Below are positions 1 to 64,000 of a stretch of 64,000 bases of DNA, piece after piece. The position numbers and the translations under genes are program-made. The stretch is from positions 62,001 through 126,000 of the forward strand of contig JAPOVC010000006.1 in assembly GCA_026708325.1 (NCBI GenBank). The letters are read 5' to 3'. The notes beneath the pieces are model-generated. The model made no database searches. It saw nothing but the letters and a program-made list of their open reading frames with translations, and had not been told where the DNA came from. The DNA is from Anaerolineaceae bacterium. Its GTDB lineage: Bacteria; Chloroflexota; Anaerolineae; Aggregatilineales; Phototrophicaceae. Every line of letters starts with the position of its first letter. The stretch's first letter is position 1.

Positions 1-1
1 C

Positions 2-481
2 ATCGGCGTTCACGGCGTCTTCGCCTCGCAGGCCGACGTGGCGGCCATGACCTGGCTGCGCGAGAACACGCCGCCCGACGCCCGCGTGCTCAACTTCCCC
101 GGCAGCGAGGCGGGCAGTTCCTGGGAAGGCGACTGGGCGGCGGTGATCAGCGAGCGCGACAGCGTCTACTATCGCGGCCAGCCCTTCTTCCGCGGCGACG
201 AGGCCAGCCTGGCCGGGCAGGAGCGGCTGCGAGCCTTCTGGCTGGACCCCGCCGACCCGGCGCAGGAAGCGGCGCTGATCGAGGCCGGCATCGATTACGT
301 GCTGGTGCCGCAGATCGTGGCGGCGCCGGAGAGCTTCGCCCAGGCCTGGCGCTGGCACGAGCCCGACGCCTGGAAGCTGCCCATGGCCTCGACGGTGGCC
401 GAGGCAGTTTACCTGGAGCGAGTCTTCGAGCAGGACGGCGCGCAGGTCTATGCCCTGCGCGTGGAGGGCGACGATGGCTGA
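2..481 (+). CDS. C-terminal part of a membrane protein (glycosyltransferase-like), 5' truncated by the window
   Basis: The frame is open from base 2 and stops with TGA at 479-481, so only the last ~159 residues are present. The visible part is a soluble alpha/beta stretch beginning near AAMTWLRENTPPDARVL, a pattern common in the C-terminal extracellular domain of Chloroflexota polytopic glycosyltransferase-like membrane proteins (the DUF6541/PMT-like type). No membrane segment remains in the visible part. It overlaps the next gene by 8 nt (474-481), so the two are probably co-transcribed. The specific function cannot be judged from this fragment. Confidence 0.6.
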   Translation: MGVHGVFASQADVAAMTWLRENTPPDARVLNFPGSEAGSSWEGDWAAVISERDSVYYRGQPFFRGDEASLAGQERLRAFWLDPADPAQEAALIEAGIDYVLVPQIVAAPESFAQAWRWHEPDAWKLPMASTVAEAVYLERVFEQDGAQVYALRVEGDDG

Positions 482-1346
482 ACCCTCGCATTCCGATTTC
501 GCGCTGGCCCTGCGCCACAACGCGCGCGACATGCTTGGCGCTTTCGTCCCGCGCTACCCGGAGGCCGCCCTGCCGCTGGTGCGCGGGCCGGCGCGGGATA
601 TCACGCGCCTGGTCTTTCAATACGAGCGAATGGTGGGCGACACGGACCTGGTGCAGGCCTCGCAGTGGCTCCTGCCCTCCTTCACGCGCAGTGTCCAGCC
701 GCTCAACCTGCCGGACCCGCCGCTCCCGCCCGGTCAGCCGCTGCTGGTGCTCGGCAACCACGCGGGGGTCATGGACGCCATGGCGCTATTCGCCTGGCTG
801 CATCGGCCGGACCTGAAGGTCATCACCGCCGAACGTCCGATTTTGACGCTGCTGCCCAATATCGCGCAGCATTTGATTCTGCTGCCGGACACCGGCGAGC
901 GGCGCGTTTCTGCCTTGCGCAGGGCCCTGGCGCATTTGCGGGGCGGGGGCGCGCTGCTGAACTTCCCCGCCGGGCGCATCGAGCCGGACCCGGCCTGGTA
1001 CGACAGCGCGCCGGAGTCGCTGGCGGACTGGTCGGCGGAGGGCATCGAGCTCTTCGCGCGCCAGGTGCCCGCGCTGACGATTCTGCCTGTGGCGGTCAGC
1101 GGCGTGATTTCGGCGCGCGCCCTGCGCTCGGCGCCGGCGCGCTTCTATAGAGAAGGACGGCGTCGTTCCTGGGTGGCGGCCACGCTGCAGGTGATGTTCA
1201 GTCGCTGGCGCGACAGCGAGGTGACCCTGCGCTTCGGCGATCCGCTGGCAGCCAGCCCGGGCGTCGCGGCGCAGGTGCTGGCGACGATGGAGATTCTGCT
1301 GCGCGCGTCCCTACGCGAGGGGTCGGGCAGGGCGGGGGCGTGGTGA
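474..1346 (+). CDS. PlsC-like 1-acyl-glycerol-3-phosphate acyltransferase family protein
   Basis: A 290-aa protein, likely a membrane-associated acyltransferase that moves an acyl chain onto a lipid precursor. The HX4D catalytic motif is visible as NHAGVMD (His96, Asp101), after a ~90-residue N-terminal segment. The second block, usually FPEGTRS in PlsC, is here FPAGRIEPD, so the phosphate-binding block is divergent and the acceptor may not be lysophosphatidate. Starts upstream of the ATG at 474 lie inside the preceding gene; the ATG overlaps that gene's stop, which supports it. Family call good, substrate unknown. Confidence 0.75.
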   Translation: MAEPSHSDFALALRHNARDMLGAFVPRYPEAALPLVRGPARDITRLVFQYERMVGDTDLVQASQWLLPSFTRSVQPLNLPDPPLPPGQPLLVLGNHAGVMDAMALFAWLHRPDLKVITAERPILTLLPNIAQHLILLPDTGERRVSALRRALAHLRGGGALLNFPAGRIEPDPAWYDSAPESLADWSAEGIELFARQVPALTILPVAVSGVISARALRSAPARFYREGRRRSWVAATLQVMFSRWRDSEVTLRFGDPLAASPGVAAQVLATMEILLRASLREGSGRAGAW

Positions 1347-1413
1347 AGGGCAACATCAACAGGAGAAGCGCCAACGTCTTGTCCCGTCTGGCCGCAAAAG
1401 GTGGAGTTGAAGC

Positions 1414-2205
1414 ATGCAGCCCCTGACTTTCGTACACATCAGCGATTCGCACGTGCTGACCGACCCGACCCGAAGGGGCTGGCATCGCGGTCCCCCGTTG
1501 CCGGGCGCCGAAGCATTGGTTCGCGAGATTGAGACTCTGCCCGCGCCGGTTGATTTCGTGCTGCATAGCGGCGACGTCAACCACGATCCGGAACAGGAGG
1601 ATGAATATCGGCTATCGCTTGAGCTTTACCGCCAGTTGAGCGTGCCGGTGCATTTCCTGCCGGGCAACCACGACCGGAGCCGCTGGCTGCAGCGCGTTCT
1701 GCGGGGCGTCGAAGATCCCGGCCCTCACGCCGACCAGGAATTCGAGGCTGGCGGCGTCCAGTTCCTCTTGCTGGACAGTAGCGTCACGGACGCGGACATT
1801 AACGAGGGCCACGGTCGCCTGGAGCCGGAGCAGCTGGCCTGGCTGGAGGAGCGCTGCGCGGCGCCGGACAGTCGTCCGCTGGTGGTGGCGCTGCATCACC
1901 ACCCGCTGGCTATTGACGTGACCTGGCTGGACGACCTGATTTTGCGCAACGGGGGTGCGTTGCACGAGATATTGCTGCTGGCGCGGCGTCGCTTGCGCTG
2001 CGTCCTCTACGGGCATATCCATGAGAGCCTGCTGACCCTGCGCGACGGCATCCCCTACCAGAGCGTGCGCGGCAGCTGGTTCCAGAACCGGACATGGCCG
2101 GGGCAGGAGACGGAAATCCCGGAGCCGATCCAGTGGCCGGGCTACAACCTCGTCACGCTGACCGAACGCGACACCTTCATACGGCACTGCCGGGTGCGCC
2201 GGTGA
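1414..2205 (+). CDS. Metallophosphoesterase, CpdA-like (tandem copy 1)
   Basis: A 263-aa calcineurin-like phosphoesterase. All metal-ligand blocks are visible: DSH (Asp11, His13), GDVNHD (Asp54), GNHDR (Asn85, His86), LHHHPL (around His161) and GHIHE (His201, His203). The arrangement resembles class III cyclic nucleotide phosphodiesterases (CpdA) and related phosphodiesterases; the substrate is not deducible. No signal peptide, so cytoplasmic. It is the first of four paralogues (2254, 3089 and 5835), all ending in a conserved YNLVTLTERDTF block. A purine-rich GGTGGAG precedes the ATG. Long near-identical DNA tracts with copies 2 and 3 point to recent duplication or gene conversion. Confidence 0.9.
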   Translation: MQPLTFVHISDSHVLTDPTRRGWHRGPPLPGAEALVREIETLPAPVDFVLHSGDVNHDPEQEDEYRLSLELYRQLSVPVHFLPGNHDRSRWLQRVLRGVEDPGPHADQEFEAGGVQFLLLDSSVTDADINEGHGRLEPEQLAWLEERCAAPDSRPLVVALHHHPLAIDVTWLDDLILRNGGALHEILLLARRRLRCVLYGHIHESLLTLRDGIPYQSVRGSWFQNRTWPGQETEIPEPIQWPGYNLVTLTERDTFIRHCRVRR

Positions 2206-2253
2206 GGCGGGACCGGGTCGGGCACAAGGGCCGGACTTCCGGCGGGTGATCGC

Positions 2254-3039
2254 ATGCGGCCCCTGACCTTCGTCCACCTCAGCGATTCGCACGTGATGAG
2301 CGACCCCGACAGGAAGGGCATGGAGCGGGGCCCTTCCCTCCCGGGCGCTGAAGCCTTGTTAAGCGAGATTGAAAGGCTGCCCGCGCCGGTTGACTTCGTG
2401 CTGCATAGCGGCGATGTCGTCCACGACCCGGAACGTGAAAAAGAGTATCGGCGGGCGCTTGAACTGTATCTTCGCCTGGGCGTGCCGGTGTACTACCTGC
2501 CGGGCAACCACGACCGCAGCCTGTGGTTCCAGCGTGTCCTGCGAAACTGTGAAGCCCCCGGACTCCATGCCGACCAGGAATTCGAGGCCGGCGGCGTCCA
2601 GTTCCTCTTGCTGGACAGCAGCATCCCGCAGGAGGAGGGAGGCTTCGGCCGCCTCGAGCCGGAGCAGCTGGCCTGGCTGGAGGAGCGCTGCGCGGCGCCG
2701 GACAGTCGTCCCCTTGTGGTGGCGTTGCACCACCATCCGCTGCCCCTGGCCGTACCCTGGCGGGACCAATACGGCCTGCGCAATGGTGAGGCCCTGCATG
2801 AGATCCTGCTGCTGGCGCGGCTGCGGCTGCGCTGCGTCCTCCACGGGCATATTCACGAGAGCCTGCTGACCCTGCGCGACGGGATCCCCTACCAGAGCGT
2901 GCGCAGCAGCTGGTTCCAGACGCAGACCTGGCCCGGCCAGGGTCAGGAATTCCCTGAGCCGCTCCAGTGGCCGGGCTACAACCTGGTCACGCTGACCGAA
3001 CGCGACACCTTCATACGGCATTGCCGGGTGCGTCCATGA
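2254..3039 (+). CDS. Metallophosphoesterase, CpdA-like (tandem copy 2)
   Basis: A 261-aa paralogue of the 1414 gene with the same complete metal-binding set (DSH, GDVVHD, GNHDR, HHHPL, GHIHE). It starts 48 nt after copy 1. The spacer before it and the spacer before copy 3 resemble each other (both begin GGCGGGACCG and end GGGTGATCGC before the ATG), so the duplication unit included the intergenic DNA. The central segment, from the GNHDR motif to the LEPEQLAWLEERC block, is almost unchanged from copy 1. Substrate unknown. Confidence 0.9.
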   Translation: MRPLTFVHLSDSHVMSDPDRKGMERGPSLPGAEALLSEIERLPAPVDFVLHSGDVVHDPEREKEYRRALELYLRLGVPVYYLPGNHDRSLWFQRVLRNCEAPGLHADQEFEAGGVQFLLLDSSIPQEEGGFGRLEPEQLAWLEERCAAPDSRPLVVALHHHPLPLAVPWRDQYGLRNGEALHEILLLARLRLRCVLHGHIHESLLTLRDGIPYQSVRSSWFQTQTWPGQGQEFPEPLQWPGYNLVTLTERDTFIRHCRVRP

Positions 3040-3088
3040 GGCGGGACCGATTCGGGTACAGGGGCGCGGCCATCTGGTGGGTGATCGC

Positions 3089-3874
3089 ATGCGGCCCCTG
3101 ACCTTCGTCCACCTCAGCGATTCGCATCTGATGGCGGACCCTCACAGCGTGGGGACGGACTTCGTGTCCGCGCTCGCGGCCACCGGGGCCCTGCTGCGTG
3201 ACATCGAGGCGCTGTCCGCCCCCCTTGAGTTTGTGCTTCATACGGGCGACGTAAACCACGACCCGCAGCGGGAAGACGACTATCGGCGGACGCTTGAGCT
3301 TTTCAGTCGCCTGGGCGTGCCGGTCCACTTTCTGCCGGGCAATCACGACCGCAGCCCGTGGCTGCAGCGTGTGCTTCAGGGCGTCGAGGATCCCGGCCCT
3401 CACGCCGACCGGGAGTTTGAGGCCGGCGGCGTGCAGTTTCTGCTGCTGGACAGCACAGTCCCGCGGGAGGAGGGAGGCCACGGTCGCCTGGAGCCGGAGC
3501 AGCTGGCCTGGCTGGAGGGTCGCTGCGCGGCGCCGGACGGTCGGCCGCTGGTGGTGGTGTTGCATCACAACCCCCTGTCGTTGGGAGTGTCCTGGCCGGA
3601 GGAGTTGATTCTGCGTAACGGGGAGGCGCTGCACGAGATTCTCACGCTGGCGCGGCATCGCCTGCGCTGCGTGCTCTACGGGCACATCCACGAAAGCCTG
3701 CTGACCCTGCGCGACGGCATCCCCTATCACAGCGTGCGCGGCAGCTGGTTTCAGTTAAGGACCTGGTACGGCCAGACGTCTCTTGGGCCGGAGCCGCTAC
3801 AGTGGCCCGGTTACAACCTGGTCACCCTGACGGAACGCGACACCTTCGTCCGGCACTGCCGCGTGCGTCTGTGA
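3089..3874 (+). CDS. Metallophosphoesterase, CpdA-like (tandem copy 3)
   Basis: A 261-aa paralogue with intact motifs (DSH, GDVNHD, GNHDR, HHNPL, GHIHE). An in-frame GTG at 3077 would add four residues, but the ATG at 3089 aligns exactly with the start of copy 2 and follows the same GGGTGATCGC spacer, so it is preferred. In this copy and in copy 4 the third His of the HHH block is Asn. The ATPase/PIN-like module follows 81 nt downstream, and the array resumes only at 5835. Confidence 0.9.
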   Translation: MRPLTFVHLSDSHLMADPHSVGTDFVSALAATGALLRDIEALSAPLEFVLHTGDVNHDPQREDDYRRTLELFSRLGVPVHFLPGNHDRSPWLQRVLQGVEDPGPHADREFEAGGVQFLLLDSTVPREEGGHGRLEPEQLAWLEGRCAAPDGRPLVVVLHHNPLSLGVSWPEELILRNGEALHEILTLARHRLRCVLYGHIHESLLTLRDGIPYHSVRGSWFQLRTWYGQTSLGPEPLQWPGYNLVTLTERDTFVRHCRVRL

Positions 3875-3904
3875 GGCGGGGCAGGGGCGGGGCGATTTCG
3901 CCGG

Positions 3905-3932
3905 TTCAGATTGTCAGGCTCAGATGTATACT
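3905..3932 (+). promoter_or_regulatory. Candidate sigma-70 promoter of the ATPase/PIN-like module
   Basis: TTCAGA (3905-3910), a 16-nt spacer and TATACT (3927-3932) lie 23 nt upstream of the ATPase start codon. A near-consensus Shine-Dalgarno AGGAGGT follows at 3944-3950. The -35 is weak (4 of 6), the -10 is good. The phosphoesterase copies show nothing comparable, so the module seems to bring its own expression signals. Confidence 0.5.
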
Positions 3933-3955
3933 GAGGGACATTCAGGAGGTCAGCC

Positions 3956-5287
3956 ATGGCTGAAAAACCTCAGGGCATCACGGCGATTACCGTGGGCGGC
4001 TACAAGTCCATCCGCGACGAGACGACCATCGAAATCCGCCCGCTGACCATCCTCGCCGGCGCGAACAGTTCCGGCAAGTCCAGCATCATGCAACCGATGT
4101 TGATGATGAAGCAGACTTTGGATGCGACCTATGATCCCGGGCCGCTTCGTATAGATGGGCCCAACGTCACGTTTACAGAATACGAGCAGTTTGTTCCCAA
4201 GTCGCGGAAGCAAGGCGACCACGTGATGGTCGCTGCTTTTAAATCGCGGGCCAAAGTCTTTGCCTTTAATCAGGAAATGTATCTGAATAACGAATTTACT
4301 ATTGGGGAGAGCAACAACGGCAACAATGTAGTCCGCCTGTCAAAAATGTCGAGTGATTATCTTCACAGTGACATTGTCATTTCCCCGGAGATGACCAGTG
4401 CTGACATAACCAGGCATGTCCCTTACGTTTCTGATGGAGAGTGGGAGGTTGTGCCGAAGAGATGTTTTCTTTATCTGGAGAAAACAGATACCCAAAATGT
4501 ACCAGGATGGGAGTTAACAATCAGTCACACTAGCCCGTTTGTCAATCCAGCCTCCGTTTTGGAGCCCGCAATAGCAACCCTGATCCATGTTCCTGGCTTG
4601 CGGGGCATTCCTTCGCGGGCGTATCCTGTCGCCCATGTCCAGGGTCCCGGATTCCCCGGTCATTTCCAGCACTATGTCGGGAGTTTGCTATTGCAATGGC
4701 TGGAGGAAAGCGACGCAAGTTTCAGTCTAACGGAAAAAGATCTTATCCACTTGAACTTGACAAAATGGGTCAAACCGCAACGTGTTGACGACACCAGAAT
4801 TGAAATTCTGGTGGGACGATTGCCTGTTAGTGCACAAGCAAACCCCAGGGATGATCTGGTCAACATCGCCGACGTTGGGATTGGAGTCTCACAGGTTCTG
4901 CCCGTCATTGTTGCGCTCATTGCAGCCCAACCGGGACAGATGGTCTACATTGAGCAACCGGAGATGCATTTGCATCCAAACGCCCAGGTTGCGTTGGCAG
5001 GCGTGATAGCTGATGCAGCAAAGCGGGGTGTGCGAGTCGTCGCTGAAACACACAGTTCGTTACTTTTACAGGGTGCAATGACGCTGATTGCCCAGGACAA
5101 GCTTGATCATGAAGATGTAATGCTCCACTGGTTTACACGTGATGATGAAGGCTATACAAAAGTCGACAGTGTGGAACCGGACAGAAACGGGGCCTACGGT
5201 GATTGGCCGGAAGACTTTGGAGACGTTGAACTGGACATCACGGGGAGATATCTGGATGCTGTTGCCGATCGTGAATTGGTGACGTGA
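3956..5287 (+). CDS. AAA/SMC-type ATPase (AAA_15/AAA_21, DUF3696-like), partner of a PIN-like nuclease
   Basis: A 443-aa ABC/SMC-class ATPase. Walker A is GANSSGKS (residues 35-42). Near the C-terminus lie the Walker B/D-loop block IEQPEMHLHP and the switch motif ETHSSLLL. Between them is a ~270-residue divergent insertion. At 443 aa it is too short for an OLD protein and shows no TOPRIM nuclease block, so catalysis would come from a partner. A single nt separates its stop from the next gene. After its first ~130 bp the DNA is clearly AT-richer than its neighbours, with many A/T third positions, which suggests horizontal acquisition. Such ATPases occur in Gabija, Septu, PARIS and retron defence systems; this pairing is not one I can name. 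Confidence 0.8.
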   Translation: MAEKPQGITAITVGGYKSIRDETTIEIRPLTILAGANSSGKSSIMQPMLMMKQTLDATYDPGPLRIDGPNVTFTEYEQFVPKSRKQGDHVMVAAFKSRAKVFAFNQEMYLNNEFTIGESNNGNNVVRLSKMSSDYLHSDIVISPEMTSADITRHVPYVSDGEWEVVPKRCFLYLEKTDTQNVPGWELTISHTSPFVNPASVLEPAIATLIHVPGLRGIPSRAYPVAHVQGPGFPGHFQHYVGSLLLQWLEESDASFSLTEKDLIHLNLTKWVKPQRVDDTRIEILVGRLPVSAQANPRDDLVNIADVGIGVSQVLPVIVALIAAQPGQMVYIEQPEMHLHPNAQVALAGVIADAAKRGVRVVAETHSSLLLQGAMTLIAQDKLDHEDVMLHWFTRDDEGYTKVDSVEPDRNGAYGDWPEDFGDVELDITGRYLDAVADRELVT

Positions 5288-5288
5288 G

Positions 5289-5834
5289 GTGCCTGTTGCA
5301 CGACAAAGGCGACTGGTCATTGATTCGGATGTCACGGGTGCTGCCGGAGACGAAGATGCAGAAAACGCGACGGCGGCGAATTGCCACAGATTTCTGGTCA
5401 GTGTGTTGGCATGCGAGCACTACATTGTGCGCACTCCCGAGATCAAGGACGAATGGCGGCGTCATCGCTCCAGATTCTCAAACAGGTGGTTATTCCGCAT
5501 GCACGCAAGGAAGTTGGTGATTGATTTGGGGAACGTGGAAAGCCAAAGTTTAAGAGAGAAACTGTCCCGACAAGCCACTAATGAAGATTCAATGGAACAG
5601 ATGCTAAAGGACGCCCATTTGCTAGAGGGTGCAATGGCAACAGACAGGACAATTGCATCCCGGAATGATTCCGAAAGGAATCTGTTTCGCAATGTGAGCA
5701 GTAGAATTGGCGAAATCCGTGGCATCATGTGGGTCAACCCGGACAGGGAATCCGAGTTCTGCCTGGACTGGCTCAGGCGCGGCGCGCCGACCGAACCCAA
5801 ACGACAGTTCGGTTATGCACACAGAGATCACTAG
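5289..5834 (+). CDS. PIN-like domain nuclease candidate paired with the ATPase
   Basis: A 181-aa protein starting at GTG 5289; the upstream frame is closed by TGA at 5280, so no earlier start is possible. The acidic pattern fits a PIN-like fold: LVIDSD at the N-terminus (Asp12, Asp14), PEIKDEW (Glu55), then KDAHLLEGA (Asp108) and ATDRTIAS (Asp119). PIN domains are metal-dependent RNases, or less often DNases. The gene begins 1 nt after the ATPase stop, so the two are translationally coupled. It is AT-rich like the ATPase gene. Its TAG stop abuts the ATG of phosphoesterase copy 4 with no spacer. The nuclease call rests on motif spacing only; no close homologue was searched. Confidence 0.6.
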   Translation: MPVARQRRLVIDSDVTGAAGDEDAENATAANCHRFLVSVLACEHYIVRTPEIKDEWRRHRSRFSNRWLFRMHARKLVIDLGNVESQSLREKLSRQATNEDSMEQMLKDAHLLEGAMATDRTIASRNDSERNLFRNVSSRIGEIRGIMWVNPDRESEFCLDWLRRGAPTEPKRQFGYAHRDH

Positions 5835-6623
5835 ATGCAGCCCCTGACCTTCGTCCACATCAGCGACTCGCACCTGGCGACGGACCCCGCGTGGAGCGGG
5901 CCGCTGACCGACATCCTGCCGCGGCCGGGCGCCGAAGCGCTGGTGCGCGAGATCGCCGCGCTGCCCATGCCGATCGACTTCGTGCTGCATACCGGCGACG
6001 TCCACAGCGACCCTGAACGCCCGCAGGACTATCAGCAGGCCGCCGACCTTTACCGTCAGTTGCGCATGCCGGTGTATTTCCTGCCCGGCAACCACGACCG
6101 CAGCGACTGGCTGCAGCGTGAACTCATGGGAATCCACGAGCCGGCGGCGCAGGCCGACCAGGAGTTCGAGATCGGCGGCGTGCAGTTTCTGCTGCTCGAC
6201 AGCAGCGCGCCGGGCGTGGACGAACACTACGGCTGGCTGGAAGCGGAACAGCTCGACTGGCTGGCGCAGCGTTGCGCGGCGGATGACCCGCGACCGCTGG
6301 TGGTGGCGCTGCACCACAACCCGCTGTCGCTGGTCGTGCCCTGGCTGGACGGCATCGTCCTGCGCAACGGAGAAGCGCTGCACGAGGCGCTCCTGCCGGC
6401 GCGGGCGCGACTGCGCTGCGTGTTTTACGGTCACATTCACGAGAGCATTCTGACGCTGCGCGACGGCATCCCCTACCAGAGCGTGCGCAGCAGCTGGTTC
6501 CAGACGCAGACCTGGCACGGCCAGGCCGACCCGTTCAAGGAGCCGCTGCACTGGCCGGGCTACAACCTCGTCACCCTGACCGAACGCGACACCTTCGTGC
6601 GCCACTGCCGGGTGCGCCTGTGA
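5835..6623 (+). CDS. Metallophosphoesterase, CpdA-like (tandem copy 4)
   Basis: A 262-aa paralogue of the three upstream copies with all metal-binding motifs (DSH, GDVHSD, GNHDR, HHNPL, GHIHE). It is more diverged in DNA than copies 1-3. The ATG directly follows the TAG stop of the PIN-like gene, so it may now be translated by coupling to the inserted module; only a weak GAGAT lies upstream. Its own stop overlaps the GTG of the next gene by 4 nt, which could tie it to the downstream envelope operon. Confidence 0.9.
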   Translation: MQPLTFVHISDSHLATDPAWSGPLTDILPRPGAEALVREIAALPMPIDFVLHTGDVHSDPERPQDYQQAADLYRQLRMPVYFLPGNHDRSDWLQRELMGIHEPAAQADQEFEIGGVQFLLLDSSAPGVDEHYGWLEAEQLDWLAQRCAADDPRPLVVALHHNPLSLVVPWLDGIVLRNGEALHEALLPARARLRCVFYGHIHESILTLRDGIPYQSVRSSWFQTQTWHGQADPFKEPLHWPGYNLVTLTERDTFVRHCRVRL

Positions 6624-9202
6624 GCCAGGGCCGGCGGCGCCACAACCTGAAGCTGCTGCTGCCTGTCCTGCTGCTGCTGACGGCCATCGCCGCGCCCGCG
6701 CGGGCGCAGGGCATCACGCTGGAGGTGGAAGCCGGTTTCGACAGCTTCTTCCGCGAACACCAGTGGTTCCCGATACGGGTGCAGGCCAGCAACGCCGGCG
6801 CCGACCGCAGCGGCCGCCTGGTGCTGCGCCCCGAGACCTCCGGCAACGCCTTCAGCAACACCTTCAGCACCGCGCTGGAATTGCCGGCCGGGGCGCGCAA
6901 GAGCGTCTTTCTCTACGCGACTGCGCGCAGCTTCGCCGACAGCGTCCGCATTGAATACCTGGACGACGACAATATCGTGCTGGCGTCCCGGGAAGCGCCG
7001 TTGCGACACGTGCCGGAGGCGGACAATTTGCATGTGCTGGCGGGCGACGCGTCGCGGGGGCGGGTGGACCTGTCTTCGCTGGCGCCGGGCGGGCGGCAGG
7101 CCTGGCGCGCCGGCATGGCACTTGAAGACCTGCCGCCTCTGGCGGCCGCGCTGCAGTCGGTGGACACCTTTTTCTTCAGCGACGTGGACAGCGGCGCGCT
7201 CGACAACGCCCAACGCGAGGCGCTGGCGGCGCGGGTGCTGGCCGGCGCCCATCTCATCGCCACAGGCGGCGCGGGCTGGCAGGCGACGGCCGCCGGTCTG
7301 GGCGCGTTGCTGCCGCTGGAGCCCTCCGCCAGTCTGACGACGACGGACCTGGCGTCGCTGGCCGCACTGGCTGGCAGCGACGATCTGCCGGCCGGGCGCG
7401 AGACCCTGATCGCAACGGGCAGCCTGCACGCCGACGCGCGCGTGCTGGCGACGACCCCGGATGGTGTGCCGCTGCTCTTGCGACGTGAATTCGGTCTGGG
7501 CACGGTGGACTATCTGGCGGCCGACCCCCTGGTCGCGCCCCTGAGCGAATGGCCCGGTCTGGACGCACTGTGGTTCACCCTGGCGGCCACGCGCCGGCCC
7601 CTGCCCGGCTGGTCGCAGGGCATCACCAATCTTGAGCGCGCCGCCAACGCCAGTGAAATCCTGCCCGGCCTGGACCTGCTGCCGGACCTCCTGCCGCTCT
7701 GCGGCTTTTTGCTCTTTTACGTCGCCTTGATTGGCCCGCTGAATTATCTCATTCTGCGACGCATCAACCGGCGCGCCTGGGCCTGGGTGACCATTCCCGC
7801 GTTGATTCTGCTGTTTAGCGCGTTGTCCTGGACGGTCGGTTTTGGCTTGCGCGGAACCAGCGCCACGCTCAGTCGCCTGGCGCTGGTGCAGGCCTGGCCG
7901 GAAAGTGAGCAGGCCCAGGTGACCGGGTTGGTCGGCGTACTGTCGCCGCGGCGCGCCACCTACGACCTGTTGACGGCGCCGGGCAGCAGTTTGCGGCCGC
8001 TGGCGCGCGAGATCCCCGCCAACCCCTTCGCCGCGGGCATTCAGGCTCGCACGGACATTCGCCAGGCGGAAAGCTTCGACGCCCTGGACTTCAACGTGGA
8101 CGCGAGCTTCATCTCCACCTTTCACACCACGGCGGTCACGCCGGCGCCGGCCATCACGGGCGCCGCCACGCTGAGTTACCGCCAGGGAGAGCCGGACCCG
8201 CTTACCGGCGAGCCGCGCTGGCACTGGCTGCTGAGCGGCAGCGTGCGCAACGCCGGCGACTTTCCCCTGAGCGAGCCGGTCATTCTTGCGCGCGCCGGAA
8301 GCCAGGCGCTGCCGACGGCCCTGCAACCGGGAGAGAGCGCGAGCTTCGAGTTGCCGCTGATTTCGGACACCCTGCAACCTCCGGCGCCGTCGCCGCTGGA
8401 ACGCCGCGGCGAAGCGCAACTGACGCAGCTGCGTTTCAGTCGTTTTTCGCGGGCGCTGGCAGCGCGCGAACAAAGCGTGATGGACATCATGCAGGACGAC
8501 TACAGCACCCGCGCCTACCGCGAGGGGCCCGGAAACAGCGCCGCTGCCCAGGAGCGGCACCGGCGCCAGTTGTTGCTTTCGGCCGCCGTGTCCGATCCCT
8601 TCCTCTCCACCGCCCGCGGCGGGCAGGTGTTCCTCGCCGGCTGGGGCGCGATGCCCCTGCAGACGGAACCGGGAGAGGCGCAGTGGGAACCCAACGATGC
8701 CGCGTTCTATCTCATTGCGCTCGAGGTCGAGCTGGAATTGCCGCAGGAACTGGTGCGCATTGAGGCCGACCAGTTCACCTGGGTGGCGCAGGAACGCAAC
8801 AGCCTGTCCGGCAACGTCGCGCCGGTCAACACGGACTATCAGCCCGGCGACCAGGTGGTCTTCCGCTTCACGCCGCTGCCGCTGGCTCAACTGGAACAGG
8901 TGGAGGCCCTGCAGGTCACCGTCAATCTGCGCAATACGGGGCCGGACGAAATCCCTCTGGAACTGTGGGACTGGCGCGATTCGCGCTGGCGACCGGTCAC
9001 GCTGAGCCGACCGCGCACGCGCAGCACAACGCGCACGGTCGTCCTGCCGAAACCCCAGGCCCTGCTGGGCGCGCAGAACAGCGTGCTGCTGCGCCTGGTT
9101 GCTGAAGAGCTTGGCGGCGCGTTGCGGGTGGAACGCCTCGCAATCGAGCAGCAGGGTTATTTCATGTATACTGACGACAGAGCGACGGTGGCCGACGCAT
9201 GA
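6620..9202 (+). CDS. Large secreted/membrane protein, first gene of the ABC-MoxR-VWA cluster
   Basis: An 860-aa protein with a clear signal peptide (hydrophobic LLLPVLLLLTAIAAPARAQG, cut near residue 31). A beta-rich extracellular region follows, then a class I glutamine-amidotransferase-like fold (around residues 160-330, no obvious catalytic Cys). Two membrane helices lie at about 355-375 and 385-410, and a second long extracytoplasmic region ends the protein. The GTG start overlaps the previous stop by 4 nt, and its own stop overlaps the ABC ATPase start by 4 nt. Position suggests it is an accessory or substrate-interacting component of the ABC transporter. I do not recognise a named family. 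Confidence 0.75.
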   Translation: MSQGRRRHNLKLLLPVLLLLTAIAAPARAQGITLEVEAGFDSFFREHQWFPIRVQASNAGADRSGRLVLRPETSGNAFSNTFSTALELPAGARKSVFLYATARSFADSVRIEYLDDDNIVLASREAPLRHVPEADNLHVLAGDASRGRVDLSSLAPGGRQAWRAGMALEDLPPLAAALQSVDTFFFSDVDSGALDNAQREALAARVLAGAHLIATGGAGWQATAAGLGALLPLEPSASLTTTDLASLAALAGSDDLPAGRETLIATGSLHADARVLATTPDGVPLLLRREFGLGTVDYLAADPLVAPLSEWPGLDALWFTLAATRRPLPGWSQGITNLERAANASEILPGLDLLPDLLPLCGFLLFYVALIGPLNYLILRRINRRAWAWVTIPALILLFSALSWTVGFGLRGTSATLSRLALVQAWPESEQAQVTGLVGVLSPRRATYDLLTAPGSSLRPLAREIPANPFAAGIQARTDIRQAESFDALDFNVDASFISTFHTTAVTPAPAITGAATLSYRQGEPDPLTGEPRWHWLLSGSVRNAGDFPLSEPVILARAGSQALPTALQPGESASFELPLISDTLQPPAPSPLERRGEAQLTQLRFSRFSRALAAREQSVMDIMQDDYSTRAYREGPGNSAAAQERHRRQLLLSAAVSDPFLSTARGGQVFLAGWGAMPLQTEPGEAQWEPNDAAFYLIALEVELELPQELVRIEADQFTWVAQERNSLSGNVAPVNTDYQPGDQVVFRFTPLPLAQLEQVEALQVTVNLRNTGPDEIPLELWDWRDSRWRPVTLSRPRTRSTTRTVVLPKPQALLGAQNSVLLRLVAEELGGALRVERLAIEQQGYFMYTDDRATVADA

Positions 9203-10155
9203 GCCTCATCATCGAAACCAGCGACCTGGTCAAGCGCTACGCGCGCTTCACTGCGGTCAGCGGGCTTTCACTGGCGGTGCCGGAGGGCGCGATCTACGGT
9301 TTCGTGGGCCCCAATGGCGCCGGCAAAACGACCACCATGCGCGTATTGACCACCCTGACGCGTCCAACTGAGGGTGAGGCCCGCGTGGCCGGCTATTCGG
9401 TCACCGCGCATCCGCGCGCCGTGCGGCGCTCCATCGGCTACATGCCGGATGAGTTCGGCGTCTACGACGACATGCGCGTCTGGGAATACCTGGACTTCTT
9501 CGCCGCCTGTTACGACATCCCCGAGAACGAGCGCCGGCGCCTGATCGACGATTTGCTCGAACTGGTGGACCTGACGCACCGCCGCGAGGACATGGTGGAC
9601 AAGCTCAGCCGCGGCATGAAGCAACGCCTGTCGCTGGCGCGCACCCTGGCCCACGATCCCGAGGTCCTGATTCTGGACGAGCCGGCTGCCGGCCTGGACC
9701 CGCGCGCCCGCGTCGAGATCCGCGAACTGCTGGTCGAACTGGCGTCCATGGGCAAGAGCATTTTCTTCTCCTCGCACATCCTGGCGGACGTCAGCGAGAT
9801 CTGCACGCACATCGGCATTATTGAGGCCGGCCAAATGGTGATTCAGGGCAGCGTGGCGGACATGCGCGCGCAGTTGACGCCCTGGCGCGAAATCGTGGTG
9901 ACCCTGGCCGACGGCGACGCCGTGGGCGAGGCGCGCCGTTTGCTGGAAGGCATGCCCCGGGTGCTGGAGACCGGTCTGCTGGAGCCCGAGGACGAGCGGG
10001 CGCGTCTGAGCGTCCACTTTGATGGCGATGACGCCGGCGTGGCGGGACTCAACCGCGCGCTGGCCCTGGCCGACATCGGCGTTCTCGGCTTTCAGGAAGA
10101 GACCAAAGATCTCGAATCGCTCTTCATGAACGTGACCCGGGGCGTCGTCAGTTGA
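9199..10155 (+). CDS. ABC transporter ATP-binding protein
   Basis: A 318-aa cytoplasmic ATPase of the DRA/CcmA-like ABC-2 class. Walker A GPNGAGKTT starts at residue 37. The signature is LSRGMKQRLSLAR, Walker B is VLILDEP, and the H-loop is SSHIL. A ~100-residue C-terminal extension follows the nucleotide-binding domain. ATGA overlap with the upstream gene and TTGA overlap with the permease gene show tight coupling, so ATPase and permease form one exporter. The cargo is unknown; exporters in similar MoxR/VWA clusters are thought to serve the cell envelope or gliding machinery. Confidence 0.92.
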   Translation: MSLIIETSDLVKRYARFTAVSGLSLAVPEGAIYGFVGPNGAGKTTTMRVLTTLTRPTEGEARVAGYSVTAHPRAVRRSIGYMPDEFGVYDDMRVWEYLDFFAACYDIPENERRRLIDDLLELVDLTHRREDMVDKLSRGMKQRLSLARTLAHDPEVLILDEPAAGLDPRARVEIRELLVELASMGKSIFFSSHILADVSEICTHIGIIEAGQMVIQGSVADMRAQLTPWREIVVTLADGDAVGEARRLLEGMPRVLETGLLEPEDERARLSVHFDGDDAGVAGLNRALALADIGVLGFQEETKDLESLFMNVTRGVVS

Positions 10156-11510
10156 GCATGACCCCAACCCGCGTCCAGTTGATTGACGAAGCCGAGGAGC
10201 TGCTGGAACCCCGCGAGCGGGCCCTGTTGCGAATCGCGCGTGTGCTGCTCGGTGGCGCCCTGGCCAATGGCGCGGCCCTGGCCCTGACCCTTTTGCTGGC
10301 GCTGGCGGGCGCGTTACGGCTGTGGCCGGGCTACTTCGCCACCGCGCAGGGGCTGCTGGCCGGCGGGTTGACGCTGGCACCGGATACCGCCATGGCCGTG
10401 GTCATGCTGCTGCTGCTGGCCGACGGCGGCCTGCTGCTGGTGCTGATGACGGGCGTGCTGGCGCGCGAATTCTGGGCCCTGCCGGGCCTGGGCCTGCTGC
10501 TGCTGGTCAACCTGGCCGGTCTCCTGCTGGGTGGCCTGACCCTGACTGTGGTGACTCTGGTGCCGGGCGCCTGGGCGCTGGCGCTGAGCCTGCGTGAGGC
10601 GCGCAGTTTCCGCATCAACCCGGTGATGCGCAAGGAATTCCGCGGCCGTATGCGCGGGCCGCGTTCCTTCATCGTGTTGACGGTCTACCTCGGTCTGATG
10701 AGCGCCTTTACGGCGTTGCTTTACCTCGTTTTTGGTTCGGGCACGGTGCAGGGCACCGGCTCGGCCGCGATCGGCGCCATCGGCCGCGTGCTGTTCATCG
10801 GCCTGGTGAGCATTGAACTGCTGCTGATCCTGTTCATCGCGCCGGCCTTCACCGCCGGCGCCATCACCGGCGAACGCGAATTCGGCACCTGGGACCTGTT
10901 GCAGACCACCTTGCTGGTGCGGCCGGCGCTGCTCATCGGCAAGCTGGAATCGGCGCTGGGCTACATTCTGCTGCTGCTGTTTTCCTCCATCCCGCTGCAG
11001 AGCATCGCCTTTCTCTTCGGTGGCGTCACCCTGGCCGAACTGGTGGTCTCCTTTGCCGTGCTCTCCGTGACGGCTATCGTGCTGGGCACGCTGGGCATCT
11101 ACTTTTCGGCCCACACCACGCGCACCCTGACTGCCAGCATGCGCGCCTACACGGTGGCGCTGGGCCTGCTCTTCGGCATCCCCCTGCTACTCAACCTGCC
11201 GCTCTTCAACGCCTTCGTCAACGCGGCCTCCGGCTTTGGCTCCGGCATCAGCGCGTCGCCGGTGCTGGAAGCGATCTTTGTCTACGTCGGCTTTCTGCTG
11301 GTCAGCCTGAACCCCGTGGCCACGGCGCTGGTGACCCAGCAACTGCTGGCGGACCGCAACGTGGCCGGCCTGTGGACGCTGGTGCTCAGCAGCGACGGCA
11401 GCACCATCCCGCTGGTCTCGCCCTGGATCAGCCTGGTGGTCTTCTACCTCCTGATTTCCACCATCCTGGTGGCACTGGCCGTGCGTCGCATGCGCAAGGT
11501 GGAGGCCTGA
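10152..11510 (+). CDS. ABC-2 type transporter permease
   Basis: A 452-aa polytopic membrane protein with about ten hydrophobic helices. It includes the conserved ABC-2 block at the end of the N-terminal region (NPVMRKEFRGRMRG) and the GEREFGTWDLLQTT motif typical of this permease family. The TTG at 10152 gives a 4-nt overlap with the ATPase and has GGGG upstream at good spacing. An ATG at 10158, two codons later, is an equally possible start. It forms the membrane half of the exporter with the 9199 gene. Its stop overlaps the next start codon by 1 nt. Confidence 0.88.
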   Translation: MSMTPTRVQLIDEAEELLEPRERALLRIARVLLGGALANGAALALTLLLALAGALRLWPGYFATAQGLLAGGLTLAPDTAMAVVMLLLLADGGLLLVLMTGVLAREFWALPGLGLLLLVNLAGLLLGGLTLTVVTLVPGAWALALSLREARSFRINPVMRKEFRGRMRGPRSFIVLTVYLGLMSAFTALLYLVFGSGTVQGTGSAAIGAIGRVLFIGLVSIELLLILFIAPAFTAGAITGEREFGTWDLLQTTLLVRPALLIGKLESALGYILLLLFSSIPLQSIAFLFGGVTLAELVVSFAVLSVTAIVLGTLGIYFSAHTTRTLTASMRAYTVALGLLFGIPLLLNLPLFNAFVNAASGFGSGISASPVLEAIFVYVGFLLVSLNPVATALVTQQLLADRNVAGLWTLVLSSDGSTIPLVSPWISLVVFYLLISTILVALAVRRMRKVEA

Positions 11511-13291
11511 TGGCCAGCCTCGCGGCTGGCCCCGCCGGCGACGGCCCGCGCGCAACCCTGACGACCCTGTTGCAGCGCTGGGAACGGCGCCAGCGCTGGC
11601 AACGCACCTGGCTGGGGTTACCGCGCAGCCTGCTGCCGGGGCTCGCGCTCGGCCTGGCCCTGCTGCTGTGGTCGCGCCTGCGATTTGGAACGCCTGCCGA
11701 CAGCCTCCTGCCGGCCCTGGCCCTGTTGGCCGGCGCGGGCATGATGCTGTTGCTGGCGCGAATCTGGCTGGCACCGCGCCCGACCCTGGCGCTGGCGCGC
11801 AAGTTTGAACAGGAATTCGGGCTCAGCGAACGACTCTCCACCGCGCTGGAATTGCTGGAGGGTCGCATTTACGGCGGCGCCGAACTAACGCCGCTGCAGA
11901 TCGCCGATGCCGGAAGCCGCGCCCGCGGCGTGGACGTCGCCCGTCAGATGCCGCTACGCAGCGACCGGCGCGCCTGGGCCCTGCTGGCGCTGCTGCTGTT
12001 GGCCATCGGGCTGGTGACGCGTCTGCCCGCGCCCTCTGTGCCGGCAGACGAGCAGGAGGCGCAGGAGGCCGCCATCGACGAGGCGGCCGCGGCCGTCGAG
12101 CGGATCAGCGAGGAGCTGGCGAGCGACACGGCCCTGCCCGCGGAATTGCGCGAGCAGTTGCAACGCGAACTGGAACGCAGTCGGGCCCTGCTGGGGCAGG
12201 AGGCCCTGTCCCCGGAGGAAGCCTTTGCGGCGTTGAGCGAGAGCGCGGAGCAATTTGAGCAGCAGGCGCTGGCGCTGGAAGAAGGTATTCGGCAGCAAAT
12301 GCAGGCGCTGGCGAACGCGCAGCAGGCCGGCGGCGAGCAGCTTGAGGCCGCCCTGCGGCAACTGGAGAACGCCGGCACGCTTCCGCCGGGCGACGACGTG
12401 GCGGGCCGTCTGGAACAGGCCGCCGCTTCCCTGGAGGCCAGTAATCCGGAACTTGCGGCGGCGATTCGGGAGGCCCTGCAGGCCCTGCGCGACAGTCAGT
12501 TGCAGAACGCGAGCAATGCCGCGGGTCTGGCCCGACAGGTGCTGGCGCAGCAACAGCAGCAACTCGCCCGCGCGCAGGATTCGCAGCAGAGACTGCGGGC
12601 GGCATCCGACCAGTTGCGTGACAGCGCCAGTCAGATCGCGCAGCGCTCGCAGGCGCAGCCCCTCGTGAGTCAGGAACGCATGCAACAGCAGCCCGGCTCG
12701 GGCGCGCAACCCCAGGCGGGAGACATGTCGATGCAGGGTCAGCCGCAGGAGACTGGCGCCGGGCAAAGGGGCGAAAACCCCGAGGCCGGCAGTCTGCCGG
12801 GCAGCAACGCCCAGGCGGGCGAGGGGGAGGATGCGCAGGCCGGTTCGCAGGGCGGCCAGCCCGGCGGCCAGCAGACCGGTCAGGGCCAGAATACCAGTGA
12901 GCAGGACCGCCCGGGCCTGGGCGGCCAGGCCGGCGACGCCCCGGGAGGCGCGGGCATGGAGGAAAGCTTCGCCGGTGTGCAGGGCGCGCCTCCAGGCCAG
13001 GGGAACGACCCCGACGGTCTGGGCCAGCGCGAATTCGCGCCGGTGTACGCGCCGCGGCGCATTGGCGCCAGCCAGGGGCCGGAACTCTACCTGGAGAATG
13101 ACCCCGGCGACTCGCCCCTGATGGAGGGCGATTTTGCGCCCAACCCCTCCGGCGAGGCGCTGGTGCCCTGGAACGAAATCTACGGCGACTATCTGGATGC
13201 GGCCAGCCGGGCGCTGGAGAGCGACTACATCCCGCTGGGCCTGCGCGACGTGGTGCACGATTACTTCAGCGCACTGGAGCCTGGTCGCTAG
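11510..13291 (+). CDS. Membrane-anchored coiled-coil, Gln/Ala-rich protein (DUF4175-like)
   Basis: A 593-aa protein. Three membrane helices lie in the first ~175 residues (around 37-55, 65-85 and 150-168). The segment ARKFEQEFGLSERLSTALEL between them resembles DUF4175 proteins. A long Glu/Gln/Ala-rich region (about 180-400) predicts coiled coil. Then comes a low-complexity Gly/Gln/Pro-rich linker (about 400-500) and a conserved C-terminal block rich in Tyr and Asp. The ATG at 11510 overlaps the permease stop by 1 nt and is preferred over upstream in-frame starts inside the permease gene. It is likely a periplasmic or surface scaffold for the exporter and MoxR/VWA partners; no enzymatic motif is seen. 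Confidence 0.7.
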   Translation: MASLAAGPAGDGPRATLTTLLQRWERRQRWQRTWLGLPRSLLPGLALGLALLLWSRLRFGTPADSLLPALALLAGAGMMLLLARIWLAPRPTLALARKFEQEFGLSERLSTALELLEGRIYGGAELTPLQIADAGSRARGVDVARQMPLRSDRRAWALLALLLLAIGLVTRLPAPSVPADEQEAQEAAIDEAAAAVERISEELASDTALPAELREQLQRELERSRALLGQEALSPEEAFAALSESAEQFEQQALALEEGIRQQMQALANAQQAGGEQLEAALRQLENAGTLPPGDDVAGRLEQAAASLEASNPELAAAIREALQALRDSQLQNASNAAGLARQVLAQQQQQLARAQDSQQRLRAASDQLRDSASQIAQRSQAQPLVSQERMQQQPGSGAQPQAGDMSMQGQPQETGAGQRGENPEAGSLPGSNAQAGEGEDAQAGSQGGQPGGQQTGQGQNTSEQDRPGLGGQAGDAPGGAGMEESFAGVQGAPPGQGNDPDGLGQREFAPVYAPRRIGASQGPELYLENDPGDSPLMEGDFAPNPSGEALVPWNEIYGDYLDAASRALESDYIPLGLRDVVHDYFSALEPGR

Positions 13292-13314
13292 CGCGCGACA
13301 AAAAGGGAGCGGAC

Positions 13315-14304
<990 letters not shown>

Positions 14305-14314
14305 CGGACAGTCC

Positions 14315-15217
14315 ATGGCTGAAGCACGCGTCTTTGACGAACGCACCCTGCGTCGCCTGGAGCAGGTCATGCTCTGGTCGCAACGCGCGCGCGCCGGCGC
14401 CATGAAGGGCGAACGGCGCTCGATTCGGCGCGGCACCAGCATCGAATTCGCCGACTACCGCGACTACGCCTACGGCGACGATTTGCGCCGTCTGGACTGG
14501 AACGTCTACGCCCGCCTGCAGCGGCCCTACATCAAGCTGCTGGAGGACGAGGAAGACCTGGCGCTGCATATCCTCATCGACGCCTCGGTCAGCATGGACT
14601 GGCCCGCCGGCGACGCCGACGCGGAGCGCAACAAGTTTCGCCATGCGCAGCGCCTGGCCGCCGGCCTGGCCTGGTGCGCCCTGGCCAGCAACGACCGCAC
14701 GCAGGTACACGGGGTCAGCGGCGCGGGCAGCGCAACCTTCGGCCCGCACCGCGGGCGGGGCCACAACCTGCGCCTGCTGGACTTCATCGCGGGCCTGCAA
14801 CCGGCGGGGGAGGTGGACCTGGACGCCGTCCTGCGCGAGCAGGCCCTGCGCGGCGCGCGCCCGGGTTTGTTCGTGCTCATCAGCGACATGTACACGCCCG
14901 TCAACCTGACGGACGCGCTCAACGAACTGGCCGCCGCGGGTCACGAACTGCTGCTGCTGCATCTGCTCTCGCCGGAGGAACTGGAACCGCCCCTGGCCGG
15001 CGACCTGCGCCTGATCGACGTGGAAAGCGGCGGGGCGCGCGAGGTGAGCATCGACGGAAATCTGCGCGAACGCTACGCGCAGCGCCTCGACGCCTGGCGC
15101 GCCCAACTGCGGCGTACCCTGTTGCAGCGCGGCGGCCATTACCTCTTCGTCAACACGGACACGCCCTGGGAACGGGTTATCCTGCGCGACTTGCGCGGCC
15201 TGGGCATCGTTCGATGA
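14315..15217 (+). CDS. DUF58 domain protein
   Basis: A 300-aa cytoplasmic protein with the DUF58 core (GTSIEFADYRDYAYGDD, then RRLDWNVYARLQRPYIK), followed by a degenerate VWA-like half (ILIDASVSMDWP, then FVLISDMYTP). The first MIDAS-like motif DASVS is preserved. DUF58 genes nearly always follow moxR; the pair is thought to act as chaperone and adaptor. It begins 10 nt after moxR. No membrane segment is seen. Confidence 0.9.
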   Translation: MAEARVFDERTLRRLEQVMLWSQRARAGAMKGERRSIRRGTSIEFADYRDYAYGDDLRRLDWNVYARLQRPYIKLLEDEEDLALHILIDASVSMDWPAGDADAERNKFRHAQRLAAGLAWCALASNDRTQVHGVSGAGSATFGPHRGRGHNLRLLDFIAGLQPAGEVDLDAVLREQALRGARPGLFVLISDMYTPVNLTDALNELAAAGHELLLLHLLSPEELEPPLAGDLRLIDVESGGAREVSIDGNLRERYAQRLDAWRAQLRRTLLQRGGHYLFVNTDTPWERVILRDLRGLGIVR

Positions 15218-15236
15218 GCGCGGAGGCCGACGACGC

Positions 15237-17126
15237 ATGCAACTGCTGACGCCGCTGGCGCTGGCCGGGGCGCTGCTGGCCCTGCCGATCCTGCTGCTCT
15301 ACATGCTGCGCCTGCGCCGCCAGGAGCTGGAAGTTCCCAGCATCATGCTCTGGCAGCAACTGCTGCAGGATACCGAGGCCAACACCCCCTGGCAGCGCCT
15401 GCGACGCAATCTGCTGCTGCTTTTGCAACTCCTGATTCTGGCGGCGCTGGTGCTGGCGCTGGCGCGGCCCTTCATCGTTGTGCCGGCGGCCGGCAGCGGC
15501 CAGATTGTGCTGCTGCTGGATGCCTCGGCCAGCATGAACGCCAGCGACGTGGAGGGGGGCAGCCGCTTCCGCGCCGCGCAGGACGAGGCGCGCGCGGCCG
15601 TCAGCGCCCTCGGCGCGAACGACCGCGTGACGCTCATCCGCGTCGCCGAGCAGCCGCAGTTGTTGCTGGCGGCCAGCAATGACCGCCTCGCCCTGCAGGT
15701 GGCGATCGACAACGCCCGGCCGGGCCTGGGCAGCGCGGACTGGCCCGCCGCCCTCACGCTGGCCATGGGCGGCATGGCGCAGAGCGATGACTTCAGCCTG
15801 GTGATCATCAGCGATGGCGGTCTGGGCGACCCGACCTTGCTGCCGGAACTGCCGGACAACGTGACCTGGCTGCCGGTCGGGAGCGCCGGCGACAATCTGG
15901 CGATCACGGCGCTGGCCACGCGCCGCCGGGCGGGGCAGCCGGCGCAGCTCTTCACACGGGTCACGAACCATGGCGCTCGCGACGCAGAGGTCGTGCTTAG
16001 CCTGAAAGTCGATGGCGAACTGGTCGCATCGGCCTATCACGAGGTGGAGGCCGGCGCGGACCTGCCGCTGGTCGTCGAGGCCCTGCCCGCCAGCTTCCGC
16101 CGGATCGAGGCCAGCCTGACGATCCCGGTGGCCTCGGAGATCCCCGATCACCTCGAACTGGACAACCAGGCCTGGGCGCTGGTCGAGGGCGGGAGCGGCA
16201 GTCGCGTCCTGCTCTTCACGCCAGGCAATCGCTTCATTGAGGAAGTGTTGCGCAGCCTGCCCGGCGTGGAGGCCTTCCGCGGCGACCTGTCAGCCGGTCT
16301 GCCGCGTGAAGCCTACGACCTGACCATCCTCGATCGCTGGCAACCGGAGCGCCTGCCGGTGGGCGACCTGCTCTTCATCAATCCGCAACGGGGCAACGCG
16401 CTTTTCACCCTGGGCGAGGAACAGGAATTCGCGCAGGACATTCACGTGACGCCGGGTGACGCGCGCACGCGTTTTGTCGATCTCGACGACGTCAGCGTGC
16501 AACGCTGGACGCCGGTGGATGCGCCCTGGGCGCAGACGCTGATTGAGGCCGATGGCAGCCCCCTGTTGCTGGCCGGGGAAGTTGACGGGCGGCAGGTGGC
16601 CATCTTCACCTTTGACGTGCATCGCAGCGACCTGGCGCTGCAGATCGCATGGCCCGTGCTGATGGCCAACCTGCTGGACTGGTTTGCGCCGCCCGGCCTC
16701 CTGAGCGCGCGCGACAGCCTGGCCGTGGGAGACGCGCTGCAGTTGCGGCCGCCGCCGGATGCCGGGGGCCTGCGCGTGCGCCTGCCGGACGGTTCGTTGC
16801 AGGAGCTGTCGCTGGCACGGCGGCCGCTGCTCTTCGCCGATACGCAGCAGCAGGGCATCTACACGATTGAGGTGCTTGAGGGCGGCAATGTCACGCGCAG
16901 CCAGTCCTTCGCCGTCAACCTCTTTGACGCCGCCGAAAGCGACATCCTGCCGCGGGAGTTGCTCTTCTTCGGTCAGTCCAGCCTGGCGCCCGGCGCGCGC
17001 GAGGAAGAGGGCCAGCTGGAGTTCTGGCCCTGGGTGGCCCTGCTGGCGCTGATGGTCTTGCTGCTGGAGTGGGTCGTGTACCAGCGTCGGCGCGCCGGCC
17101 TGACCCTGCGACCGCGACGCCCGTGA
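15237..17126 (+). CDS. BatA-like membrane protein with VWA domain
   Basis: A 629-aa protein. The N-terminus carries the BatA/aerotolerance signature: two helices around LYMLRLRRQELEVPSIMLW and a helix near residues 58-80. A VWA domain follows from about residue 85 with an intact MIDAS (DASAS). Later regions look like a beta-sandwich and an amidotransferase-like fold, and a single membrane helix ends the protein (WVALLALMVLLLEWVVY). Topology puts the VWA domain outside the membrane. It overlaps the next VWA gene by 4 nt. It is a likely partner of the MoxR/DUF58 pair. Confidence 0.85.
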   Translation: MQLLTPLALAGALLALPILLLYMLRLRRQELEVPSIMLWQQLLQDTEANTPWQRLRRNLLLLLQLLILAALVLALARPFIVVPAAGSGQIVLLLDASASMNASDVEGGSRFRAAQDEARAAVSALGANDRVTLIRVAEQPQLLLAASNDRLALQVAIDNARPGLGSADWPAALTLAMGGMAQSDDFSLVIISDGGLGDPTLLPELPDNVTWLPVGSAGDNLAITALATRRRAGQPAQLFTRVTNHGARDAEVVLSLKVDGELVASAYHEVEAGADLPLVVEALPASFRRIEASLTIPVASEIPDHLELDNQAWALVEGGSGSRVLLFTPGNRFIEEVLRSLPGVEAFRGDLSAGLPREAYDLTILDRWQPERLPVGDLLFINPQRGNALFTLGEEQEFAQDIHVTPGDARTRFVDLDDVSVQRWTPVDAPWAQTLIEADGSPLLLAGEVDGRQVAIFTFDVHRSDLALQIAWPVLMANLLDWFAPPGLLSARDSLAVGDALQLRPPPDAGGLRVRLPDGSLQELSLARRPLLFADTQQQGIYTIEVLEGGNVTRSQSFAVNLFDAAESDILPRELLFFGQSSLAPGAREEEGQLEFWPWVALLALMVLLLEWVVYQRRRAGLTLRPRRP

Positions 17127-20011
17127 CCCTGCTGACGCCCCAGGCGCTGTTGTTGCTGGCGCTGGCAGCGCCGCTGGCCTGGCTCGGCTGGCCGCGGCAG
17201 CGTTTCCGCCGGGCGCGAGATGCCTTCAGCCTGGCGCTGCGTCTGCTGATCCTGCTGTGCATCGTGCTGGCCTTGAGCGGCCTGCAGGTCAGCCAGTCCG
17301 CCGACCGACTGGCGGTCGTGTTTCTCGTCGATGTTTCCGACAGTCTGGGCCCGGAGCTGGAGGAAGAGCAGCTGGCCTGGGTCGAGGCGGCCATGGCGGC
17401 GATGGGCCCTGACGACCTGGCCGGCATCGTCGCCTTTGGCGCGCAGCCCTTCACGGAGCGGGTGCCCGGCCGCTCGCGCGAGGCGGATACGCTGCAATCG
17501 CAGCCCGGGCGCGACCACACGGACCTGGCGGCGGCCATCCGCCATGGCAGCGCCCTGCTGCCTGGCGACGCTGCGCGGCGACTCGTGCTCCTCAGCGACG
17601 GCCGCGCCACGCTCGGCGATGCGCCGGCGGCCGCCCGTCAGGCAGCGGCGGCGGGCATCGAAATCAGCCACGTCGTTTTCGCCCGTTCGCCCGGGCCGGA
17701 AGTCCAGTTGACCGGCCTGGACGCGCCGGCGGTGATCAGCGCCGACCAGCCCTTCGACGTCACCCTGTCCGTGCTGGCCGGGGCGGCGACCGACGCCACG
17801 CTCACGGTGCTGGACAACAATGAACTGCTGCAGCGCGAGACCCTGCAACTGCGCGCCGGCGCCAGCAACTACACCCTGACCCTGCCGGGTTCCGGCGACG
17901 GTTTCCGCGATATCCGCGCGCGCATCGACCCGCAGGGTGGCGACGGCTATTACCAGAACAACCAACTGGCCGCCTTCACGCGGGTGGTCGGGCCGCCGCG
18001 AACCCTGTTGCTGGCGAATGACCCGGCCGAGGCGCTGCATTTGTTGCCGGCGCTGGAACAGGCCGGCGTGCAGCTGGAGGTCCGCTACCCGCGCGAGATT
18101 CCGGTGGGCCTGGGGCCACTGCTGCAGTACGAAAGCGTGATTCTGGTCAATCTCTCGGCGACGACCCTGGGGCAGGGGCGTATGGAAGCGCTGGAGCGTT
18201 TCGTGCGGGACCTTGGCGGCGGTCTGGTGGCCATCGGCGGGCCGGACTCCTTCGCGCCGGGCGGCTGGTACCGCACGCCCCTGGAAGATGCCCTGCCGCT
18301 GGAGATGCAGATCCGCGACCAGCAGCGTCTGCCGCAACTGACCATCACCTATCTCATCGATCGTTCCGGCAGCATGGGCATGACGGGCCCGTCAGGCGTG
18401 GCCAACGTGGAGCTGGCCAAGGAAGCCATCATTCGCTCGCTGGATTTCCTGCAAGCCTCCGACCGCGCCGGCGTCGTCTCCTTTGATACCGAAGGCAGCT
18501 GGATTGCGGAGTTGCAACCGGTGCTGGACCGCCTGGGCCTGCAGCGGCGGGTGGCGACGCTGCGCGCCGGTGGCGGCACGGACATCCTGGCCGGTCTGCG
18601 TCTGGCCGGTGAGGCGATGCGCCAGGAACCTTCGCAACGCAAGCACATCATCCTGCTCACGGACGGCGGCGCCAAACCGGACGGTCTGGTGGAACTCAGC
18701 GAGGAACTGCGCCGCAACGCTGACGTGACCACCTCGGTCATTTCCATCGGTCAGGGGGCGGCGTTTCTGCGGGCGATGGCGGAGGTGGGCGACGGCAACT
18801 ATCACGAGGTGCGGGAGATCGTCAACATCCCGACGATTTTCACCATGGAGACCGTGCTGGCCAGCCGCTCCTACCTGGTTGAGGAGCCCTTCTTCGCGCT
18901 GCAACTGGCGCCCAGCCCGGTGATGAGCGGAATCGACGGTCTGCCCGGCCTGCGGGGCTACGTGGCCACGTCTCCCAGGCAGACCGCGCGCGTGGTGCTC
19001 GCCGGCCCGGCCCCCTGGCATGATCCCTTGCTGGCGACCTGGCAATACGGCCTCGGGCGCGCGCTGGCCTTCACCAGCGACGCCGGCTCGCGCTGGGCCT
19101 CGGCCTGGACCTCCTGGGAGGGCTTTACCCGCTTCTGGGGGCAGGCGCTGCGCTGGACGATGACCGCCGGGCGCACGGACAATCTTGAAGCGCGGGTGCA
19201 GCCCGAAGGGCAGCGGGCGCGCCTGGTCGTCGACGCCCGCAATGAGGACGGCGACTTTCTCAATGGCCTGCAGCTGGAGGCGCATCTGGTGAGCCTGCAG
19301 CGGGATACGGACAGGATCACCCTGCAACAGGCCGCGCCAGGCCGCTACGAGGCCCTGTTCTCCCCGTCCGGCGAAGGCGCGCTGTTCATCAACATCCAGG
19401 GGGAAGGGCTGGTGGAAGGGGTGACGCAGCAGTTCGCGCAGACCGCCGGCTGGGTGCGCGGCTATTCGGCGGAGTACGACAGCGGCGCCAGTGGCACGCG
19501 CGGCGCGGACCGCGCGCTGCTGCGCGAACTCGCCGGGATCACCGGCGGCCGCGACATGACGGAGACTCCGGCGCTGGCCTTTGAACACAACCTGCAGGCG
19601 CGGGAGGCCGCCACGCCGCTGTGGCCCTGGCTGCTGCTGACGGCCCTGCTGCTGCTGCCGCTGGATATCGCCGTACGCCGGGTCGTGATCACCCGCGGCG
19701 ATCTGCGCCGGCTGCGCATGGCGCTCTTTGGTTTCAGTCGCCCGCTGACGCCGGAAGGACCGGGCGAGCGCCTGGCCAGTTTGATGGCTGCGCGCGACCG
19801 GGGCCGCGAACGCGTGACCGGCAGCGTTTCCCGTCGCATCGGCACGGCCGCCGGGTCGTCGCCGGAACAGGCTGAAGACCCGCCGTCCCGCGAGGCAGAA
19901 GAAGACACACGCCGGCGACCGGCCCGCGCCGGCCTCGGCACGACGGCCGCGCTGCTGCGGACCCGGCGGCAGCGCCGCGGCGTTGAGGACGGCGGAGACT
20001 CCGCGTCCTGA
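17123..20011 (+). CDS. Large membrane protein with two VWA domains and an amidotransferase-like domain
   Basis: A 962-aa protein. The GTG at 17123 overlaps the previous TGA (GTGA) and is preferred to an in-frame start 18 codons upstream inside that gene. Two N-terminal helices precede a first VWA domain with DVSDS (around Asp69). A beta-sandwich and a GATase1-like region follow, then a second VWA domain with a perfect MIDAS DRSGS (Asp412). A C-terminal helix (WPWLLLTALLLLPLDIAV) is followed by a basic cytoplasmic tail of ~120 residues. The two VWA domains on one chain suggest a structural or adhesion role in a complex assembled by the MoxR ATPase. It is the last gene of the eight-gene run. 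Confidence 0.85.
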   Translation: MTLLTPQALLLLALAAPLAWLGWPRQRFRRARDAFSLALRLLILLCIVLALSGLQVSQSADRLAVVFLVDVSDSLGPELEEEQLAWVEAAMAAMGPDDLAGIVAFGAQPFTERVPGRSREADTLQSQPGRDHTDLAAAIRHGSALLPGDAARRLVLLSDGRATLGDAPAAARQAAAAGIEISHVVFARSPGPEVQLTGLDAPAVISADQPFDVTLSVLAGAATDATLTVLDNNELLQRETLQLRAGASNYTLTLPGSGDGFRDIRARIDPQGGDGYYQNNQLAAFTRVVGPPRTLLLANDPAEALHLLPALEQAGVQLEVRYPREIPVGLGPLLQYESVILVNLSATTLGQGRMEALERFVRDLGGGLVAIGGPDSFAPGGWYRTPLEDALPLEMQIRDQQRLPQLTITYLIDRSGSMGMTGPSGVANVELAKEAIIRSLDFLQASDRAGVVSFDTEGSWIAELQPVLDRLGLQRRVATLRAGGGTDILAGLRLAGEAMRQEPSQRKHIILLTDGGAKPDGLVELSEELRRNADVTTSVISIGQGAAFLRAMAEVGDGNYHEVREIVNIPTIFTMETVLASRSYLVEEPFFALQLAPSPVMSGIDGLPGLRGYVATSPRQTARVVLAGPAPWHDPLLATWQYGLGRALAFTSDAGSRWASAWTSWEGFTRFWGQALRWTMTAGRTDNLEARVQPEGQRARLVVDARNEDGDFLNGLQLEAHLVSLQRDTDRITLQQAAPGRYEALFSPSGEGALFINIQGEGLVEGVTQQFAQTAGWVRGYSAEYDSGASGTRGADRALLRELAGITGGRDMTETPALAFEHNLQAREAATPLWPWLLLTALLLLPLDIAVRRVVITRGDLRRLRMALFGFSRPLTPEGPGERLASLMAARDRGRERVTGSVSRRIGTAAGSSPEQAEDPPSREAEEDTRRRPARAGLGTTAALLRTRRQRRGVEDGGDSAS

Positions 20012-20102
20012 GCGCTGCGTCAACAGGCTGTTGCAATAGGTATTAAGGGCTTTATCAGCCGGGTATACAATTCATGACCGGGAGCGAGGTGGTGTTTCGG
20101 CT

Positions 20103-20537
20103 ATGAATTCGCAGGGCAGGGGTGCGGACCCTGACGTTCGACTGGCGCGCAGGGAAGACGTAGCGGCCATTCGCGCGCTCATCCAGCCGCATGTGTCGTC
20201 GGGGCGGTTGCTGCAGCGGGCGACAGAAGAGATCGAGTTCCTGTTGCCCACCTTCGTCGTCGCCGAGCAGGACGGGACGGTGGTCGGCTGCGCGGCGCTG
20301 GAGATCTATTCTTCCCGCCTGGCGGAAGTGCGCAGTCTGGCCGTCACGGATGCCCTGCAGGGTCTGGGGGTGGGGCGGCGCCTGGTGGAGGCCTGTGTGA
20401 CGATCGCGCGCGAGCGGCAGGTGATGGAAGTGATGGCCATCACCTCCAACGAGGGCTTTTTCCGCGCCGTCGGCTTCGATTTCACGCTGGCCAATGAACG
20501 CAAGGCGCTCTTTATCGACCCGCAGGAGAGACCCTGA
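20103..20537 (+). CDS. GNAT N-acetyltransferase, short ArgA-like (amino-acid N-acetyltransferase)
   Basis: A 144-aa single-domain GNAT protein. The acetyl-CoA loop is seen as QGLGVGRRL, preceded by LAEVRSLAV, and the C-terminal GFFRAVGFD block is typical. The pattern (IRALIQPHV, GRLLQRATEEI, CAALEIYSSRLAEVRSLAV) matches stand-alone short N-acetylglutamate synthases, which acetylate glutamate for arginine biosynthesis. No other arginine gene is nearby, so the substrate stays an inference. A TATACA at 20064-20069 may be part of its promoter. Confidence 0.75.
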   Translation: MNSQGRGADPDVRLARREDVAAIRALIQPHVSSGRLLQRATEEIEFLLPTFVVAEQDGTVVGCAALEIYSSRLAEVRSLAVTDALQGLGVGRRLVEACVTIARERQVMEVMAITSNEGFFRAVGFDFTLANERKALFIDPQERP

Positions 20538-20552
20538 ACGAGGCGCCGTCGC

Positions 20553-20581
20553 TTGACCGGCGCCAGGGCCTTCCGTACAAT
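20553..20581 (+). promoter_or_regulatory. Sigma-70-type promoter upstream of the DUF1269-like gene
   Basis: TTGACC (20553-20558), a 17-nt spacer and TACAAT (20576-20581) lie 54 nt before the ATG at 20636; CAGGAG follows just before the gene. Both hexamers have 5 of 6 consensus positions and spacing is ideal. Confidence 0.6.
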
Positions 20582-20635
20582 CGCCATCACGCCCGGGAAG
20601 CACGCCGGCAAGGCGTCCCGCAGGAGCCAAACCGC

Positions 20636-21205
20636 ATGGCTGAGGAAACGATAGTCGCGGTCTTTCCCTCGCGCGTGATTCTGGGCAAGGCGCTCGACCA
20701 CATTGGACGACTGGACGACCTGGCGCTGAAACACGCGGTCATCATCGCCCGGGCGCGCGACGGCGAGATTGTGGTGCTGGACGATGACATCAGCTCGCAC
20801 GAGGTGATGTACGCCGGCGCCGGCCTCGGGGCCATCATGATGGCCATCGGGGTGGCGCAGCAAGGCGCCCTGGCCCTGCCCGGCGCCATGGCCCTGATAG
20901 CCCTGGTGCTCGCTGCGCTGGCCGGCGGCCTGGTGGGCGCGGGCGTCAGTCGCGCCGCCGCCACCCTGATCGACTCCGACTTTCGTAACCTGCAGGTCAA
21001 GACCCTCGCCGCCGAACTGAAGGCCGGCCACCCCGCGCTGGTGCTGGAATTTGAGGAAGGCGCGGACTCGCTGGAGCGCCTGCGGCTGGAACTGAAGCCC
21101 TATCGCGCCGAGTTGGTGGAATACCTGCACGAGGCGCGTTTCGCCGTGGCGCGAATGGACGAGGGGGCGGCCGACGAAGCGCCGGAGATGCGACGTCAGC
21201 GATGA
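20636..21205 (+). CDS. DUF1269-like membrane-associated protein
   Basis: A 189-aa protein. The N-terminal half (IVAVFPSRVILGKALDHI, then LKHAVIIARARDGEIVV) and a central glycine-rich hydrophobic hairpin of two helices (about 62-110) match the DUF1269 pattern. A soluble alpha/beta tail follows. The family has no proven function; members are often annotated as general stress or flavin-related membrane proteins. Its stop overlaps the following GT39 gene by 4 nt. Confidence 0.65.
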   Translation: MAEETIVAVFPSRVILGKALDHIGRLDDLALKHAVIIARARDGEIVVLDDDISSHEVMYAGAGLGAIMMAIGVAQQGALALPGAMALIALVLAALAGGLVGAGVSRAAATLIDSDFRNLQVKTLAAELKAGHPALVLEFEEGADSLERLRLELKPYRAELVEYLHEARFAVARMDEGAADEAPEMRRQR

Positions 21206-23148
21206 AAGCATCCGCCCTGCCGGGCGACCCGCCACGACCCCTGTGGCCCACCCGGCGCTGGTGGCTGGCCCTGCTGGTCCTGCTTGTGCTGGCGGGCGGC
21301 CTGCGCTTCACGGGCTACAACTTCAGTCTGCCCTATATCGACCACCCTGACGAACCGAACCAGTTTCTCGCCGCGCGTCTGGTGCTGGACCAGGGCACGT
21401 CCCGCTCTATCGGCAAACATTCCTATCCGCCGGGCATCGTCGCCCTGCACTATCTCTTCGTGCGCTACTGGCAGGACCCGGCGCAGCCGCCGTCGATCGT
21501 CACCGGCCCGGTGCGGCTGATCGCCATCAGCGCCAGTCTCTTGTCAATCGCCCTGCTGGCCCTGCTGGGCTACCACGGGGCTGGCCCGCCCGCCGGACTG
21601 ATTGCAGCAGGCATTGCATCGGTCACGCCCTGGCTCGTCGATCACAGCCGCTTCGCCACGGCGGACAGCTTCGCCACGCTCTTCAGCCTGCTGGCGCTGT
21701 GGCTGACCCTGGCGGGCGTCCAGTACCGGCGCAGGGGCTGGACGACCTGGGCCGGCCATGCCCTGATGCTGGCGGTCCTCTTCAAATACCAGGCGCTGTT
21801 CCTGACGCCGCTGGTGCTGCTCGCGCCGCTGCTGGCCGGTGCGTCCTGGAGGCGCGTCGTCGCCGGCAATGCCCTGCGTCTGGCGCTGTTTCTGGCCTGG
21901 CTCTTCCTGCTGACCCCGGCGCTGGAGGCGGGCGAGGACTCGCCGATCCGCAACTGGCGTCAGGTGACGACATTGACCCCCGCGGCCCTGCTGCAGGCGC
22001 CGCTGGCTAACCTCGGCAACATGCTGGCCATTCTGGACCTGCGCCTGCTTGCGCCTGGCTGGGCCGGTTTGGCGCTGCTGCTGACGGGCCGCGCGCGCCA
22101 CGGTTGGCGGCGACCGGCCGCGCTTTACCTGCTGCTGGCGGCGCTGGCGGTCTATGCCGGCGTGGGCCTGTTCGGTGAACAGCCGCTGCGCCTGCTGCTC
22201 ACCTCGACGCTGTTGCTGGTGACGCTTTCCGGCATCGGCTGGGCGCAGTGGACGACGCTTGTCATTGAGCGCGCCGCAGCGCTGGCGACTCCCCGCGATG
22301 TGACTGCCGCCACGGCCATCGTATTCGTCTTTTTGCTTCTGGCCCTGCCTTCGCTGCAGCGCTCGCTTACCAACGCGTATGAGCACACGCTGCCGGACCG
22401 GCGCAACGATCTGGCCGCCTGGGCGGACACGACCCTGCCATCCGGACGCCATATCGCCACGGTGGAGAACCACAAGACGCTCAACCGTGACTGGGGCGGC
22501 TATCCCGGCGTCACGACCTTCAACTTCGCCGGCCAGTATCACCTCGGCGAGCGGCCCCTGGCGGACTGGCGCGCCGATGGCGTCGACTTCGCCATTCTGC
22601 CCTGGCGCGACTACGCGGTCTGGCTGGACGATGACCCGCAGGGCTATTTGGCCGAAACGACCCTGCTGAAGGCCTGGCCGCCCTCGGAAGCGCATCGCGG
22701 ACCTTCCATGGTGGTGCTGGCGCTGCGCACGCCGACGCAGTTGCAGCCGGCGGGGGAGAGCCAGTTGGGCAGCATCCGTCTGCTCGGTCACGACCTGGAC
22801 CTGGGGGCTGCCCGGCCCGGCGCGACGCTGTCCTTCCGGCTTTACTGGCAGGCCGACGCGCCGACCGACGGCGACTACGTCGTCTTCAACCACCTGCTGG
22901 ACGCCGATGGGGTCCTCGTCGCCCAGGTGGACGGGCCGCCGCTGCCCGACACGCGGCGCGGGACCTCCGCCTGGGACGACCCGCAGGAGACGCTCATCAG
23001 CCGCGAGTTCCGCCTGCAGCTGCCGGAAGACCTGGCGGCGGGCGAGTACCGTTTGGTGACCGGCTGGTACCGCCGCGACACGGGTCAACGCCTGCTGGCT
23101 CCGGATGGAAGTGACCACCTGACTCTGGTGACGCTTTCGCTGGAGTGA
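21202..23148 (+). CDS. GT39 (PMT-like) membrane glycosyltransferase
   Basis: A 648-aa polytopic protein. The first extracytoplasmic loop carries the acidic DHPDEPNQF block expected of GT-C enzymes, followed by about ten helices up to residue ~400. The C-terminal soluble part includes a beta-sandwich (LGHDLDLGAARPGATLSF) seen in many Chloroflexota GT39 proteins. It would transfer a sugar from a polyprenyl-phosphate donor to a protein or lipid outside the membrane. The same C-terminal domain type occurs in the 53300 gene. Confidence 0.8.
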   Translation: MKASALPGDPPRPLWPTRRWWLALLVLLVLAGGLRFTGYNFSLPYIDHPDEPNQFLAARLVLDQGTSRSIGKHSYPPGIVALHYLFVRYWQDPAQPPSIVTGPVRLIAISASLLSIALLALLGYHGAGPPAGLIAAGIASVTPWLVDHSRFATADSFATLFSLLALWLTLAGVQYRRRGWTTWAGHALMLAVLFKYQALFLTPLVLLAPLLAGASWRRVVAGNALRLALFLAWLFLLTPALEAGEDSPIRNWRQVTTLTPAALLQAPLANLGNMLAILDLRLLAPGWAGLALLLTGRARHGWRRPAALYLLLAALAVYAGVGLFGEQPLRLLLTSTLLLVTLSGIGWAQWTTLVIERAAALATPRDVTAATAIVFVFLLLALPSLQRSLTNAYEHTLPDRRNDLAAWADTTLPSGRHIATVENHKTLNRDWGGYPGVTTFNFAGQYHLGERPLADWRADGVDFAILPWRDYAVWLDDDPQGYLAETTLLKAWPPSEAHRGPSMVVLALRTPTQLQPAGESQLGSIRLLGHDLDLGAARPGATLSFRLYWQADAPTDGDYVVFNHLLDADGVLVAQVDGPPLPDTRRGTSAWDDPQETLISREFRLQLPEDLAAGEYRLVTGWYRRDTGQRLLAPDGSDHLTLVTLSLE

Positions 23149-23187
23149 TTGCCTTATACTGGATCAAACGCGATTGAGGATCAGACA

Positions 23188-23655
23188 ATGATCACTATCG
23201 GACAGCCGGCGCCGGACTTTACGCTTCCCAACCAGGACGGTGAAAATGTGCGTCTGGGCGACTTGCGCGGGCGGGTGGTCGTGCTATTCGCCTTCCCCAA
23301 GGCCGGCACCTACGGCTGAACGAAACAGGCATGCGGCTTCCGTGATGAATTGCCGCGTTTCGAGGCTGGCAACGCCGTCGTGCTGGGCATGAGCAACGAC
23401 CGGCAGGAGAAGCTGAAGGCCTGGCACAGCGAGCAGGGGCTCAACTACGATCTGCTCAGCGACCCCGAACAGCGGGTCATTCGCGAGTGGGAGGCCGGCG
23501 TTTCGCTGCTCGGTGTGGCGAAGGTCCCGCTCACGCGGCGCTCCTGCTGGGTGATCGACGAAGAGGGCATCCTCATCGACATGAAGGTTGGCATCAGCCC
23601 GGAGGCCAGCGTGGCGCTGGCGCTGCGGGCGCTGGAGGCGCGCGCCGCGGGTTGA
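23188..23655 (+). CDS. Selenocysteine-containing peroxiredoxin (PrxQ/BCP-type), UGA read as Sec44
   Basis: From ATG 23188 (TGAGGA Shine-Dalgarno 7 nt upstream, TATACT at 23155-23160) the frame reads through one TGA at 23317-23319 and continues to a normal stop at 23655, giving 155 residues. The codons on both sides of the TGA are fully peroxiredoxin-like ([13 protein letters not shown] before, [11 protein letters not shown] after). The TGA falls at codon 44, where the paralogue at 23870 has its peroxidatic Cys44. The resolving Cys49 is retained, giving U-x4-C. A bacterial SECIS-like hairpin starts 1 nt after the UGA. The enzyme would reduce peroxides using thioredoxin. A nonsense-mutated pseudogene is the alternative, but the hairpin and the undamaged downstream half argue against it. 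Confidence 0.87.
23321..23362 (+). promoter_or_regulatory. bSECIS-like recoding hairpin downstream of the Sec UGA
   Basis: CGAAAC (23321-23326) pairs with GTTTCG (23357-23362), GCGGC (23333-23337) with GCCGC (23352-23356), and TTC (23338-23340) with GAA (23347-23349), leaving an apical loop CGTGAT (23341-23346). The loop starts 22 nt after the UGA and has G as its second base, both within the known rules for bacterial SECIS elements bound by SelB. A bulge of six bases lies on the 5' side between outer and inner stems. Confidence 0.75.
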
Positions 23656-23673
23656 GAGAGCGTCCAACAAGAC

Positions 23674-23783
23674 GGGCGACGTGACAGGTCGCCCCTACAG
23701 TATTGGGCAAAACGGGCGACATGGTATGTCGCCCGTACAATATGGTTGGGGTGAGGCGGGCGCCCTGACAGGTCGCCCGTACA
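23674..23783 (+). repeat. Three copies of a palindromic REP-like repeat
   Basis: Copies lie at 23674-23700, 23714-23739 and 23758-23783. Each has the form GGGCGAC, a 5-7 nt centre, GTCGCCC (or a close variant) and then TACA. A related copy occurs at 27054-27075. Each copy can form a hairpin of about seven G/C-rich pairs. They sit between the two peroxiredoxin genes and inside no reading frame. This resembles dispersed REP-type repeats seen in many large bacterial genomes, not a CRISPR array: spacing is 14-18 nt and the copies are imperfect. Confidence 0.75.
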
Positions 23784-23869
23784 GCGGCAACGGCAGCGGA
23801 ATGCAGCGGGCCTTGCCGCGGCGCATGGCGCGAGTCACAATTCCCGCAGGGACCAGACAGGAGAAGACC

Positions 23870-24322
23870 ATGCCCGCGATCGGTGAACTGGCGCCGGATT
23901 TCAAACTGCTCAATCAGGATGGCGAGAGCGTGCGTCTGGGCGACTTGCGCGGCCGGCGCGTCATCCTTTTCGCCTACCCGAAGGCCGCCACGCCCGGCTG
24001 CACGACCCAGGCCTGCGGCTTTCGCGACAACTACCCGCAGGTGGAGGCCGGCGACGCGATCGTGCTGGGGCTCAGCCCGGACGAGCCGCCAGCGCTGCGC
24101 CAGTGGATCGACGACGAAAACTTCCCCTTCGACCTGCTCAGCGACCCGCAGCATGAAGTGCTGGAGGCCTGGGGCGCCTGGGGCGAGCGCTCGATTTACG
24201 GCAACAAGTACATGGGCGTCATTCGCTCGCACTGGGTGATCGGCGCCGACGGGGTGGTCGAAGACGAGCAAGTGAACGTCAGCCCGAAGAACAGCGTCAA
24301 ACGCGCGCTGGCAGCGCTATAG
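23870..24322 (+). CDS. bcp: Peroxiredoxin (PrxQ/BCP-type), Cys form
   Basis: A 150-aa thiol peroxidase. The active site reads TPGCTTQACGF with peroxidatic Cys44 and resolving Cys49, the atypical 2-Cys arrangement of PrxQ. ATG 23870 has AGGAG at good spacing. Longer in-frame extensions run through the palindromic repeats and are not credible. It is a close paralogue of the Sec form at 23188, sharing APDF, NQDGE and VRLGDLRGR blocks. Its last 6 nt overlap the convergent vsr gene. Confidence 0.92.
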   Translation: MPAIGELAPDFKLLNQDGESVRLGDLRGRRVILFAYPKAATPGCTTQACGFRDNYPQVEAGDAIVLGLSPDEPPALRQWIDDENFPFDLLSDPQHEVLEAWGAWGERSIYGNKYMGVIRSHWVIGADGVVEDEQVNVSPKNSVKRALAAL

Positions 24323-24790
24323 GGGGCTCTCCTCCCCGTCACGGCCACGGACCACAAGGGCGCGGCTGTCGGAGGGCAGCCAGGCGTCAATCTGCGCGAT
24401 GACCTGCTCCAGTGGGTGGCGCGTACGGCCCTTCAGCGCGCACTCCCAGACCTCCAGGATACGCCAGCCCATGGCCGCCAGAGCCTGACGGCTGGCGGCG
24501 TCGGTCTCGCGTGTCTTCGTGATCTTGGCGCGCCACCAGTCGGCGCGGCTGGAAGGCCACTTGAAGAGATGGCAGTCGTGGCCGTGCCAGAAGCAGCCGT
24601 TGACGAAGATGACGGCGCGATAACGCGGCAGGACCAGATCGGGCTTGCCGGGCAAGTCCTTGCGGTGCAGGCGATAGCGGTAGCCGAGTCGGTGGAGGCT
24701 GCGGCGGATGAGCAGTTCGGGCCGGGTGTTCTTGCCCCGGATGCCGGACATCATTCGGCTGCGCACCTGCGGACTGACCACGTCGGTCAT
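24317..24790 (-). CDS. vsr: Very short patch repair endonuclease (Vsr)
   Basis: A 157-aa protein with the typical Vsr start (RSRMMSGIRGKNTRPEL), the catalytic PDLVLPRYRAVIFVNGCFWH region (Asp in KPDLVLP) and HGHDCHLFKWP, all diagnostic. Vsr nicks next to T:G mismatches that arise by deamination of 5-methylcytosine, usually beside a DNA cytosine methyltransferase. No methyltransferase lies in this window, so this is a stand-alone copy. It runs convergently to the peroxiredoxin gene. Confidence 0.92.
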   Translation of the reverse strand: MTDVVSPQVRSRMMSGIRGKNTRPELLIRRSLHRLGYRYRLHRKDLPGKPDLVLPRYRAVIFVNGCFWHGHDCHLFKWPSSRADWWRAKITKTRETDAASRQALAAMGWRILEVWECALKGRTRHPLEQVIAQIDAWLPSDSRALVVRGRDGEESPL

Positions 24791-24878
24791 GCCAGCCTCC
24801 GGTTGGGCGCAGAAGCTTCAATTATACGAAAGGGGTCGGGCTGCGGGCAAACGGCCCCGTCGCTAAACCGGTCCTGGT

Positions 24879-25895
24879 TTAGGTGCGTCCCTGCCCGGTC
24901 AGCAGCTTCAGGTCGGCGTCGACCATCATGCGGATGAGTTCCTCGAAGCCGACGCGCGGCTCCCAGCCCATGTCGGCCTTCGCGCGCGCCGGGTTGCCGC
25001 GCTGGGCGAAGATCTCGGTGGGGCGCAGAAACTGGTCCGCAGTGACGACGTGCTGCTCGTGGTCGAGGCCAACGTGGTCGAAGGCCACGCGGCAGAGATC
25101 GCGGATGGTAAAGGCCGTGTTGGTGCCGATGACGTAGTCGCGCGGCTCATCCTGCTGCAGCATCAGCCACATGGCCTCGACGTATTCCTTCGCGTAGCCC
25201 CAGTCGCGCCAGGCGTCGAGGTTGCCCAACTGCAACTGACCGTCCTGTACCAGAGGCTGGCCGGCCTCGTTGAGCGGCGGCTCCTCAATGCCCAGATGGA
25301 TGCAGGCCGCGCCCATGGTCACCTTGCGTGTGACGAAGTGCAGGCCGCGGCGCGGGCTTTCGTGGTTGAAGAGCATGCCGGCGCAGACGAACATGTCCCA
25401 GGAGTCGCGGTAGTTGACGGCCATCTGGTGGGCGTAGAGCTTGGCGATGCCGTAGGGGTTGTTGGCGTGGAAGGGCGTGTCCTCATCGACGACTTCCACC
25501 GGCACGCCGCCGTAGATTTCACGGCTGGTGGCCTGGTAGAAACGGGCGTCGGGTCTGTGCTGGCGCACGGCCTCCAGCATGCGCACCGTGCCGAGGGCCG
25601 TGATCTCGCCGGTGACCAGCGGCTGGCTCCAGCTGTCGCCAGGAACGGACTGCGCGGCGAGATGATAGACCTCGTCCGGACGCTGCCGCTGGATGATGGC
25701 GGCGAGGGCGGCGGCGTCCAGCAGGTCGCCATATTCCAGTTCGACGCGGCCGGCCAGGTGGGCGATGTTGGGATAGTGGTAGTTGGTGGAGCGGCGCGCC
25801 AGTCCCACAACGCGATAACCTTTTTCCAGCAGCAGCTCCGCCAGATAAGAGCCGTCCTGACCCGTGATGCCGGTGATAAAGGCCGTTTTTGCCAT
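24879..25895 (-). CDS. gmd: GDP-mannose 4,6-dehydratase
   Basis: A 338-aa extended SDR enzyme that converts GDP-mannose to GDP-4-keto-6-deoxymannose, the precursor of fucose or rhamnose-type sugars. The NAD(P) motif is GITGQDG (residues 9-15), the catalytic motif is YGIAK and the family block TSREIYGG is present. The ATG at 25895 has GGGAGA upstream; longer in-frame starts run into the divergent gene. A hairpin CTAAACC/GGTTTAG (24863-24882) covers its stop codon but has no T-run. No fucose synthase is adjacent. Confidence 0.9.
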   Translation of the reverse strand: MAKTAFITGITGQDGSYLAELLLEKGYRVVGLARRSTNYHYPNIAHLAGRVELEYGDLLDAAALAAIIQRQRPDEVYHLAAQSVPGDSWSQPLVTGEITALGTVRMLEAVRQHRPDARFYQATSREIYGGVPVEVVDEDTPFHANNPYGIAKLYAHQMAVNYRDSWDMFVCAGMLFNHESPRRGLHFVTRKVTMGAACIHLGIEEPPLNEAGQPLVQDGQLQLGNLDAWRDWGYAKEYVEAMWLMLQQDEPRDYVIGTNTAFTIRDLCRVAFDHVGLDHEQHVVTADQFLRPTEIFAQRGNPARAKADMGWEPRVGFEELIRMMVDADLKLLTGQGRT

Positions 25896-26045
25896 AGTGC
25901 AAGTCTCCCGCCGCGACCGGGCCATGATAACGAAGCCTCGCCTGTTTTCCAGTCCCGCCAGGGTGGGGTGGGGCTTCCGGCCATTGACCCCTGAGCCAGG
26001 CGCAGGCATGATGCCGCAGCCGCGCGCATGAAGCCGGGAGAACAC

Positions 26046-26999
26046 ATGCTTGAGAACAACGTAAGCCACGCACGGCCGCGCAGCATCGCCGCCTACGCGC
26101 GCCTGTTTCTGACGGGCTGCGCCATGGGCGCGGCGGACCTGGTGCCCGGCGTTTCGGGCGGCACCATGGCATTTGTGCTGGGGGTCTACCAGGACCTGCT
26201 GGACGGCATCCGGTCCTTCAATCTGGAGGCGCTGCGCCTGGTCCTGCGTCTGCGCCTGGGCGAACTTGAGCGGCAGATTCCGTTGCGCTTCCTGCTCACT
26301 CTGTGGCTGGGTATCCTGACGGCGATTTTCGGCCTGGCCGGTTTTCTGAGCAGTACGCTGGAGGACCCGGTCGGGCGCGTCCACCTCTTCGCCTTTTTCT
26401 TCGGCCTGGTGCTGGCCTCCATCGTGGCGGTGGGCGCGCAACTGCGCCGTTCCCCGGCCACAGCGCTGGCGTTGCTCAGCGGCGCGCTCGTCGCTTTTGC
26501 AATCGTCAACCTGGTGCCGGCGGATACTGAACCTTCGACGATCAATCTTTTTCTGGCGGGCATGGTGGCCGTTTGCGCCATGATTTTGCCGGGCATTTCC
26601 GGCTCCTTCATTCTGTTAATTCTGGGGCAGTACGACCACGTGCTGCGCGCCGCCAGCGAGCGTGACTTCGGCACGCTCTTCACAGTGGCGGCAGGCTCCG
26701 TCGTGGGCATCGTCATCTTTTCGCGTCTGCTGGGCTGGCTGCTGCGCAACCGGCCGCAAACGACGATCGCCACACTGGTGGGCTTCATGATCGGGTCCCT
26801 CTGGAAAATCTGGCCCTGGAAGGCATGCATCGCCAGCGATCTGGACCGGCACGGCGACTATCGCTGTCTGCAGGAAGCCAGTCTGGCGCCGCAGGGGGAG
26901 ACGCTGTTGCCGGCGCTGCTGCTCATGCTGACGGGTTTCGCGGCGGTGACGCTCTTCAACCGTTACGCGCGTCGGGTGGAAGGGGCCTCAGGGGGCTGA
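26046..26999 (+). CDS. DUF368 family membrane protein (PopT-like)
   Basis: A 317-aa polytopic protein with the DUF368 signatures GAADLVPGVSGGTMAF near the N-terminus and ILPGISGSFILLILGQY in the second half, an inverted repeat of the same motif. About eight helices are visible. DUF368 proteins have been linked to recycling of undecaprenyl phosphate across the membrane for cell-wall synthesis. CCGGGAG precedes ATG 26046 at ideal spacing; an in-frame ATG at 26028 lacks a ribosome site. Confidence 0.88.
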   Translation: MLENNVSHARPRSIAAYARLFLTGCAMGAADLVPGVSGGTMAFVLGVYQDLLDGIRSFNLEALRLVLRLRLGELERQIPLRFLLTLWLGILTAIFGLAGFLSSTLEDPVGRVHLFAFFFGLVLASIVAVGAQLRRSPATALALLSGALVAFAIVNLVPADTEPSTINLFLAGMVAVCAMILPGISGSFILLILGQYDHVLRAASERDFGTLFTVAAGSVVGIVIFSRLLGWLLRNRPQTTIATLVGFMIGSLWKIWPWKACIASDLDRHGDYRCLQEASLAPQGETLLPALLLMLTGFAAVTLFNRYARRVEGASGG

Positions 27000-27039
27000 C
27001 GGCCGGTCCGGGAGCGTCCAGATCGATGGAGAGTCGTCT

Positions 27040-27076
27040 GTACGGGGCAAGCCGGGCGACATGATATGTCGCCCCC
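27040..27076 (+). repeat. Fourth copy of the palindromic REP-like repeat
   Basis: The core GGGCGACATGATATGTCGCC lies at 27054-27073 and is preceded by TACGGGGCAAGCC. Copy 2 near 23714 has the same order (GGGCAA, two bases, CGGGCGACATG, one base, TATGTCGCCC), so a unit longer than the hairpin is conserved 3.3 kb away. Confidence 0.7.
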
Positions 27077-27160
27077 TGCGCCATTGACCACTTCCGCCGG
27101 ATTGGCCGACGCGCCACAATCCGTCATCATTGAGGCGAGACAGGGAGACAGGAGTGCAGC

Positions 27161-27634
27161 ATGGACCAGACGGAGAAAGCACAGTACATCGCCTGGATTC
27201 GCGAGTTGCCACAGCAACTGCGCGCGCTGGTCGACGGGCTGGACGAGGAACAGCTGACCACCCACTTCCAGGAGGGGGAGTGGAACGTGGCCCAGAACGT
27301 GCACCATCTGGCCGATACAAACATGAACGTCTTTATGCGGATTAAAATGGCGCTCACCGAGGACCGGCCGACGATCCCCAGCTTTGACCAGGACAAGTGG
27401 GCGGTGACGGCCGAAGCCGGCGGCATACCGATAGAATCGTCGCTGGTCCTGCTGGACGGCCTGCAGGAGCGCTGGGCGTCCCTGGCCGAGAACCTCAGTG
27501 ACGAGCAGTTGGCGCGCAGTGTGGTTTCACCGCTTTACGGTGAATCGACAATCGGCGACATGCTTCGGGGGTATTCGCGGCACGGCCTGAACCATCTGGA
27601 CCAGATCCGCGAGACACTGGCCGCGCAGGGTTGA
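27161..27634 (+). CDS. DinB/YfiT-like four-helix protein
   Basis: A 157-aa all-alpha protein with the DinB superfamily metal-binding pattern: WNVAQNVHHLADT near residue 47 and RHGLNHLDQIRE near the C-terminus, giving three His ligands. Members are metal-dependent hydrolases or thiol-dependent transferases; the substrate is unknown. It is followed after 1 nt by holB, so co-transcription is likely. Confidence 0.8.
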   Translation: MDQTEKAQYIAWIRELPQQLRALVDGLDEEQLTTHFQEGEWNVAQNVHHLADTNMNVFMRIKMALTEDRPTIPSFDQDKWAVTAEAGGIPIESSLVLLDGLQERWASLAENLSDEQLARSVVSPLYGESTIGDMLRGYSRHGLNHLDQIRETLAAQG

Positions 27635-27635
27635 C

Positions 27636-28640
27636 GTGGACGCCGGCCACGACTGGCCGGTCATCGGGCACGGCCACGCCGTTCGCCGCCTGCGGCAGGG
27701 CCTGCAGCATGGCCGTCTGCACCACGCCTGGCTGATCACCGGGGCGGAGGGCCTGGGACGCGCCACGCTGGCGCTCAGCTTCGCCATGGCGCTCAATTGT
27801 CAGGCGGAAGCGCCGGAAGGGCGGCCCTGTCAGGCGTGCAGCGCCTGCCGGCGCATTCAGAGCGGCAATCACCCGGACCTGTTGCAGGTACAGCCGGAGG
27901 ATGGCGCGGCCCTGCGCATCGACGCCATCCGCGACGCGCTGCGCAACCTGGCGTTGAAGCCCTGGGAGGGCCGGCGACGTGTCGCCATCTTTCACGATTT
28001 CGAGCGCGCGCAACCCCGGGCCCAGGATGCCTTGCTCAAAACTCTGGAAGAGCCGGCGCCGGGGGCCGTGCTGATTTTGGTCGCCACGTCGGTCCGGGCC
28101 CTGCTGCCCACGATCAGCAGTCGCTGTCAGCAGCTGGCGCTACGTCCGCTGCCCTTTGACGAACTGCACGGCGCCTTGCTGCAGCGCGGCGCCCCGGAAG
28201 AACGCGCGACCCTGCTGGCCCGCCTCAGTGGCGGACGGGTCGGCTGGGCGCTGCGGGCGCTGGAAGACGCGGCCATGCTGGAGCAACGGGCGGAAGCGCT
28301 GGACACCCTGGAGGGCTGCCTCGACAGCGACCGCGCCGGTCGATTTGCGCTGGCGGAAAAACTGGCGCGCCGTTCCCGCCCGGAACTGCGACTCATTTTG
28401 GAGCAGTGGCAATCCCTGTGGCGCGACCTGTTGCTGCTGGCCAGGGGCAGTCAGGTGCCGCCCGTCAACAGCGATCGCGGCGAGGCGCTGTCGCGGCGGG
28501 CCAGGGATTTGCAGGCCGACGAGGTCCGCGTGGCGCTGGTGGCGACGCGACAGCTACTGGCCAACCTGCGCAGCAACATGCAACTGCGCCTGGCGCTGGA
28601 AGTGATGCTGCTGGATTATCCGGGCCTGCAGGACGACTAA
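27636..28640 (+). CDS. holB: DNA polymerase III delta' subunit
   Basis: A 334-aa clamp-loader subunit. The zinc module is Cys55, Cys65, Cys68 and Cys71, followed by the NHPDL motif. The segment DALLKTLEEP and the SRCQQL block are typical of delta'/gamma proteins. The P-loop reads GAEGLGRAT with Arg in place of the invariant Lys, so this subunit probably does not hydrolyse ATP, as known for delta' of several bacteria. GTG start 1 nt after the upstream stop. Confidence 0.88.
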   Translation: MDAGHDWPVIGHGHAVRRLRQGLQHGRLHHAWLITGAEGLGRATLALSFAMALNCQAEAPEGRPCQACSACRRIQSGNHPDLLQVQPEDGAALRIDAIRDALRNLALKPWEGRRRVAIFHDFERAQPRAQDALLKTLEEPAPGAVLILVATSVRALLPTISSRCQQLALRPLPFDELHGALLQRGAPEERATLLARLSGGRVGWALRALEDAAMLEQRAEALDTLEGCLDSDRAGRFALAEKLARRSRPELRLILEQWQSLWRDLLLLARGSQVPPVNSDRGEALSRRARDLQADEVRVALVATRQLLANLRSNMQLRLALEVMLLDYPGLQDD

Positions 28641-28643
28641 AGG

Positions 28644-29012
28644 TCAGCTGTCTTCACTGCCCGGTCGCGGTTCAACAGCGAAACGTAGCGCCGTGCGTTC
28701 CTGGCCGTCGATATTGACCTCGGTGAACATGGGCGTGCAGACGATGTCAATCTCGTCCTGTTCGAGGTAACCGCGACAAATGGCCAGGGCCTTGACGGCC
28801 TGGTTCACGGCGCCGGCGCCGATGGCCTGCACTTCGGCGAAGCGGTGCTCGCGAATAACTGCGGCGATGGCGCCGGCTACGGATGTTGAACGGGAGCGGG
28901 AAGAGACCTTGATTACGCTGACCCGGGGTTCGTACGCTTCTTGCTCTTTGTCGTCCGGTTCATCTGCCGGATATTGCGGCGGAAGCGTGTCAGAGTACGG
29001 GTCATCGAACAT
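28644..29012 (-). CDS. SpoVS-like Alba-superfamily protein with acidic N-terminal tail
   Basis: A 122-aa protein. Residues ~34-115 are the SpoVS domain (VIKVSSRSRSTSVAGAIA, then VQAIGAGAVNQAVKALAI), an Alba-like nucleic-acid-binding fold. The first ~33 residues are acidic and Pro/Tyr-rich, an extension absent from the ~86-aa Bacillus protein. It is divergent from dnaA across a 228-bp AT-rich region. In Bacillus SpoVS affects sporulation; here, with no sporulation context, the role is open. Confidence 0.85.
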   Translation of the reverse strand: MFDDPYSDTLPPQYPADEPDDKEQEAYEPRVSVIKVSSRSRSTSVAGAIAAVIREHRFAEVQAIGAGAVNQAVKALAICRGYLEQDEIDIVCTPMFTEVNIDGQERTALRFAVEPRPGSEDS

Positions 29013-29136
29013 CGTTAGCCCTCACCGGATATATGCACAATCAAAAGCGAATAAACTTTCTCCATTCTAACAAAAGGCATTTTTGTATACAACATTCATA
29101 TTCTCTTCAAATTTCTGTGGCCCGGCTGAAACGATT
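29013..29136. other. AT-rich intergenic region between spoVS-like and dnaA genes
   Basis: This is one of the most AT-rich stretches of the window outside the ATPase/PIN-like module. It holds a perfect palindrome TTGTATACAA (29083-29092) and one near-match to a DnaA box, ATATGCACA (29030-29038; consensus TTATNCACA). A single imperfect box is not enough to call oriC, but DnaA autoregulation at this site is plausible. Confidence 0.45.
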
Positions 29137-29166
29137 TTGACCATCTTCGTTCCCCTGCGCTATACT
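29137..29166 (+). promoter_or_regulatory. dnaA promoter
   Basis: TTGACC (29137-29142), an 18-nt spacer and TATACT (29161-29166) form a strong sigma-70-type promoter. It predicts a leader of about 70 nt before the dnaA ATG at 29241. Confidence 0.7.
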
Positions 29167-29240
29167 ATCGCAGCAAGACAGCGTTGGCCTGCGCAGGCGG
29201 CCACGCCCCTTGTCCTCCTCCGATATCCCAGGCGTGGCGC

Positions 29241-30683
29241 ATGTTCGAGACCTCTATCGTGGACCCACAGGAAGCCTGGAAAACCACGCTGAACCAGTTG
29301 GAGATTCAACTGGATCGCGGCAATTTTGACACCTGGTTGCGCGACACCGTCTTTTTGGGCTGTGAAAATGCGGCGGACGGCGAAAGCGCCAGCACCTTCA
29401 CCATTGGCGTGCGCAACAGCTTTGCGCGAGACAACTTGCAACACCGCCTCTATCGCAGCGTGCGCCGTGTGCTGCGCGACGTCTATGGCAGCGAGGTTGA
29501 GTTGCGCTTTGAGGTGCATCACCCGGAAAAGGTCGACAACGGCAGCGATGCCAACCGCGAAGACAGCAAGCCCCTGTTTCGCTATGCCTCGCGCCAGGGT
29601 GGGCAGGGCGCGGCGCCGGCGCGACCGGCGGGCCAGCCGCCGCAGGTCGAGTTGCCCGAGAGTCATCTCAACCCGCGCTACACCTTCGACCGCTTTGTGA
29701 CCAGCAATGCCAACATGATGCTGTATTCGGCCGCCCGCGCCGTCGCCGAGGAGCCGGCGGCCCGCTACAACCCCTTCGTCATTTACGGCGGTGTGGGCCT
29801 GGGCAAGACGCACTTGTTGCAGGCCATCGCCAATGAAAGCCAGCAGGGCAACTATCGCGCGCTTTACATCCCCTCCGAGGGCTTTATCAACGACCTGGTC
29901 AACGCCATCCGTTATCGCACGACCGCGCTGTTCCGCGAAAAGTACCGCTCGGTCGACCTCTTGCTGATCGACGACATCCAGTTCATCGCGGGCAAGGAAA
30001 GCACGCAGGAAGAGTTTTTCCACACCTTCAATGCGCTGCACATCGACAACAAGCAGATCGTCGTCGCCTCCGACCGGCACCCCAGCGAACTGGAATTGCT
30101 GGAAGACCGCTTGCGCTCGCGTTTTGAAGGCGGCCTGGTGATTGACATCCAGTTGCCGGAATTTGAGACGCGCGTGGCCATCGTGGAAAGCTGGGCGCAG
30201 GAACGGGGCCGCAGCCTGCCGCGCTCCATCAGCGAAAAGCTGGCGGATGGCGCCCGCAACAGCATCCGCGAGCTGGAGGGCCTGTTCACCAGCATGCTGG
30301 CCACCATGGACCTGGCGGACGAGCCCTTCTCCACGACGGCGGCCGGGCGCGTGGTGCAGCAACACGAAAGCGCGCGGGCGCGCCAGGTGAAAATCACCAT
30401 TGACCAGGTGCTGACTGCCACGGCAGCCGCCCACAACCTGACAGTGATGGACCTGACCGGCAAGAATCGCTCGGGGCATATCAGCCGCGCGCGTCACGTC
30501 GCCATGTACCTGGCGCGCGACCTGACGGAAGCTTCCTTTCCCCAGATCGGGCGGGCCTTCGGCATGCGCAGCCATTCGACGGCGATGCACGGTCATGAGC
30601 GGGTCGCCGGTCAGATGCAGAAGGACGAGGCCTTTCGTTACGAGTTGCTGGCCCTGCGCGAACGCATCATGAAGGGCGAGTAA
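29241..30683 (+). CDS. dnaA: Chromosomal replication initiator DnaA
   Basis: A 480-aa protein with the full DnaA layout. Domain I is at ~1-90 (WKTTLNQLEIQL), followed by a linker to ~140. The AAA+ domain has Walker A GGVGLGKTHLL and Walker B LLIDDIQFIAGK. The C-terminal DNA-binding domain contains HVAMYLARDLTEASFPQIG. The signature usually written GGRDHSTV is MRSHSTAMHG here, a somewhat divergent box-recognition loop. The ATG at 29241 is preferred over an in-frame start at 29184 because the promoter and homology fit it. dnaN and recF are not adjacent, unlike many bacteria. Confidence 0.97.
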   Translation: MFETSIVDPQEAWKTTLNQLEIQLDRGNFDTWLRDTVFLGCENAADGESASTFTIGVRNSFARDNLQHRLYRSVRRVLRDVYGSEVELRFEVHHPEKVDNGSDANREDSKPLFRYASRQGGQGAAPARPAGQPPQVELPESHLNPRYTFDRFVTSNANMMLYSAARAVAEEPAARYNPFVIYGGVGLGKTHLLQAIANESQQGNYRALYIPSEGFINDLVNAIRYRTTALFREKYRSVDLLLIDDIQFIAGKESTQEEFFHTFNALHIDNKQIVVASDRHPSELELLEDRLRSRFEGGLVIDIQLPEFETRVAIVESWAQERGRSLPRSISEKLADGARNSIRELEGLFTSMLATMDLADEPFSTTAAGRVVQQHESARARQVKITIDQVLTATAAAHNLTVMDLTGKNRSGHISRARHVAMYLARDLTEASFPQIGRAFGMRSHSTAMHGHERVAGQMQKDEAFRYELLALRERIMKGE

Positions 30684-30709
30684 GGCGGCCATCGCGCTTC
30701 CCTTCCGCT

Positions 30710-33502
30710 TCAACGAACGACCAGATTGACCTTCGGTTCCTGCCCGCTGCGGGCCGGAATGAAGATGGCCTTTTGCGGCTCCCGCCCCTGCAGAATGCGT
30801 TGCGCGCCCTCGCTTTCCAGGGCTGTGGCGATCGCCTGCTCGCGGGAAATATCCACCTCAACCTGCATTTCGCCGCGGGGCCGGCCATTGACCATGACCA
30901 CCAGCGCGACGGTGTCGGCGCGCGCCTTTTCCTCATCCCATTCAGGCCAGGCCTGGCTGTGAATGCTGTAGGCGCCGCCGATGCGCTGCCAAAGTTCCTC
31001 GGCAAAATGCGGCGTGAAGGGCGCCATCAGGAGCAGCTGGGTGCGCACGATTTCCCCCCAGGCCGTCGCGCCGACGCTGCCCGAGCGCAGGGCCGCGCGC
31101 AGGTCGTTCTTCAGTTCCATCAGGGACGCGATGCAGGTATTGAAGCGGAAGCGTTGCAGGCCATCGGTCACGCGACGAATGGTCTCCTGCGTGCGACGCT
31201 CCAGCTCGCGTTCGACCTCTGCATCGCCGGGGCCGGCGGGCGCGCCCGCGCAGACCAGGTCCCACACCTCGTGCAGCCAGCGTTGCGGCCCGCGAATGCC
31301 GTCCGGGTCCCAGGGCCCGCCCTTCTCCCAGTCGAAGGCGAACATCAGGTAGGCCCGTACGGTGTCGGCGCCGTACTGGTCCACCAGATCGTCCGGGTCC
31401 ACCACGTTGCCCTTGCTCTTGGACATGCGCTGGATTTCCAGGTGCTGCTGCAACTGGTTGACGTTGTTGACGCCCTCGATGTGGGGAATGATGACTTCCG
31501 CGTCGTGCTGGACTTCAACGACGTGACGGACGCCGGCCATGTCCACCTGCAGGATGTTTTCTGTGCGGCGCATGATCTCGCCGACGACGCCCTCGAAGCC
31601 CGGCGGCGTGTCGGAGGGGCGTTCGATGACCTCGACGCGTTCGGCCAGCAGGCGCATGCCCTGCATCTGGCCGGAGGCGAGCACGATGTCGCCGTTCCGC
31701 TCCGCGCCCAGCACCTGACCCTGGTTACGCAGCTGCAGCATGGGTTCGCCCCAGGTCAGCACCTCGGGGTCGCGATCGTGATCGGCCATGATGCGCATGG
31801 TCTCGTCAAAGAGGCCGCAATCGCGCATGGCGCGCGCGAACCAGCGCGAATAGAGCAGGTGCATGGTGGCGTGTTCGGCGCCGCCGGTATAGGTATCGAC
31901 CGGCAGCCAGTAGGCCGCCTCCTCTGGATCGAAGGGCCCCGCGTCGAAGTGCGGACTCAGGTAGCGGTACCAGTACCAGGAGGAACACATGAAGGTATCC
32001 ATCGTGTCGGTCTCGCGACGCGCGGGATTGCCTTGTGAATCGCTCGTGTTCAGGAATGGTTCGTGCCAGGTCAGCGGGCTGCGGCCGCTGGGGTCAAATT
32101 CGACGTCCTCCGGCAGGAGCACCGGCAGCGCCTCGTCGGGCAGGGCCTCGATGGCGCCGTCGGCGCGGTGCAGCACGGGGATGGGACAACCCCAGTAGCG
32201 CTGACGGCCGATGAGCCAGTCCCGCAGACGGTAGTTGATGGCTTCCTCGCCGATGCCCTCCGCCTCCAGCCAGTCGATGACGGCGGCGATGGCCGGGTTG
32301 CGGCGTCCGCGATGGTGGTCCGAGAGCTGACCGTCAAAGCGGCCGCTGTTGACCATGACGCCCGGTCCTTCCCAGGCCTCTTCCAGCGGCGCGTCGGGGT
32401 CCTCGCCTTCCCGCAAAATCACTCGCCTGACCGGCAGATCGAACTGCCGCGCGAACTCGAAATCGCGCTGGTCGTGGCCCGGCACCGCCATGATGGCGCC
32501 GCTGCCGTAGGTCAGCAGCACGTAGTCGGAGACCCAGACGGGCACCTGTTCGCCATTGACCGGGTTGATGGCGAAGGACCCGCTGAAGACGCCCGTGCGT
32601 TCGCGGGTCTCGGAAGTGCGTTCGATTTCGGTGCTGGCGGCCGCGCGTTCGACGTAGGCCTCAACGGCGTCGCGCTGCGCTTCCGTCGTCAGTTTGGCGA
32701 CCAGGTCGTGCTCCGGCGCCAGCACCATGAAGGTCGAGCCCCAGAGCGTATCCGGCCGGGTGGTGTAGACCGGAATGGAGTCGCCGGCCTCGCTGTGGAA
32801 GGTCACGCGCGCGCCTTCGCTGCGGCCGATCCAGTTGGTCTGCATGATGCGGATCGGTTCGGGCCAGTCGATGCGGCTGAAATCCAGCATCTCGTCGGCG
32901 TAGCGCGTGTAGCGGAAGAACCACTGCGTCATCATTTTTTGAATGACGGGCTGGCCGGTGCGTTCGTCGCGGCCGTCGATGACCTGCTCGTTGGCCAGCA
33001 CAGTCTGCAGGGTGGGCGACCAGTTCACCTGGGCCTCGCCGCGGTAGGCCAGGTCATTGAGGAAGAAGAGGCGGAACAACCACTCCGTCCAACGGTAGTA
33101 TTCCGGCTCGCAACTGATCATTTCGCGACGCGGATCGAACATGGCGCCCATGCTGCGCAACTGCCCGCGCATGCGCTCGATATTGTCCCGCGTCCAGAGC
33201 GCAGGGTGGATGTTGCGCGTGACGGCCGCGTTTTCCGCGGGCAGGCCGAAGGCATCGAATCCCATGGGGAAGAGCACGTTGTAACCCCGCATGCGCATGA
33301 AGCGCGCGCGCGCATCGGAGGGCGTCATGGCGAACCAGTGGCCGATGTGCAGGTCGCCGCTGGGGTAGGGCAGCATGGTCAGGGCGTAATGCTTGGGCCG
33401 ATCCCAGTCCACGTCGGCGTGGTAGAGGCCGTCCTGCTCCCAATGCTGCTGCCAGCGGGATTCAACAGACGCGGGGTTATAAGGTTCACGATCCATGGTC
33501 AT
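30710..33502 (-). CDS. leuS: Leucyl-tRNA synthetase
   Basis: A 930-aa class I aminoacyl-tRNA synthetase. HIGH is at residues 52-55 and the KMSKS loop reads [12 protein letters not shown]. The editing domain lies between, and the anticodon-binding and C-terminal domains follow. It is longer than the usual 820-870 aa, largely because of a ~110-residue segment (about 585-692) immediately before KMSKS, the site of the leucine-specific domain. It is convergent with dnaA (26-nt gap). Confidence 0.97.
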
Positions 33503-33632
33503 GGTGTTTTCCTGTATGGGGAACTAGCGGGTCGGGCGACCCGTGGCAAGGGAAGAGCGGGCCACCTCCGGGCTGCCCTGTATGATGTGCGACCAGCGGT
33601 CCATGCGCTTCCCTCAATGAAGTACCGGAGTC
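33503..33632 (-). promoter_or_regulatory. leuS leader with two hairpins
   Basis: Between the leuS promoter and start codon lie ~130 nt. A tight hairpin CGGGTC/GACCCG with a 4-nt loop is at 33528-33543, directly next to a second stem, GTGGC (33543-33547) with GCCAC (33561-33565). There is no T-run, so it is not a simple terminator. A GGTGG/CCCGC stretch is reminiscent of a T-box core but does not match it. Confidence 0.35.
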
Positions 33633-33660
33633 AGTATAGCAGAGGGCGGACGACAATCAA
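33633..33660 (-). promoter_or_regulatory. leuS promoter
   Basis: On the minus strand TTGATT (33660-33655), a 16-nt spacer and TATACT (33638-33633) precede leuS. The region is shared with the divergent RNA-methyltransferase-like gene, whose TATACT lies at 33676-33681, so the two promoters overlap in their -35 zones. Confidence 0.6.
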
Positions 33661-33675
33661 GGCCCGCGCAGCCTG

Positions 33676-33681
33676 TATACT
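33676..33681 (+). promoter_or_regulatory. -10 element of the TrmA/RlmD-like gene
   Basis: TATACT lies 25 nt before the ATG at 33707. No good -35 is visible; the position where it should be overlaps the -35 of the divergent leuS promoter. Confidence 0.35.
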
Positions 33682-33706
33682 GGTGCCCTGGCGGGCGGGT
33701 GAGACC

Positions 33707-34945
33707 ATGGCCGACGACATTTTCGAACTGGAGCTGACGACGATGGCCCACGGCGGCCGCGCCATGGGTCGCCATCAGGGGCGGGTGGTCTTCGTGCCTT
33801 ATGCCATCCCTGGTGAACGCATCGAGGCGCGCCTTACCGGCCGCAGCGGGCGCGTTGCTTTCGCCGAGGGCCTGCGCCTGCTGGAGGCCTCCGCCGACCG
33901 CGTCTGGCCGCAATGCCCGCACTTCGGCCCCGGCCGCTGCGGTCAGTGTCAGTGGCAGCACATCGACTATGCGGCCCAGCTCCTGCTGAAGCAGGACGTG
34001 CTGGCCGACCAGCTGGCGCGCATCGGCGGCCTTGACGACGTCGAGGTGTTGCCGACGATCCCCGCGCCGGCCACGCAGGGTTACCGTTGGGGTCTGACGC
34101 TGCGCGTGGACCGCGCCGGCCAGCCCGGTCTGCCGTCGGACCGGGCGGGTCAGGTCGTGTGGCCCGAAGAGTGCCACGTCGCCCATCCGGACCTGCTGGA
34201 TTTCCTGCCGAGGCTGGAGCTGGACATCGAGGGACTGCGCGAATTGCAACTGTTGCGCGGCAGCGACGGGGCGCTGATGTTGCTGCTGACGATGCGTAAC
34301 GACCGGGCACCGGAACTGCTCAGCGACCTGCCGGCCAGCGTCAACATGCTGCTCAAGGGCGGCGAGCCGGTCAACCTGATCGGCGCCTCGCATCTCCTGC
34401 GGGAGATTGCCGGACGTCGCTTTCGCGTCACCGCCGGCAGCAGCTTCCGCGCGCACGATGCTCTGCTGCCGCAGTTGGCGACCCTCGTGCGGGAGTGGCT
34501 GGCGCCGTCAAGGGGTGAACACGTCCTCGATCTCTACGCCGGCGTCGGCTTCTTCAGCGCATTCCTCGCCGAAGAGGCCGGACTGGTGACGCTGGTGGAA
34601 CGCTTTCCGCCCGCAGTCACCGACGCCGGGAGCAACCTCGAAGCCTTCGACAACATCGACCTGATTGAGGGCCGCGTGGAGGAGGTGCTGCCGGAACTGG
34701 AAACGCCGGTCGACGCCGCCCTGCTCGATCCACCGCGGGAAGGACTGTCGGCGGAGGCGGTCGACGCCCTGGCGGAATGCGGCGCCGCGCGTCTGGTGTA
34801 CGTCAGCGGCGACGCGGCCACTCTGGCGCGCGACGCCAGGCGCTTGCGCGCCAGGGGCTGGCGACTGCGCCAGGCGCAGCCCGTGGATCTCGAGCCGCTG
34901 ACCTGGCGCATTCACACGGTGGCCCTGCTGGAGCGCAGGGCCTGA
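33707..34945 (+). CDS. TrmA/RlmD-like SAM-dependent RNA methyltransferase, catalytic residues replaced
   Basis: A 412-aa protein. An N-terminal TRAM-like domain (~1-60) precedes a 4Fe-4S site with Cys70, Cys78, Cys81 and Cys156 spaced as in RlmD. The SAM-binding block LDLYAGVGFFS and the DPPREGL motif follow. The family nucleophile normally sits in VSCNPxTLARD; here the motif is VSGDAATLARD, with Gly368 (GGC) in place of Cys. The general-base Glu of the C-terminal HxET motif is His403 (RIHTVAL). RNA and SAM binding may persist, but m5U formation by the known mechanism should not. The ATG at 33707 is preferred; a very long upstream open frame is antisense to leuS. Confidence 0.85.
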   Translation: MADDIFELELTTMAHGGRAMGRHQGRVVFVPYAIPGERIEARLTGRSGRVAFAEGLRLLEASADRVWPQCPHFGPGRCGQCQWQHIDYAAQLLLKQDVLADQLARIGGLDDVEVLPTIPAPATQGYRWGLTLRVDRAGQPGLPSDRAGQVVWPEECHVAHPDLLDFLPRLELDIEGLRELQLLRGSDGALMLLLTMRNDRAPELLSDLPASVNMLLKGGEPVNLIGASHLLREIAGRRFRVTAGSSFRAHDALLPQLATLVREWLAPSRGEHVLDLYAGVGFFSAFLAEEAGLVTLVERFPPAVTDAGSNLEAFDNIDLIEGRVEEVLPELETPVDAALLDPPREGLSAEAVDALAECGAARLVYVSGDAATLARDARRLRARGWRLRQAQPVDLEPLTWRIHTVALLERRA

Positions 34946-34956
34946 GTTGAAATGCC

Positions 34957-36069
34957 TTACATGCTGTCGTGAATCATCCCGATGAGGACGGGGGTACCCG
35001 GCCGCGGGTCGAAGCCTTCGGCATTGCAATCGCTTTCGAGCGTGACCACGAAGGCGTCGAAGGGCCCGAAGTTGTAGCCCGGAATGCGATAGCTGGCGCC
35101 AAGCGTGCCGTCGCCCACGTCGGCGGCGACCCCCGTGCTGAGCGCGTAGGGCGCGGCCTCAACCGCCGCGTTCAGGCCGACCATCTCGATGTCGCCGAAA
35201 GGCGGGCCGTAGGCCTCGTCCGAGTCACTGGAGTTGGACTCACCAGGGCCGCCGAAGAGACCGGCATCCACCACCCAGCCTTCCAGCACCAGACAACCTT
35301 CCGGCCCGGCGCTGCCATTGAGGTTGATGCTGAAGTCGATCGCGCTGCTCCCGTCGCTGTACAGCGTAGCCACGCCGCTGGCGGCCTCAAGGTTGGCGTT
35401 GGCGGCCAGGGGCGTGGGGCCCAGGATGATATGGATCGGGTCGCGCAGGGCCGGCATCTCCGCCGGGCCGACCATGGCGAAGACCTCCCCGAAGGCCTCG
35501 CTCAGTTCGGCGTTGTCTTCGCGCATGCCGGCGCTGAAGAAGGGCGCGCCCGGGCGCGGGTCCCAGTTGTGGCCGGCGTTGCCATCCGATTCAGCGGTGA
35601 TGACGACGGCGTCGTAGGGGCTGAAGTTGTAATTGGGAATGTGAAAATCGAGGCTCCAGTTGCCGGCGGTGTCCAACTGTATGACACCCGTGCTGAGCGC
35701 GTAGGGCGCAGCGCTGACGAGGACGTCCATGGCCAGATTGCCAAAAGGCGGCCCGTAACCCTGGTCAGCGACGCTGGCGTTGTAGCCGGTGCCGGCGAAA
35801 CGGCCCAGGTCCACGACCCATCCCTCCAGCACCACGCCTTCGGGCAGTTCCGTGCCGTTGGGGTGGAGATTAATGAAAATGCTGCCCCGGGAACTGTCGA
35901 AGGTCGCGTTGCCGGTGACGCCTCCCAGGCCGGCCTGTTCAGCGAATGGGGTCGCGCTGAAGGCCGACACCACGGGGGCCGCGGCCTCGACGTGTTCATG
36001 CGCGCCGGCGCTGCCCGCCAGGGTCACCAGTAGCGCGGCAGCGAACAGAAAGACCACTGAATGTTTCAT
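34957..36069 (-). CDS. Secreted two-repeat protein (paralogue A), RskA-C-like fold suspected
   Basis: A 370-aa protein with a signal peptide (cut near residue 23, after AGSAGA). The mature part is two copies of a ~160-residue domain. Each ends with a YNFxPYDA/FDA block followed by VVITAES or VVTLES and a DPRPGxP motif, and each contains GWVVDxGxF and APYALSTGV. The VTLE...PxPG ending recalls the extracellular domain of RskA-type anti-sigma factors, which is inference only. There is no membrane anchor. ATG 36069 follows GGGAGAG. Paralogue B lies just upstream on the same strand. Confidence 0.75.
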   Translation of the reverse strand: MKHSVVFLFAAALLVTLAGSAGAHEHVEAAAPVVSAFSATPFAEQAGLGGVTGNATFDSSRGSIFINLHPNGTELPEGVVLEGWVVDLGRFAGTGYNASVADQGYGPPFGNLAMDVLVSAAPYALSTGVIQLDTAGNWSLDFHIPNYNFSPYDAVVITAESDGNAGHNWDPRPGAPFFSAGMREDNAELSEAFGEVFAMVGPAEMPALRDPIHIILGPTPLAANANLEAASGVATLYSDGSSAIDFSINLNGSAGPEGCLVLEGWVVDAGLFGGPGESNSSDSDEAYGPPFGDIEMVGLNAAVEAAPYALSTGVAADVGDGTLGASYRIPGYNFGPFDAFVVTLESDCNAEGFDPRPGTPVLIGMIHDSM

Positions 36070-36241
36070 TTCACTCTCCCGTCGATTCGGATAAACGATG
36101 CCCCCCTTCGCCATTCAGACTTCATGGGATGCGCAGTTCTTACAGGCCTCCATCCTTGTAGCCCGGAAAATCTCGCTGCACCCTGGTGTCGGGTGCCGGC
36201 AGTCGCAGCCCGTCGAGCCGGGGCTGCCGGCCAGGCGCAAC

Positions 36242-36271
36242 AAAAAGGCCCTGCCGGCGCGCAGCAGGGCC
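36242..36271 (-). terminator. Rho-independent terminator of paralogue B
   Basis: On the minus strand an 8-bp perfect stem GGCCCTGC/GCAGGGCC (36271-36264 with 36254-36247) and a 9-nt loop are followed directly by TTTTT (36246-36242). It lies 17 nt after the stop codon of the 36288 gene, so paralogues A and B are probably separate transcripts. Confidence 0.8.
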
Positions 36272-36287
36272 TGGAAGGGCGTTGCGG

Positions 36288-37418
36288 CTAGTGGTCGTGG
36301 GCGTCGCGTTCGATCATGCCAATCAGCACCGGCGTGCCGGGGCGCGGATCGAAGCCACGGTCGGTACAGTCACTCTCCAGCGTGACGACGAAGGCGTCGT
36401 AGGGATCGAAGTTGTAACCGGGAATCTCGTAGCCGGCGCCCAGCATGCTCTCCCCCATGGGAGCGGCGACACCTGTGCTGAGCGCGTAGGGCGCGGCCTC
36501 AACCGCGGCGTTCAGGCCGACCATCTCGATATCGCCGAAGGGCGGGCCATGCGCCTCGTCGGAGTCGCTGGAGTTCGAAACGCCCGGGCCGCCGAATAGG
36601 CCGGCATCCACGACCCAGCCTTCCAGAACGAGGCAGCCTTCAGGTCCGGGGCTGCCGTTGAGGTCGATGAAGAAGTCGATGCCGGCGTGGTCGGCGTGGA
36701 AGACAGCGACGCCGCTGGCCAGTTCGAGGCCGGCGTTGGCCGCCAGCGGGGTGGGGGCCAGCTCGACCTCAAAGTGCCCGTGGTCCGGGTCCAGCATGCC
36801 GGCATCTGCCGGCCCGACCATACCGAAGACTTCCATGGGGACCACGGCCAGCTCGGCGTTGTCCTCGCGCATACCGGCGCTGAAGAAGGGCGCGCCCGGT
36901 CGCGGGTCCCAGTCGCCGGCATTGCCGTCCGACTCCGCCGTGATGACGACGACGTCATAGGGGCTGAAGTTGTAGTTGGGGATGTGGAAATCGAGGCTCC
37001 AGTTGCCTTCGGTGTCCAGCTGTAGCACGCCGGTGCTGAGTGCGTAGGGCGCGGCGCTGACGAGCACGTCCATGGCCAGGTCGCCAAAGGGCGGCCCGTA
37101 AGTCTGGTCCGCCACGCTGGCGTTGTAGCCGGAACCGGCGAAACGGCCGACGTCGACAACCCAGCCTTCCAGCACGGTGCCCTCAGGCAGGCTGGCGCCG
37201 TCCGGGCTCAGGTTGATGAAGAGCCTGGCGCCGTCGCTGTCGAAGAATGCGAAGCCCTTGACCTCGCCGAGGCCGGCCTCTTCGGCGAATTGTGTCGCCG
37301 TGAAGGCCGAAATGTGGGTTGCCCCGCTCACGGGTTCCTCGTCCTCGCCATGGGCAAGGGCCTCGCCGGCAAGGGCGAGCAGCAGGGCGATCAGCAGAAC
37401 TGGCGCTAAACTCTTCAT
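36288..37418 (-). CDS. Secreted two-repeat protein (paralogue B)
   Basis: A 376-aa paralogue of the 34957 gene with the same signal peptide type (cut after GEALA) and the same two-domain plan. The central block APYALSTGV, the GNWSLDFHIPNYNFSPYD stretch and the DPRPGAPFFSAGM ending are nearly identical between the two proteins. The linker after domain 1 differs (His/Asp-rich here). The start ATG at 37418 follows GGGAGAG; longer N-terminal extensions lack a ribosome site. Extracellular, function unknown. Confidence 0.75.
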   Translation of the reverse strand: MKSLAPVLLIALLLALAGEALAHGEDEEPVSGATHISAFTATQFAEEAGLGEVKGFAFFDSDGARLFINLSPDGASLPEGTVLEGWVVDVGRFAGSGYNASVADQTYGPPFGDLAMDVLVSAAPYALSTGVLQLDTEGNWSLDFHIPNYNFSPYDVVVITAESDGNAGDWDPRPGAPFFSAGMREDNAELAVVPMEVFGMVGPADAGMLDPDHGHFEVELAPTPLAANAGLELASGVAVFHADHAGIDFFIDLNGSPGPEGCLVLEGWVVDAGLFGGPGVSNSSDSDEAHGPPFGDIEMVGLNAAVEAAPYALSTGVAAPMGESMLGAGYEIPGYNFDPYDAFVVTLESDCTDRGFDPRPGTPVLIGMIERDAHDH

Positions 37419-37588
37419 GTTTCTCTCCCCTCTCTGGTGCGGCGACTTCGGGACGCCGCCATGTCGTTGACTGGTGTTCGGGTCTGGCCCACGCGGCAAC
37501 GACACACTTTCTTACTCAACTGTCCCTGTTGTGTCAGGTCCCTTGCTGGCATAATGCCACCCGGGTCTAGTCAATTGCAAGAGGGCCA

Positions 37589-38551
37589 ATGGACGCGGAC
37601 GACAGGTTGAAAGTCTACATCACGGGCGCGACCACGGCGCCGGGTCTGGCGACCATGCGCGGTTTTGTCGCGCACGATCACGAGGTGGCCGGTAACGCCG
37701 CCACCCTGGCCGAGGCGCAGCGTTTGCGCGCCGTGGGCGGTCTGCCGGTCTACATTGACGAGCACAACGCGGTCGACCTTGCCGGCGCCCTGCGGATGAC
37801 CGGGGCAAGGGTGATCGTTCATGCCGCGCCCCTGGCCGCCAACTGTCTGTTGCCCGATTCCGGCCAGTTGGCGTCGGCGACGGCCAGCCTGACGAGCGGC
37901 ACGGATGCGTTGCTGGCCGCGGCAGCGCAGATTGAGGACCCCTTCATCGTCCTCTACAGTTACGCCTCGCTGTATGGCGACACGCAGGGAGAAGCCGTCG
38001 GCGAGGCGCAGGAAACGACCGGCGGCGGCGCACTCCATGAGGCGGCCCTCGCGGCGGAGCGCAAGATGCTTGAGTCGGGCGTCCCGGTCTGCATTTTGCG
38101 GGCGGGCCTGCTTTACGGGCCGGAGAGCGAGAGCCTCGCGGCCTTGCGCGCGTCCCTGCTGAAAGGCGCCGGCCTGCCACCCGGCATCGGGGAGGGCCTG
38201 GCCAGCTGGCTGCATTTCGAGGACTTGGCGCTGGCAGCCGTGCTGGGCGCGGAAAAGGGGCATGCGGGGGTAATCTTCAACGTCGCGGACGACCAGCCCG
38301 CGACCCGCCGCGATTTTCTCGAACACTTCGCGCAGCGCATGGGCCTGACCAGCCCGAAAATGGGTCGCCCGGTCGCCATGCTGCGCCGCCTGCCCTTCCT
38401 CAACCGGGCTGGCCGGCCGCCGACCGCTTCATTCGCCGTGAACTGCGACGCGATACACGCGGCGCTTGGCTGGTGGCCGCAATATGTCGGGCATGAGAGC
38501 GGCCTGGAGCAGACCCTGCTCACCTGGCGCGCGGCCGCCGCCCGTGGTTGA
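37589..38551 (+). CDS. Atypical NAD(P)-binding SDR/epimerase-like protein
   Basis: A 320-aa extended-SDR fold. The nucleotide motif is GATTAPG (usual GxxGxxG with the middle Gly replaced by Thr). Blocks ILRAGLLYGP, WLHFEDLALA and IFNVADDQPATRRDF match NAD-dependent epimerases. The catalytic Tyr-x3-Lys is not where expected: the aligned helix reads LHEAALAAERK, so the Tyr seems absent. It may be a non-catalytic sugar-nucleotide or NAD-binding protein. It starts a run of five same-strand genes with 0-4 nt spacing or overlap. Confidence 0.7.
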   Translation: MDADDRLKVYITGATTAPGLATMRGFVAHDHEVAGNAATLAEAQRLRAVGGLPVYIDEHNAVDLAGALRMTGARVIVHAAPLAANCLLPDSGQLASATASLTSGTDALLAAAAQIEDPFIVLYSYASLYGDTQGEAVGEAQETTGGGALHEAALAAERKMLESGVPVCILRAGLLYGPESESLAALRASLLKGAGLPPGIGEGLASWLHFEDLALAAVLGAEKGHAGVIFNVADDQPATRRDFLEHFAQRMGLTSPKMGRPVAMLRRLPFLNRAGRPPTASFAVNCDAIHAALGWWPQYVGHESGLEQTLLTWRAAAARG

Positions 38552-38552
38552 C

Positions 38553-39380
38553 ATGCTGCGGGCCGTCCTCTTCGACCTTGACGACACCCTGATTGACTGG
38601 AGCGGTTGGGGCGGGAACTACAACGCCCGCAATCGTGAACATATCGAGGCCGTGCTGGCCTCCCTGCCCGCCAATGGTCGGCAGCCACCCTTTCTGGACC
38701 TGAACCAGCGGCAGCTCGAATCGCTGCTGCAAGAGTTGCCCCACGACGGCTGGCAGGAGCCGGACCTGGATGAAATGGAGCAGGACTACATCCGGCGTAC
38801 GGAGCGCGCCTGGGCCGTCGGACGTGGCAACCTGCGGGCGCCGCACCTTGGCGACATTCTGGTGGACACTCTGGCGGCGGCGGGCGTGCCGGACTCGTTA
38901 TTGCAACGGGACGCGCTGCTGCAGGCCGTGCCCTGGGGGATGTACCCGGGCGTGGTGTGCTTTCCGGACGCGCCACCGGTGCTGGAGTTGCTGCGCGGGC
39001 GCGGCATCCGCCTCGGCCTGGTCACCAACGCCCATCAACCGATGCGCCTGCGCGACCGGGAACTGGAAGCCTGCGGCCTGCTGGACTACATGCCCGACTG
39101 TCGCCTTTCCGCCGCCGACGTGGGCTGGCTGAAACCGCACCCGCGCATTTTCCGCAGGGCGCTGGAACTGCTGCAGGTTGAGCCGCAGGAGACCGTCTTC
39201 GTGGGCGACAACCCCGTGGCGGATATCGCCGGAGCGCAGAACGTGGGCATGCGGGGCGTTTTGCGCAGCGGCCGCCAGGACAGGGCCATGCTGGCCGGTT
39301 TGATCGAGCCGGACAGTCGCCTTCAGTCGCTGGCGGAGTTGCCCGCCATTCTGGACGACTGGTACCCGGGCTGGCGCTGA
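38553..39380 (+). CDS. HAD-superfamily hydrolase (tandem copy 1)
   Basis: A 275-aa HAD phosphatase. Motif I is FDLDDT, motif II VTNAH, motif III a Lys in WLKPHP and motif IV GDNPVADI. The C1 cap region is long (~20-120), so small phosphorylated substrates are likely. ATG 38553 lies 1 nt after the previous stop. It and the next gene are paralogues sharing the LSAADVG, VGDNPVADI and DDWYPGWR blocks. Substrate unknown. Confidence 0.85.
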   Translation: MLRAVLFDLDDTLIDWSGWGGNYNARNREHIEAVLASLPANGRQPPFLDLNQRQLESLLQELPHDGWQEPDLDEMEQDYIRRTERAWAVGRGNLRAPHLGDILVDTLAAAGVPDSLLQRDALLQAVPWGMYPGVVCFPDAPPVLELLRGRGIRLGLVTNAHQPMRLRDRELEACGLLDYMPDCRLSAADVGWLKPHPRIFRRALELLQVEPQETVFVGDNPVADIAGAQNVGMRGVLRSGRQDRAMLAGLIEPDSRLQSLAELPAILDDWYPGWR

Positions 39381-40159
39381 TGCGCGACAGGTCCGCTTCT
39401 CTCAGGGCCGTCATTTTCGACCTCGATGGCACATTGATCGACTGGGGCCAGGGCAGGGACGAGAAGAGGCGGGCGCTGTTCATCCGCGACGTGCTGCAGG
39501 GCATGCTGCAGACCCTGGAGCGGGCGGGACTGTCCCCTCCTCCCCTGGAAGAAGTGGTCAGAGAATACACCACGCGCCTGTCGCAGGGCTGGGAAGAGGA
39601 CCTGTTTGACCTGCGTCCGCCGCATCTGGGTGAGATCCTGGAAGCCACGCTGGCGGCGACGGGCATGGACGGCGACCGGCCGGACCGGCAGACCCTGCTG
39701 GAGGCCTTTCCCTGGAAGGCGGTGCCGGGCGTGACCTGCTTCCCGGACGCGCCTGGCGCCCTGCGTACCTTGCTCAACCATGGCATCAAGACCGGCCTTG
39801 TCACCAATTCGTCGCATCCGATGTGGTTGCGGGACCGCGAACTTGAGGCCTTCGGCCTGCTGCAGCTCCTCCCGCACTGTCGCCTTTCCGCCGCCGACGT
39901 GGGGCGGCTGAAGCCACATCCACAAATCTTCCGGGCGGCGCTGGAGCGCCTGGGCGTTGCGCCTCATGAGGCCGTTTTCGTGGGCGACAACCCGGTGGCC
40001 GACATCTCGGGGGCGCAAAACGCGGGCATGCGCGCGGTGTTGCGCCGTGGCCGCAATGACACAGCCGAACTGGCGAGGCTGATCGAGCCGGACCACAGGC
40101 TGGATTCGCTGGAGGAGTTGCCGGCAGTGCTCGACGACTGGTACCCGGGCTGGCGCTGA
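39380..40159 (+). CDS. HAD-superfamily hydrolase (tandem copy 2)
   Basis: A 259-aa paralogue of the preceding gene with motifs FDLDGT, VTNSS, RLKPHP and GDNPVADI. TGATG overlap by 1 nt with the upstream gene and likewise with the downstream gene. The two copies diverge most in the cap (residues ~20-110), so they probably act on different substrates. Confidence 0.85.
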   Translation: MRDRSASLRAVIFDLDGTLIDWGQGRDEKRRALFIRDVLQGMLQTLERAGLSPPPLEEVVREYTTRLSQGWEEDLFDLRPPHLGEILEATLAATGMDGDRPDRQTLLEAFPWKAVPGVTCFPDAPGALRTLLNHGIKTGLVTNSSHPMWLRDRELEAFGLLQLLPHCRLSAADVGRLKPHPQIFRAALERLGVAPHEAVFVGDNPVADISGAQNAGMRAVLRRGRNDTAELARLIEPDHRLDSLEELPAVLDDWYPGWR

Positions 40160-40707
40160 TGGAGCCCGTCGCGGCGCGCGGCCGCAACCTAGTGCTGAGC
40201 GGCTACATCGGCCCGCAACAGGCGACCATTGGACGGCGGGTCGCCGAAGCGCTGGGCCGACCCTACATCGACATCGACACCCGCGTTGAAGAGCGCAACG
40301 ATCTCACCAGCGACGAAATCCGCACGCGCTTCGGTGAGGCGCGGTTGAAGACCCTGGAAGACGAGGTCATGGAAGAAGCCCTGCTGCAGCGCGAGGCCGT
40401 GATTCGCGTCAGCGGCTATCGTCTGGCGCAGGGCGACTGGTTGCAGCGCTTCCGGGACACGGGCCTGGTCATCTGCCTGGTGGCCAGCATCGACGCCGTG
40501 CTGCACAGCCTGCACCAGGCGCTGGGGGCGCGCTTTCATGACCCGGATGAACGGGCGCTGGTGCTGGGCCAGTTGCAACGGGAGTGGGGCTTGCGCGGAC
40601 GAGCGGGTACCATTGAACTGGATACCAGCGACCTTGAACTCAACGCCGTGGTGGCGAGGGTGCTGCGGCTGCGACAGCAGGCATTGGCGCGGGGGGAACA
40701 GGGATGA
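40159..40707 (+). CDS. Shikimate-kinase-like protein lacking the P-loop lysine
   Basis: A 182-aa protein whose first ~110 residues follow the shikimate kinase layout: hydrophobic strand, P-loop position, PYIDIDTRVEER, then RFGEARLKTLEDEV and VIRVSGYRL. The P-loop, usually GxxGxGKS/T, reads GYIGPQQATIG, with no Lys, and the GGG shikimate-binding loop is SGYRL. The fold is recognisable but ATP hydrolysis is unlikely. It is translated within the five-gene run; the true shikimate kinase must be elsewhere. Confidence 0.65.
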   Translation: MEPVAARGRNLVLSGYIGPQQATIGRRVAEALGRPYIDIDTRVEERNDLTSDEIRTRFGEARLKTLEDEVMEEALLQREAVIRVSGYRLAQGDWLQRFRDTGLVICLVASIDAVLHSLHQALGARFHDPDERALVLGQLQREWGLRGRAGTIELDTSDLELNAVVARVLRLRQQALARGEQG

Positions 40708-41522
40708 ATGACGTGGTAGCGATCAGCATCGCCCAGATGAACATCGTTGCGGGCGATCCGGGGGCCAATCTGGCGCAACTGGAGCGGATGGTGGCCGACG
40801 CCGCCGGACGCGGCGCGCAATTGCTGGTTTGCCCGGAGTTGTGGTCGACCGGCTACGTGCTGGACCGGGCGCGGGAACTGGCCAGCGTGGCCGGTGAAGG
40901 GATGTTCGCCGAGGTGGCGGCGCTGGCGCGGCGCTATCGCATTCACATCCTCGGTTCCCTGCTGGAGCGCGATGGCGACGCCGTATACAACAGCGCCGCC
41001 TGCTATACGGACGAAGGCGAACTGACCGGCCTGTATCGCAAGATCCACCTCTTTCGTCTCTTCGACGAGGATGTCTGGCTGGGCCCGGGTGAAGCGCCGC
41101 TCTGTCTGGAGCTGCCCTGGGGCGCGACCGGCGTGGCGATTTGCTACGACCTGCGCTTCCCGGAGTTGTTTCGCGGCTACGCTGTGGAAGGCGCGCGACT
41201 TGTCGTGCTGCCGGCCGAGTGGCCCATGGCGCGGGTCGGGCACTGGCGTACGCTGTTGCAGGCGCGCGCCATCGAAAACCAGTGCGTCGTGGTGGCCTGC
41301 AACGCCGCCGGCGTGACGGGCGATCTGGTCGTCGGCGGCCATTCCATGATCATCGACGCTTGGGGCAGCATTCTGGCCGAGGGCGGGGCAGGGCCGCAAT
41401 TGCTAAGCGCCACGGTTGATCTGACGCAGGTCGACGAGGTGCGGCAGCGCATCCCGGTCTTCCAGGACCGCCGGCCCGATATCTACCAGCGGCAGGCGGA
41501 CGCGACGCCGATGGCCCGCTGA
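40704..41522 (+). CDS. Carbon-nitrogen hydrolase (nitrilase superfamily, omega-amidase-like)
   Basis: A 272-aa enzyme with the Glu-Lys-Cys triad visible as CPELW (Glu45), YRKIHLF (Lys113) and AICYDLRFPELFR (Cys147). Members hydrolyse amides such as alpha-ketoglutaramate or deaminated glutathione. The ATG overlaps the preceding stop (ATGA). It is the last gene of the run and converges on pncC. Confidence 0.85.
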   Translation: MNDVVAISIAQMNIVAGDPGANLAQLERMVADAAGRGAQLLVCPELWSTGYVLDRARELASVAGEGMFAEVAALARRYRIHILGSLLERDGDAVYNSAACYTDEGELTGLYRKIHLFRLFDEDVWLGPGEAPLCLELPWGATGVAICYDLRFPELFRGYAVEGARLVVLPAEWPMARVGHWRTLLQARAIENQCVVVACNAAGVTGDLVVGGHSMIIDAWGSILAEGGAGPQLLSATVDLTQVDEVRQRIPVFQDRRPDIYQRQADATPMAR

Positions 41523-41550
41523 AAACGGCCCGCCACTGGCTGGCTGGTGC

Positions 41551-42048
41551 TCAATTCTTCAGATAGTTGAGTACCATGGCGAGCGCGGCGTCGGCGCTGG
41601 CGCGCTTGACCTCCAGGCGGTCCCCGTCGTGGAGGTGCCGCTCACTGAGCAGCTGGCCGTCCGGCATGGCCAGCGCCATCCAGGTCAATCCAACCGGTTT
41701 CTCCGCCGTGCCACCGCCCGGCCCGGCGATGCCGGTGATGCTGATGGCGAGGTCCGTACCCAGCAAACGGCGGGCGCCCAGCGCCATCTCGCGCGCCGTC
41801 TCCTCGCTGACGGCGCCATGCTTCAGCAGGGTGGTCTCCCGCACCTTGAGGAGGCCCTGCTTGACCGAGTTGTCGTAGGCCACCACGCCGCCCATCACCC
41901 AAGCCGAACTGCCGGGCACGTTGGTCAGACGGTGGAGGACCAGGCCGCCGGTGCAGGATTCAGCCGTGCTGATGGTCTGGCCGCGCAGGCGCAGGGCCTC
42001 GCCCAGAAGATTCTCGGGTGCGCTGGCGGGGTTGGTCGCCGCCGTCAT
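41551..42048 (-). CDS. pncC: Nicotinamide-nucleotide amidase (CinA C-terminal domain)
   Basis: A 165-aa stand-alone CinA-C domain with ISTAESCTGGL, VVAYDNSVKQGLL, GAVSEETA and ITGIAGPGGG, the complete family signature. It deamidates NMN to nicotinate mononucleotide in NAD recycling. It is the last gene after rpsB-tsf-pyrH on the minus strand, 66 nt beyond pyrH. Confidence 0.92.
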   Translation of the reverse strand: MTAATNPASAPENLLGEALRLRGQTISTAESCTGGLVLHRLTNVPGSSAWVMGGVVAYDNSVKQGLLKVRETTLLKHGAVSEETAREMALGARRLLGTDLAISITGIAGPGGGTAEKPVGLTWMALAMPDGQLLSERHLHDGDRLEVKRASADAALAMVLNYLKN

Positions 42049-42114
42049 GCGAGCGGGGATCTCCCTTTCCTGTCCGCCTGCCGGCGCGGCGACCGGATCA
42101 TGGCATTCGGGCGA

Positions 42115-42843
42115 TCAGCAGTCGTCGCAAACGAGGGTGCCGATGCCGGACCGGCCCTTGACGGCCTGCAGGAGGTCATCGCCATCGAAGAAGTTAATCA
42201 CGAGGATGGGCATCTGGTTTTCCTCGCAAACGGTGAAGGCGGTCATGTCCATCACTTCCAGCTTGTCACGCAGCACCTGGCCGTAGTCGAGGCGCTCGAA
42301 ACGCTGCGCGTCGGGATGCCGGACGGGATCGGCCGAGTAAATGCCGTTGACCTTGGTGGCCTTGATGACGATGTCCGCGCTGATTTCCGAAGCGCGCAGG
42401 GCAGCGGCGGTGTCGGTGGTGAAATAGGGGTTGCCGAGGCCGCCGGCGAGGATGACCACGCGCGACTTTTCCAGGTGGCGAATGGCGCGCAGGCGAATAT
42501 AGGGCTCGGCGACGGCATTCATCTGCACGGCGGTCTGAACGCGGGTGCGCACGTCGAGGCGCTCCAGGGCGTCCTGCAGGGCAAGCGCGTTCATGACCGT
42601 GCCGACCATGCCAATGTAATGGGAGGTGGGCTCGTCCATACCACGGGCGACGCCGGTGGTCCCGCGCCACAGGTTGCCGCCACCGATGACGACGGCGATC
42701 TGCACGCCGAGTTCATGCACGTCCCGTAGCTTGCGGGCGATTTCGTCGGCGCGCTCCGGATCGATGCCGTGCCCGTCTTCGGCCGCGAGCGCCTCGCCGC
42801 TCAGTTTGAGGACGATCCGGCGATAGATGCTAGCTGGCGCCAT
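42115..42843 (-). CDS. pyrH: UMP kinase
   Basis: A 242-aa amino-acid-kinase-fold enzyme that makes UDP from UMP. It has VLKLSGEAL, the VIGGGNLWRG block, and AGGLGNPYFTTDTAA, which is typical of bacterial PyrH. The start ATG at 42843 lies inside the tsf 3' end (14-nt overlap), so translation is coupled. The order rpsB-tsf-pyrH is widely conserved; frr is not present after it here. Confidence 0.95.
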   Translation of the reverse strand: MAPASIYRRIVLKLSGEALAAEDGHGIDPERADEIARKLRDVHELGVQIAVVIGGGNLWRGTTGVARGMDEPTSHYIGMVGTVMNALALQDALERLDVRTRVQTAVQMNAVAEPYIRLRAIRHLEKSRVVILAGGLGNPYFTTDTAAALRASEISADIVIKATKVNGIYSADPVRHPDAQRFERLDYGQVLRDKLEVMDMTAFTVCEENQMPILVINFFDGDDLLQAVKGRSGIGTLVCDDC

Positions 42844-43462
42844 TGCCGTCCTCGCCCACGGCAAAGCGGGCAAAGCGGCGAATCTCCATACTTTCGCCCA
42901 GCAGCGCCACGGCTTCGGCAAGGGCCTCGGCCACGGTCTTCGAGTCGTCCAGCAGGAATTCCTGTTCCATCAGGACGATGCCGGCGAAGAACTTGCCCAT
43001 ACGGCCCTCAATGATCTTCTGAAGAATGGCCTCGGGCTTGCGAGCATTCTTCTCGTCCTCCTGCAGGATGCGCATTTGCAGGTCCCGCTCGGCCTGTACG
43101 ACGGCCTCCGGCACGTCTTCGCGGCGGACGTACTCCGGCGCCATGTTGGCGATGTGCAGGGCGACGTTGCGGGCGAATTCCTGAAAGGGCGCGGCGCTGG
43201 CGACGAAATCGGTCTCGCAATTGACTTCCACCATGACGCCCAGGCGATGGTTGAAGTGTTGGTAGGTCTGGATGACGCCTTCGTTCATGGCGCGCCCGGC
43301 GCCCAGCTTTTTGGCCGCGCTGGCCAGGCCCTTCTCCCGCAAAAAGTCAATCGCACCGTCGAAGTTGCCGTCGCTGGCCTGCAGCGCCTTCTTGCAATCC
43401 AGCGGGCCGGCCCCGGTGACGGCGCGCAACTCCTTGACCATGGAGGCGGTGATTTGGGTCAT
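42830..43462 (-). CDS. tsf: Elongation factor Ts
   Basis: A 210-aa EF-Tu guanine-nucleotide exchange factor. The N-terminal UBA-like domain carries [19 protein letters not shown] and the core carries [11 protein letters not shown]. It is the short form (about 200 aa) also found in Thermus and many Chloroflexota, compared with ~280 aa in E. coli. It overlaps rpsB by 4 nt. Confidence 0.96.
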
Positions 43463-44412
43463 GACTGACTCTCGTCCCTTTCTGTGGCTTCAGCCGGCGC
43501 TTCCGGCGCTTCCGGGGCTGCGGGCTCGGGACCCGCGGCAGGTTCCTGTGTGGTCTGGCTCGTTGCTGCGGGGGTCTCCTCCTCGAAGAGGTTGGCATCG
43601 CGCAGCTTGGCGAGGGTGGCTTCGCCGAGGAACTGCTCGTCGTCGGCATCCTCGCCGTCGCCTTCGTATTCGATGCTGACGTATTCCGGCACGGCCGTGT
43701 CTTCCATCTCGTCCTCGTCGGCCTTGCGCATGGCCTGACCTTCCAGCACGGCGTCGCTGACGGCCTTGACCAAAAGGTTGATGGCGCGCACGGCGTCGTC
43801 GTTGGCGGGGATGATGTAGTCGATCTCGTCCGGGTTGCTGTTGGTATCGACGAGGGCGATGACGGGCACGTTGAGAATGTTGGCTTCCTTGACGGCGGTC
43901 GCCTCCCGCACCGTATCGACGATGAGCAGCATGTCGGGTGGCCGCTGCATTTCGCGGATGCCGCCCAGACGCAGTTGCAGCTTGTCAATCTTGCGCTGCA
44001 GCATCAACGCTTCCTTCTTGGTGAGCAGGTCGAACTCACCGGCGTCGCGCCGCTTCTCCAGGTTCTTGAGCGTATCAATACGTTCACGGATGGTGCGCCA
44101 GTTGGTGAGGGTGCCGCCCAGCCAGCGATGGTTGACGTAGGGCATGCCGCAACGCTCGGCCTCGCGCCTGACCGTCTCCTGGGCCTGGCGCTTGGTGCCG
44201 ACGAAGAGGATGCTGCCGCCACCGGCGACGAGGTCGCGCACCATGTCATGAAAGCGATTGATATTGACGATCGTTTGCTGGAGATCGATGATGTGAATGC
44301 CGTTGCGCTCGGTGAAGATCCAGGGTCTCATGCGCGGGTTCCAGGTGGAAGTGCGGTGACCGAAATGGACCCCGGTCTCCAGCAAGGCGCGCATCGTAAC
44401 GGTGGAAGGCAT
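43459..44412 (-). CDS. rpsB: 30S ribosomal protein S2 with long acidic C-terminal extension
   Basis: A 317-aa protein. Residues 1-~235 are canonical S2 ([19 protein letters not shown], then [11 protein letters not shown] and [24 protein letters not shown]). The remaining ~80 residues are Glu/Asp/Ala/Pro-rich and would project from the small subunit. AGGAGTGA lies just before the ATG. First gene of the rpsB-tsf-pyrH operon. Confidence 0.96.
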
Positions 44413-44452
44413 GGGTCACTCCTGAAGTGTTTGGTCGATCATGCCCTTCATC

Positions 44453-44490
44453 CTGCGGCGCAATCCCTGTTGGGACAACACCTGCCGCAG
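44453..44490 (-). promoter_or_regulatory. Structured 5' leader of rpsB (nested hairpin)
   Basis: In the rpsB leader an outer 7-bp stem CTGCGGC/GCCGCAG (44484-44490 with 44453-44459) encloses an inner 5-bp stem TGTTG/CAACA with a 3-nt loop (44468-44480). It ends about 40 nt before the rpsB start. Structured leaders bound by S2 or S1 regulate rpsB-tsf in other bacteria, so autoregulation is a reasonable inference here. Confidence 0.5.
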
Positions 44491-44540
44491 TCCGGACATG
44501 TGATATTTCCGGCGAGGGCCACGCCTTCGCCGGAGCCGCC

Positions 44541-44569
44541 AGTCTAGCATGGGGCCCGGCAGGGAACAA
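44541..44569 (-). promoter_or_regulatory. rpsB operon promoter
   Basis: On the minus strand TTGTTC (44569-44564), a 17-nt spacer and TAGACT (44546-44541) lie ~130 nt before the rpsB ATG, immediately after the stop of the upstream glycosyltransferase gene. Confidence 0.5.
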
Positions 44570-44590
44570 GCCGTATTCCGCGACCGGTCG

Positions 44591-45319
44591 TCAATGGCGC
44601 GAAGGGCGATAGCGACGGCGCAACTGCCAGACGCTCAGGGCTGCTTCCAGTGCAATGGACAACCCCATCTTGGAGTCGCCGGCCACCCGGTCCGGGAAGT
44701 GAATCGGAATTTCGGCGATGCGGCAGCCCCGTTCGTGGGCCATGCAGATCATCTCTACCTGAAATACGTAGCCGTTGGACACCACCTGATCGATGGCGAG
44801 GGATTCCAGCGCCGACCGCCGCCACAGACGAAAGCCGCCGGTGGCGTCACGCACCGGCAAGCGCAGCAGCAGTCGCACGTAGACGCTGTTGGCCCACCAG
44901 CTGAGCAACTTGCGCGGCCAGCCCCAGTTTTCGTCCACGCTGCCGCCGGGTACGTAACGGGAACCGATGACGACGTCCGCGTCCGCAGCCCTTGCGAGCA
45001 GGTCGGGCAGATAGCGCGGCTGATGCGAAAAATCGCAGTCCATCTGCACGATGTAGTCCGCGTCCGTACGCAATGCTGTCCTGAACCCGTCCAGAGTTGC
45101 CGGACCATAGCCCCTGCGTTGCCGGCGGTGCAACACGGAGACCTGGTCGGGATATTGCCGGGCAAGGTCATCGGCCAGACGACCGGTGCCGTCCGGTGAG
45201 TCATCGTCAGCGACCAGCACGCGCAGATTCTCCACCGGCAGGGCCAGCAGGGCCGAAACCATTTGCGGCAGGTTTTCCGCCTCGTTCCACGTGGGCAGGA
45301 TGACGATGGTTGAAGGCAT
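44591..45319 (-). CDS. GT2 polyprenol-phosphate mannosyltransferase-like protein
   Basis: A 242-aa GT-A glycosyltransferase of the DPM1 type. The N-terminal ILPTWNEAENL, the ADDDSPDGT donor-binding block, the MDCDFSHQP (Asp-x-Asp) metal site and the DATGGFRLW acceptor block are all diagnostic. No C-terminal membrane helices, as in the soluble DPM1 class. It would make polyprenyl-phosphate-mannose or glucose, the donor used by GT39 enzymes such as those at 21202 and 53300. ATG 45319 is preferred; longer in-frame starts run into the divergent gene. Confidence 0.88.
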   Translation of the reverse strand: MPSTIVILPTWNEAENLPQMVSALLALPVENLRVLVADDDSPDGTGRLADDLARQYPDQVSVLHRRQRRGYGPATLDGFRTALRTDADYIVQMDCDFSHQPRYLPDLLARAADADVVIGSRYVPGGSVDENWGWPRKLLSWWANSVYVRLLLRLPVRDATGGFRLWRRSALESLAIDQVVSNGYVFQVEMICMAHERGCRIAEIPIHFPDRVAGDSKMGLSIALEAALSVWQLRRRYRPSRH

Positions 45320-45410
45320 GCAGGCTCCGGCTGCTGTTTCTGACGCACACGCCACGCGCGGCAACCAGATTATGCTATATTCGCGTCGCTGACCATACCT
45401 GCGGAGTCCC

Positions 45411-45908
45411 ATGAATTACGAACTGGAACAGGCGCTGAAGTTGCGCGCGCAGTTACGGGCCGGGGGGCGACGGCTGGTTTTGGGTAACGGTCATTTTGAT
45501 TTGCTGCACAGCGGGCATCTGGACTATCTGGAGCAGGCCCGACGTCTCGGCGACGCGCTGATTGTGGGCGTCAATGGCGATGCCAGCAGCGCGCGTCTGA
45601 AGGGGCCCGGCCGGCCGCTGGTGCCGGCGCTGGAACGGGCGCGCCTGGTGGCGGCGCTCAAACCGGTGACTGCGGTCGTGATCTTCGAGGAAGACGTCGC
45701 CGACGGCCTGATCCGCGCGTTGCGGCCCGAAATCTACGCCAAGGGCGCGGACTACGCCCACAAGCCCCTGCCGGAGCGCGCCACCGCCGAGGCCTGTGGC
45801 GCGCAGTTGGTGCTCATTCCCTTGCGGCCGCAGCGTAGCAGTAGCGGGCTCATCGAAGGGATTCAGGCCTTGCCCGCTGCGGCTCCGTCGTCCGAAGAGG
45901 CTGGATGA
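45411..45908 (+). CDS. HldE-C/RfaE2-like adenylyltransferase
   Basis: A 165-aa cytidylyltransferase-fold protein with GNGHFDLLHSGHLDYLEQA (the HxGH nucleotide-binding motif is HSGH) and KGADYAHK near the C-terminus. It resembles the adenylyltransferase half of HldE that makes ADP-heptose. No heptose kinase domain is fused or adjacent, so the sugar substrate is uncertain. ATATTC/TATGCT-type -10 sequences lie near 45371-45381. Its stop overlaps the MFS gene by 4 nt. Confidence 0.78.
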   Translation: MNYELEQALKLRAQLRAGGRRLVLGNGHFDLLHSGHLDYLEQARRLGDALIVGVNGDASSARLKGPGRPLVPALERARLVAALKPVTAVVIFEEDVADGLIRALRPEIYAKGADYAHKPLPERATAEACGAQLVLIPLRPQRSSSGLIEGIQALPAAAPSSEEAG

Positions 45909-47206
45909 GCGTTTCCGCCCGCCACATCACGGCGGCCGGTTTGCGCGAGCGTGTTTACCGTCGCAACTTCACGCTGTTAACCCTCGACGGCATCCTGTTT
46001 ATGGTGGCGATGGGCATCATCGGCCCGAGCACGGTGATTCCCGACTTTGTGCGGCGGTTGACGGATTCGGAGATCCTGATCGGGCTGTCCGGCAACCTGT
46101 TCCACGCCGGCTACGCCCTGCCGCAGCTCTTTGTGGCGCGGCTCATCGTCCGCAGCGCCCGCAAGAAACGCTGGTTTGTCCTGCCCAACATACCCACGCG
46201 CTGCATCCTGCTGGTCTTTGGGCTGCTGCTCTATCTGCTGGCGGACGAAAGAAAAGAACTCATTCTGCTGGTCTTTTTCCTCTGTTACGCCATCTCCGCC
46301 CTTGGTGACGGCCTGGTGGGGGTCCCCTGGGCGGACATGATTGGCAGCAGCCTGGACAGTCGCTGGCGGTCGCGGCTCTACGGCTTGATGTCCGGCGGCA
46401 CGGCGCTGGTCATGCTGGCCGTGGTGCCCCTGGTTGCGCTTGTGCTGGGCGAACAGGGACCTGGCTTTCCGCACAACTACGCGCTGCTCTTCGCCGCGTC
46501 CGGAACGGTATTTGCGCTTTCCATTCTGCCGGGCGTGTTTCTGCGTGAATTGCCGGGCCCGCCGGCGCGTGAGCGCGTGCCGGCCTTTACCGAGTTTCTG
46601 CCTCAACTGGGACGCCTGCTGCGCGCTGACCCGCAGTTTCGCGCCCTGCTGGTGATCCGGACGCTCACCGGCCTGTTTCTCATGGCCGCACCCTTTTACA
46701 TCGGTTTCGCGACGCTGCGCCTGGGGCTCTCCAGTGAGGTGGCGGTGCCGACCCTGCTGCTGATGCAGACCCTGGGCACAACCAGCGGGGCGCTGCTCTA
46801 TATGTGGCTGGGCGCGCGCAACAACGTGCTGTACCTGCGCCTGGCCCTGGCGGCGTCGGTGCTGCTGCCGCTAAGCGCCCTGCTGGCGGCGACGCTCGGG
46901 CCCGTCTCGCTGGCCCTGGGATTCCTCATCTCCGGTCTGGCGACCTCCAACCTCTTCTTCGGTTACCAGAACTGGCTGGTGGAGCACTCGGCGCCCGGCG
47001 ACCGGCCCGCCTGCATCGGGCTGGCGAACACGACCTCGGCCGTCGTCACGCTTTGCTCTCCGCTGATCGGCGGCAGCATTGCCCGCCTGGCGGGATTCGA
47101 GACCCTGTTTGTCGTGTCGCTGCTGCTGGCGCTGACTGCCTTGCTGGTGTTGCTGCGCTTCATCCGGCGGCCGCGGCATTTGCAGCCCGCGACGAGCGTG
47201 GCCTGA
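45905..47206 (+). CDS. Major facilitator superfamily transporter
   Basis: A 433-aa protein with about 12 hydrophobic helices and a cytoplasmic loop near the centre. The loop after TM2 (RLIVRSARKKRWFV) is basic and resembles the MFS signature. No ligand-specific motif is recognised. It is coupled to the adenylyltransferase gene by ATGA overlap and converges on guaA. Confidence 0.8.
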   Translation: MSVSARHITAAGLRERVYRRNFTLLTLDGILFMVAMGIIGPSTVIPDFVRRLTDSEILIGLSGNLFHAGYALPQLFVARLIVRSARKKRWFVLPNIPTRCILLVFGLLLYLLADERKELILLVFFLCYAISALGDGLVGVPWADMIGSSLDSRWRSRLYGLMSGGTALVMLAVVPLVALVLGEQGPGFPHNYALLFAASGTVFALSILPGVFLRELPGPPARERVPAFTEFLPQLGRLLRADPQFRALLVIRTLTGLFLMAAPFYIGFATLRLGLSSEVAVPTLLLMQTLGTTSGALLYMWLGARNNVLYLRLALAASVLLPLSALLAATLGPVSLALGFLISGLATSNLFFGYQNWLVEHSAPGDRPACIGLANTTSAVVTLCSPLIGGSIARLAGFETLFVVSLLLALTALLVLLRFIRRPRHLQPATSVA

Positions 47207-47221
47207 AGGGCGGGGCCGCGC

Positions 47222-48772
47222 TCACTCCCACTCGATGGTGCCGGGCGGCTTGCTGGTGATGTCGTAGACGACCCGGTTGACGCCGCGCACCTCGTTGACG
47301 ATGCGCCGGCTCACACGGGCCAGCAGTTCATGGTCGAGGCGCGACCAGTCGGCGGTCATGAAGTCGTCGGTGGTCACGGAGCGCAGGGCGATAACCTCTT
47401 CCCAGCTGCGCCGGTCGCCCTGAACACCCACGCTGCGCACCGGCAAGAGGACGGCGAAGGACTGTGCGGTTTCGTCTCGCAGCATGTCGGCGGCAGCCAG
47501 CTCTTCCAGGAAAATCGCGTCGGCCGCGCGCAGTATGGCCAGCCGCGATTCCCTGACCTGCCCCAGGCAACGGACGGCGAGACCCGGGCCGGGAAAGGGC
47601 TGGCGCCAGACCATGCTCTCGGGCAGGCCCAGCGCCGTGCCCACCTGGCGCACCTCATCCTTGAACAGGTCGCGCAGGGGTTCGATCAACTCAAATTGCA
47701 TGTCCGCGGGCAAGCCGCCGACGTTGTGGTGACTTTTGATGTTGCGGGCGTCGGCGCTGTCGGCCGCGCTTTCGATCACGTCCGGGTAAATGGTCCCCTG
47801 CGCCAGAAACTTCACGCCCTGCAAGGCGCGGGCTTCGCCGGCAAAGCGTTCGATGAACAGCGCGCCGATGATCTTGCGCTTGGCTTCCGGTTCGGTGATG
47901 CCCTGCAGGGCCTTCAGAAAGTCGTCGGCAGCGTCGACCGCCCGCAGTTGCGGCCCGAGGCGCACGCGAAAGAGGTCCACCACGTCGCGGGCCTCGTCCC
48001 GGCGCAACAGGCCGTTGTCGACAAAAATCGCCGTCATCTGCTCGCCGATGGCCCGTTGCAGCAGGGCGGCCGTCACCGAGGAGTCGACGCCGCCGCTCAA
48101 TCCCAGCAACACCTTCCGGTCCCTGACCTGATCGCGAATGTCCGCGATGGCATCGTCGATGAAAGCTTGTGGCGACCAGTCCGCCCGGCAATGGCAAATG
48201 GAGAAGAGGAAATTGCGCAACAGGCGCTCGCCCTGTGGCGTGTGTTTGACCTCCGGGTGAAATTGTACGCCGTAGTGGCGCCGCCCTGCGTGGCCGACAA
48301 CGGCGTCCGGCGAGTTGGCGGAGGAAGCCAGCGAAGAGAAACCCGCCGGCAGTGAGGCGACGCGGTCGCCATGCGACATCCACACCTGCATGGGGGAGGG
48401 CAGGCCCTGTAGCAGGGGGTCGCCCGCCTGATGGTCAATGCTCGCCGGGCCGTACTCCCTTTCACCGGCGCTAACGACTGCTCCGCCCCCGGCCTGCACG
48501 AGGAGTTGCATGCCGTAGCAGATCCCCAGCAGGGGCAGGCCGCAGCTCAGCACATGGCGCGGCAATCGGGGCGCGCCGGCCTCGTAGACGCTGGCCGGGC
48601 CGCCGGAGAGCACAATGCCGCGGGGCCGGTGTTGCATAATCTGGCCGGGGTCTGCGTCTCGGGGATGCACGGCCGAGTAGACGCCCAGTTCACGAACGCG
48701 ACGGGCGATCAGTTGTGTGTATTGGGAGCCAAAATCCAGAATGGCGATGCCGCCGCCGCGCGCATCGCTCAT
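47222..48772 (-). CDS. guaA: GMP synthase (glutamine-hydrolysing)
   Basis: A 516-aa two-domain enzyme that makes GMP from XMP. The class I amidotransferase domain has DFGSQYTQ and GICYGMQ (Cys85), with the His-Pro-Glu of the triad in FHPEVKHT. The ATP pyrophosphatase P-loop is LSGGVDSS. The C-terminal dimerisation domain ends in KPPGTIEWE, as usual. It overlaps xpt by 4 nt, forming a purine salvage pair. Confidence 0.97.
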
Positions 48773-49350
48773 GGCGCCAGAACAATCTGTCCATCCTGCA
48801 TGCTGGTGACCACGGCAAGGGCCTCCACCGGGACATCCCTGAAGCCTGAGGAGGACAGGCAGGCCCGACCCTGCTCGAAGGACTTTTCGATGACCACGCC
48901 AACGCCCGCCACCGTGGCCTGCGCGCTGACGACCATGCGCAGCATGGCGAGGGTGGTGAGCCCGCTGGCGAGGAAGTCGTCGATGACCAGCACCTGTTCA
49001 CCGGCGTGCAGAAACTCCGCCGCCACCATGAGCGTGACCTCGCCGCCACGCGTATGGCTGGGGGCGGTTTCCAGGTACACGGGGCCGGACATGGTGATGG
49101 GTTTGTGCTTGCGCGCGTAAACGACGGGCACGTTCAGCGACAGTCCCGTCGCCAGCGCCGGCGCGATGCCCGAGACTTCGCAGGTCAGGATGCGGTCCAC
49201 GGACGCAGAACGGAAACGCCGCGCCATTTCCTGCCCGATGGCTCGCATCAGGCCCGGGTCAATTTGATGGTTGAGGATGTGGTCGACCTTGAGAATGCCG
49301 TGGCCCAGGTTCAGGCCACCGCCCTGTATCGCCTCCGCCAGTTGCTGCAT
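48769..49350 (-). CDS. xpt: Xanthine phosphoribosyltransferase
   Basis: A 193-aa PRTase. The PRPP-binding motif is [11 protein letters not shown], and the block NHQIDPGLM together with [11 protein letters not shown] marks the Xpt family of Bacillus type. It converts xanthine to XMP, the substrate of GuaA encoded next. Upstream region 49351-49404 is only 54 nt; I see no purine riboswitch in it. Confidence 0.93.
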
Positions 49351-49404
49351 GGACGTCGCAAACCTCCTTGCACAGCGCTGAAAAGGGTCGGTGCCCAGCC
49401 GCGC

Positions 49405-49746
49405 TCAGGTCGCCGTCGGCGTGCTTCCGCCATCCTCTTCGTAGACTTCGGCGAAGACCATTTCGAAGGAGCCGGCGGGCAAACGACCCAGTTCCTGGCC
49501 GGCCTTCTGCCCCGCGTTTGACGTGAGGGCGGTCTCCATTTTGGCGCGGTCGTCGAAATAAAGTTCGAGAATGCGAAAGAGTTGCGTCTCGCCGACCGGG
49601 CTGCCGAGGATGTCGATCACCTGGCGGCGGCTGATGTTGGGCATCTTCTCCACCAGCGAAAAGAAGTCGTTGTAGATGTCCTCGAATTCTCCCGCTTCCT
49701 GTGGCTTGCCAAAGAGAATCATGAACTTGCTCATGAAGCTGGACAT
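49405..49746 (-). CDS. Small EthD/dimeric alpha-beta-barrel-like protein
   Basis: A 113-aa protein with a ferredoxin-like beta-alpha-beta pattern (KFMILFGKPQEAGEFEDIYN at the start and FRILELYFDD in the middle) typical of EthD or stress-response A/B barrel proteins. ATG 49746 has GCGAGG upstream; an in-frame ATG four codons later is possible. No catalytic residue can be assigned. Confidence 0.6.
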   Translation of the reverse strand: MSSFMSKFMILFGKPQEAGEFEDIYNDFFSLVEKMPNISRRQVIDILGSPVGETQLFRILELYFDDRAKMETALTSNAGQKAGQELGRLPAGSFEMVFAEVYEEDGGSTPTAT

Positions 49747-49828
49747 GGCGCCTCGCTGTGTCCCGGCGGCGTGGGGCCCAGTATACCCCCCGCCGGGGCG
49801 TGGCAGAACCCTGTGGCCGCCGCGCTGG

Positions 49829-49834
49829 TATACT
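49829..49834 (+). promoter_or_regulatory. -10 element of the adenine deaminase gene
   Basis: TATACT lies 23 nt before the ATG at 49858 and is followed by a strong GGGGAGGTGAG Shine-Dalgarno. The -35 is not clear. Confidence 0.4.
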
Positions 49835-49857
49835 CACCCAAAGCGGGGAGGTGAGCG

Positions 49858-51654
49858 ATGCGCGCGCGCAAGCCATGGCACGAGGTGGCGCCGCAACTGG
49901 TGGACGTGGCGACCGGCCGTGCGCCGGCGGAGCTTGTCGTTCGGGGCGGACGCTGGGTCAACGTGCTGACCCGCGAGCTGCTGCCTGGCATGGATATCGC
50001 CGTCCGCGCAGGGCGCATCGCCTGCATCGTGGCCGACGCCGGCTACTGCATCGGGCCGGACACCCGGGTGATTGAGGCTGCCGGTCTCTGCATGCTGCCC
50101 GGTCTGGCGGATGCCCACATGCACGTGGAAAGCAGCATGTGCACGATCACGGAATACGTGCGCGCCGTGCTGCCGCGCGGCACCACCGCCATCTTCGCCG
50201 ACCCGCACGAAATCGCCAACGTCTTCGGCCTCGACGGCGTGCGCATGATGGTCGAGGAAGCCGCGGCCATGCCGATCAACGTGTTCATCCAGATGCCCTC
50301 CTGCGTACCATCCGCGCCGGGCCTGGAAAACGCGGGCGCGGAGATCACGGCGGAGGACGTGGCGCAGGCCATCCACTGGCCGGGCATCATCGGCCTGGGC
50401 GAAGTGATGAATTTCCCGGCGGTCGCCGCCAACGACGGCGCCATGCGCGACATGATCGCCGCCACCATGCGCAGCGGCAAGACCGTCGGCGGGCACTACG
50501 CCAGCCCCGCGATGGAACGCGAGTTTCACGGCTATCTGGCGGCCGGGCCCGCGGACGACCACGAGACGATGCGGGAGCGCGAGGCGATCGAGCGCGCCCG
50601 TCGCGGTCAGCGCCCGATGATCCGCTACGGTTCCGCCTGGCACGACGTGGCCGCGCAGATCAGGGCCATCACCGAGAGGGGGCTGGACCCGCAGCAATTT
50701 ATTCTCTGCACCGACGACGTGCACGCCGCCACCCTGGTGCAGGAAGGGCACATGGACCGCGTGTTGCGCCACGCCATTGACGAGGGTTGCGATCCCCTGG
50801 TGGCGCTGCAGCTGATGACGATCAACACCGCGCGGCACTTCGGCGTGGACCGCGACCTGGGTTGCCTGGCGCCGGGGCGTTACGCGGACATCGTGCTGGC
50901 CGACAGTCTGGAAGACTTTCGCGCCGCTGCGGTCATCGTCAACGGCGAGCTGGCCGCGCAGGACGGTGACCTTCTGCTGGACCTGCCGCCCTGGCAGCAT
51001 GAACAACGATTCCGCCAGTCCCTGCATCTGGCGCGCGAGCTTGTAGCGACGGACTTTCAACTGCGCGTCGCGCAGGTGAAGGGCGAGGTGCGCGCCAACG
51101 TCATCGGCGTCACGGAGAACCAGGCGCCCACGACCCATCTGCGGCGGCAGTTGCGGGTCGTCGACCACGTGGTGCAGCCGGACCGCGAAAACGACGTCCT
51201 GCGCGCGGCGCTGGTGGAACGCCACCGGGCCACGGGCGAGGTCGTCAACGGCTTTGTCTACGGCTTTGGCTTCAACCTGCCCTGCGCGGTGGCCAGCACG
51301 GTGGCGCACGACAGCCACCATCTGCTGGTGGTGGGCAGCGACGACGGGGACATGGCGCTGGCGGTCAACACCCTGGCGCGGATTGGCGGCGGCGTGGCCG
51401 TGGTGCGCGAGGGCGAAGTGGCGGCCCTCGTCGGCCTGCCGATCGCGGGACTGATGTCCGATCAACGCGCGGAAGTGGTGGCGCAGCAGTCGGCGCAGAT
51501 GCTGGCGGCCATGCGCGAGTGCGGCTGTCGGATGGAGAATGGTTTCATGCAACTGGCCCTGCTGGCGCTGGTGGTCATCCCGGAGTTGCGCCTGTCGGAC
51601 ATGGGCCTGGTGGACGTGACGCGCTTTGAACGCGTGCCGGTGATCGAGGCATGA
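49858..51654 (+). CDS. ade: Adenine deaminase
   Basis: A 598-aa metal-dependent amidohydrolase converting adenine to hypoxanthine. Metal-site block is LADAHMHVESSM, and the motif GTTAIFADPHEIANV, later ILCTDDVHA, is typical of the Ade family. The C-terminal domain has GMALAVNTLARIGGG-like spacing. The genes xpt, guaA and ade together indicate purine salvage. ATGA overlap couples it to the next gene. Confidence 0.93.
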   Translation: MRARKPWHEVAPQLVDVATGRAPAELVVRGGRWVNVLTRELLPGMDIAVRAGRIACIVADAGYCIGPDTRVIEAAGLCMLPGLADAHMHVESSMCTITEYVRAVLPRGTTAIFADPHEIANVFGLDGVRMMVEEAAAMPINVFIQMPSCVPSAPGLENAGAEITAEDVAQAIHWPGIIGLGEVMNFPAVAANDGAMRDMIAATMRSGKTVGGHYASPAMEREFHGYLAAGPADDHETMREREAIERARRGQRPMIRYGSAWHDVAAQIRAITERGLDPQQFILCTDDVHAATLVQEGHMDRVLRHAIDEGCDPLVALQLMTINTARHFGVDRDLGCLAPGRYADIVLADSLEDFRAAAVIVNGELAAQDGDLLLDLPPWQHEQRFRQSLHLARELVATDFQLRVAQVKGEVRANVIGVTENQAPTTHLRRQLRVVDHVVQPDRENDVLRAALVERHRATGEVVNGFVYGFGFNLPCAVASTVAHDSHHLLVVGSDDGDMALAVNTLARIGGGVAVVREGEVAALVGLPIAGLMSDQRAEVVAQQSAQMLAAMRECGCRMENGFMQLALLALVVIPELRLSDMGLVDVTRFERVPVIEA

Positions 51655-53303
51655 GCCGGCGCCGGGAGACTGGCGCCGGCCTGCTTTGCATCCTCCTGCT
51701 CGCCGCGCTGGCGCTGGACCTGGCCAGTGAGGGCCTCGCCTGGCGGCAGTTCCATGCCCTGACCGGCGAGGAAGGGCCGCTGGCGCAGTTGCGCGGCATG
51801 GTCGAACTGGCGGGCAACCTGACGCGGCTGCAGCCCGACACGCGGCCATCCGTGGCGATCGCCCACACCCACGTCTCGCCTTACGGCGTCAACGTCTTTC
51901 CTGAGCAGGAAGTCGAGCCGGAGAAACGCGCGCGCAGCCTTGAACTGGTGGCGGGGGCCGGATTTCGCTGGATTCGGCAGCAATTTCCCTGGGAAGACAT
52001 CGAGATACACGGGCGCGGCGATTTCGAGGACCGCCGCAACCTGGACGTCACCGGCGCCATTTCCGCCTGGGACAAGTACGACCACATCGTGGCTCTGGCG
52101 GAGCAGCACGACCTCAAAATCCTCGCGCGTCTGGACAACCCGCCGGCCTGGTCGCGGGCGGACGCCGCAGCCGGCGACCAGGCGCCGCCCGATAATCTTG
52201 AGGACTTCGCGAGCTATATCCGGGCGGTCGCCGAACGCTATCGGGGTCGCATACGCTACTGGCAGGTGTGGAACGAACCCAACATCTACCCCGAGTGGGG
52301 CAATCGCGACGTCGACCCGGCAGCCTACACGCAACTGCTTTGTCGCGGTTACGCAGCCCTGAAGGCCGTCGACCCGGCCAACGTGGTGGTCAGCGGCGCG
52401 CTGGCGCCCACCATCGCCATGAGCGGTCGCAACCTGAACGATTACGTATTTCTGGAGCACATGTACGCAGCCGGCGCGGCGGACTGCTTCGACGTGATGG
52501 CAGCGCAGGGCTACGGTTTCAACAGCGGCCCGCAGGACCGGCGCATGCGCCCGACCCAATTCAACTTCGCACATAATCTCTACATTCGCGACCTGATGGT
52601 GGCGCATGGCGACGCGCACAAGCCGATCTGGCTCACCGAAGTCGCCTGGAACCCGATCGACGCGCCGGACGTGCCGCCGGAGGTCAGCGGGCGCGCCAAC
52701 TACGGCGTCGTCACGCAGGAGCAGGCGGCGCGCTATCTGCCGGGCGCCTGGCGACGCGCGCAGGAAGAATGGCCCTGGACCGGCGTCCTCTTCTACTGGT
52801 TTCTGAAGCGGCCGGGGGAGAGCGAACGCAACCAGAGCTGGTACTACTTCCGTATGCTGGAGCCGGACTTCACGCCGCTGCCGGTGTACGAGAGCGCGAA
52901 AAAACACATCGCCGAAGAAGAACCGACCCTGTATCCCGGCGTGCATCAGGCCGAGTCCCGGGAGATTCAGGTCAGTGACGCCCGGTTGCGGGCGCGGACT
53001 GACGCGCAGTTCGGCGAATTGCTGGAAGCCGATGCATTGAGCTTTCGCGCCAGCGGAACACATGTCTGGGCCCGCGTGTTGCGCGGCGGTGACTGGCAAC
53101 GCCTGCTGCTGGCGCAATCGGCGCTGACGCAAACGCAGGACATAAGACTGAGCGGGGGGGACGGGGAATCGCTGAAGGTGGACAGCATCACCGTCAGCGA
53201 CCGGACCTGGGCGACGCTTTACGGCCCGCTGGCGGCGCTGCTGACCGGCGCGGCGATGCTGCTGTGGGTCCTGTGCGACGCCCTGAGATGGCGCCGGCGA
53301 TGA
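51651..53303 (+). CDS. Membrane-anchored glycoside hydrolase-like TIM-barrel protein
   Basis: A 550-aa protein with an N-terminal membrane helix (residues 10-30). The TIM barrel carries a clan-A acid/base motif WNEPN near residue 208 and a candidate nucleophile in WLTEVAW near 330. The spacing of the two Glu residues fits GH5/GH39-like families. A beta-sandwich and a C-terminal membrane helix follow. It is likely extracellular, acting on a polysaccharide; the neighbouring GT39 gene suggests a role in surface glycan turnover. Confidence 0.75.
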   Translation: MSRRRETGAGLLCILLLAALALDLASEGLAWRQFHALTGEEGPLAQLRGMVELAGNLTRLQPDTRPSVAIAHTHVSPYGVNVFPEQEVEPEKRARSLELVAGAGFRWIRQQFPWEDIEIHGRGDFEDRRNLDVTGAISAWDKYDHIVALAEQHDLKILARLDNPPAWSRADAAAGDQAPPDNLEDFASYIRAVAERYRGRIRYWQVWNEPNIYPEWGNRDVDPAAYTQLLCRGYAALKAVDPANVVVSGALAPTIAMSGRNLNDYVFLEHMYAAGAADCFDVMAAQGYGFNSGPQDRRMRPTQFNFAHNLYIRDLMVAHGDAHKPIWLTEVAWNPIDAPDVPPEVSGRANYGVVTQEQAARYLPGAWRRAQEEWPWTGVLFYWFLKRPGESERNQSWYYFRMLEPDFTPLPVYESAKKHIAEEEPTLYPGVHQAESREIQVSDARLRARTDAQFGELLEADALSFRASGTHVWARVLRGGDWQRLLLAQSALTQTQDIRLSGGDGESLKVDSITVSDRTWATLYGPLAALLTGAAMLLWVLCDALRWRRR

Positions 53304-55183
53304 CCCCGCCCGTCTGGCGCTGGCTGGCGCCGCTGCTGGTCCTGCTGGCGGCGACGGCGCTACGCACACATGCCATTGGCGTCCAGTCCCTGTGGAGCGA
53401 CGAGGGCAACAGCGTGGTGCAGGCCGGGCGCCAACTCACGGACATCGCCCTGCACGCCGCGCGCGACATTCATCCGCCGGGCTATTACCAGGCGCTGCAC
53501 GTATGGACGCGCCTGACGGGCAGCAGCGAATTTGCCTTGCGTCTGTTCTCCGCGCTGGCCAGCGTCCTCGGGGTCGCCTGTGTCCTGGCGGCCGGTCGCG
53601 TCCTCTACGGGTTCACGGCCGGTCTGGCGGCGGCCCTTCTGCTGGCGCTGAACGGCTTCAGCATATGGTACGCTCAGGAGACGCGCATGTACGCGCTGCT
53701 GGCGCTGTGGGGGGCGGCGGCGGCGCTGGCCCTGACGGCACTTCTGCTGCGGCCGGGCCGAGCGCGCATACTGGCGCTGGGACTGGTCAACGCCGCGGGC
53801 CTGTGGACGCATTACGCCTGGCCCTTCGTGATGCTGGCGCAGGGCGGAGTGGCCGCGCTGTGGCTGGCCGGAGAATCGCTGCGTCACAGAGGGACGCGAC
53901 GTCGCCTGGTCGCCTTGCTGGCCGCCGCGGGTATCGCCCTGCTGCTGTTCCTGCCCTGGCTGGCGACGGCGCTGGAGCGCGTGTCCGCCTGGCCCGCGAC
54001 GGGCGTGGCGCTTTCCGGCGGGATGGCCCTGCAAAGGCTTTACCCGCTGCTGGCCGTGGGCCCTTCCTTCGCCGGCCTGACAGCTGAGTGGCAGGCGGTC
54101 GCGGCGGGGTCGGCCCTGCTGCTGATCCTGGCTGGCAGCGCGCCGACGCGCCGGGCGCTGTGGCGCAGCGGGCTGCCCCTGGTCTGGACGCTGTCGCCCT
54201 GCGCCGCCTTTCTGGCGCTGGGCCTGTATCGCGAGCCGAACCTCAAGTTTCTCTTGCCGGCCCAGGCGGGTTTCGCGCTCTGGGCCGGGCGCGGATTCGC
54301 CTGGATGTGGAGCTGCCCCGCGCCGCTGCTGCGCGCCCTGGCGCTGGCCGCCGGCGCGCTGCTGGTGACGGGCATGGCGCTGTCGCTGGGGCCGCTGGGG
54401 CACGATACGGCCTGGCACCGGGCGGACTACCGCGCTCTGGTTGCCGACATCAGCGTCGGTCTGGGGAATGAGGACCTGATCGTGCTCAACGCTCCCAACC
54501 AGGTGGAAGTATTTCACTATTACTACCGGGGCGACGCGGAGGTCCTGCCCATGCCGCCGGGCACGGGTCCCGTCGACGAGGCGTCCTTGCAGCGGCTGCA
54601 GGGTGGCGTCGCCCAGGCGCGCAGGGTATACGCACTCTTTTGGGGCGAAAGTGAACGCGATCCGCAGGGGATTGTCGAGCGCGCGCTGGTAGCCGGGGCG
54701 CACGTCGCCGACAGCCGCTGGTACGGCGACGTACGCCTGGTGACCTACAGCGTCCCCCGTTCGCTCGGCATCGTGGAGACGCCGGACGCGCGCTTTGGCG
54801 ACCAGGTCGTGCTGCTGCGGCACTCGCGCAACGCAGGGCGTTTGGCCGCCGGTGAGGACGTGCAACTGCAGTTGGACTGGCGCGCGGACGCCGCCCTGGC
54901 GCTGCGCTACAAGGTCTTCCTGCAGTTGCTGGATGCCGAAGGCCAACTGGTCGCCCAGCATGACAGCGAACCCGGCGGCGGTCTGGCCCCGACCGACGCC
55001 TGGGCCCCGGGAGAGACGGTGGTGGACCGGCGCGCATTAATGCTGCCTGAAGGCCTTGCGGTGGGCCGCTACACATTGATTGTCGGGCTGTATACTGAAA
55101 ATGATCCGGCACAACGATTGCCGCTTGGCGATGCGGATCATCTGGTGGTGGGGACGCTGGAAATCACAGGGGAGAAGGGGTGA
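53300..55183 (+). CDS. GT39 (PMT-like) membrane glycosyltransferase
   Basis: A 627-aa polytopic enzyme with the catalytic loop acidic block WSDEGNSV and the DIHPPGYYQ motif of the ArnT/PMT GT-C type. About ten helices and a C-terminal soluble beta-sandwich follow. The ATGA overlap at 53300 fits the coupling pattern of this run; an in-frame ATG at 53288 is possible. It would take sugar from polyprenyl phosphate. Confidence 0.82.
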   Translation: MTPPVWRWLAPLLVLLAATALRTHAIGVQSLWSDEGNSVVQAGRQLTDIALHAARDIHPPGYYQALHVWTRLTGSSEFALRLFSALASVLGVACVLAAGRVLYGFTAGLAAALLLALNGFSIWYAQETRMYALLALWGAAAALALTALLLRPGRARILALGLVNAAGLWTHYAWPFVMLAQGGVAALWLAGESLRHRGTRRRLVALLAAAGIALLLFLPWLATALERVSAWPATGVALSGGMALQRLYPLLAVGPSFAGLTAEWQAVAAGSALLLILAGSAPTRRALWRSGLPLVWTLSPCAAFLALGLYREPNLKFLLPAQAGFALWAGRGFAWMWSCPAPLLRALALAAGALLVTGMALSLGPLGHDTAWHRADYRALVADISVGLGNEDLIVLNAPNQVEVFHYYYRGDAEVLPMPPGTGPVDEASLQRLQGGVAQARRVYALFWGESERDPQGIVERALVAGAHVADSRWYGDVRLVTYSVPRSLGIVETPDARFGDQVVLLRHSRNAGRLAAGEDVQLQLDWRADAALALRYKVFLQLLDAEGQLVAQHDSEPGGGLAPTDAWAPGETVVDRRALMLPEGLAVGRYTLIVGLYTENDPAQRLPLGDADHLVVGTLEITGEKG

Positions 55184-56118
55184 TGCGAGTACTGATCGCA
55201 GGCGGAAGTGGCTTGATCGGACGCGCGCTGGCGAATTCCCTGGCCGCAGACGACCATGAGGTGATCGTGCTCAGTCGCAGTCCGGCGCTGGCGCAGGGTC
55301 TGGGCCCGCGGGTGCAGGTGGAGGGCTGGGACGCGCGCAGCGCGGAGGGCTGGGGCAAACTGGCGGACGGCGCCGATGCCATCGTCAACCTCGCCGGCGC
55401 CAGCATCGCGGGCGAGGGCTTTCTGCCGGCGCGCTGGACGGCCGAGCGCAAGCGACTCATTCGAGACAGCCGCGTCAACGCCGGCGCGGCCATTTGCGAG
55501 GCGATCGAACAGGCCGAAAAGAAACCCTCGGTGCTGGTGCAGTCCTCGGCGGTCGGCTACTACGGCACGCACAGCGCCGACGTCGACGTCACCGAGGACT
55601 CGCCGGCCGGCAACGACTGGCTGGCGCAGGTCTGTCTTGACTGGGAAGGCTCCACGGCCCCGGTTGAGGCCATGGGCGTGCGCCGCGCCGTCATCCGCAC
55701 GGGCATCGTACTGAGTTTCGAGGGTGGCGCGCTGCAGCGGATGGCCTTGCCCTTCCGCATGTTCGCCGGCGGGCCCCTGGGCAACGGCCGTCAGCCTTTC
55801 CCGTGGATTCACCCGGCGGACCAGGTGGGCGCGATTCGTTACCTGCTGCGCCACAGTGGGGCGGCCGGGGCCTTCAATCTCGCGGCGCCGGTTCCCCTGA
55901 CCAACGCGCAATTCAGCCGCGAACTGGGCGCCGTGTTGCGTCGGCCGTCGCTCTTGCCTGTGCCTGGCTTTCTGTTTCGCGCCATGTTCGGCGAGGTGGC
56001 GATGGTGGTGCTGGAAGGGCAGTGGGCCCTGCCGCAACGTCTGCTGGAACTGGGCTACACTTTCCGCTTTCGGGAGGCCGGCCCTGCGCTGGCCAATCTG
56101 GCCCAGGCTGCCGGCTAG
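55183..56118 (+). CDS. SDR39U1-family epimerase-like protein (TIGR01777)
   Basis: A 311-aa extended SDR with IAGGSGLIG near residue 6, NLAGASIAG, the SRVNAG block and SSAVGYYG, all diagnostic for the TIGR01777 family. The C-terminal DUF1731-like block is present (VPVPGFLFRAMFGEVAMVVL). Function of the family is undetermined. ATG 55183 with GGAGAAGGGG upstream is preferred to the GTG at 55180. Convergent with the reductase gene (4-nt overlap). Confidence 0.85.
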   Translation: MRVLIAGGSGLIGRALANSLAADDHEVIVLSRSPALAQGLGPRVQVEGWDARSAEGWGKLADGADAIVNLAGASIAGEGFLPARWTAERKRLIRDSRVNAGAAICEAIEQAEKKPSVLVQSSAVGYYGTHSADVDVTEDSPAGNDWLAQVCLDWEGSTAPVEAMGVRRAVIRTGIVLSFEGGALQRMALPFRMFAGGPLGNGRQPFPWIHPADQVGAIRYLLRHSGAAGAFNLAAPVPLTNAQFSRELGAVLRRPSLLPVPGFLFRAMFGEVAMVVLEGQWALPQRLLELGYTFRFREAGPALANLAQAAG

Positions 56119-57509
56119 CGGTCCAGCGCCGCCAACATTTCTTCCACGCGGCTGTACTTGAGGCGCGGTCGGCCGAGGGCCTCGCCGCGCTCCTGTTCCA
56201 GTTCATCCAGGATCTGCCAGTCGGCGAAGGTGACGGGTCGCAGCCCGCGTTCGGCCATCAGGTCGTCGACGGCGGCGGGCGCCGGGGCCGTCGGCTGCCA
56301 CAGCTCGCCGGCGGCCAGGTCTTCCAGCAGCATGGTGACCGTTTCGACGGAGTCGGGCTTGTTGGTGCCGATGACGCCGCTGGGGCCGCGCTTGATCCAG
56401 CCCACGACGTAGAGACCGGTCAGGGAATCGCTGCCATCCTGCTCCCGCAAGACACGCCCCTTTTCGTTGGGGATAATTCCCCAGGGCTCGTAAAAGGGGA
56501 TGTCGGGCAGGGGCACGCCACGATAGCCGACCGAGCGGAAGACGAGGCCGACGGGGATGGTCTCGTAGATGTCGGTCGGTCGGGCGCTGAGGTAACCGTT
56601 GTCGCGCAGTTGCAACTCGTTGCGCACGAGACGCATGGCCTCCACGCGGCCGTTGCCCAGGATTTCGACCGGAGAAGTGAGAAAGCGCATGATGATGCGG
56701 CAGCTTTTCCCCTGTGCACCCTCAAGGGAATAGTTGGTCAAAATCTCGACGTTGCGGGTGGCGGTGCGGCTTTCGCCGCTTTCAACGTAGGCACGGCTGT
56801 GCGGGTCCAGTTCCACTTCTTCCGGGGCGACGATGACTTCCGCGTCTGCCATCTCGCCCAGTTCGCGGATTTCCGGGTTGGTGAAGGCGGACTGGGCCGG
56901 GCCGCGCCGCCCCAGCACGTAAACGTTGCGCACCTGACTGGCGGCCAGGGCATCCAGCGCATAATCGGCGATGTCGGTCTCCTGCAACTCGGCCGTCGTG
57001 CGGGCCAAAATACGCACCACGTCCATGGCGACGTTGCCGAGGCCGATGACGGCCACGTCCGTGGTGGACAGGTCGAAGGAACGGTCGCGGTAGTCCGGGT
57101 GGGCGTTGTACCAGGCGACGAATTCCGTGGCGGCGTGGCTGCCCGGCAAGTCCTCGCCGGGGATTCCCAGCTCACGGTCGGTCTGGGCGCCGACGGCGAA
57201 GATGGCCGCGTGGTAGTGGGCCTGCAGGTCCGCCAGGTGAATGTCGTCGCCGTAGGTGATGTTGCCGAAAAAGCGGAAGCCATCCTTCGTCGCGATGCGG
57301 TCGTAGACGCGGGTGACGGACTTGATTTTCTGATGATCGGGCGCGACGCCGCCGCGGACCAGGCCGTAGGGCGTGGGCAGACGTTCGAACATATCGATGG
57401 CCGCGTGCAGCCCCTTTTCGCGTTGCAAGCGCTCGGCCGCGTAGAAGCCCGAGGGGCCCGACCCGATGATGGCCACGCGCAGCGGATTCTCCGCCGTTCC
57501 TGGTGTCAT
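56115..57509 (-). CDS. FprA-like ferredoxin/adrenodoxin-NADP+ reductase
   Basis: A 464-aa two-dinucleotide-binding flavoprotein. FAD motif IGSGPSGFYAAE is at the N-terminus, followed by PTPYGLVRGGVAPDH, the hallmark of adrenodoxin-reductase-like enzymes. The NADPH motif is VIGLGNVAMDV, and the C-terminal GWIKRGPSGVIGTNK closes the FAD site. It transfers electrons between NADPH and ferredoxin. The ATG at 57509 is chosen; a TTG at 57524 overlapping the upstream stop is a possible alternative. Confidence 0.9.
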   Translation of the reverse strand: MTPGTAENPLRVAIIGSGPSGFYAAERLQREKGLHAAIDMFERLPTPYGLVRGGVAPDHQKIKSVTRVYDRIATKDGFRFFGNITYGDDIHLADLQAHYHAAIFAVGAQTDRELGIPGEDLPGSHAATEFVAWYNAHPDYRDRSFDLSTTDVAVIGLGNVAMDVVRILARTTAELQETDIADYALDALAASQVRNVYVLGRRGPAQSAFTNPEIRELGEMADAEVIVAPEEVELDPHSRAYVESGESRTATRNVEILTNYSLEGAQGKSCRIIMRFLTSPVEILGNGRVEAMRLVRNELQLRDNGYLSARPTDIYETIPVGLVFRSVGYRGVPLPDIPFYEPWGIIPNEKGRVLREQDGSDSLTGLYVVGWIKRGPSGVIGTNKPDSVETVTMLLEDLAAGELWQPTAPAPAAVDDLMAERGLRPVTFADWQILDELEQERGEALGRPRLKYSRVEEMLAALDR

Positions 57510-57520
57510 ACCTCTCTCCG

Positions 57521-58747
57521 TCAACCCTGCAAGGGTAGCAGCAGGCGCTTGTGAAAGTCGGTCAGGGCCACCAACGCGCCGCTCTCGTCGATCGTCATCG
57601 TATCTTCCAGGCGCAGCCCGAAACCGCGTTCCGGATAGTAAAGACCGGGCTCGATGCTGACGACGTTGCCGACCTGAAGCAGGTCGTCGCTGGTGTGCGA
57701 GAGCGAGGGGCGTTCATGGATGGCCATGCCGAGGCCGTGCCCAAGGCTGTGCACGTAACCGACTTCAACCCCGGGATCGCTGCGCAGGGTAGGGTGCCCG
57801 GCGTCCTCAAGGAAGTCCAGCACCGCTTCCTGCAGCTCGCGCGCCGGCTGCCCCGGTTCGCTCCAGGCCTCAAGCGCCACCTCAAAGGCGCGTGACACCG
57901 TCTCGTGGACGTCGGCGATTTCGTCGGGCACGTGGCCTGGGCACCAGGTGCGGGTGACGTCATGGTAATAGCCGCCTCCGTACTCGCGCGGGAAGAGGTC
58001 GAAGACCAGGGTCTGGCCGCAGCGCAGCGGCTGGTCATCCTGCCCGCGGCTGTGCGGAAAGCCCGCGTCGCGCCCCTGGGCGAGGATCATGCCGGTGTCT
58101 TCCAGATCGTAATCCAGCAGCGTGCGGCGCACGAAACGCCGCAGGGCGCCGATGGTCAGGGCAACCCCCTGCGCATCGCAGACCACATCCTGCACGGCCC
58201 GGTGGCCGGCGATGAACTCCCAGGTTGCGCGCAGCGTCGCGTTGGTGCCGGCGGCGACGCGGCGGATGCGCTGCAGTTCGTCGGCGTCGCGCGTCATGGC
58301 CGCTTCATCCAGCAGCGTCATGCCGCGCTCGCCGCAAAATTCGTATCCCTCCAGGTCCTGAAGTTCGGGCAGGAGCTCGATCAGTCTGTGGGCCGCCGCG
58401 GTGCCGTATATCCCGACGCGGCCCTGCGGCACGTCCAGGCGCTGCAGGGCGCGTTGCCACATGCCGACCTGGGTGCGATCGCGGTCGCCGCCGCATTCCT
58501 CCAGCAGTTGCGCCCAGCCCAGTTCGTTCCAGCTGATGGCCGGCAGCCCGCTGCGGCGCGCCTCGTCGATCTCCATGGCGTTGACGACCAGCACCAGCGC
58601 CGTACCGCGTCGTTTGATCACAAGGCCACCGGTGATCCGGGCCCCGTTGGACAGATAATCGCGCTCGGCGCTGTAGAGTTCATCGCCCACGACTACGATG
58701 GCCTGCAGGTCGCGCGCGGCCATCAATTGGTCCAGATCTGTTTTCAT
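57521..58747 (-). CDS. M24 family metallopeptidase (Xaa-Pro aminopeptidase-like)
   Basis: A 408-aa protein with the pita-bread fold. Five metal ligands are visible: Asp in VFDLFP, Asp in HDVTR, His in GHGLG, Glu in SIEPGLY and Glu in LEDTM. The N-terminal creatinase-like domain is ~150 residues. ATG 58747 is preferred; longer in-frame starts lie in the divergent promoter region. It lies just upstream of the reductase gene on the same strand. Confidence 0.88.
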   Translation of the reverse strand: MKTDLDQLMAARDLQAIVVVGDELYSAERDYLSNGARITGGLVIKRRGTALVLVVNAMEIDEARRSGLPAISWNELGWAQLLEECGGDRDRTQVGMWQRALQRLDVPQGRVGIYGTAAAHRLIELLPELQDLEGYEFCGERGMTLLDEAAMTRDADELQRIRRVAAGTNATLRATWEFIAGHRAVQDVVCDAQGVALTIGALRRFVRRTLLDYDLEDTGMILAQGRDAGFPHSRGQDDQPLRCGQTLVFDLFPREYGGGYYHDVTRTWCPGHVPDEIADVHETVSRAFEVALEAWSEPGQPARELQEAVLDFLEDAGHPTLRSDPGVEVGYVHSLGHGLGMAIHERPSLSHTSDDLLQVGNVVSIEPGLYYPERGFGLRLEDTMTIDESGALVALTDFHKRLLLPLQG

Positions 58748-58759
58748 GGTTGCGCCTGG

Positions 58760-58788
58760 TTGCGGATTTCCGGCGTCCAGTCTATAGT
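58760..58788 (+). promoter_or_regulatory. Candidate promoter of the secreted protein gene at 58894
   Basis: TTGCGG (58760-58765), a 17-nt spacer and TATAGT (58783-58788), followed by a ~100-nt leader. A GAAGAAGG Shine-Dalgarno precedes the ATG at 58894. Confidence 0.4.
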
Positions 58789-58893
58789 TTTTGTCTGTTC
58801 TTGCCAACCGGTTTGCGGTCAGCGTAAGGCAGTACCCGACATCCGGAACGGCGGCGCAACACTGCGGAAAAGGTTTCAGAAGAAGGCTGCCCC

Positions 58894-60051
58894 ATGCGAT
58901 TCAGCGCAATCCTGTTGCCAATGTTGCTTGTGTTGTCGGCCGCGGGCGCGGCGCTGGCCCAGAGCGCCACGTTAAGCGGCCTGACTCTGGAAGAACCCCT
59001 TGAGCAGACGGGTTGCAGCACGTCCGGCACGGTTTTCGCGACCCTCGATTTGCAGAAGTGGAATACCTATACCTTCTTTTGGGTGGGGACAGAGATGGCC
59101 CCGGCGGACCTGTCGCTCAGGTTTTGTGACAGCGATGGCATTGTGCTGACGGACGAGGGCGACGGCGCCAGCATTCTGCGCGAGACACTGACGATCGAAA
59201 GTGAGGTCGACGCTTTCCTTGCGCTGGAGGACGTGAGCGGGGTAACGGTTCGCCTCGACTCGGACGGGACGCTTCAGCCGGGCGATTATGTGATGCGTCA
59301 CTGGATCTTTGAGAGCAGCACCGGTGAGCGGGACTATCGCTTCCCGGCCGGCTACACGCTGGTCACCGCCTGCGGCAACGAGACCAATGATCGCAACGGC
59401 GTGGCGGTTCAACTGCAGAGTGGCCATGCCTATGAATTTGCCGGCAATGAGACTGTCCGCCGGTTGGCCATTTGCGAACAGTCGGGCCAGAGTTACGTCA
59501 TCCCTGCCACAGACCCCGAGGCATTGCGCCAGCAGGACGACACCGTCCATGTGTTCCACGTGCGGACATCCGCTGGCCAGGAAGCTGCCAATACATCAGA
59601 CGCGAACTTTACGCTGATCACATACACCCTGGGCGACGTGAGTTATCCCGTCATTGAGCGGGACACGGTGCCCCTGCCCGTGGTGCCCACCGAGCCAGCC
59701 GCGACCGGGGAACATTTCGCCACTCTGGGCTCCATGGCGCGGCTGTATCACGTCACGTTGGCCGATGGCACGGATGCGGTTGACGTGTACTCCATCGTCG
59801 ACCAGGGCAGGGGCGTTCAGATTCTGCGGGTGGACCAGGTGCAGGTGGACGGGGTCGATTCGGGGTTGGTGATTGCCACAGGCGACGATCGCCTGGTCGT
59901 GACCGTATCCTCTACGGACATCATCACCTTTGCCATGGGCCCGGATGACGGGGGCCGGGTGTACTACCTCGAAATGGACGAGGGCCTGGCCGGTCCGGTC
60001 AGCGCTACCAGCAGCCGGCAGGGCGGCCCGCCTGGCGAAGCCTGGTCCTGA
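58894..60051 (+). CDS. Secreted protein of unknown function
   Basis: A 385-aa protein with a signal peptide (MRFSAILLPMLLVLSAAGAALA, cut near residue 24). The rest is beta-rich and acidic, with four Cys that could form disulfides. There are two similar stretches (around 30-140 and 150-260), both with a YTLV or YTFFW strand and a DxDG motif, hinting at duplicated beta domains. No membrane anchor and no catalytic motif is recognised. Confidence 0.7.
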   Translation: MRFSAILLPMLLVLSAAGAALAQSATLSGLTLEEPLEQTGCSTSGTVFATLDLQKWNTYTFFWVGTEMAPADLSLRFCDSDGIVLTDEGDGASILRETLTIESEVDAFLALEDVSGVTVRLDSDGTLQPGDYVMRHWIFESSTGERDYRFPAGYTLVTACGNETNDRNGVAVQLQSGHAYEFAGNETVRRLAICEQSGQSYVIPATDPEALRQQDDTVHVFHVRTSAGQEAANTSDANFTLITYTLGDVSYPVIERDTVPLPVVPTEPAATGEHFATLGSMARLYHVTLADGTDAVDVYSIVDQGRGVQILRVDQVQVDGVDSGLVIATGDDRLVVTVSSTDIITFAMGPDDGGRVYYLEMDEGLAGPVSATSSRQGGPPGEAWS

Positions 60052-60075
60052 CGGGGGGCGTGGCGGCGAGCGGCG

Positions 60076-61581
60076 CTAGAGCAGGGCCGCCCGGTCGATT
60101 TCCTCGTAGTCGCAGGCCAGTTCGCGCCAGGCGCGACCCAAACGCTGAAAACCGCGTTCGATCATCGCCGGGGGATTGGCGCCGTAGTTGATGCGCATGT
60201 TCCATGCGCCTCGACTGTTGGTATGGAATATGTTGCCGATGGCATAGGAAACCCCTCCATGCACGGCCGTGATGTAGAGTTCCGCGGCGTTGGGGCCCGT
60301 GCGGGGCAGTTCCACCCAGAGAAACAGACCGCCTTCCGGCACTTCCCAGCGGGTGCCCGGCGGCAGGTGGCGGGCCGCGGCGTCCAGGGCTGCGTCCCGG
60401 CGTCGTTTCAATTCGAAGACATTGCGTTTCAGTTGCTGCGCCAGCAGGCCGCGTTCCAGCAAGAGATGCAGGGCGCGCTGGTTGAGGCCTGGCGAGGAGA
60501 TGTCGGCGGCGTGTTTGATCCGCACGAGACGCTCATGATGCTGTGCGTCGCTGATCAGGTAGCCGATGCGCAGGCCGGGCAGCATCATCTTGGTGAAGGC
60601 GCTGACGTGCAGCACGATGCCGGTATCGTCCAGCGCTTTCAGGGGCGGCTGGTGCTCCCCTTCAAAGCGGAATTCATGGTAAACGCCGTCCTCCAGCAGG
60701 GGAATGCGATAGGCATTGGCCAGGTTCAGGAGCTGGCGCCGACGGTGCAGCGGCATGACACGTCCCGTGGGGTTGTGGAAACCCGGAATGACGTAAATCA
60801 GGCGCGGACTGTGCTCGATGATGAAATTTTCCAGCATGTCCAGGCGGATCCCGTCGCGGTCCATGTCGATGCCCTGCAACTGGACGCGGCGCGCGCGGGC
60901 GATATCAAGAATGCCCAGATAGGTCGGGTTTTCGGTGACGACCAGTTCGCCCTCGGAGAGCAGGGCCTGCACGACCAGGTCGACACCCTGCTGGGTGCCG
61001 CCGGTGATCAGCACCTGATTGCTGCTGCACTGGATGCCCAGGGCGCTGACGTAATCCCGCACGGCGCTGCGCAGGGGTCCGTAGCCCTCCGGCGCCTCGT
61101 AGCCCAGGGCGCGCGCGCCGTCGCGCAGCATGACCGAGTTGAGGACGTCCTGCAGTTGCTGCAGGGGAAAGAGGTCGGTGGACAGCGAGCCGTGACTGAA
61201 GCTGATGACTCCATGTTTTTGGCCGAGGCGCATCATCTCGCGCACGGCCCGGTGGGGCACGTGGGCCGTCTCCGGGTGGCTGATGGCCACGCCGTTGTTG
61301 TCCGCCGGATCATCGCCGGCCTTGCCATTTTTGGCGGCGACGAAGGTGCCCCGTCCGGCATGCGCGCTGAGCCAGCCCTGGGAACGCAGTTCGGCGTAGG
61401 CATTGACGACACTGATGCGGCTGACACCCAGCTGATGCGCGAGGTCCCGGCTGGCGGGCAGGCGCGCGCCGGCTTCGAGGCTGCCGCTTTCAATTTGCAT
61501 GCGAATGTGGCGGATTAACTGGCGATAGATGGGCTCTTCGCCCTCACGTTCGAGGGCAATCTTGAGATTGATGTGATTCAC
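60076..61581 (-). CDS. MocR-type GntR regulator with aminotransferase domain
   Basis: A 501-aa fusion. Residues ~10-75 are a GntR winged helix (EEPIYRQLIRHIRMQIESG, then PASRDLAHQLGVSR). Residues ~120-480 are a fold-type I aminotransferase with the PLP lysine in AFTKMMLPGLRIGY and the NPTG block. The start GTG at 61581 follows GGGAG. MocR proteins such as PdxR and GabR control B6 or amine metabolism. TATACT at 61622-61617 (minus) is its likely -10, and GGTC/GACC flanks a 7-nt centre just upstream as a possible operator. Confidence 0.88.
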   Translation of the reverse strand: MNHINLKIALEREGEEPIYRQLIRHIRMQIESGSLEAGARLPASRDLAHQLGVSRISVVNAYAELRSQGWLSAHAGRGTFVAAKNGKAGDDPADNNGVAISHPETAHVPHRAVREMMRLGQKHGVISFSHGSLSTDLFPLQQLQDVLNSVMLRDGARALGYEAPEGYGPLRSAVRDYVSALGIQCSSNQVLITGGTQQGVDLVVQALLSEGELVVTENPTYLGILDIARARRVQLQGIDMDRDGIRLDMLENFIIEHSPRLIYVIPGFHNPTGRVMPLHRRRQLLNLANAYRIPLLEDGVYHEFRFEGEHQPPLKALDDTGIVLHVSAFTKMMLPGLRIGYLISDAQHHERLVRIKHAADISSPGLNQRALHLLLERGLLAQQLKRNVFELKRRRDAALDAAARHLPPGTRWEVPEGGLFLWVELPRTGPNAAELYITAVHGGVSYAIGNIFHTNSRGAWNMRINYGANPPAMIERGFQRLGRAWRELACDYEEIDRAALL

Positions 61582-61616
61582 GACCGGCTCCCGGGGTGCG
61601 CAACGCGCATGAGGCG

Positions 61617-61622
61617 AGTATA
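61617..61622 (-). promoter_or_regulatory. -10 element of the MocR gene
   Basis: TATACT on the minus strand 36 nt before the GTG start. The GGTCTGATATGGACC inverted repeat lies about 15 nt further upstream, where a MocR regulator could bind. Confidence 0.4.
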
Positions 61623-61684
61623 CCACTGATTCCACATTGGTCTGATATGGACCTAAACGCGCAAATTGCCGATTTCGTTGCGCG

Positions 61685-62848
61685 TCACAGACGCTGGAGG
61701 AACTTCTGAATTCGAAGCAATGCCTCTTCCAGTTGCTCGTGGCCGGTGGCGTAACTGGCCCGCACGAAACCGGCGCCGCTGGCGCCAAAGGCGCTGCCGG
61801 GCACCAGCGCCACACGCTCTTCAAACAGCAGGCGTTCGCTGAAGGCCTCGTCGTCGAGTCCGCTGGAGCGTACGTCCGGGAAGGCGTAGAAAGCGCCGCG
61901 CGGCTCAAAGCAGGGCAGGCCGAGCGCATTGAAGCCGTCCACGACCAGTCGCCGGCGACGGTCGTATTCGAGACGCATGGCCTCGACGTCCGTCGATCCC
62001 TGCTGCAGGGCCTGCAGGCTCGCCACCTGGCCCATGGTGGGAGCCGCCATCGTGAGGTACTGGTGCAGGCGGCCCATGGCGGCCAGCAGGTCCGGCGGGC
62101 CGCAGGCATAACCGATGCGCCAGCCCGTCATCGCGAAGGACTTGCTCATGCCGCTGAGCAACACCGTGCGCTCGCGCATGCCGGGCAGCGACGCAAAGCA
62201 ACGGTGCCGGTGACCAAAGACCAGCCGTTCGTAGATTTCGTCCGAGATGACGACCAGATCATGGGCCTGGGCCACAGCCGCCACCTGCATCAGATGTTCG
62301 TCCGTCAGCACGGCCCCGGTCGGGTTATTGGGATAGTTGATGACAATGGCGCGCGTGCGCGGGGTTATACGCCTTTCCAGCGCCGCTGCAGTGACCTGGA
62401 AATCCTGGGCGACCTCGGTGCTGACCGGCACGCAAACGCCGCCGGCAATGCTTACCGCCGCCGGGTTGCTGACGAAACAGGGCTCAACCACCAGCACCTC
62501 GTCGCCAGGGTTGAGCAAGGCCCGCAGGGCAAGGAACAACCCCTCGCTGACGCCAACGGTGACCAGAATCTCCTCATCGGGGTCGTAGGTCAGGCCGTAC
62601 AACTCATCAACGTAGTCACTGATGGCGTGGCGCAGTTCGGGCATGCCGGCGTTGGCGGTGTAACCGGTGCCGCCTTGCAGCAGGCTGTCGGCGCCAGCGC
62701 GTGCGACGTGGGCCGGCGTGGGAAAGTCCGGTTCACCGATTCCGAGGGATATGACGTCCTCCATATCCGCCGCAATATCAAAGAAGCGGCGGATGCCCGA
62801 AGGCGGCAGGCTGCGGACGTCTTCAGCGATCCGGTTTGGCATGGCCAT
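61685..62848 (-). CDS. Class I/II PLP-dependent aminotransferase
   Basis: A 387-aa aspartate/aromatic-type aminotransferase with NNPTG (substrate and PLP binding), DEIYERL and the catalytic Lys in SKSFAMTGWRIGY. Arg in FVRASYA near the C-terminus binds the substrate carboxylate. Family members use aspartate, aromatic residues or glutamine; none can be preferred. It lies directly upstream of the MocR gene on the same strand, 103 nt apart, suggesting a functional link. Confidence 0.88.
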   Translation of the reverse strand: MAMPNRIAEDVRSLPPSGIRRFFDIAADMEDVISLGIGEPDFPTPAHVARAGADSLLQGGTGYTANAGMPELRHAISDYVDELYGLTYDPDEEILVTVGVSEGLFLALRALLNPGDEVLVVEPCFVSNPAAVSIAGGVCVPVSTEVAQDFQVTAAALERRITPRTRAIVINYPNNPTGAVLTDEHLMQVAAVAQAHDLVVISDEIYERLVFGHRHRCFASLPGMRERTVLLSGMSKSFAMTGWRIGYACGPPDLLAAMGRLHQYLTMAAPTMGQVASLQALQQGSTDVEAMRLEYDRRRRLVVDGFNALGLPCFEPRGAFYAFPDVRSSGLDDEAFSERLLFEERVALVPGSAFGASGAGFVRASYATGHEQLEEALLRIQKFLQRL

Positions 62849-62873
62849 CCAGGTCCCGGCTTAAAGGGCGGCC

Positions 62874-62902
62874 ATCATGGTGCACGACCCTGGTCAAGTC
62901 AA
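62874..62902 (-). promoter_or_regulatory. Promoter of the aminotransferase gene
   Basis: On the minus strand TTGACT (62902-62897), a 17-nt spacer and CATGAT (62879-62874) precede the start codon at 62848. The -35 is near consensus, the -10 weaker. Confidence 0.45.
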
Positions 62903-62962
62903 GTTCATTCCGCTGCATGTCCTGTGATCACCATGAAACACTGTGTACGAAAGGCCGGGCGT

Positions 62963-63499
62963 TTAATCCGGCCGGGCTGACCACTGCGCCAGCGTTTCTT
63001 CCAGTTCCCGACGAATGGCCAGGCGCATGCCTGGCTCCCAGACGGCCGTGTAGCGGCGACCCGCCCCGGTCGGCGGCTGACCGTTGTCCTTGTAGCAGGT
63101 GCGGAATTCGCGCCGGATGCGATGATAGTAGCTTTCGGCGCTGAAGAAGGGCAGGGAGTAGCGCAGAACGCGCAGGCCGCAGACGACGTCGATCGCTTCC
63201 GTGTCGCTGCGCAACGCCCAGATGCCCAGCAGCTGGATCCGGTCGTAGAAGTAATAGCCCTTTCTCTTGTACCAGAGCGCGACCCCGACCCAGGCCCGGG
63301 GCAGGAAACCGCGAAACACGTCCGGGCCGAAGGCGCTGATGTCGCGATGCTGCGCCTCCTGCTGCGCAGCCAGCAGGCCCCAGGCGTTGATCTCGTCGAG
63401 TACCACACCGAGCTCATCGACGAAGCCGGGCCGGCGCCGGTCCCTGCGGGTGTGCCTGCGGGCGTGCGTGTCAAGATGCGGGAATCTGGCGCTGCTCAC
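62963..63499 (-). CDS. Hypothetical protein
   Basis: A 178-aa protein with a GTG start at 63499. The N-terminus is Arg/His-rich (about residues 5-25), followed by an alpha/beta stretch with many aromatic residues (WYKRKGYYFYDR). No signal peptide or membrane helix. I do not recognise a family. Its gene has a TATACT (63538-63533) on the minus strand upstream. Confidence 0.6.
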   Translation of the reverse strand: MSSARFPHLDTHARRHTRRDRRRPGFVDELGVVLDEINAWGLLAAQQEAQHRDISAFGPDVFRGFLPRAWVGVALWYKRKGYYFYDRIQLLGIWALRSDTEAIDVVCGLRVLRYSLPFFSAESYYHRIRREFRTCYKDNGQPPTGAGRRYTAVWEPGMRLAIRRELEETLAQWSARPD

Positions 63500-63532
63500 G
63501 TCCTGTTCCCCTGGCTGGAGCCCCCGCAGACT

Positions 63533-63538
63533 AGTATA
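63533..63538 (-). promoter_or_regulatory. -10 element of the hypothetical gene at 62963
   Basis: TATACT on the minus strand, 34 nt before the GTG start at 63499. No clear -35 element is visible. Confidence 0.35.
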
Positions 63539-63571
63539 GCGTTGCTGCAGGGTTTCCGGCTGTGACGGTTT

Positions 63572-64000
63572 CTACTCCAGCACGACGTCGGCATAGAAGT
63601 ATGTCGGGTTGTTCCGGTCTCCCGCCTCGTCGGGACTGGCCTGGATTTCGCGCTCCACGACAGCGCCGGCGCGGGCCTCGACCGGATGCGAAAACATGGG
63701 CCCGTCAATGACGCAGGTGTGGTATTCGCCGTTTTCGCCCAGTGGGTCCGCCGCAGGCGGCAGGTCGCCCAGCAGGTCCCTGTCGAAATGGCGCCCGGCG
63801 AAGGAAGCCGGAATCAGTCGGGGGTTGACGACCGTGACGATAGCGCGCAGGCCGGAATCGAACATTTGCAGCGCCAGGGCAGCGGTGTCCGCGCCGAAGA
63901 GGGGAAACAGGGGTTCAAAGCCGGTGCCGCGCAGTCGCGACTCGCGGTAGGCGCGAATGTCTTCCAGGAAGAGATCGCCGAAGGCCAGGTGGCGCGCGCC
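63572..64000 (-). CDS. ATP-PP-loop (diphthine-ammonia-ligase-like, DUF71) protein, N-terminus beyond the window
   Basis: Only the last ~142 residues are visible. The blocks HLAFGDLFLEDIRAYRE, GFEPLFPLFG and LGENGEYHTCVIDGPMF are the C-terminal signature of the DUF71/MJ0570 family, which is related to diphthine-ammonia ligase. The ATP-binding N-terminal P-loop should lie beyond base 64000. In bacteria, which lack diphthamide, the substrate is unknown. Confidence 0.78.
   Translation of the reverse strand, partial: GARHLAFGDLFLEDIRAYRESRLRGTGFEPLFPLFGADTAALALQMFDSGLRAIVTVVNPRLIPASFAGRHFDRDLLGDLPPAADPLGENGEYHTCVIDGPMFSHPVEARAGAVVEREIQASPDEAGDRNNPTYFYADVVLE

Follow-up and report, generated by a model that had tools for sequence, protein, structure and literature searches.

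The described systems that come closest to the locus analysed here combine an ATPase with one or more partner proteins. In Septu and retron PtuA-PtuB, separate genes code for an ATPase with an SMC-type head (PtuA) and an HNH nuclease (PtuB). PARIS (AriA-AriB) likewise has a two-gene layout, in which an AAA_15/AAA_21 ATPase accompanies a separate nuclease of the DUF4435/Toprim type (AriB), and deletion of either gene is non-toxic (PMC9122126). In Gabija and the OLD nucleases the Toprim domain is instead fused to the ATPase. Menshen (NsnA, NsnB, NsnC) places its partner after an NsnB-type ATPase, and VapBC modules join a PIN-fold toxin, VapC, to a small DNA-binding antitoxin. In those portions of a toxin-antitoxin/defence network that are considered here, AAA ATPases are paired with Toprim, RloB, HNH and HEPN partners (PMC10440598), so that a nuclease partner is to be expected of this ATPase class; a PIN partner is not among the pairs noted in the same portions of that source.

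A two-gene locus with its own leader

The window (the whole stretch of 64,000 nucleotides that was analysed) contains a gene pair that the initial annotation had read as a possible defence system, composed of an ATPase and a PIN-like nuclease, and this interpretation is partly supported by the observations presented below. The relevant features are:

1414-2205, 2254-3039, 3077-3874 and 5835-6623: calcineurin-like metallophosphatase genes, a tandem array of four that flanks the pair
3905-3932, + strand: probable promoter, judged from the sequence (TTCAGA at 3905-3910, 16-nt spacer, TATACT at 3927-3932)
3944-3950, + strand: Shine-Dalgarno sequence AGGAGGT, 5 nt 5' of the ATPase ATG, conserved in both congeneric genomes
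3956-5287, + strand: ATPase gene (A), ATG start, 443 aa
5289-5834, + strand: predicted PIN-fold nuclease gene (B), GTG start, 181 aa

Both open reading frames were confirmed, with a gap of 1 nt between the ATPase stop and the PIN start, and the PIN stop abuts the ATG of the fourth metallophosphatase gene (5835). The annotated promoter and ribosome-binding site also withstood comparison: the leader (TTCAGA, TATACT, AGGAGGT) precedes the pair in both congeners and was not found upstream of the neighbouring metallophosphatase genes, which argues that it belongs to the pair. The promoter region, TATACTGAGGG, occurs once in the window and is kept in both congeneric genomes. The noted AT-richness is equally real, with a GC content of 51.4% for the ATPase gene and 52.9% for the PIN gene, versus 67-69% for the flanking metallophosphatase genes. 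The one other AT-richer stretch of the window (58.5% GC) holds a dnaA-like gene (29184-30683), suggesting that a replication origin lies close to it.

The metallophosphatases of the array are about 65-75% identical to one another. Both congeners also possess such an array, with a differing arrangement of copies, and the pair lies inside it in all three genomes. A functional link between pair and array was considered and rejected, as metallophosphatases do not stand out among the neighbours of the pair elsewhere; the array appears to be only a site. Residence within a repeat array in this genus, together with a GC content below that of the flanks in 42 of 49 loci, could also point to a selfish cassette that aids only its own persistence and brings no benefit to the host. 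Given that no integrase or transposase gene adjoins the pair in the window, and that related pairs have long resided at fixed sites, we consider this explanation very improbable.

The ATPase is an SMC-type head with an unusual Walker B motif

The product of gene A matches the Pfam AAA_21 model (2.6e-22; class AAA_21/AAA_15), with a weak match to DUF3696, and its best PADLOC match is NsnB of the anti-phage system Menshen (E 3e-51, 173 bits, residues 8-423). Its predicted structure (pLDDT 91) resembles the heads of SMC, Rad50 and PtuA (VIA Z 18-21). The alignment with PtuA extends over the full length (Z 18-19) at about 13% sequence identity; the fold matches PtuA, but the sequence is closer to NsnB. 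No Toprim match was obtained with Pfam in the 443 residues, and the structural matches span residues 3-425 as an SMC-type head. On the predicted model, therefore, the first protein is an SMC/Rad50/PtuA-type head devoid of a nuclease domain of its own, just as had been annotated.

A comparison of 65 relatives showed that the Walker A lysine (Lys41) is invariant (65/65) and that neither the Walker A residues nor an ETHS motif (364-367) vary at all. The Walker B motif takes the form EQPE (333-336 in the window protein) in 64 of the 65, with a glutamine sitting where the catalytic glutamate is usual. By analogy with ABC-type ATPases, this glutamine suggests slow hydrolysis and an ATP-held state, and its near-invariance poses the question of whether the head is held in the ATP-bound form or cycles. 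Menshen NsnB and the sister ATPases of P2-like phages likewise show the pattern E[QN]PE. In one Poribacteria bin (L088, 8693-11281) the ATPase is preceded, in the same frame, by some 420 residues of TPR-like repeats, possibly a natural fusion.

The second protein is predicted to adopt a PIN fold

The 181-aa protein on its own gave no Pfam match above the cut-off, and PIN-clan models matched weakly a minority of its relatives. A PIN-profile sequence search of solved structures returned chance matches only, so that the assignment of the fold rests on the structural model. This model (pLDDT 94.3) has PIN proteins as its top structural matches, among them VapC, HARP, Nob1, SMG6 and Utp24 (VIA Z up to 10.3, the value for VapC21), the nearest folds being the VapC toxins, the minimal RNase P HARP, and Nob1. 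The fold of the model is clear, and we accordingly regard the second protein as a predicted PIN-fold nuclease, as first proposed, and not as a protein unrelated to nucleases. The protein also has an additional stretch at its C terminus, which bears a conserved W-x-N-P motif.

The acidic residues originally named as catalytic candidates fared unevenly across 73 relatives: E55 and D108 are each conserved in 73/73 and D119 in 70/73, but the D12 position holds aspartate in 60 and asparagine in 13. D126, also conserved in 70/73, had been overlooked, and the window protein itself has N126 instead.

In four loci (L019, L023, L060 and L065) the PIN gene is truncated, interrupted or frameshifted just downstream of an intact ATPase gene, which could reflect either decay of a costly effector or errors in the bins.

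The main rival to a defence function is a toxin-antitoxin-like addiction or stress role, with the PIN protein as toxin and the ATPase as antitoxin or regulator, the module being selected for growth control and not for phage defence. The VapC-type toxins as nearest folds, the overlapping or adjoining genes, and the long residence of the pair at a single site in Poribacteria are all in keeping with it, and the broken PIN genes beside intact ATPases in L019, L023 and L060 are as expected if the PIN protein is the costly part. However, no small DNA-binding antitoxin is found, the broken PIN genes were seen in metagenome bins, where assembly error may account for some of them, and the non-toxic single-gene deletions of PARIS (PMC9122126) provide a precedent for an ATPase-nuclease pair that need not be a toxin-antitoxin system. 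We therefore judge this explanation unlikely, though deserving of serious attention.

The pair is an obligate unit with a patchy distribution

A profile search with the ATPase recovered 80 loci from other genomes, and in 79 of these a relative of the PIN protein is encoded directly 3' of it, often with a 4-base overlap; the remaining locus (L019) carries a truncated PIN remnant downstream. The reverse search, with the PIN protein or its profile, reached 13 other genomes, 12 of which have the ATPase directly upstream, while in the other the contig ends. The same arrangement is seen on four viral contigs found with the ATPase profile. The ATPase and the PIN protein are hence an obligate unit.

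Among the hosts are Chloroflexota, Poribacteria, Cyanobacteria, Latescibacterota, Acidobacteriota, Planctomycetota and methanogenic archaea of the genus Methanothrix, with further copies in prophages. Nevertheless, prevalence is low: the pair was found in 8 of 400 genomes sampled from the window's phylum and in 7 of 61 from its family (the window's own genome included), so that it is missing from about 98% and 89% of these samples, respectively.

On three of the viral contigs, genes for portal, terminase and integrase lie close to the pair, indicating that it can be prophage cargo. These viral copies were recovered with the ATPase profile, unlike in a search of viral contigs with a single PIN sequence, which found no match; tblastn against phages and plasmids likewise found none, and no plasmid-borne match to the pair was seen. 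Outside Poribacteria the neighbours are mostly ordinary genes and seldom defence genes: among 139 neighbours, a raw count yields a handful of matches to methylases, Dnd/Ssp-like proteins, PD-T4-6, HEC-01A and AAA_21. The co-occurrence of the two genes is upheld (79/80), but the argument from defence islands is weak.

Alleles turn over rapidly at fixed chromosomal sites

The ATPase tree stays close to the division into phyla (16 changes, where 12 is the minimum), implying that long-distance transfer is infrequent. A different picture emerges at fixed sites. Between the window and one congener (G417) the flanking DNA is 86-94% identical, yet the ATPases share 47% and the PIN proteins 37% identity; similarity persists, synonymous sites included, in the leader, in the first 62 codons of the ATPase gene and in the last 24 of the PIN gene. 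In the other congener (G434) the flanks are more distant, yet the ATPase is closer (67%). These patterns fit recombination that replaced the core of the pair and left its conserved edges in place. In 217 locus pairs sharing at least 2 neighbours, mostly from Poribacteria, the neighbours are on average 84% identical, the ATPases 68% and the PIN proteins 65%. Poribacteria keep the pair at one conserved chromosomal site, and in this phylum the tree of the ATPase disagrees with that of the PIN protein, a strongly supported conflict that calls for 3 switches of PIN type along the ATPase tree (p-AU 0.02, the groups having been defined with the trees in view). Alleles at fixed sites thus diverge and are reshuffled far more quickly than the genes around them, although fast evolution by itself can be compatible with weak constraint.

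The congruence of the ATPase tree with phyla, the conserved Poribacteria site, the mostly metabolic neighbours, and the likeness of the head to SMC and Rad50 would also suit a housekeeping pair, in which the SMC-like head loads or regulates the PIN protein for repair or RNA maturation, for instance in Poribacteria. Such an RNA-processing or DNA-maintenance role is hard to square with absence from most sampled genomes of the phylum and family, with prophage copies, with the divergence of alleles between congeners and with the reassortment of ATPase and PIN genes, and we regard it as improbable. A housekeeping context devoid of mobility throughout, which would have spoken against the annotated defence function, is not what is seen, although Poribacteria, with their conserved site, come near to it.

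A proposed mechanism

In light of these observations, we favour, with moderate confidence, an effector module of two genes, probably directed against phages: an ATPase of the SMC-head type would respond to a trigger and govern a PIN-fold endoribonuclease. Judging by Septu and PARIS, the ATPase probably assembles, with nucleotide bound, into a complex in which the PIN subunits are kept inactive; a signal from phage or stress would alter this assembly and free the PIN protein to cleave RNA, halting growth before phage can be produced. The usual targets of PIN toxins are tRNA or rRNA loops. Complex formation, ATP gating, the RNA substrate and the anti-phage role are the elements of this scheme that we infer. 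As judged from sequence and its context, the last of these is likely in view of the kinship to NsnB, carriage by prophages, patchiness and allele turnover; it is weakened by the phylum-level congruence of the ATPase tree and the mostly ordinary neighbourhood, which, along with the single Poribacteria site, also weaken any simple mobile-defence reading. Against the favoured effector module we further count the lack of plasmid matches, the asparagine in place of D12 in 13 of 73 relatives, and the possibility that fast evolution denotes weak constraint.

We also put forward, tentatively and as a somewhat doubtful extension, that the pair represents an anti-viral system, uncatalogued although widespread in bacteria and archaea, whose SMC-type ATPase, with its natural Glu-to-Gln change, restrains a PIN ribonuclease. 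Its alleles for sensor and effector would be swapped independently of each other at fixed chromosomal sites. Several of the lineages concerned, namely Poribacteria, Cyanobacteria and Methanothrix, have defences that are little characterised.

Relationship to known systems

PADLOC 2.0 contains no model for the PIN partner, in agreement with the earlier impression that the combination could not be named, and the PIN protein matched no PADLOC model at E values up to 10. A DUF3696 ATPase with a PIN protein was not found in the literature searched, coverage of which was incomplete, so that an earlier mention is possible.

The closest kin by ATPase is Menshen: both have an ATPase of the NsnB type, with related motifs (E[QN]PE, ETHS), followed by the partner gene. 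The pair differs in its partner, a PIN nuclease that shows no profile relationship to NsnC. Neither an NsnA nor an NsnC gene lies beside the window pair, and membership in Menshen was rejected on these grounds. Elsewhere in the window's genome NsnA gave partial matches only, NsnC did not appear among the PADLOC matches of the 73 PIN relatives (E up to 0.01), and an NsnC search of the genome is no proof of absence, since control genomes gave no signal.

The likeness to Gabija, Septu and PARIS drawn at the outset holds for the latter two, which share separate ATPase and nuclease genes with the pair, and fails for Gabija, whose fused Toprim is absent here. In comparison with Septu, the predicted SMC-type head aligns by fold with PtuA over its whole length, with a sequence nearer to NsnB; the nuclease is of the PIN and not the HNH type, and no PtuB match was found. 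In comparison with PARIS, the PIN protein has no PADLOC or Pfam match to AriB. VapC-type toxins share the PIN fold and acidic residues, but lack the extra C-terminal W-x-N-P segment, and the place of their small antitoxin is taken here by an ATPase, which measures about 430-490 aa across the examined loci.

Two pairs from P2-like phages resemble the present one in having an NsnB/HEC-03B-like ATPase followed by a single gene:

L138, 243-2913: P2-EC5 ORF555-ORF333
L139, 2032-4978: pair of Klebsiella phage Kp4845-1

Their partners differ in being longer and unrelated to the PIN protein, ORF333 showing a weak likeness to PD-(D/E)XK nucleases (E 0.08), and these pairs may be further two-gene defence modules. 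Menshen NsnB in Vibrio phages likewise belongs to the distant ATPase kin in P2-like phages, and its partner too is unrelated to the PIN protein. As such sister ATPases with E[QN]PE and ETHS motifs use other partners, the pair can be viewed as the PIN-effector version of a modular family: an RNase-type effector is added to NsnB/DUF3696-like ATPases whose other members use different partners, which suggests one ATPase chassis with exchangeable effectors. Together, the best-supported description of the ATPase-PIN pair is one that follows the general design of Septu and PARIS, built around an ATPase of the NsnB type.
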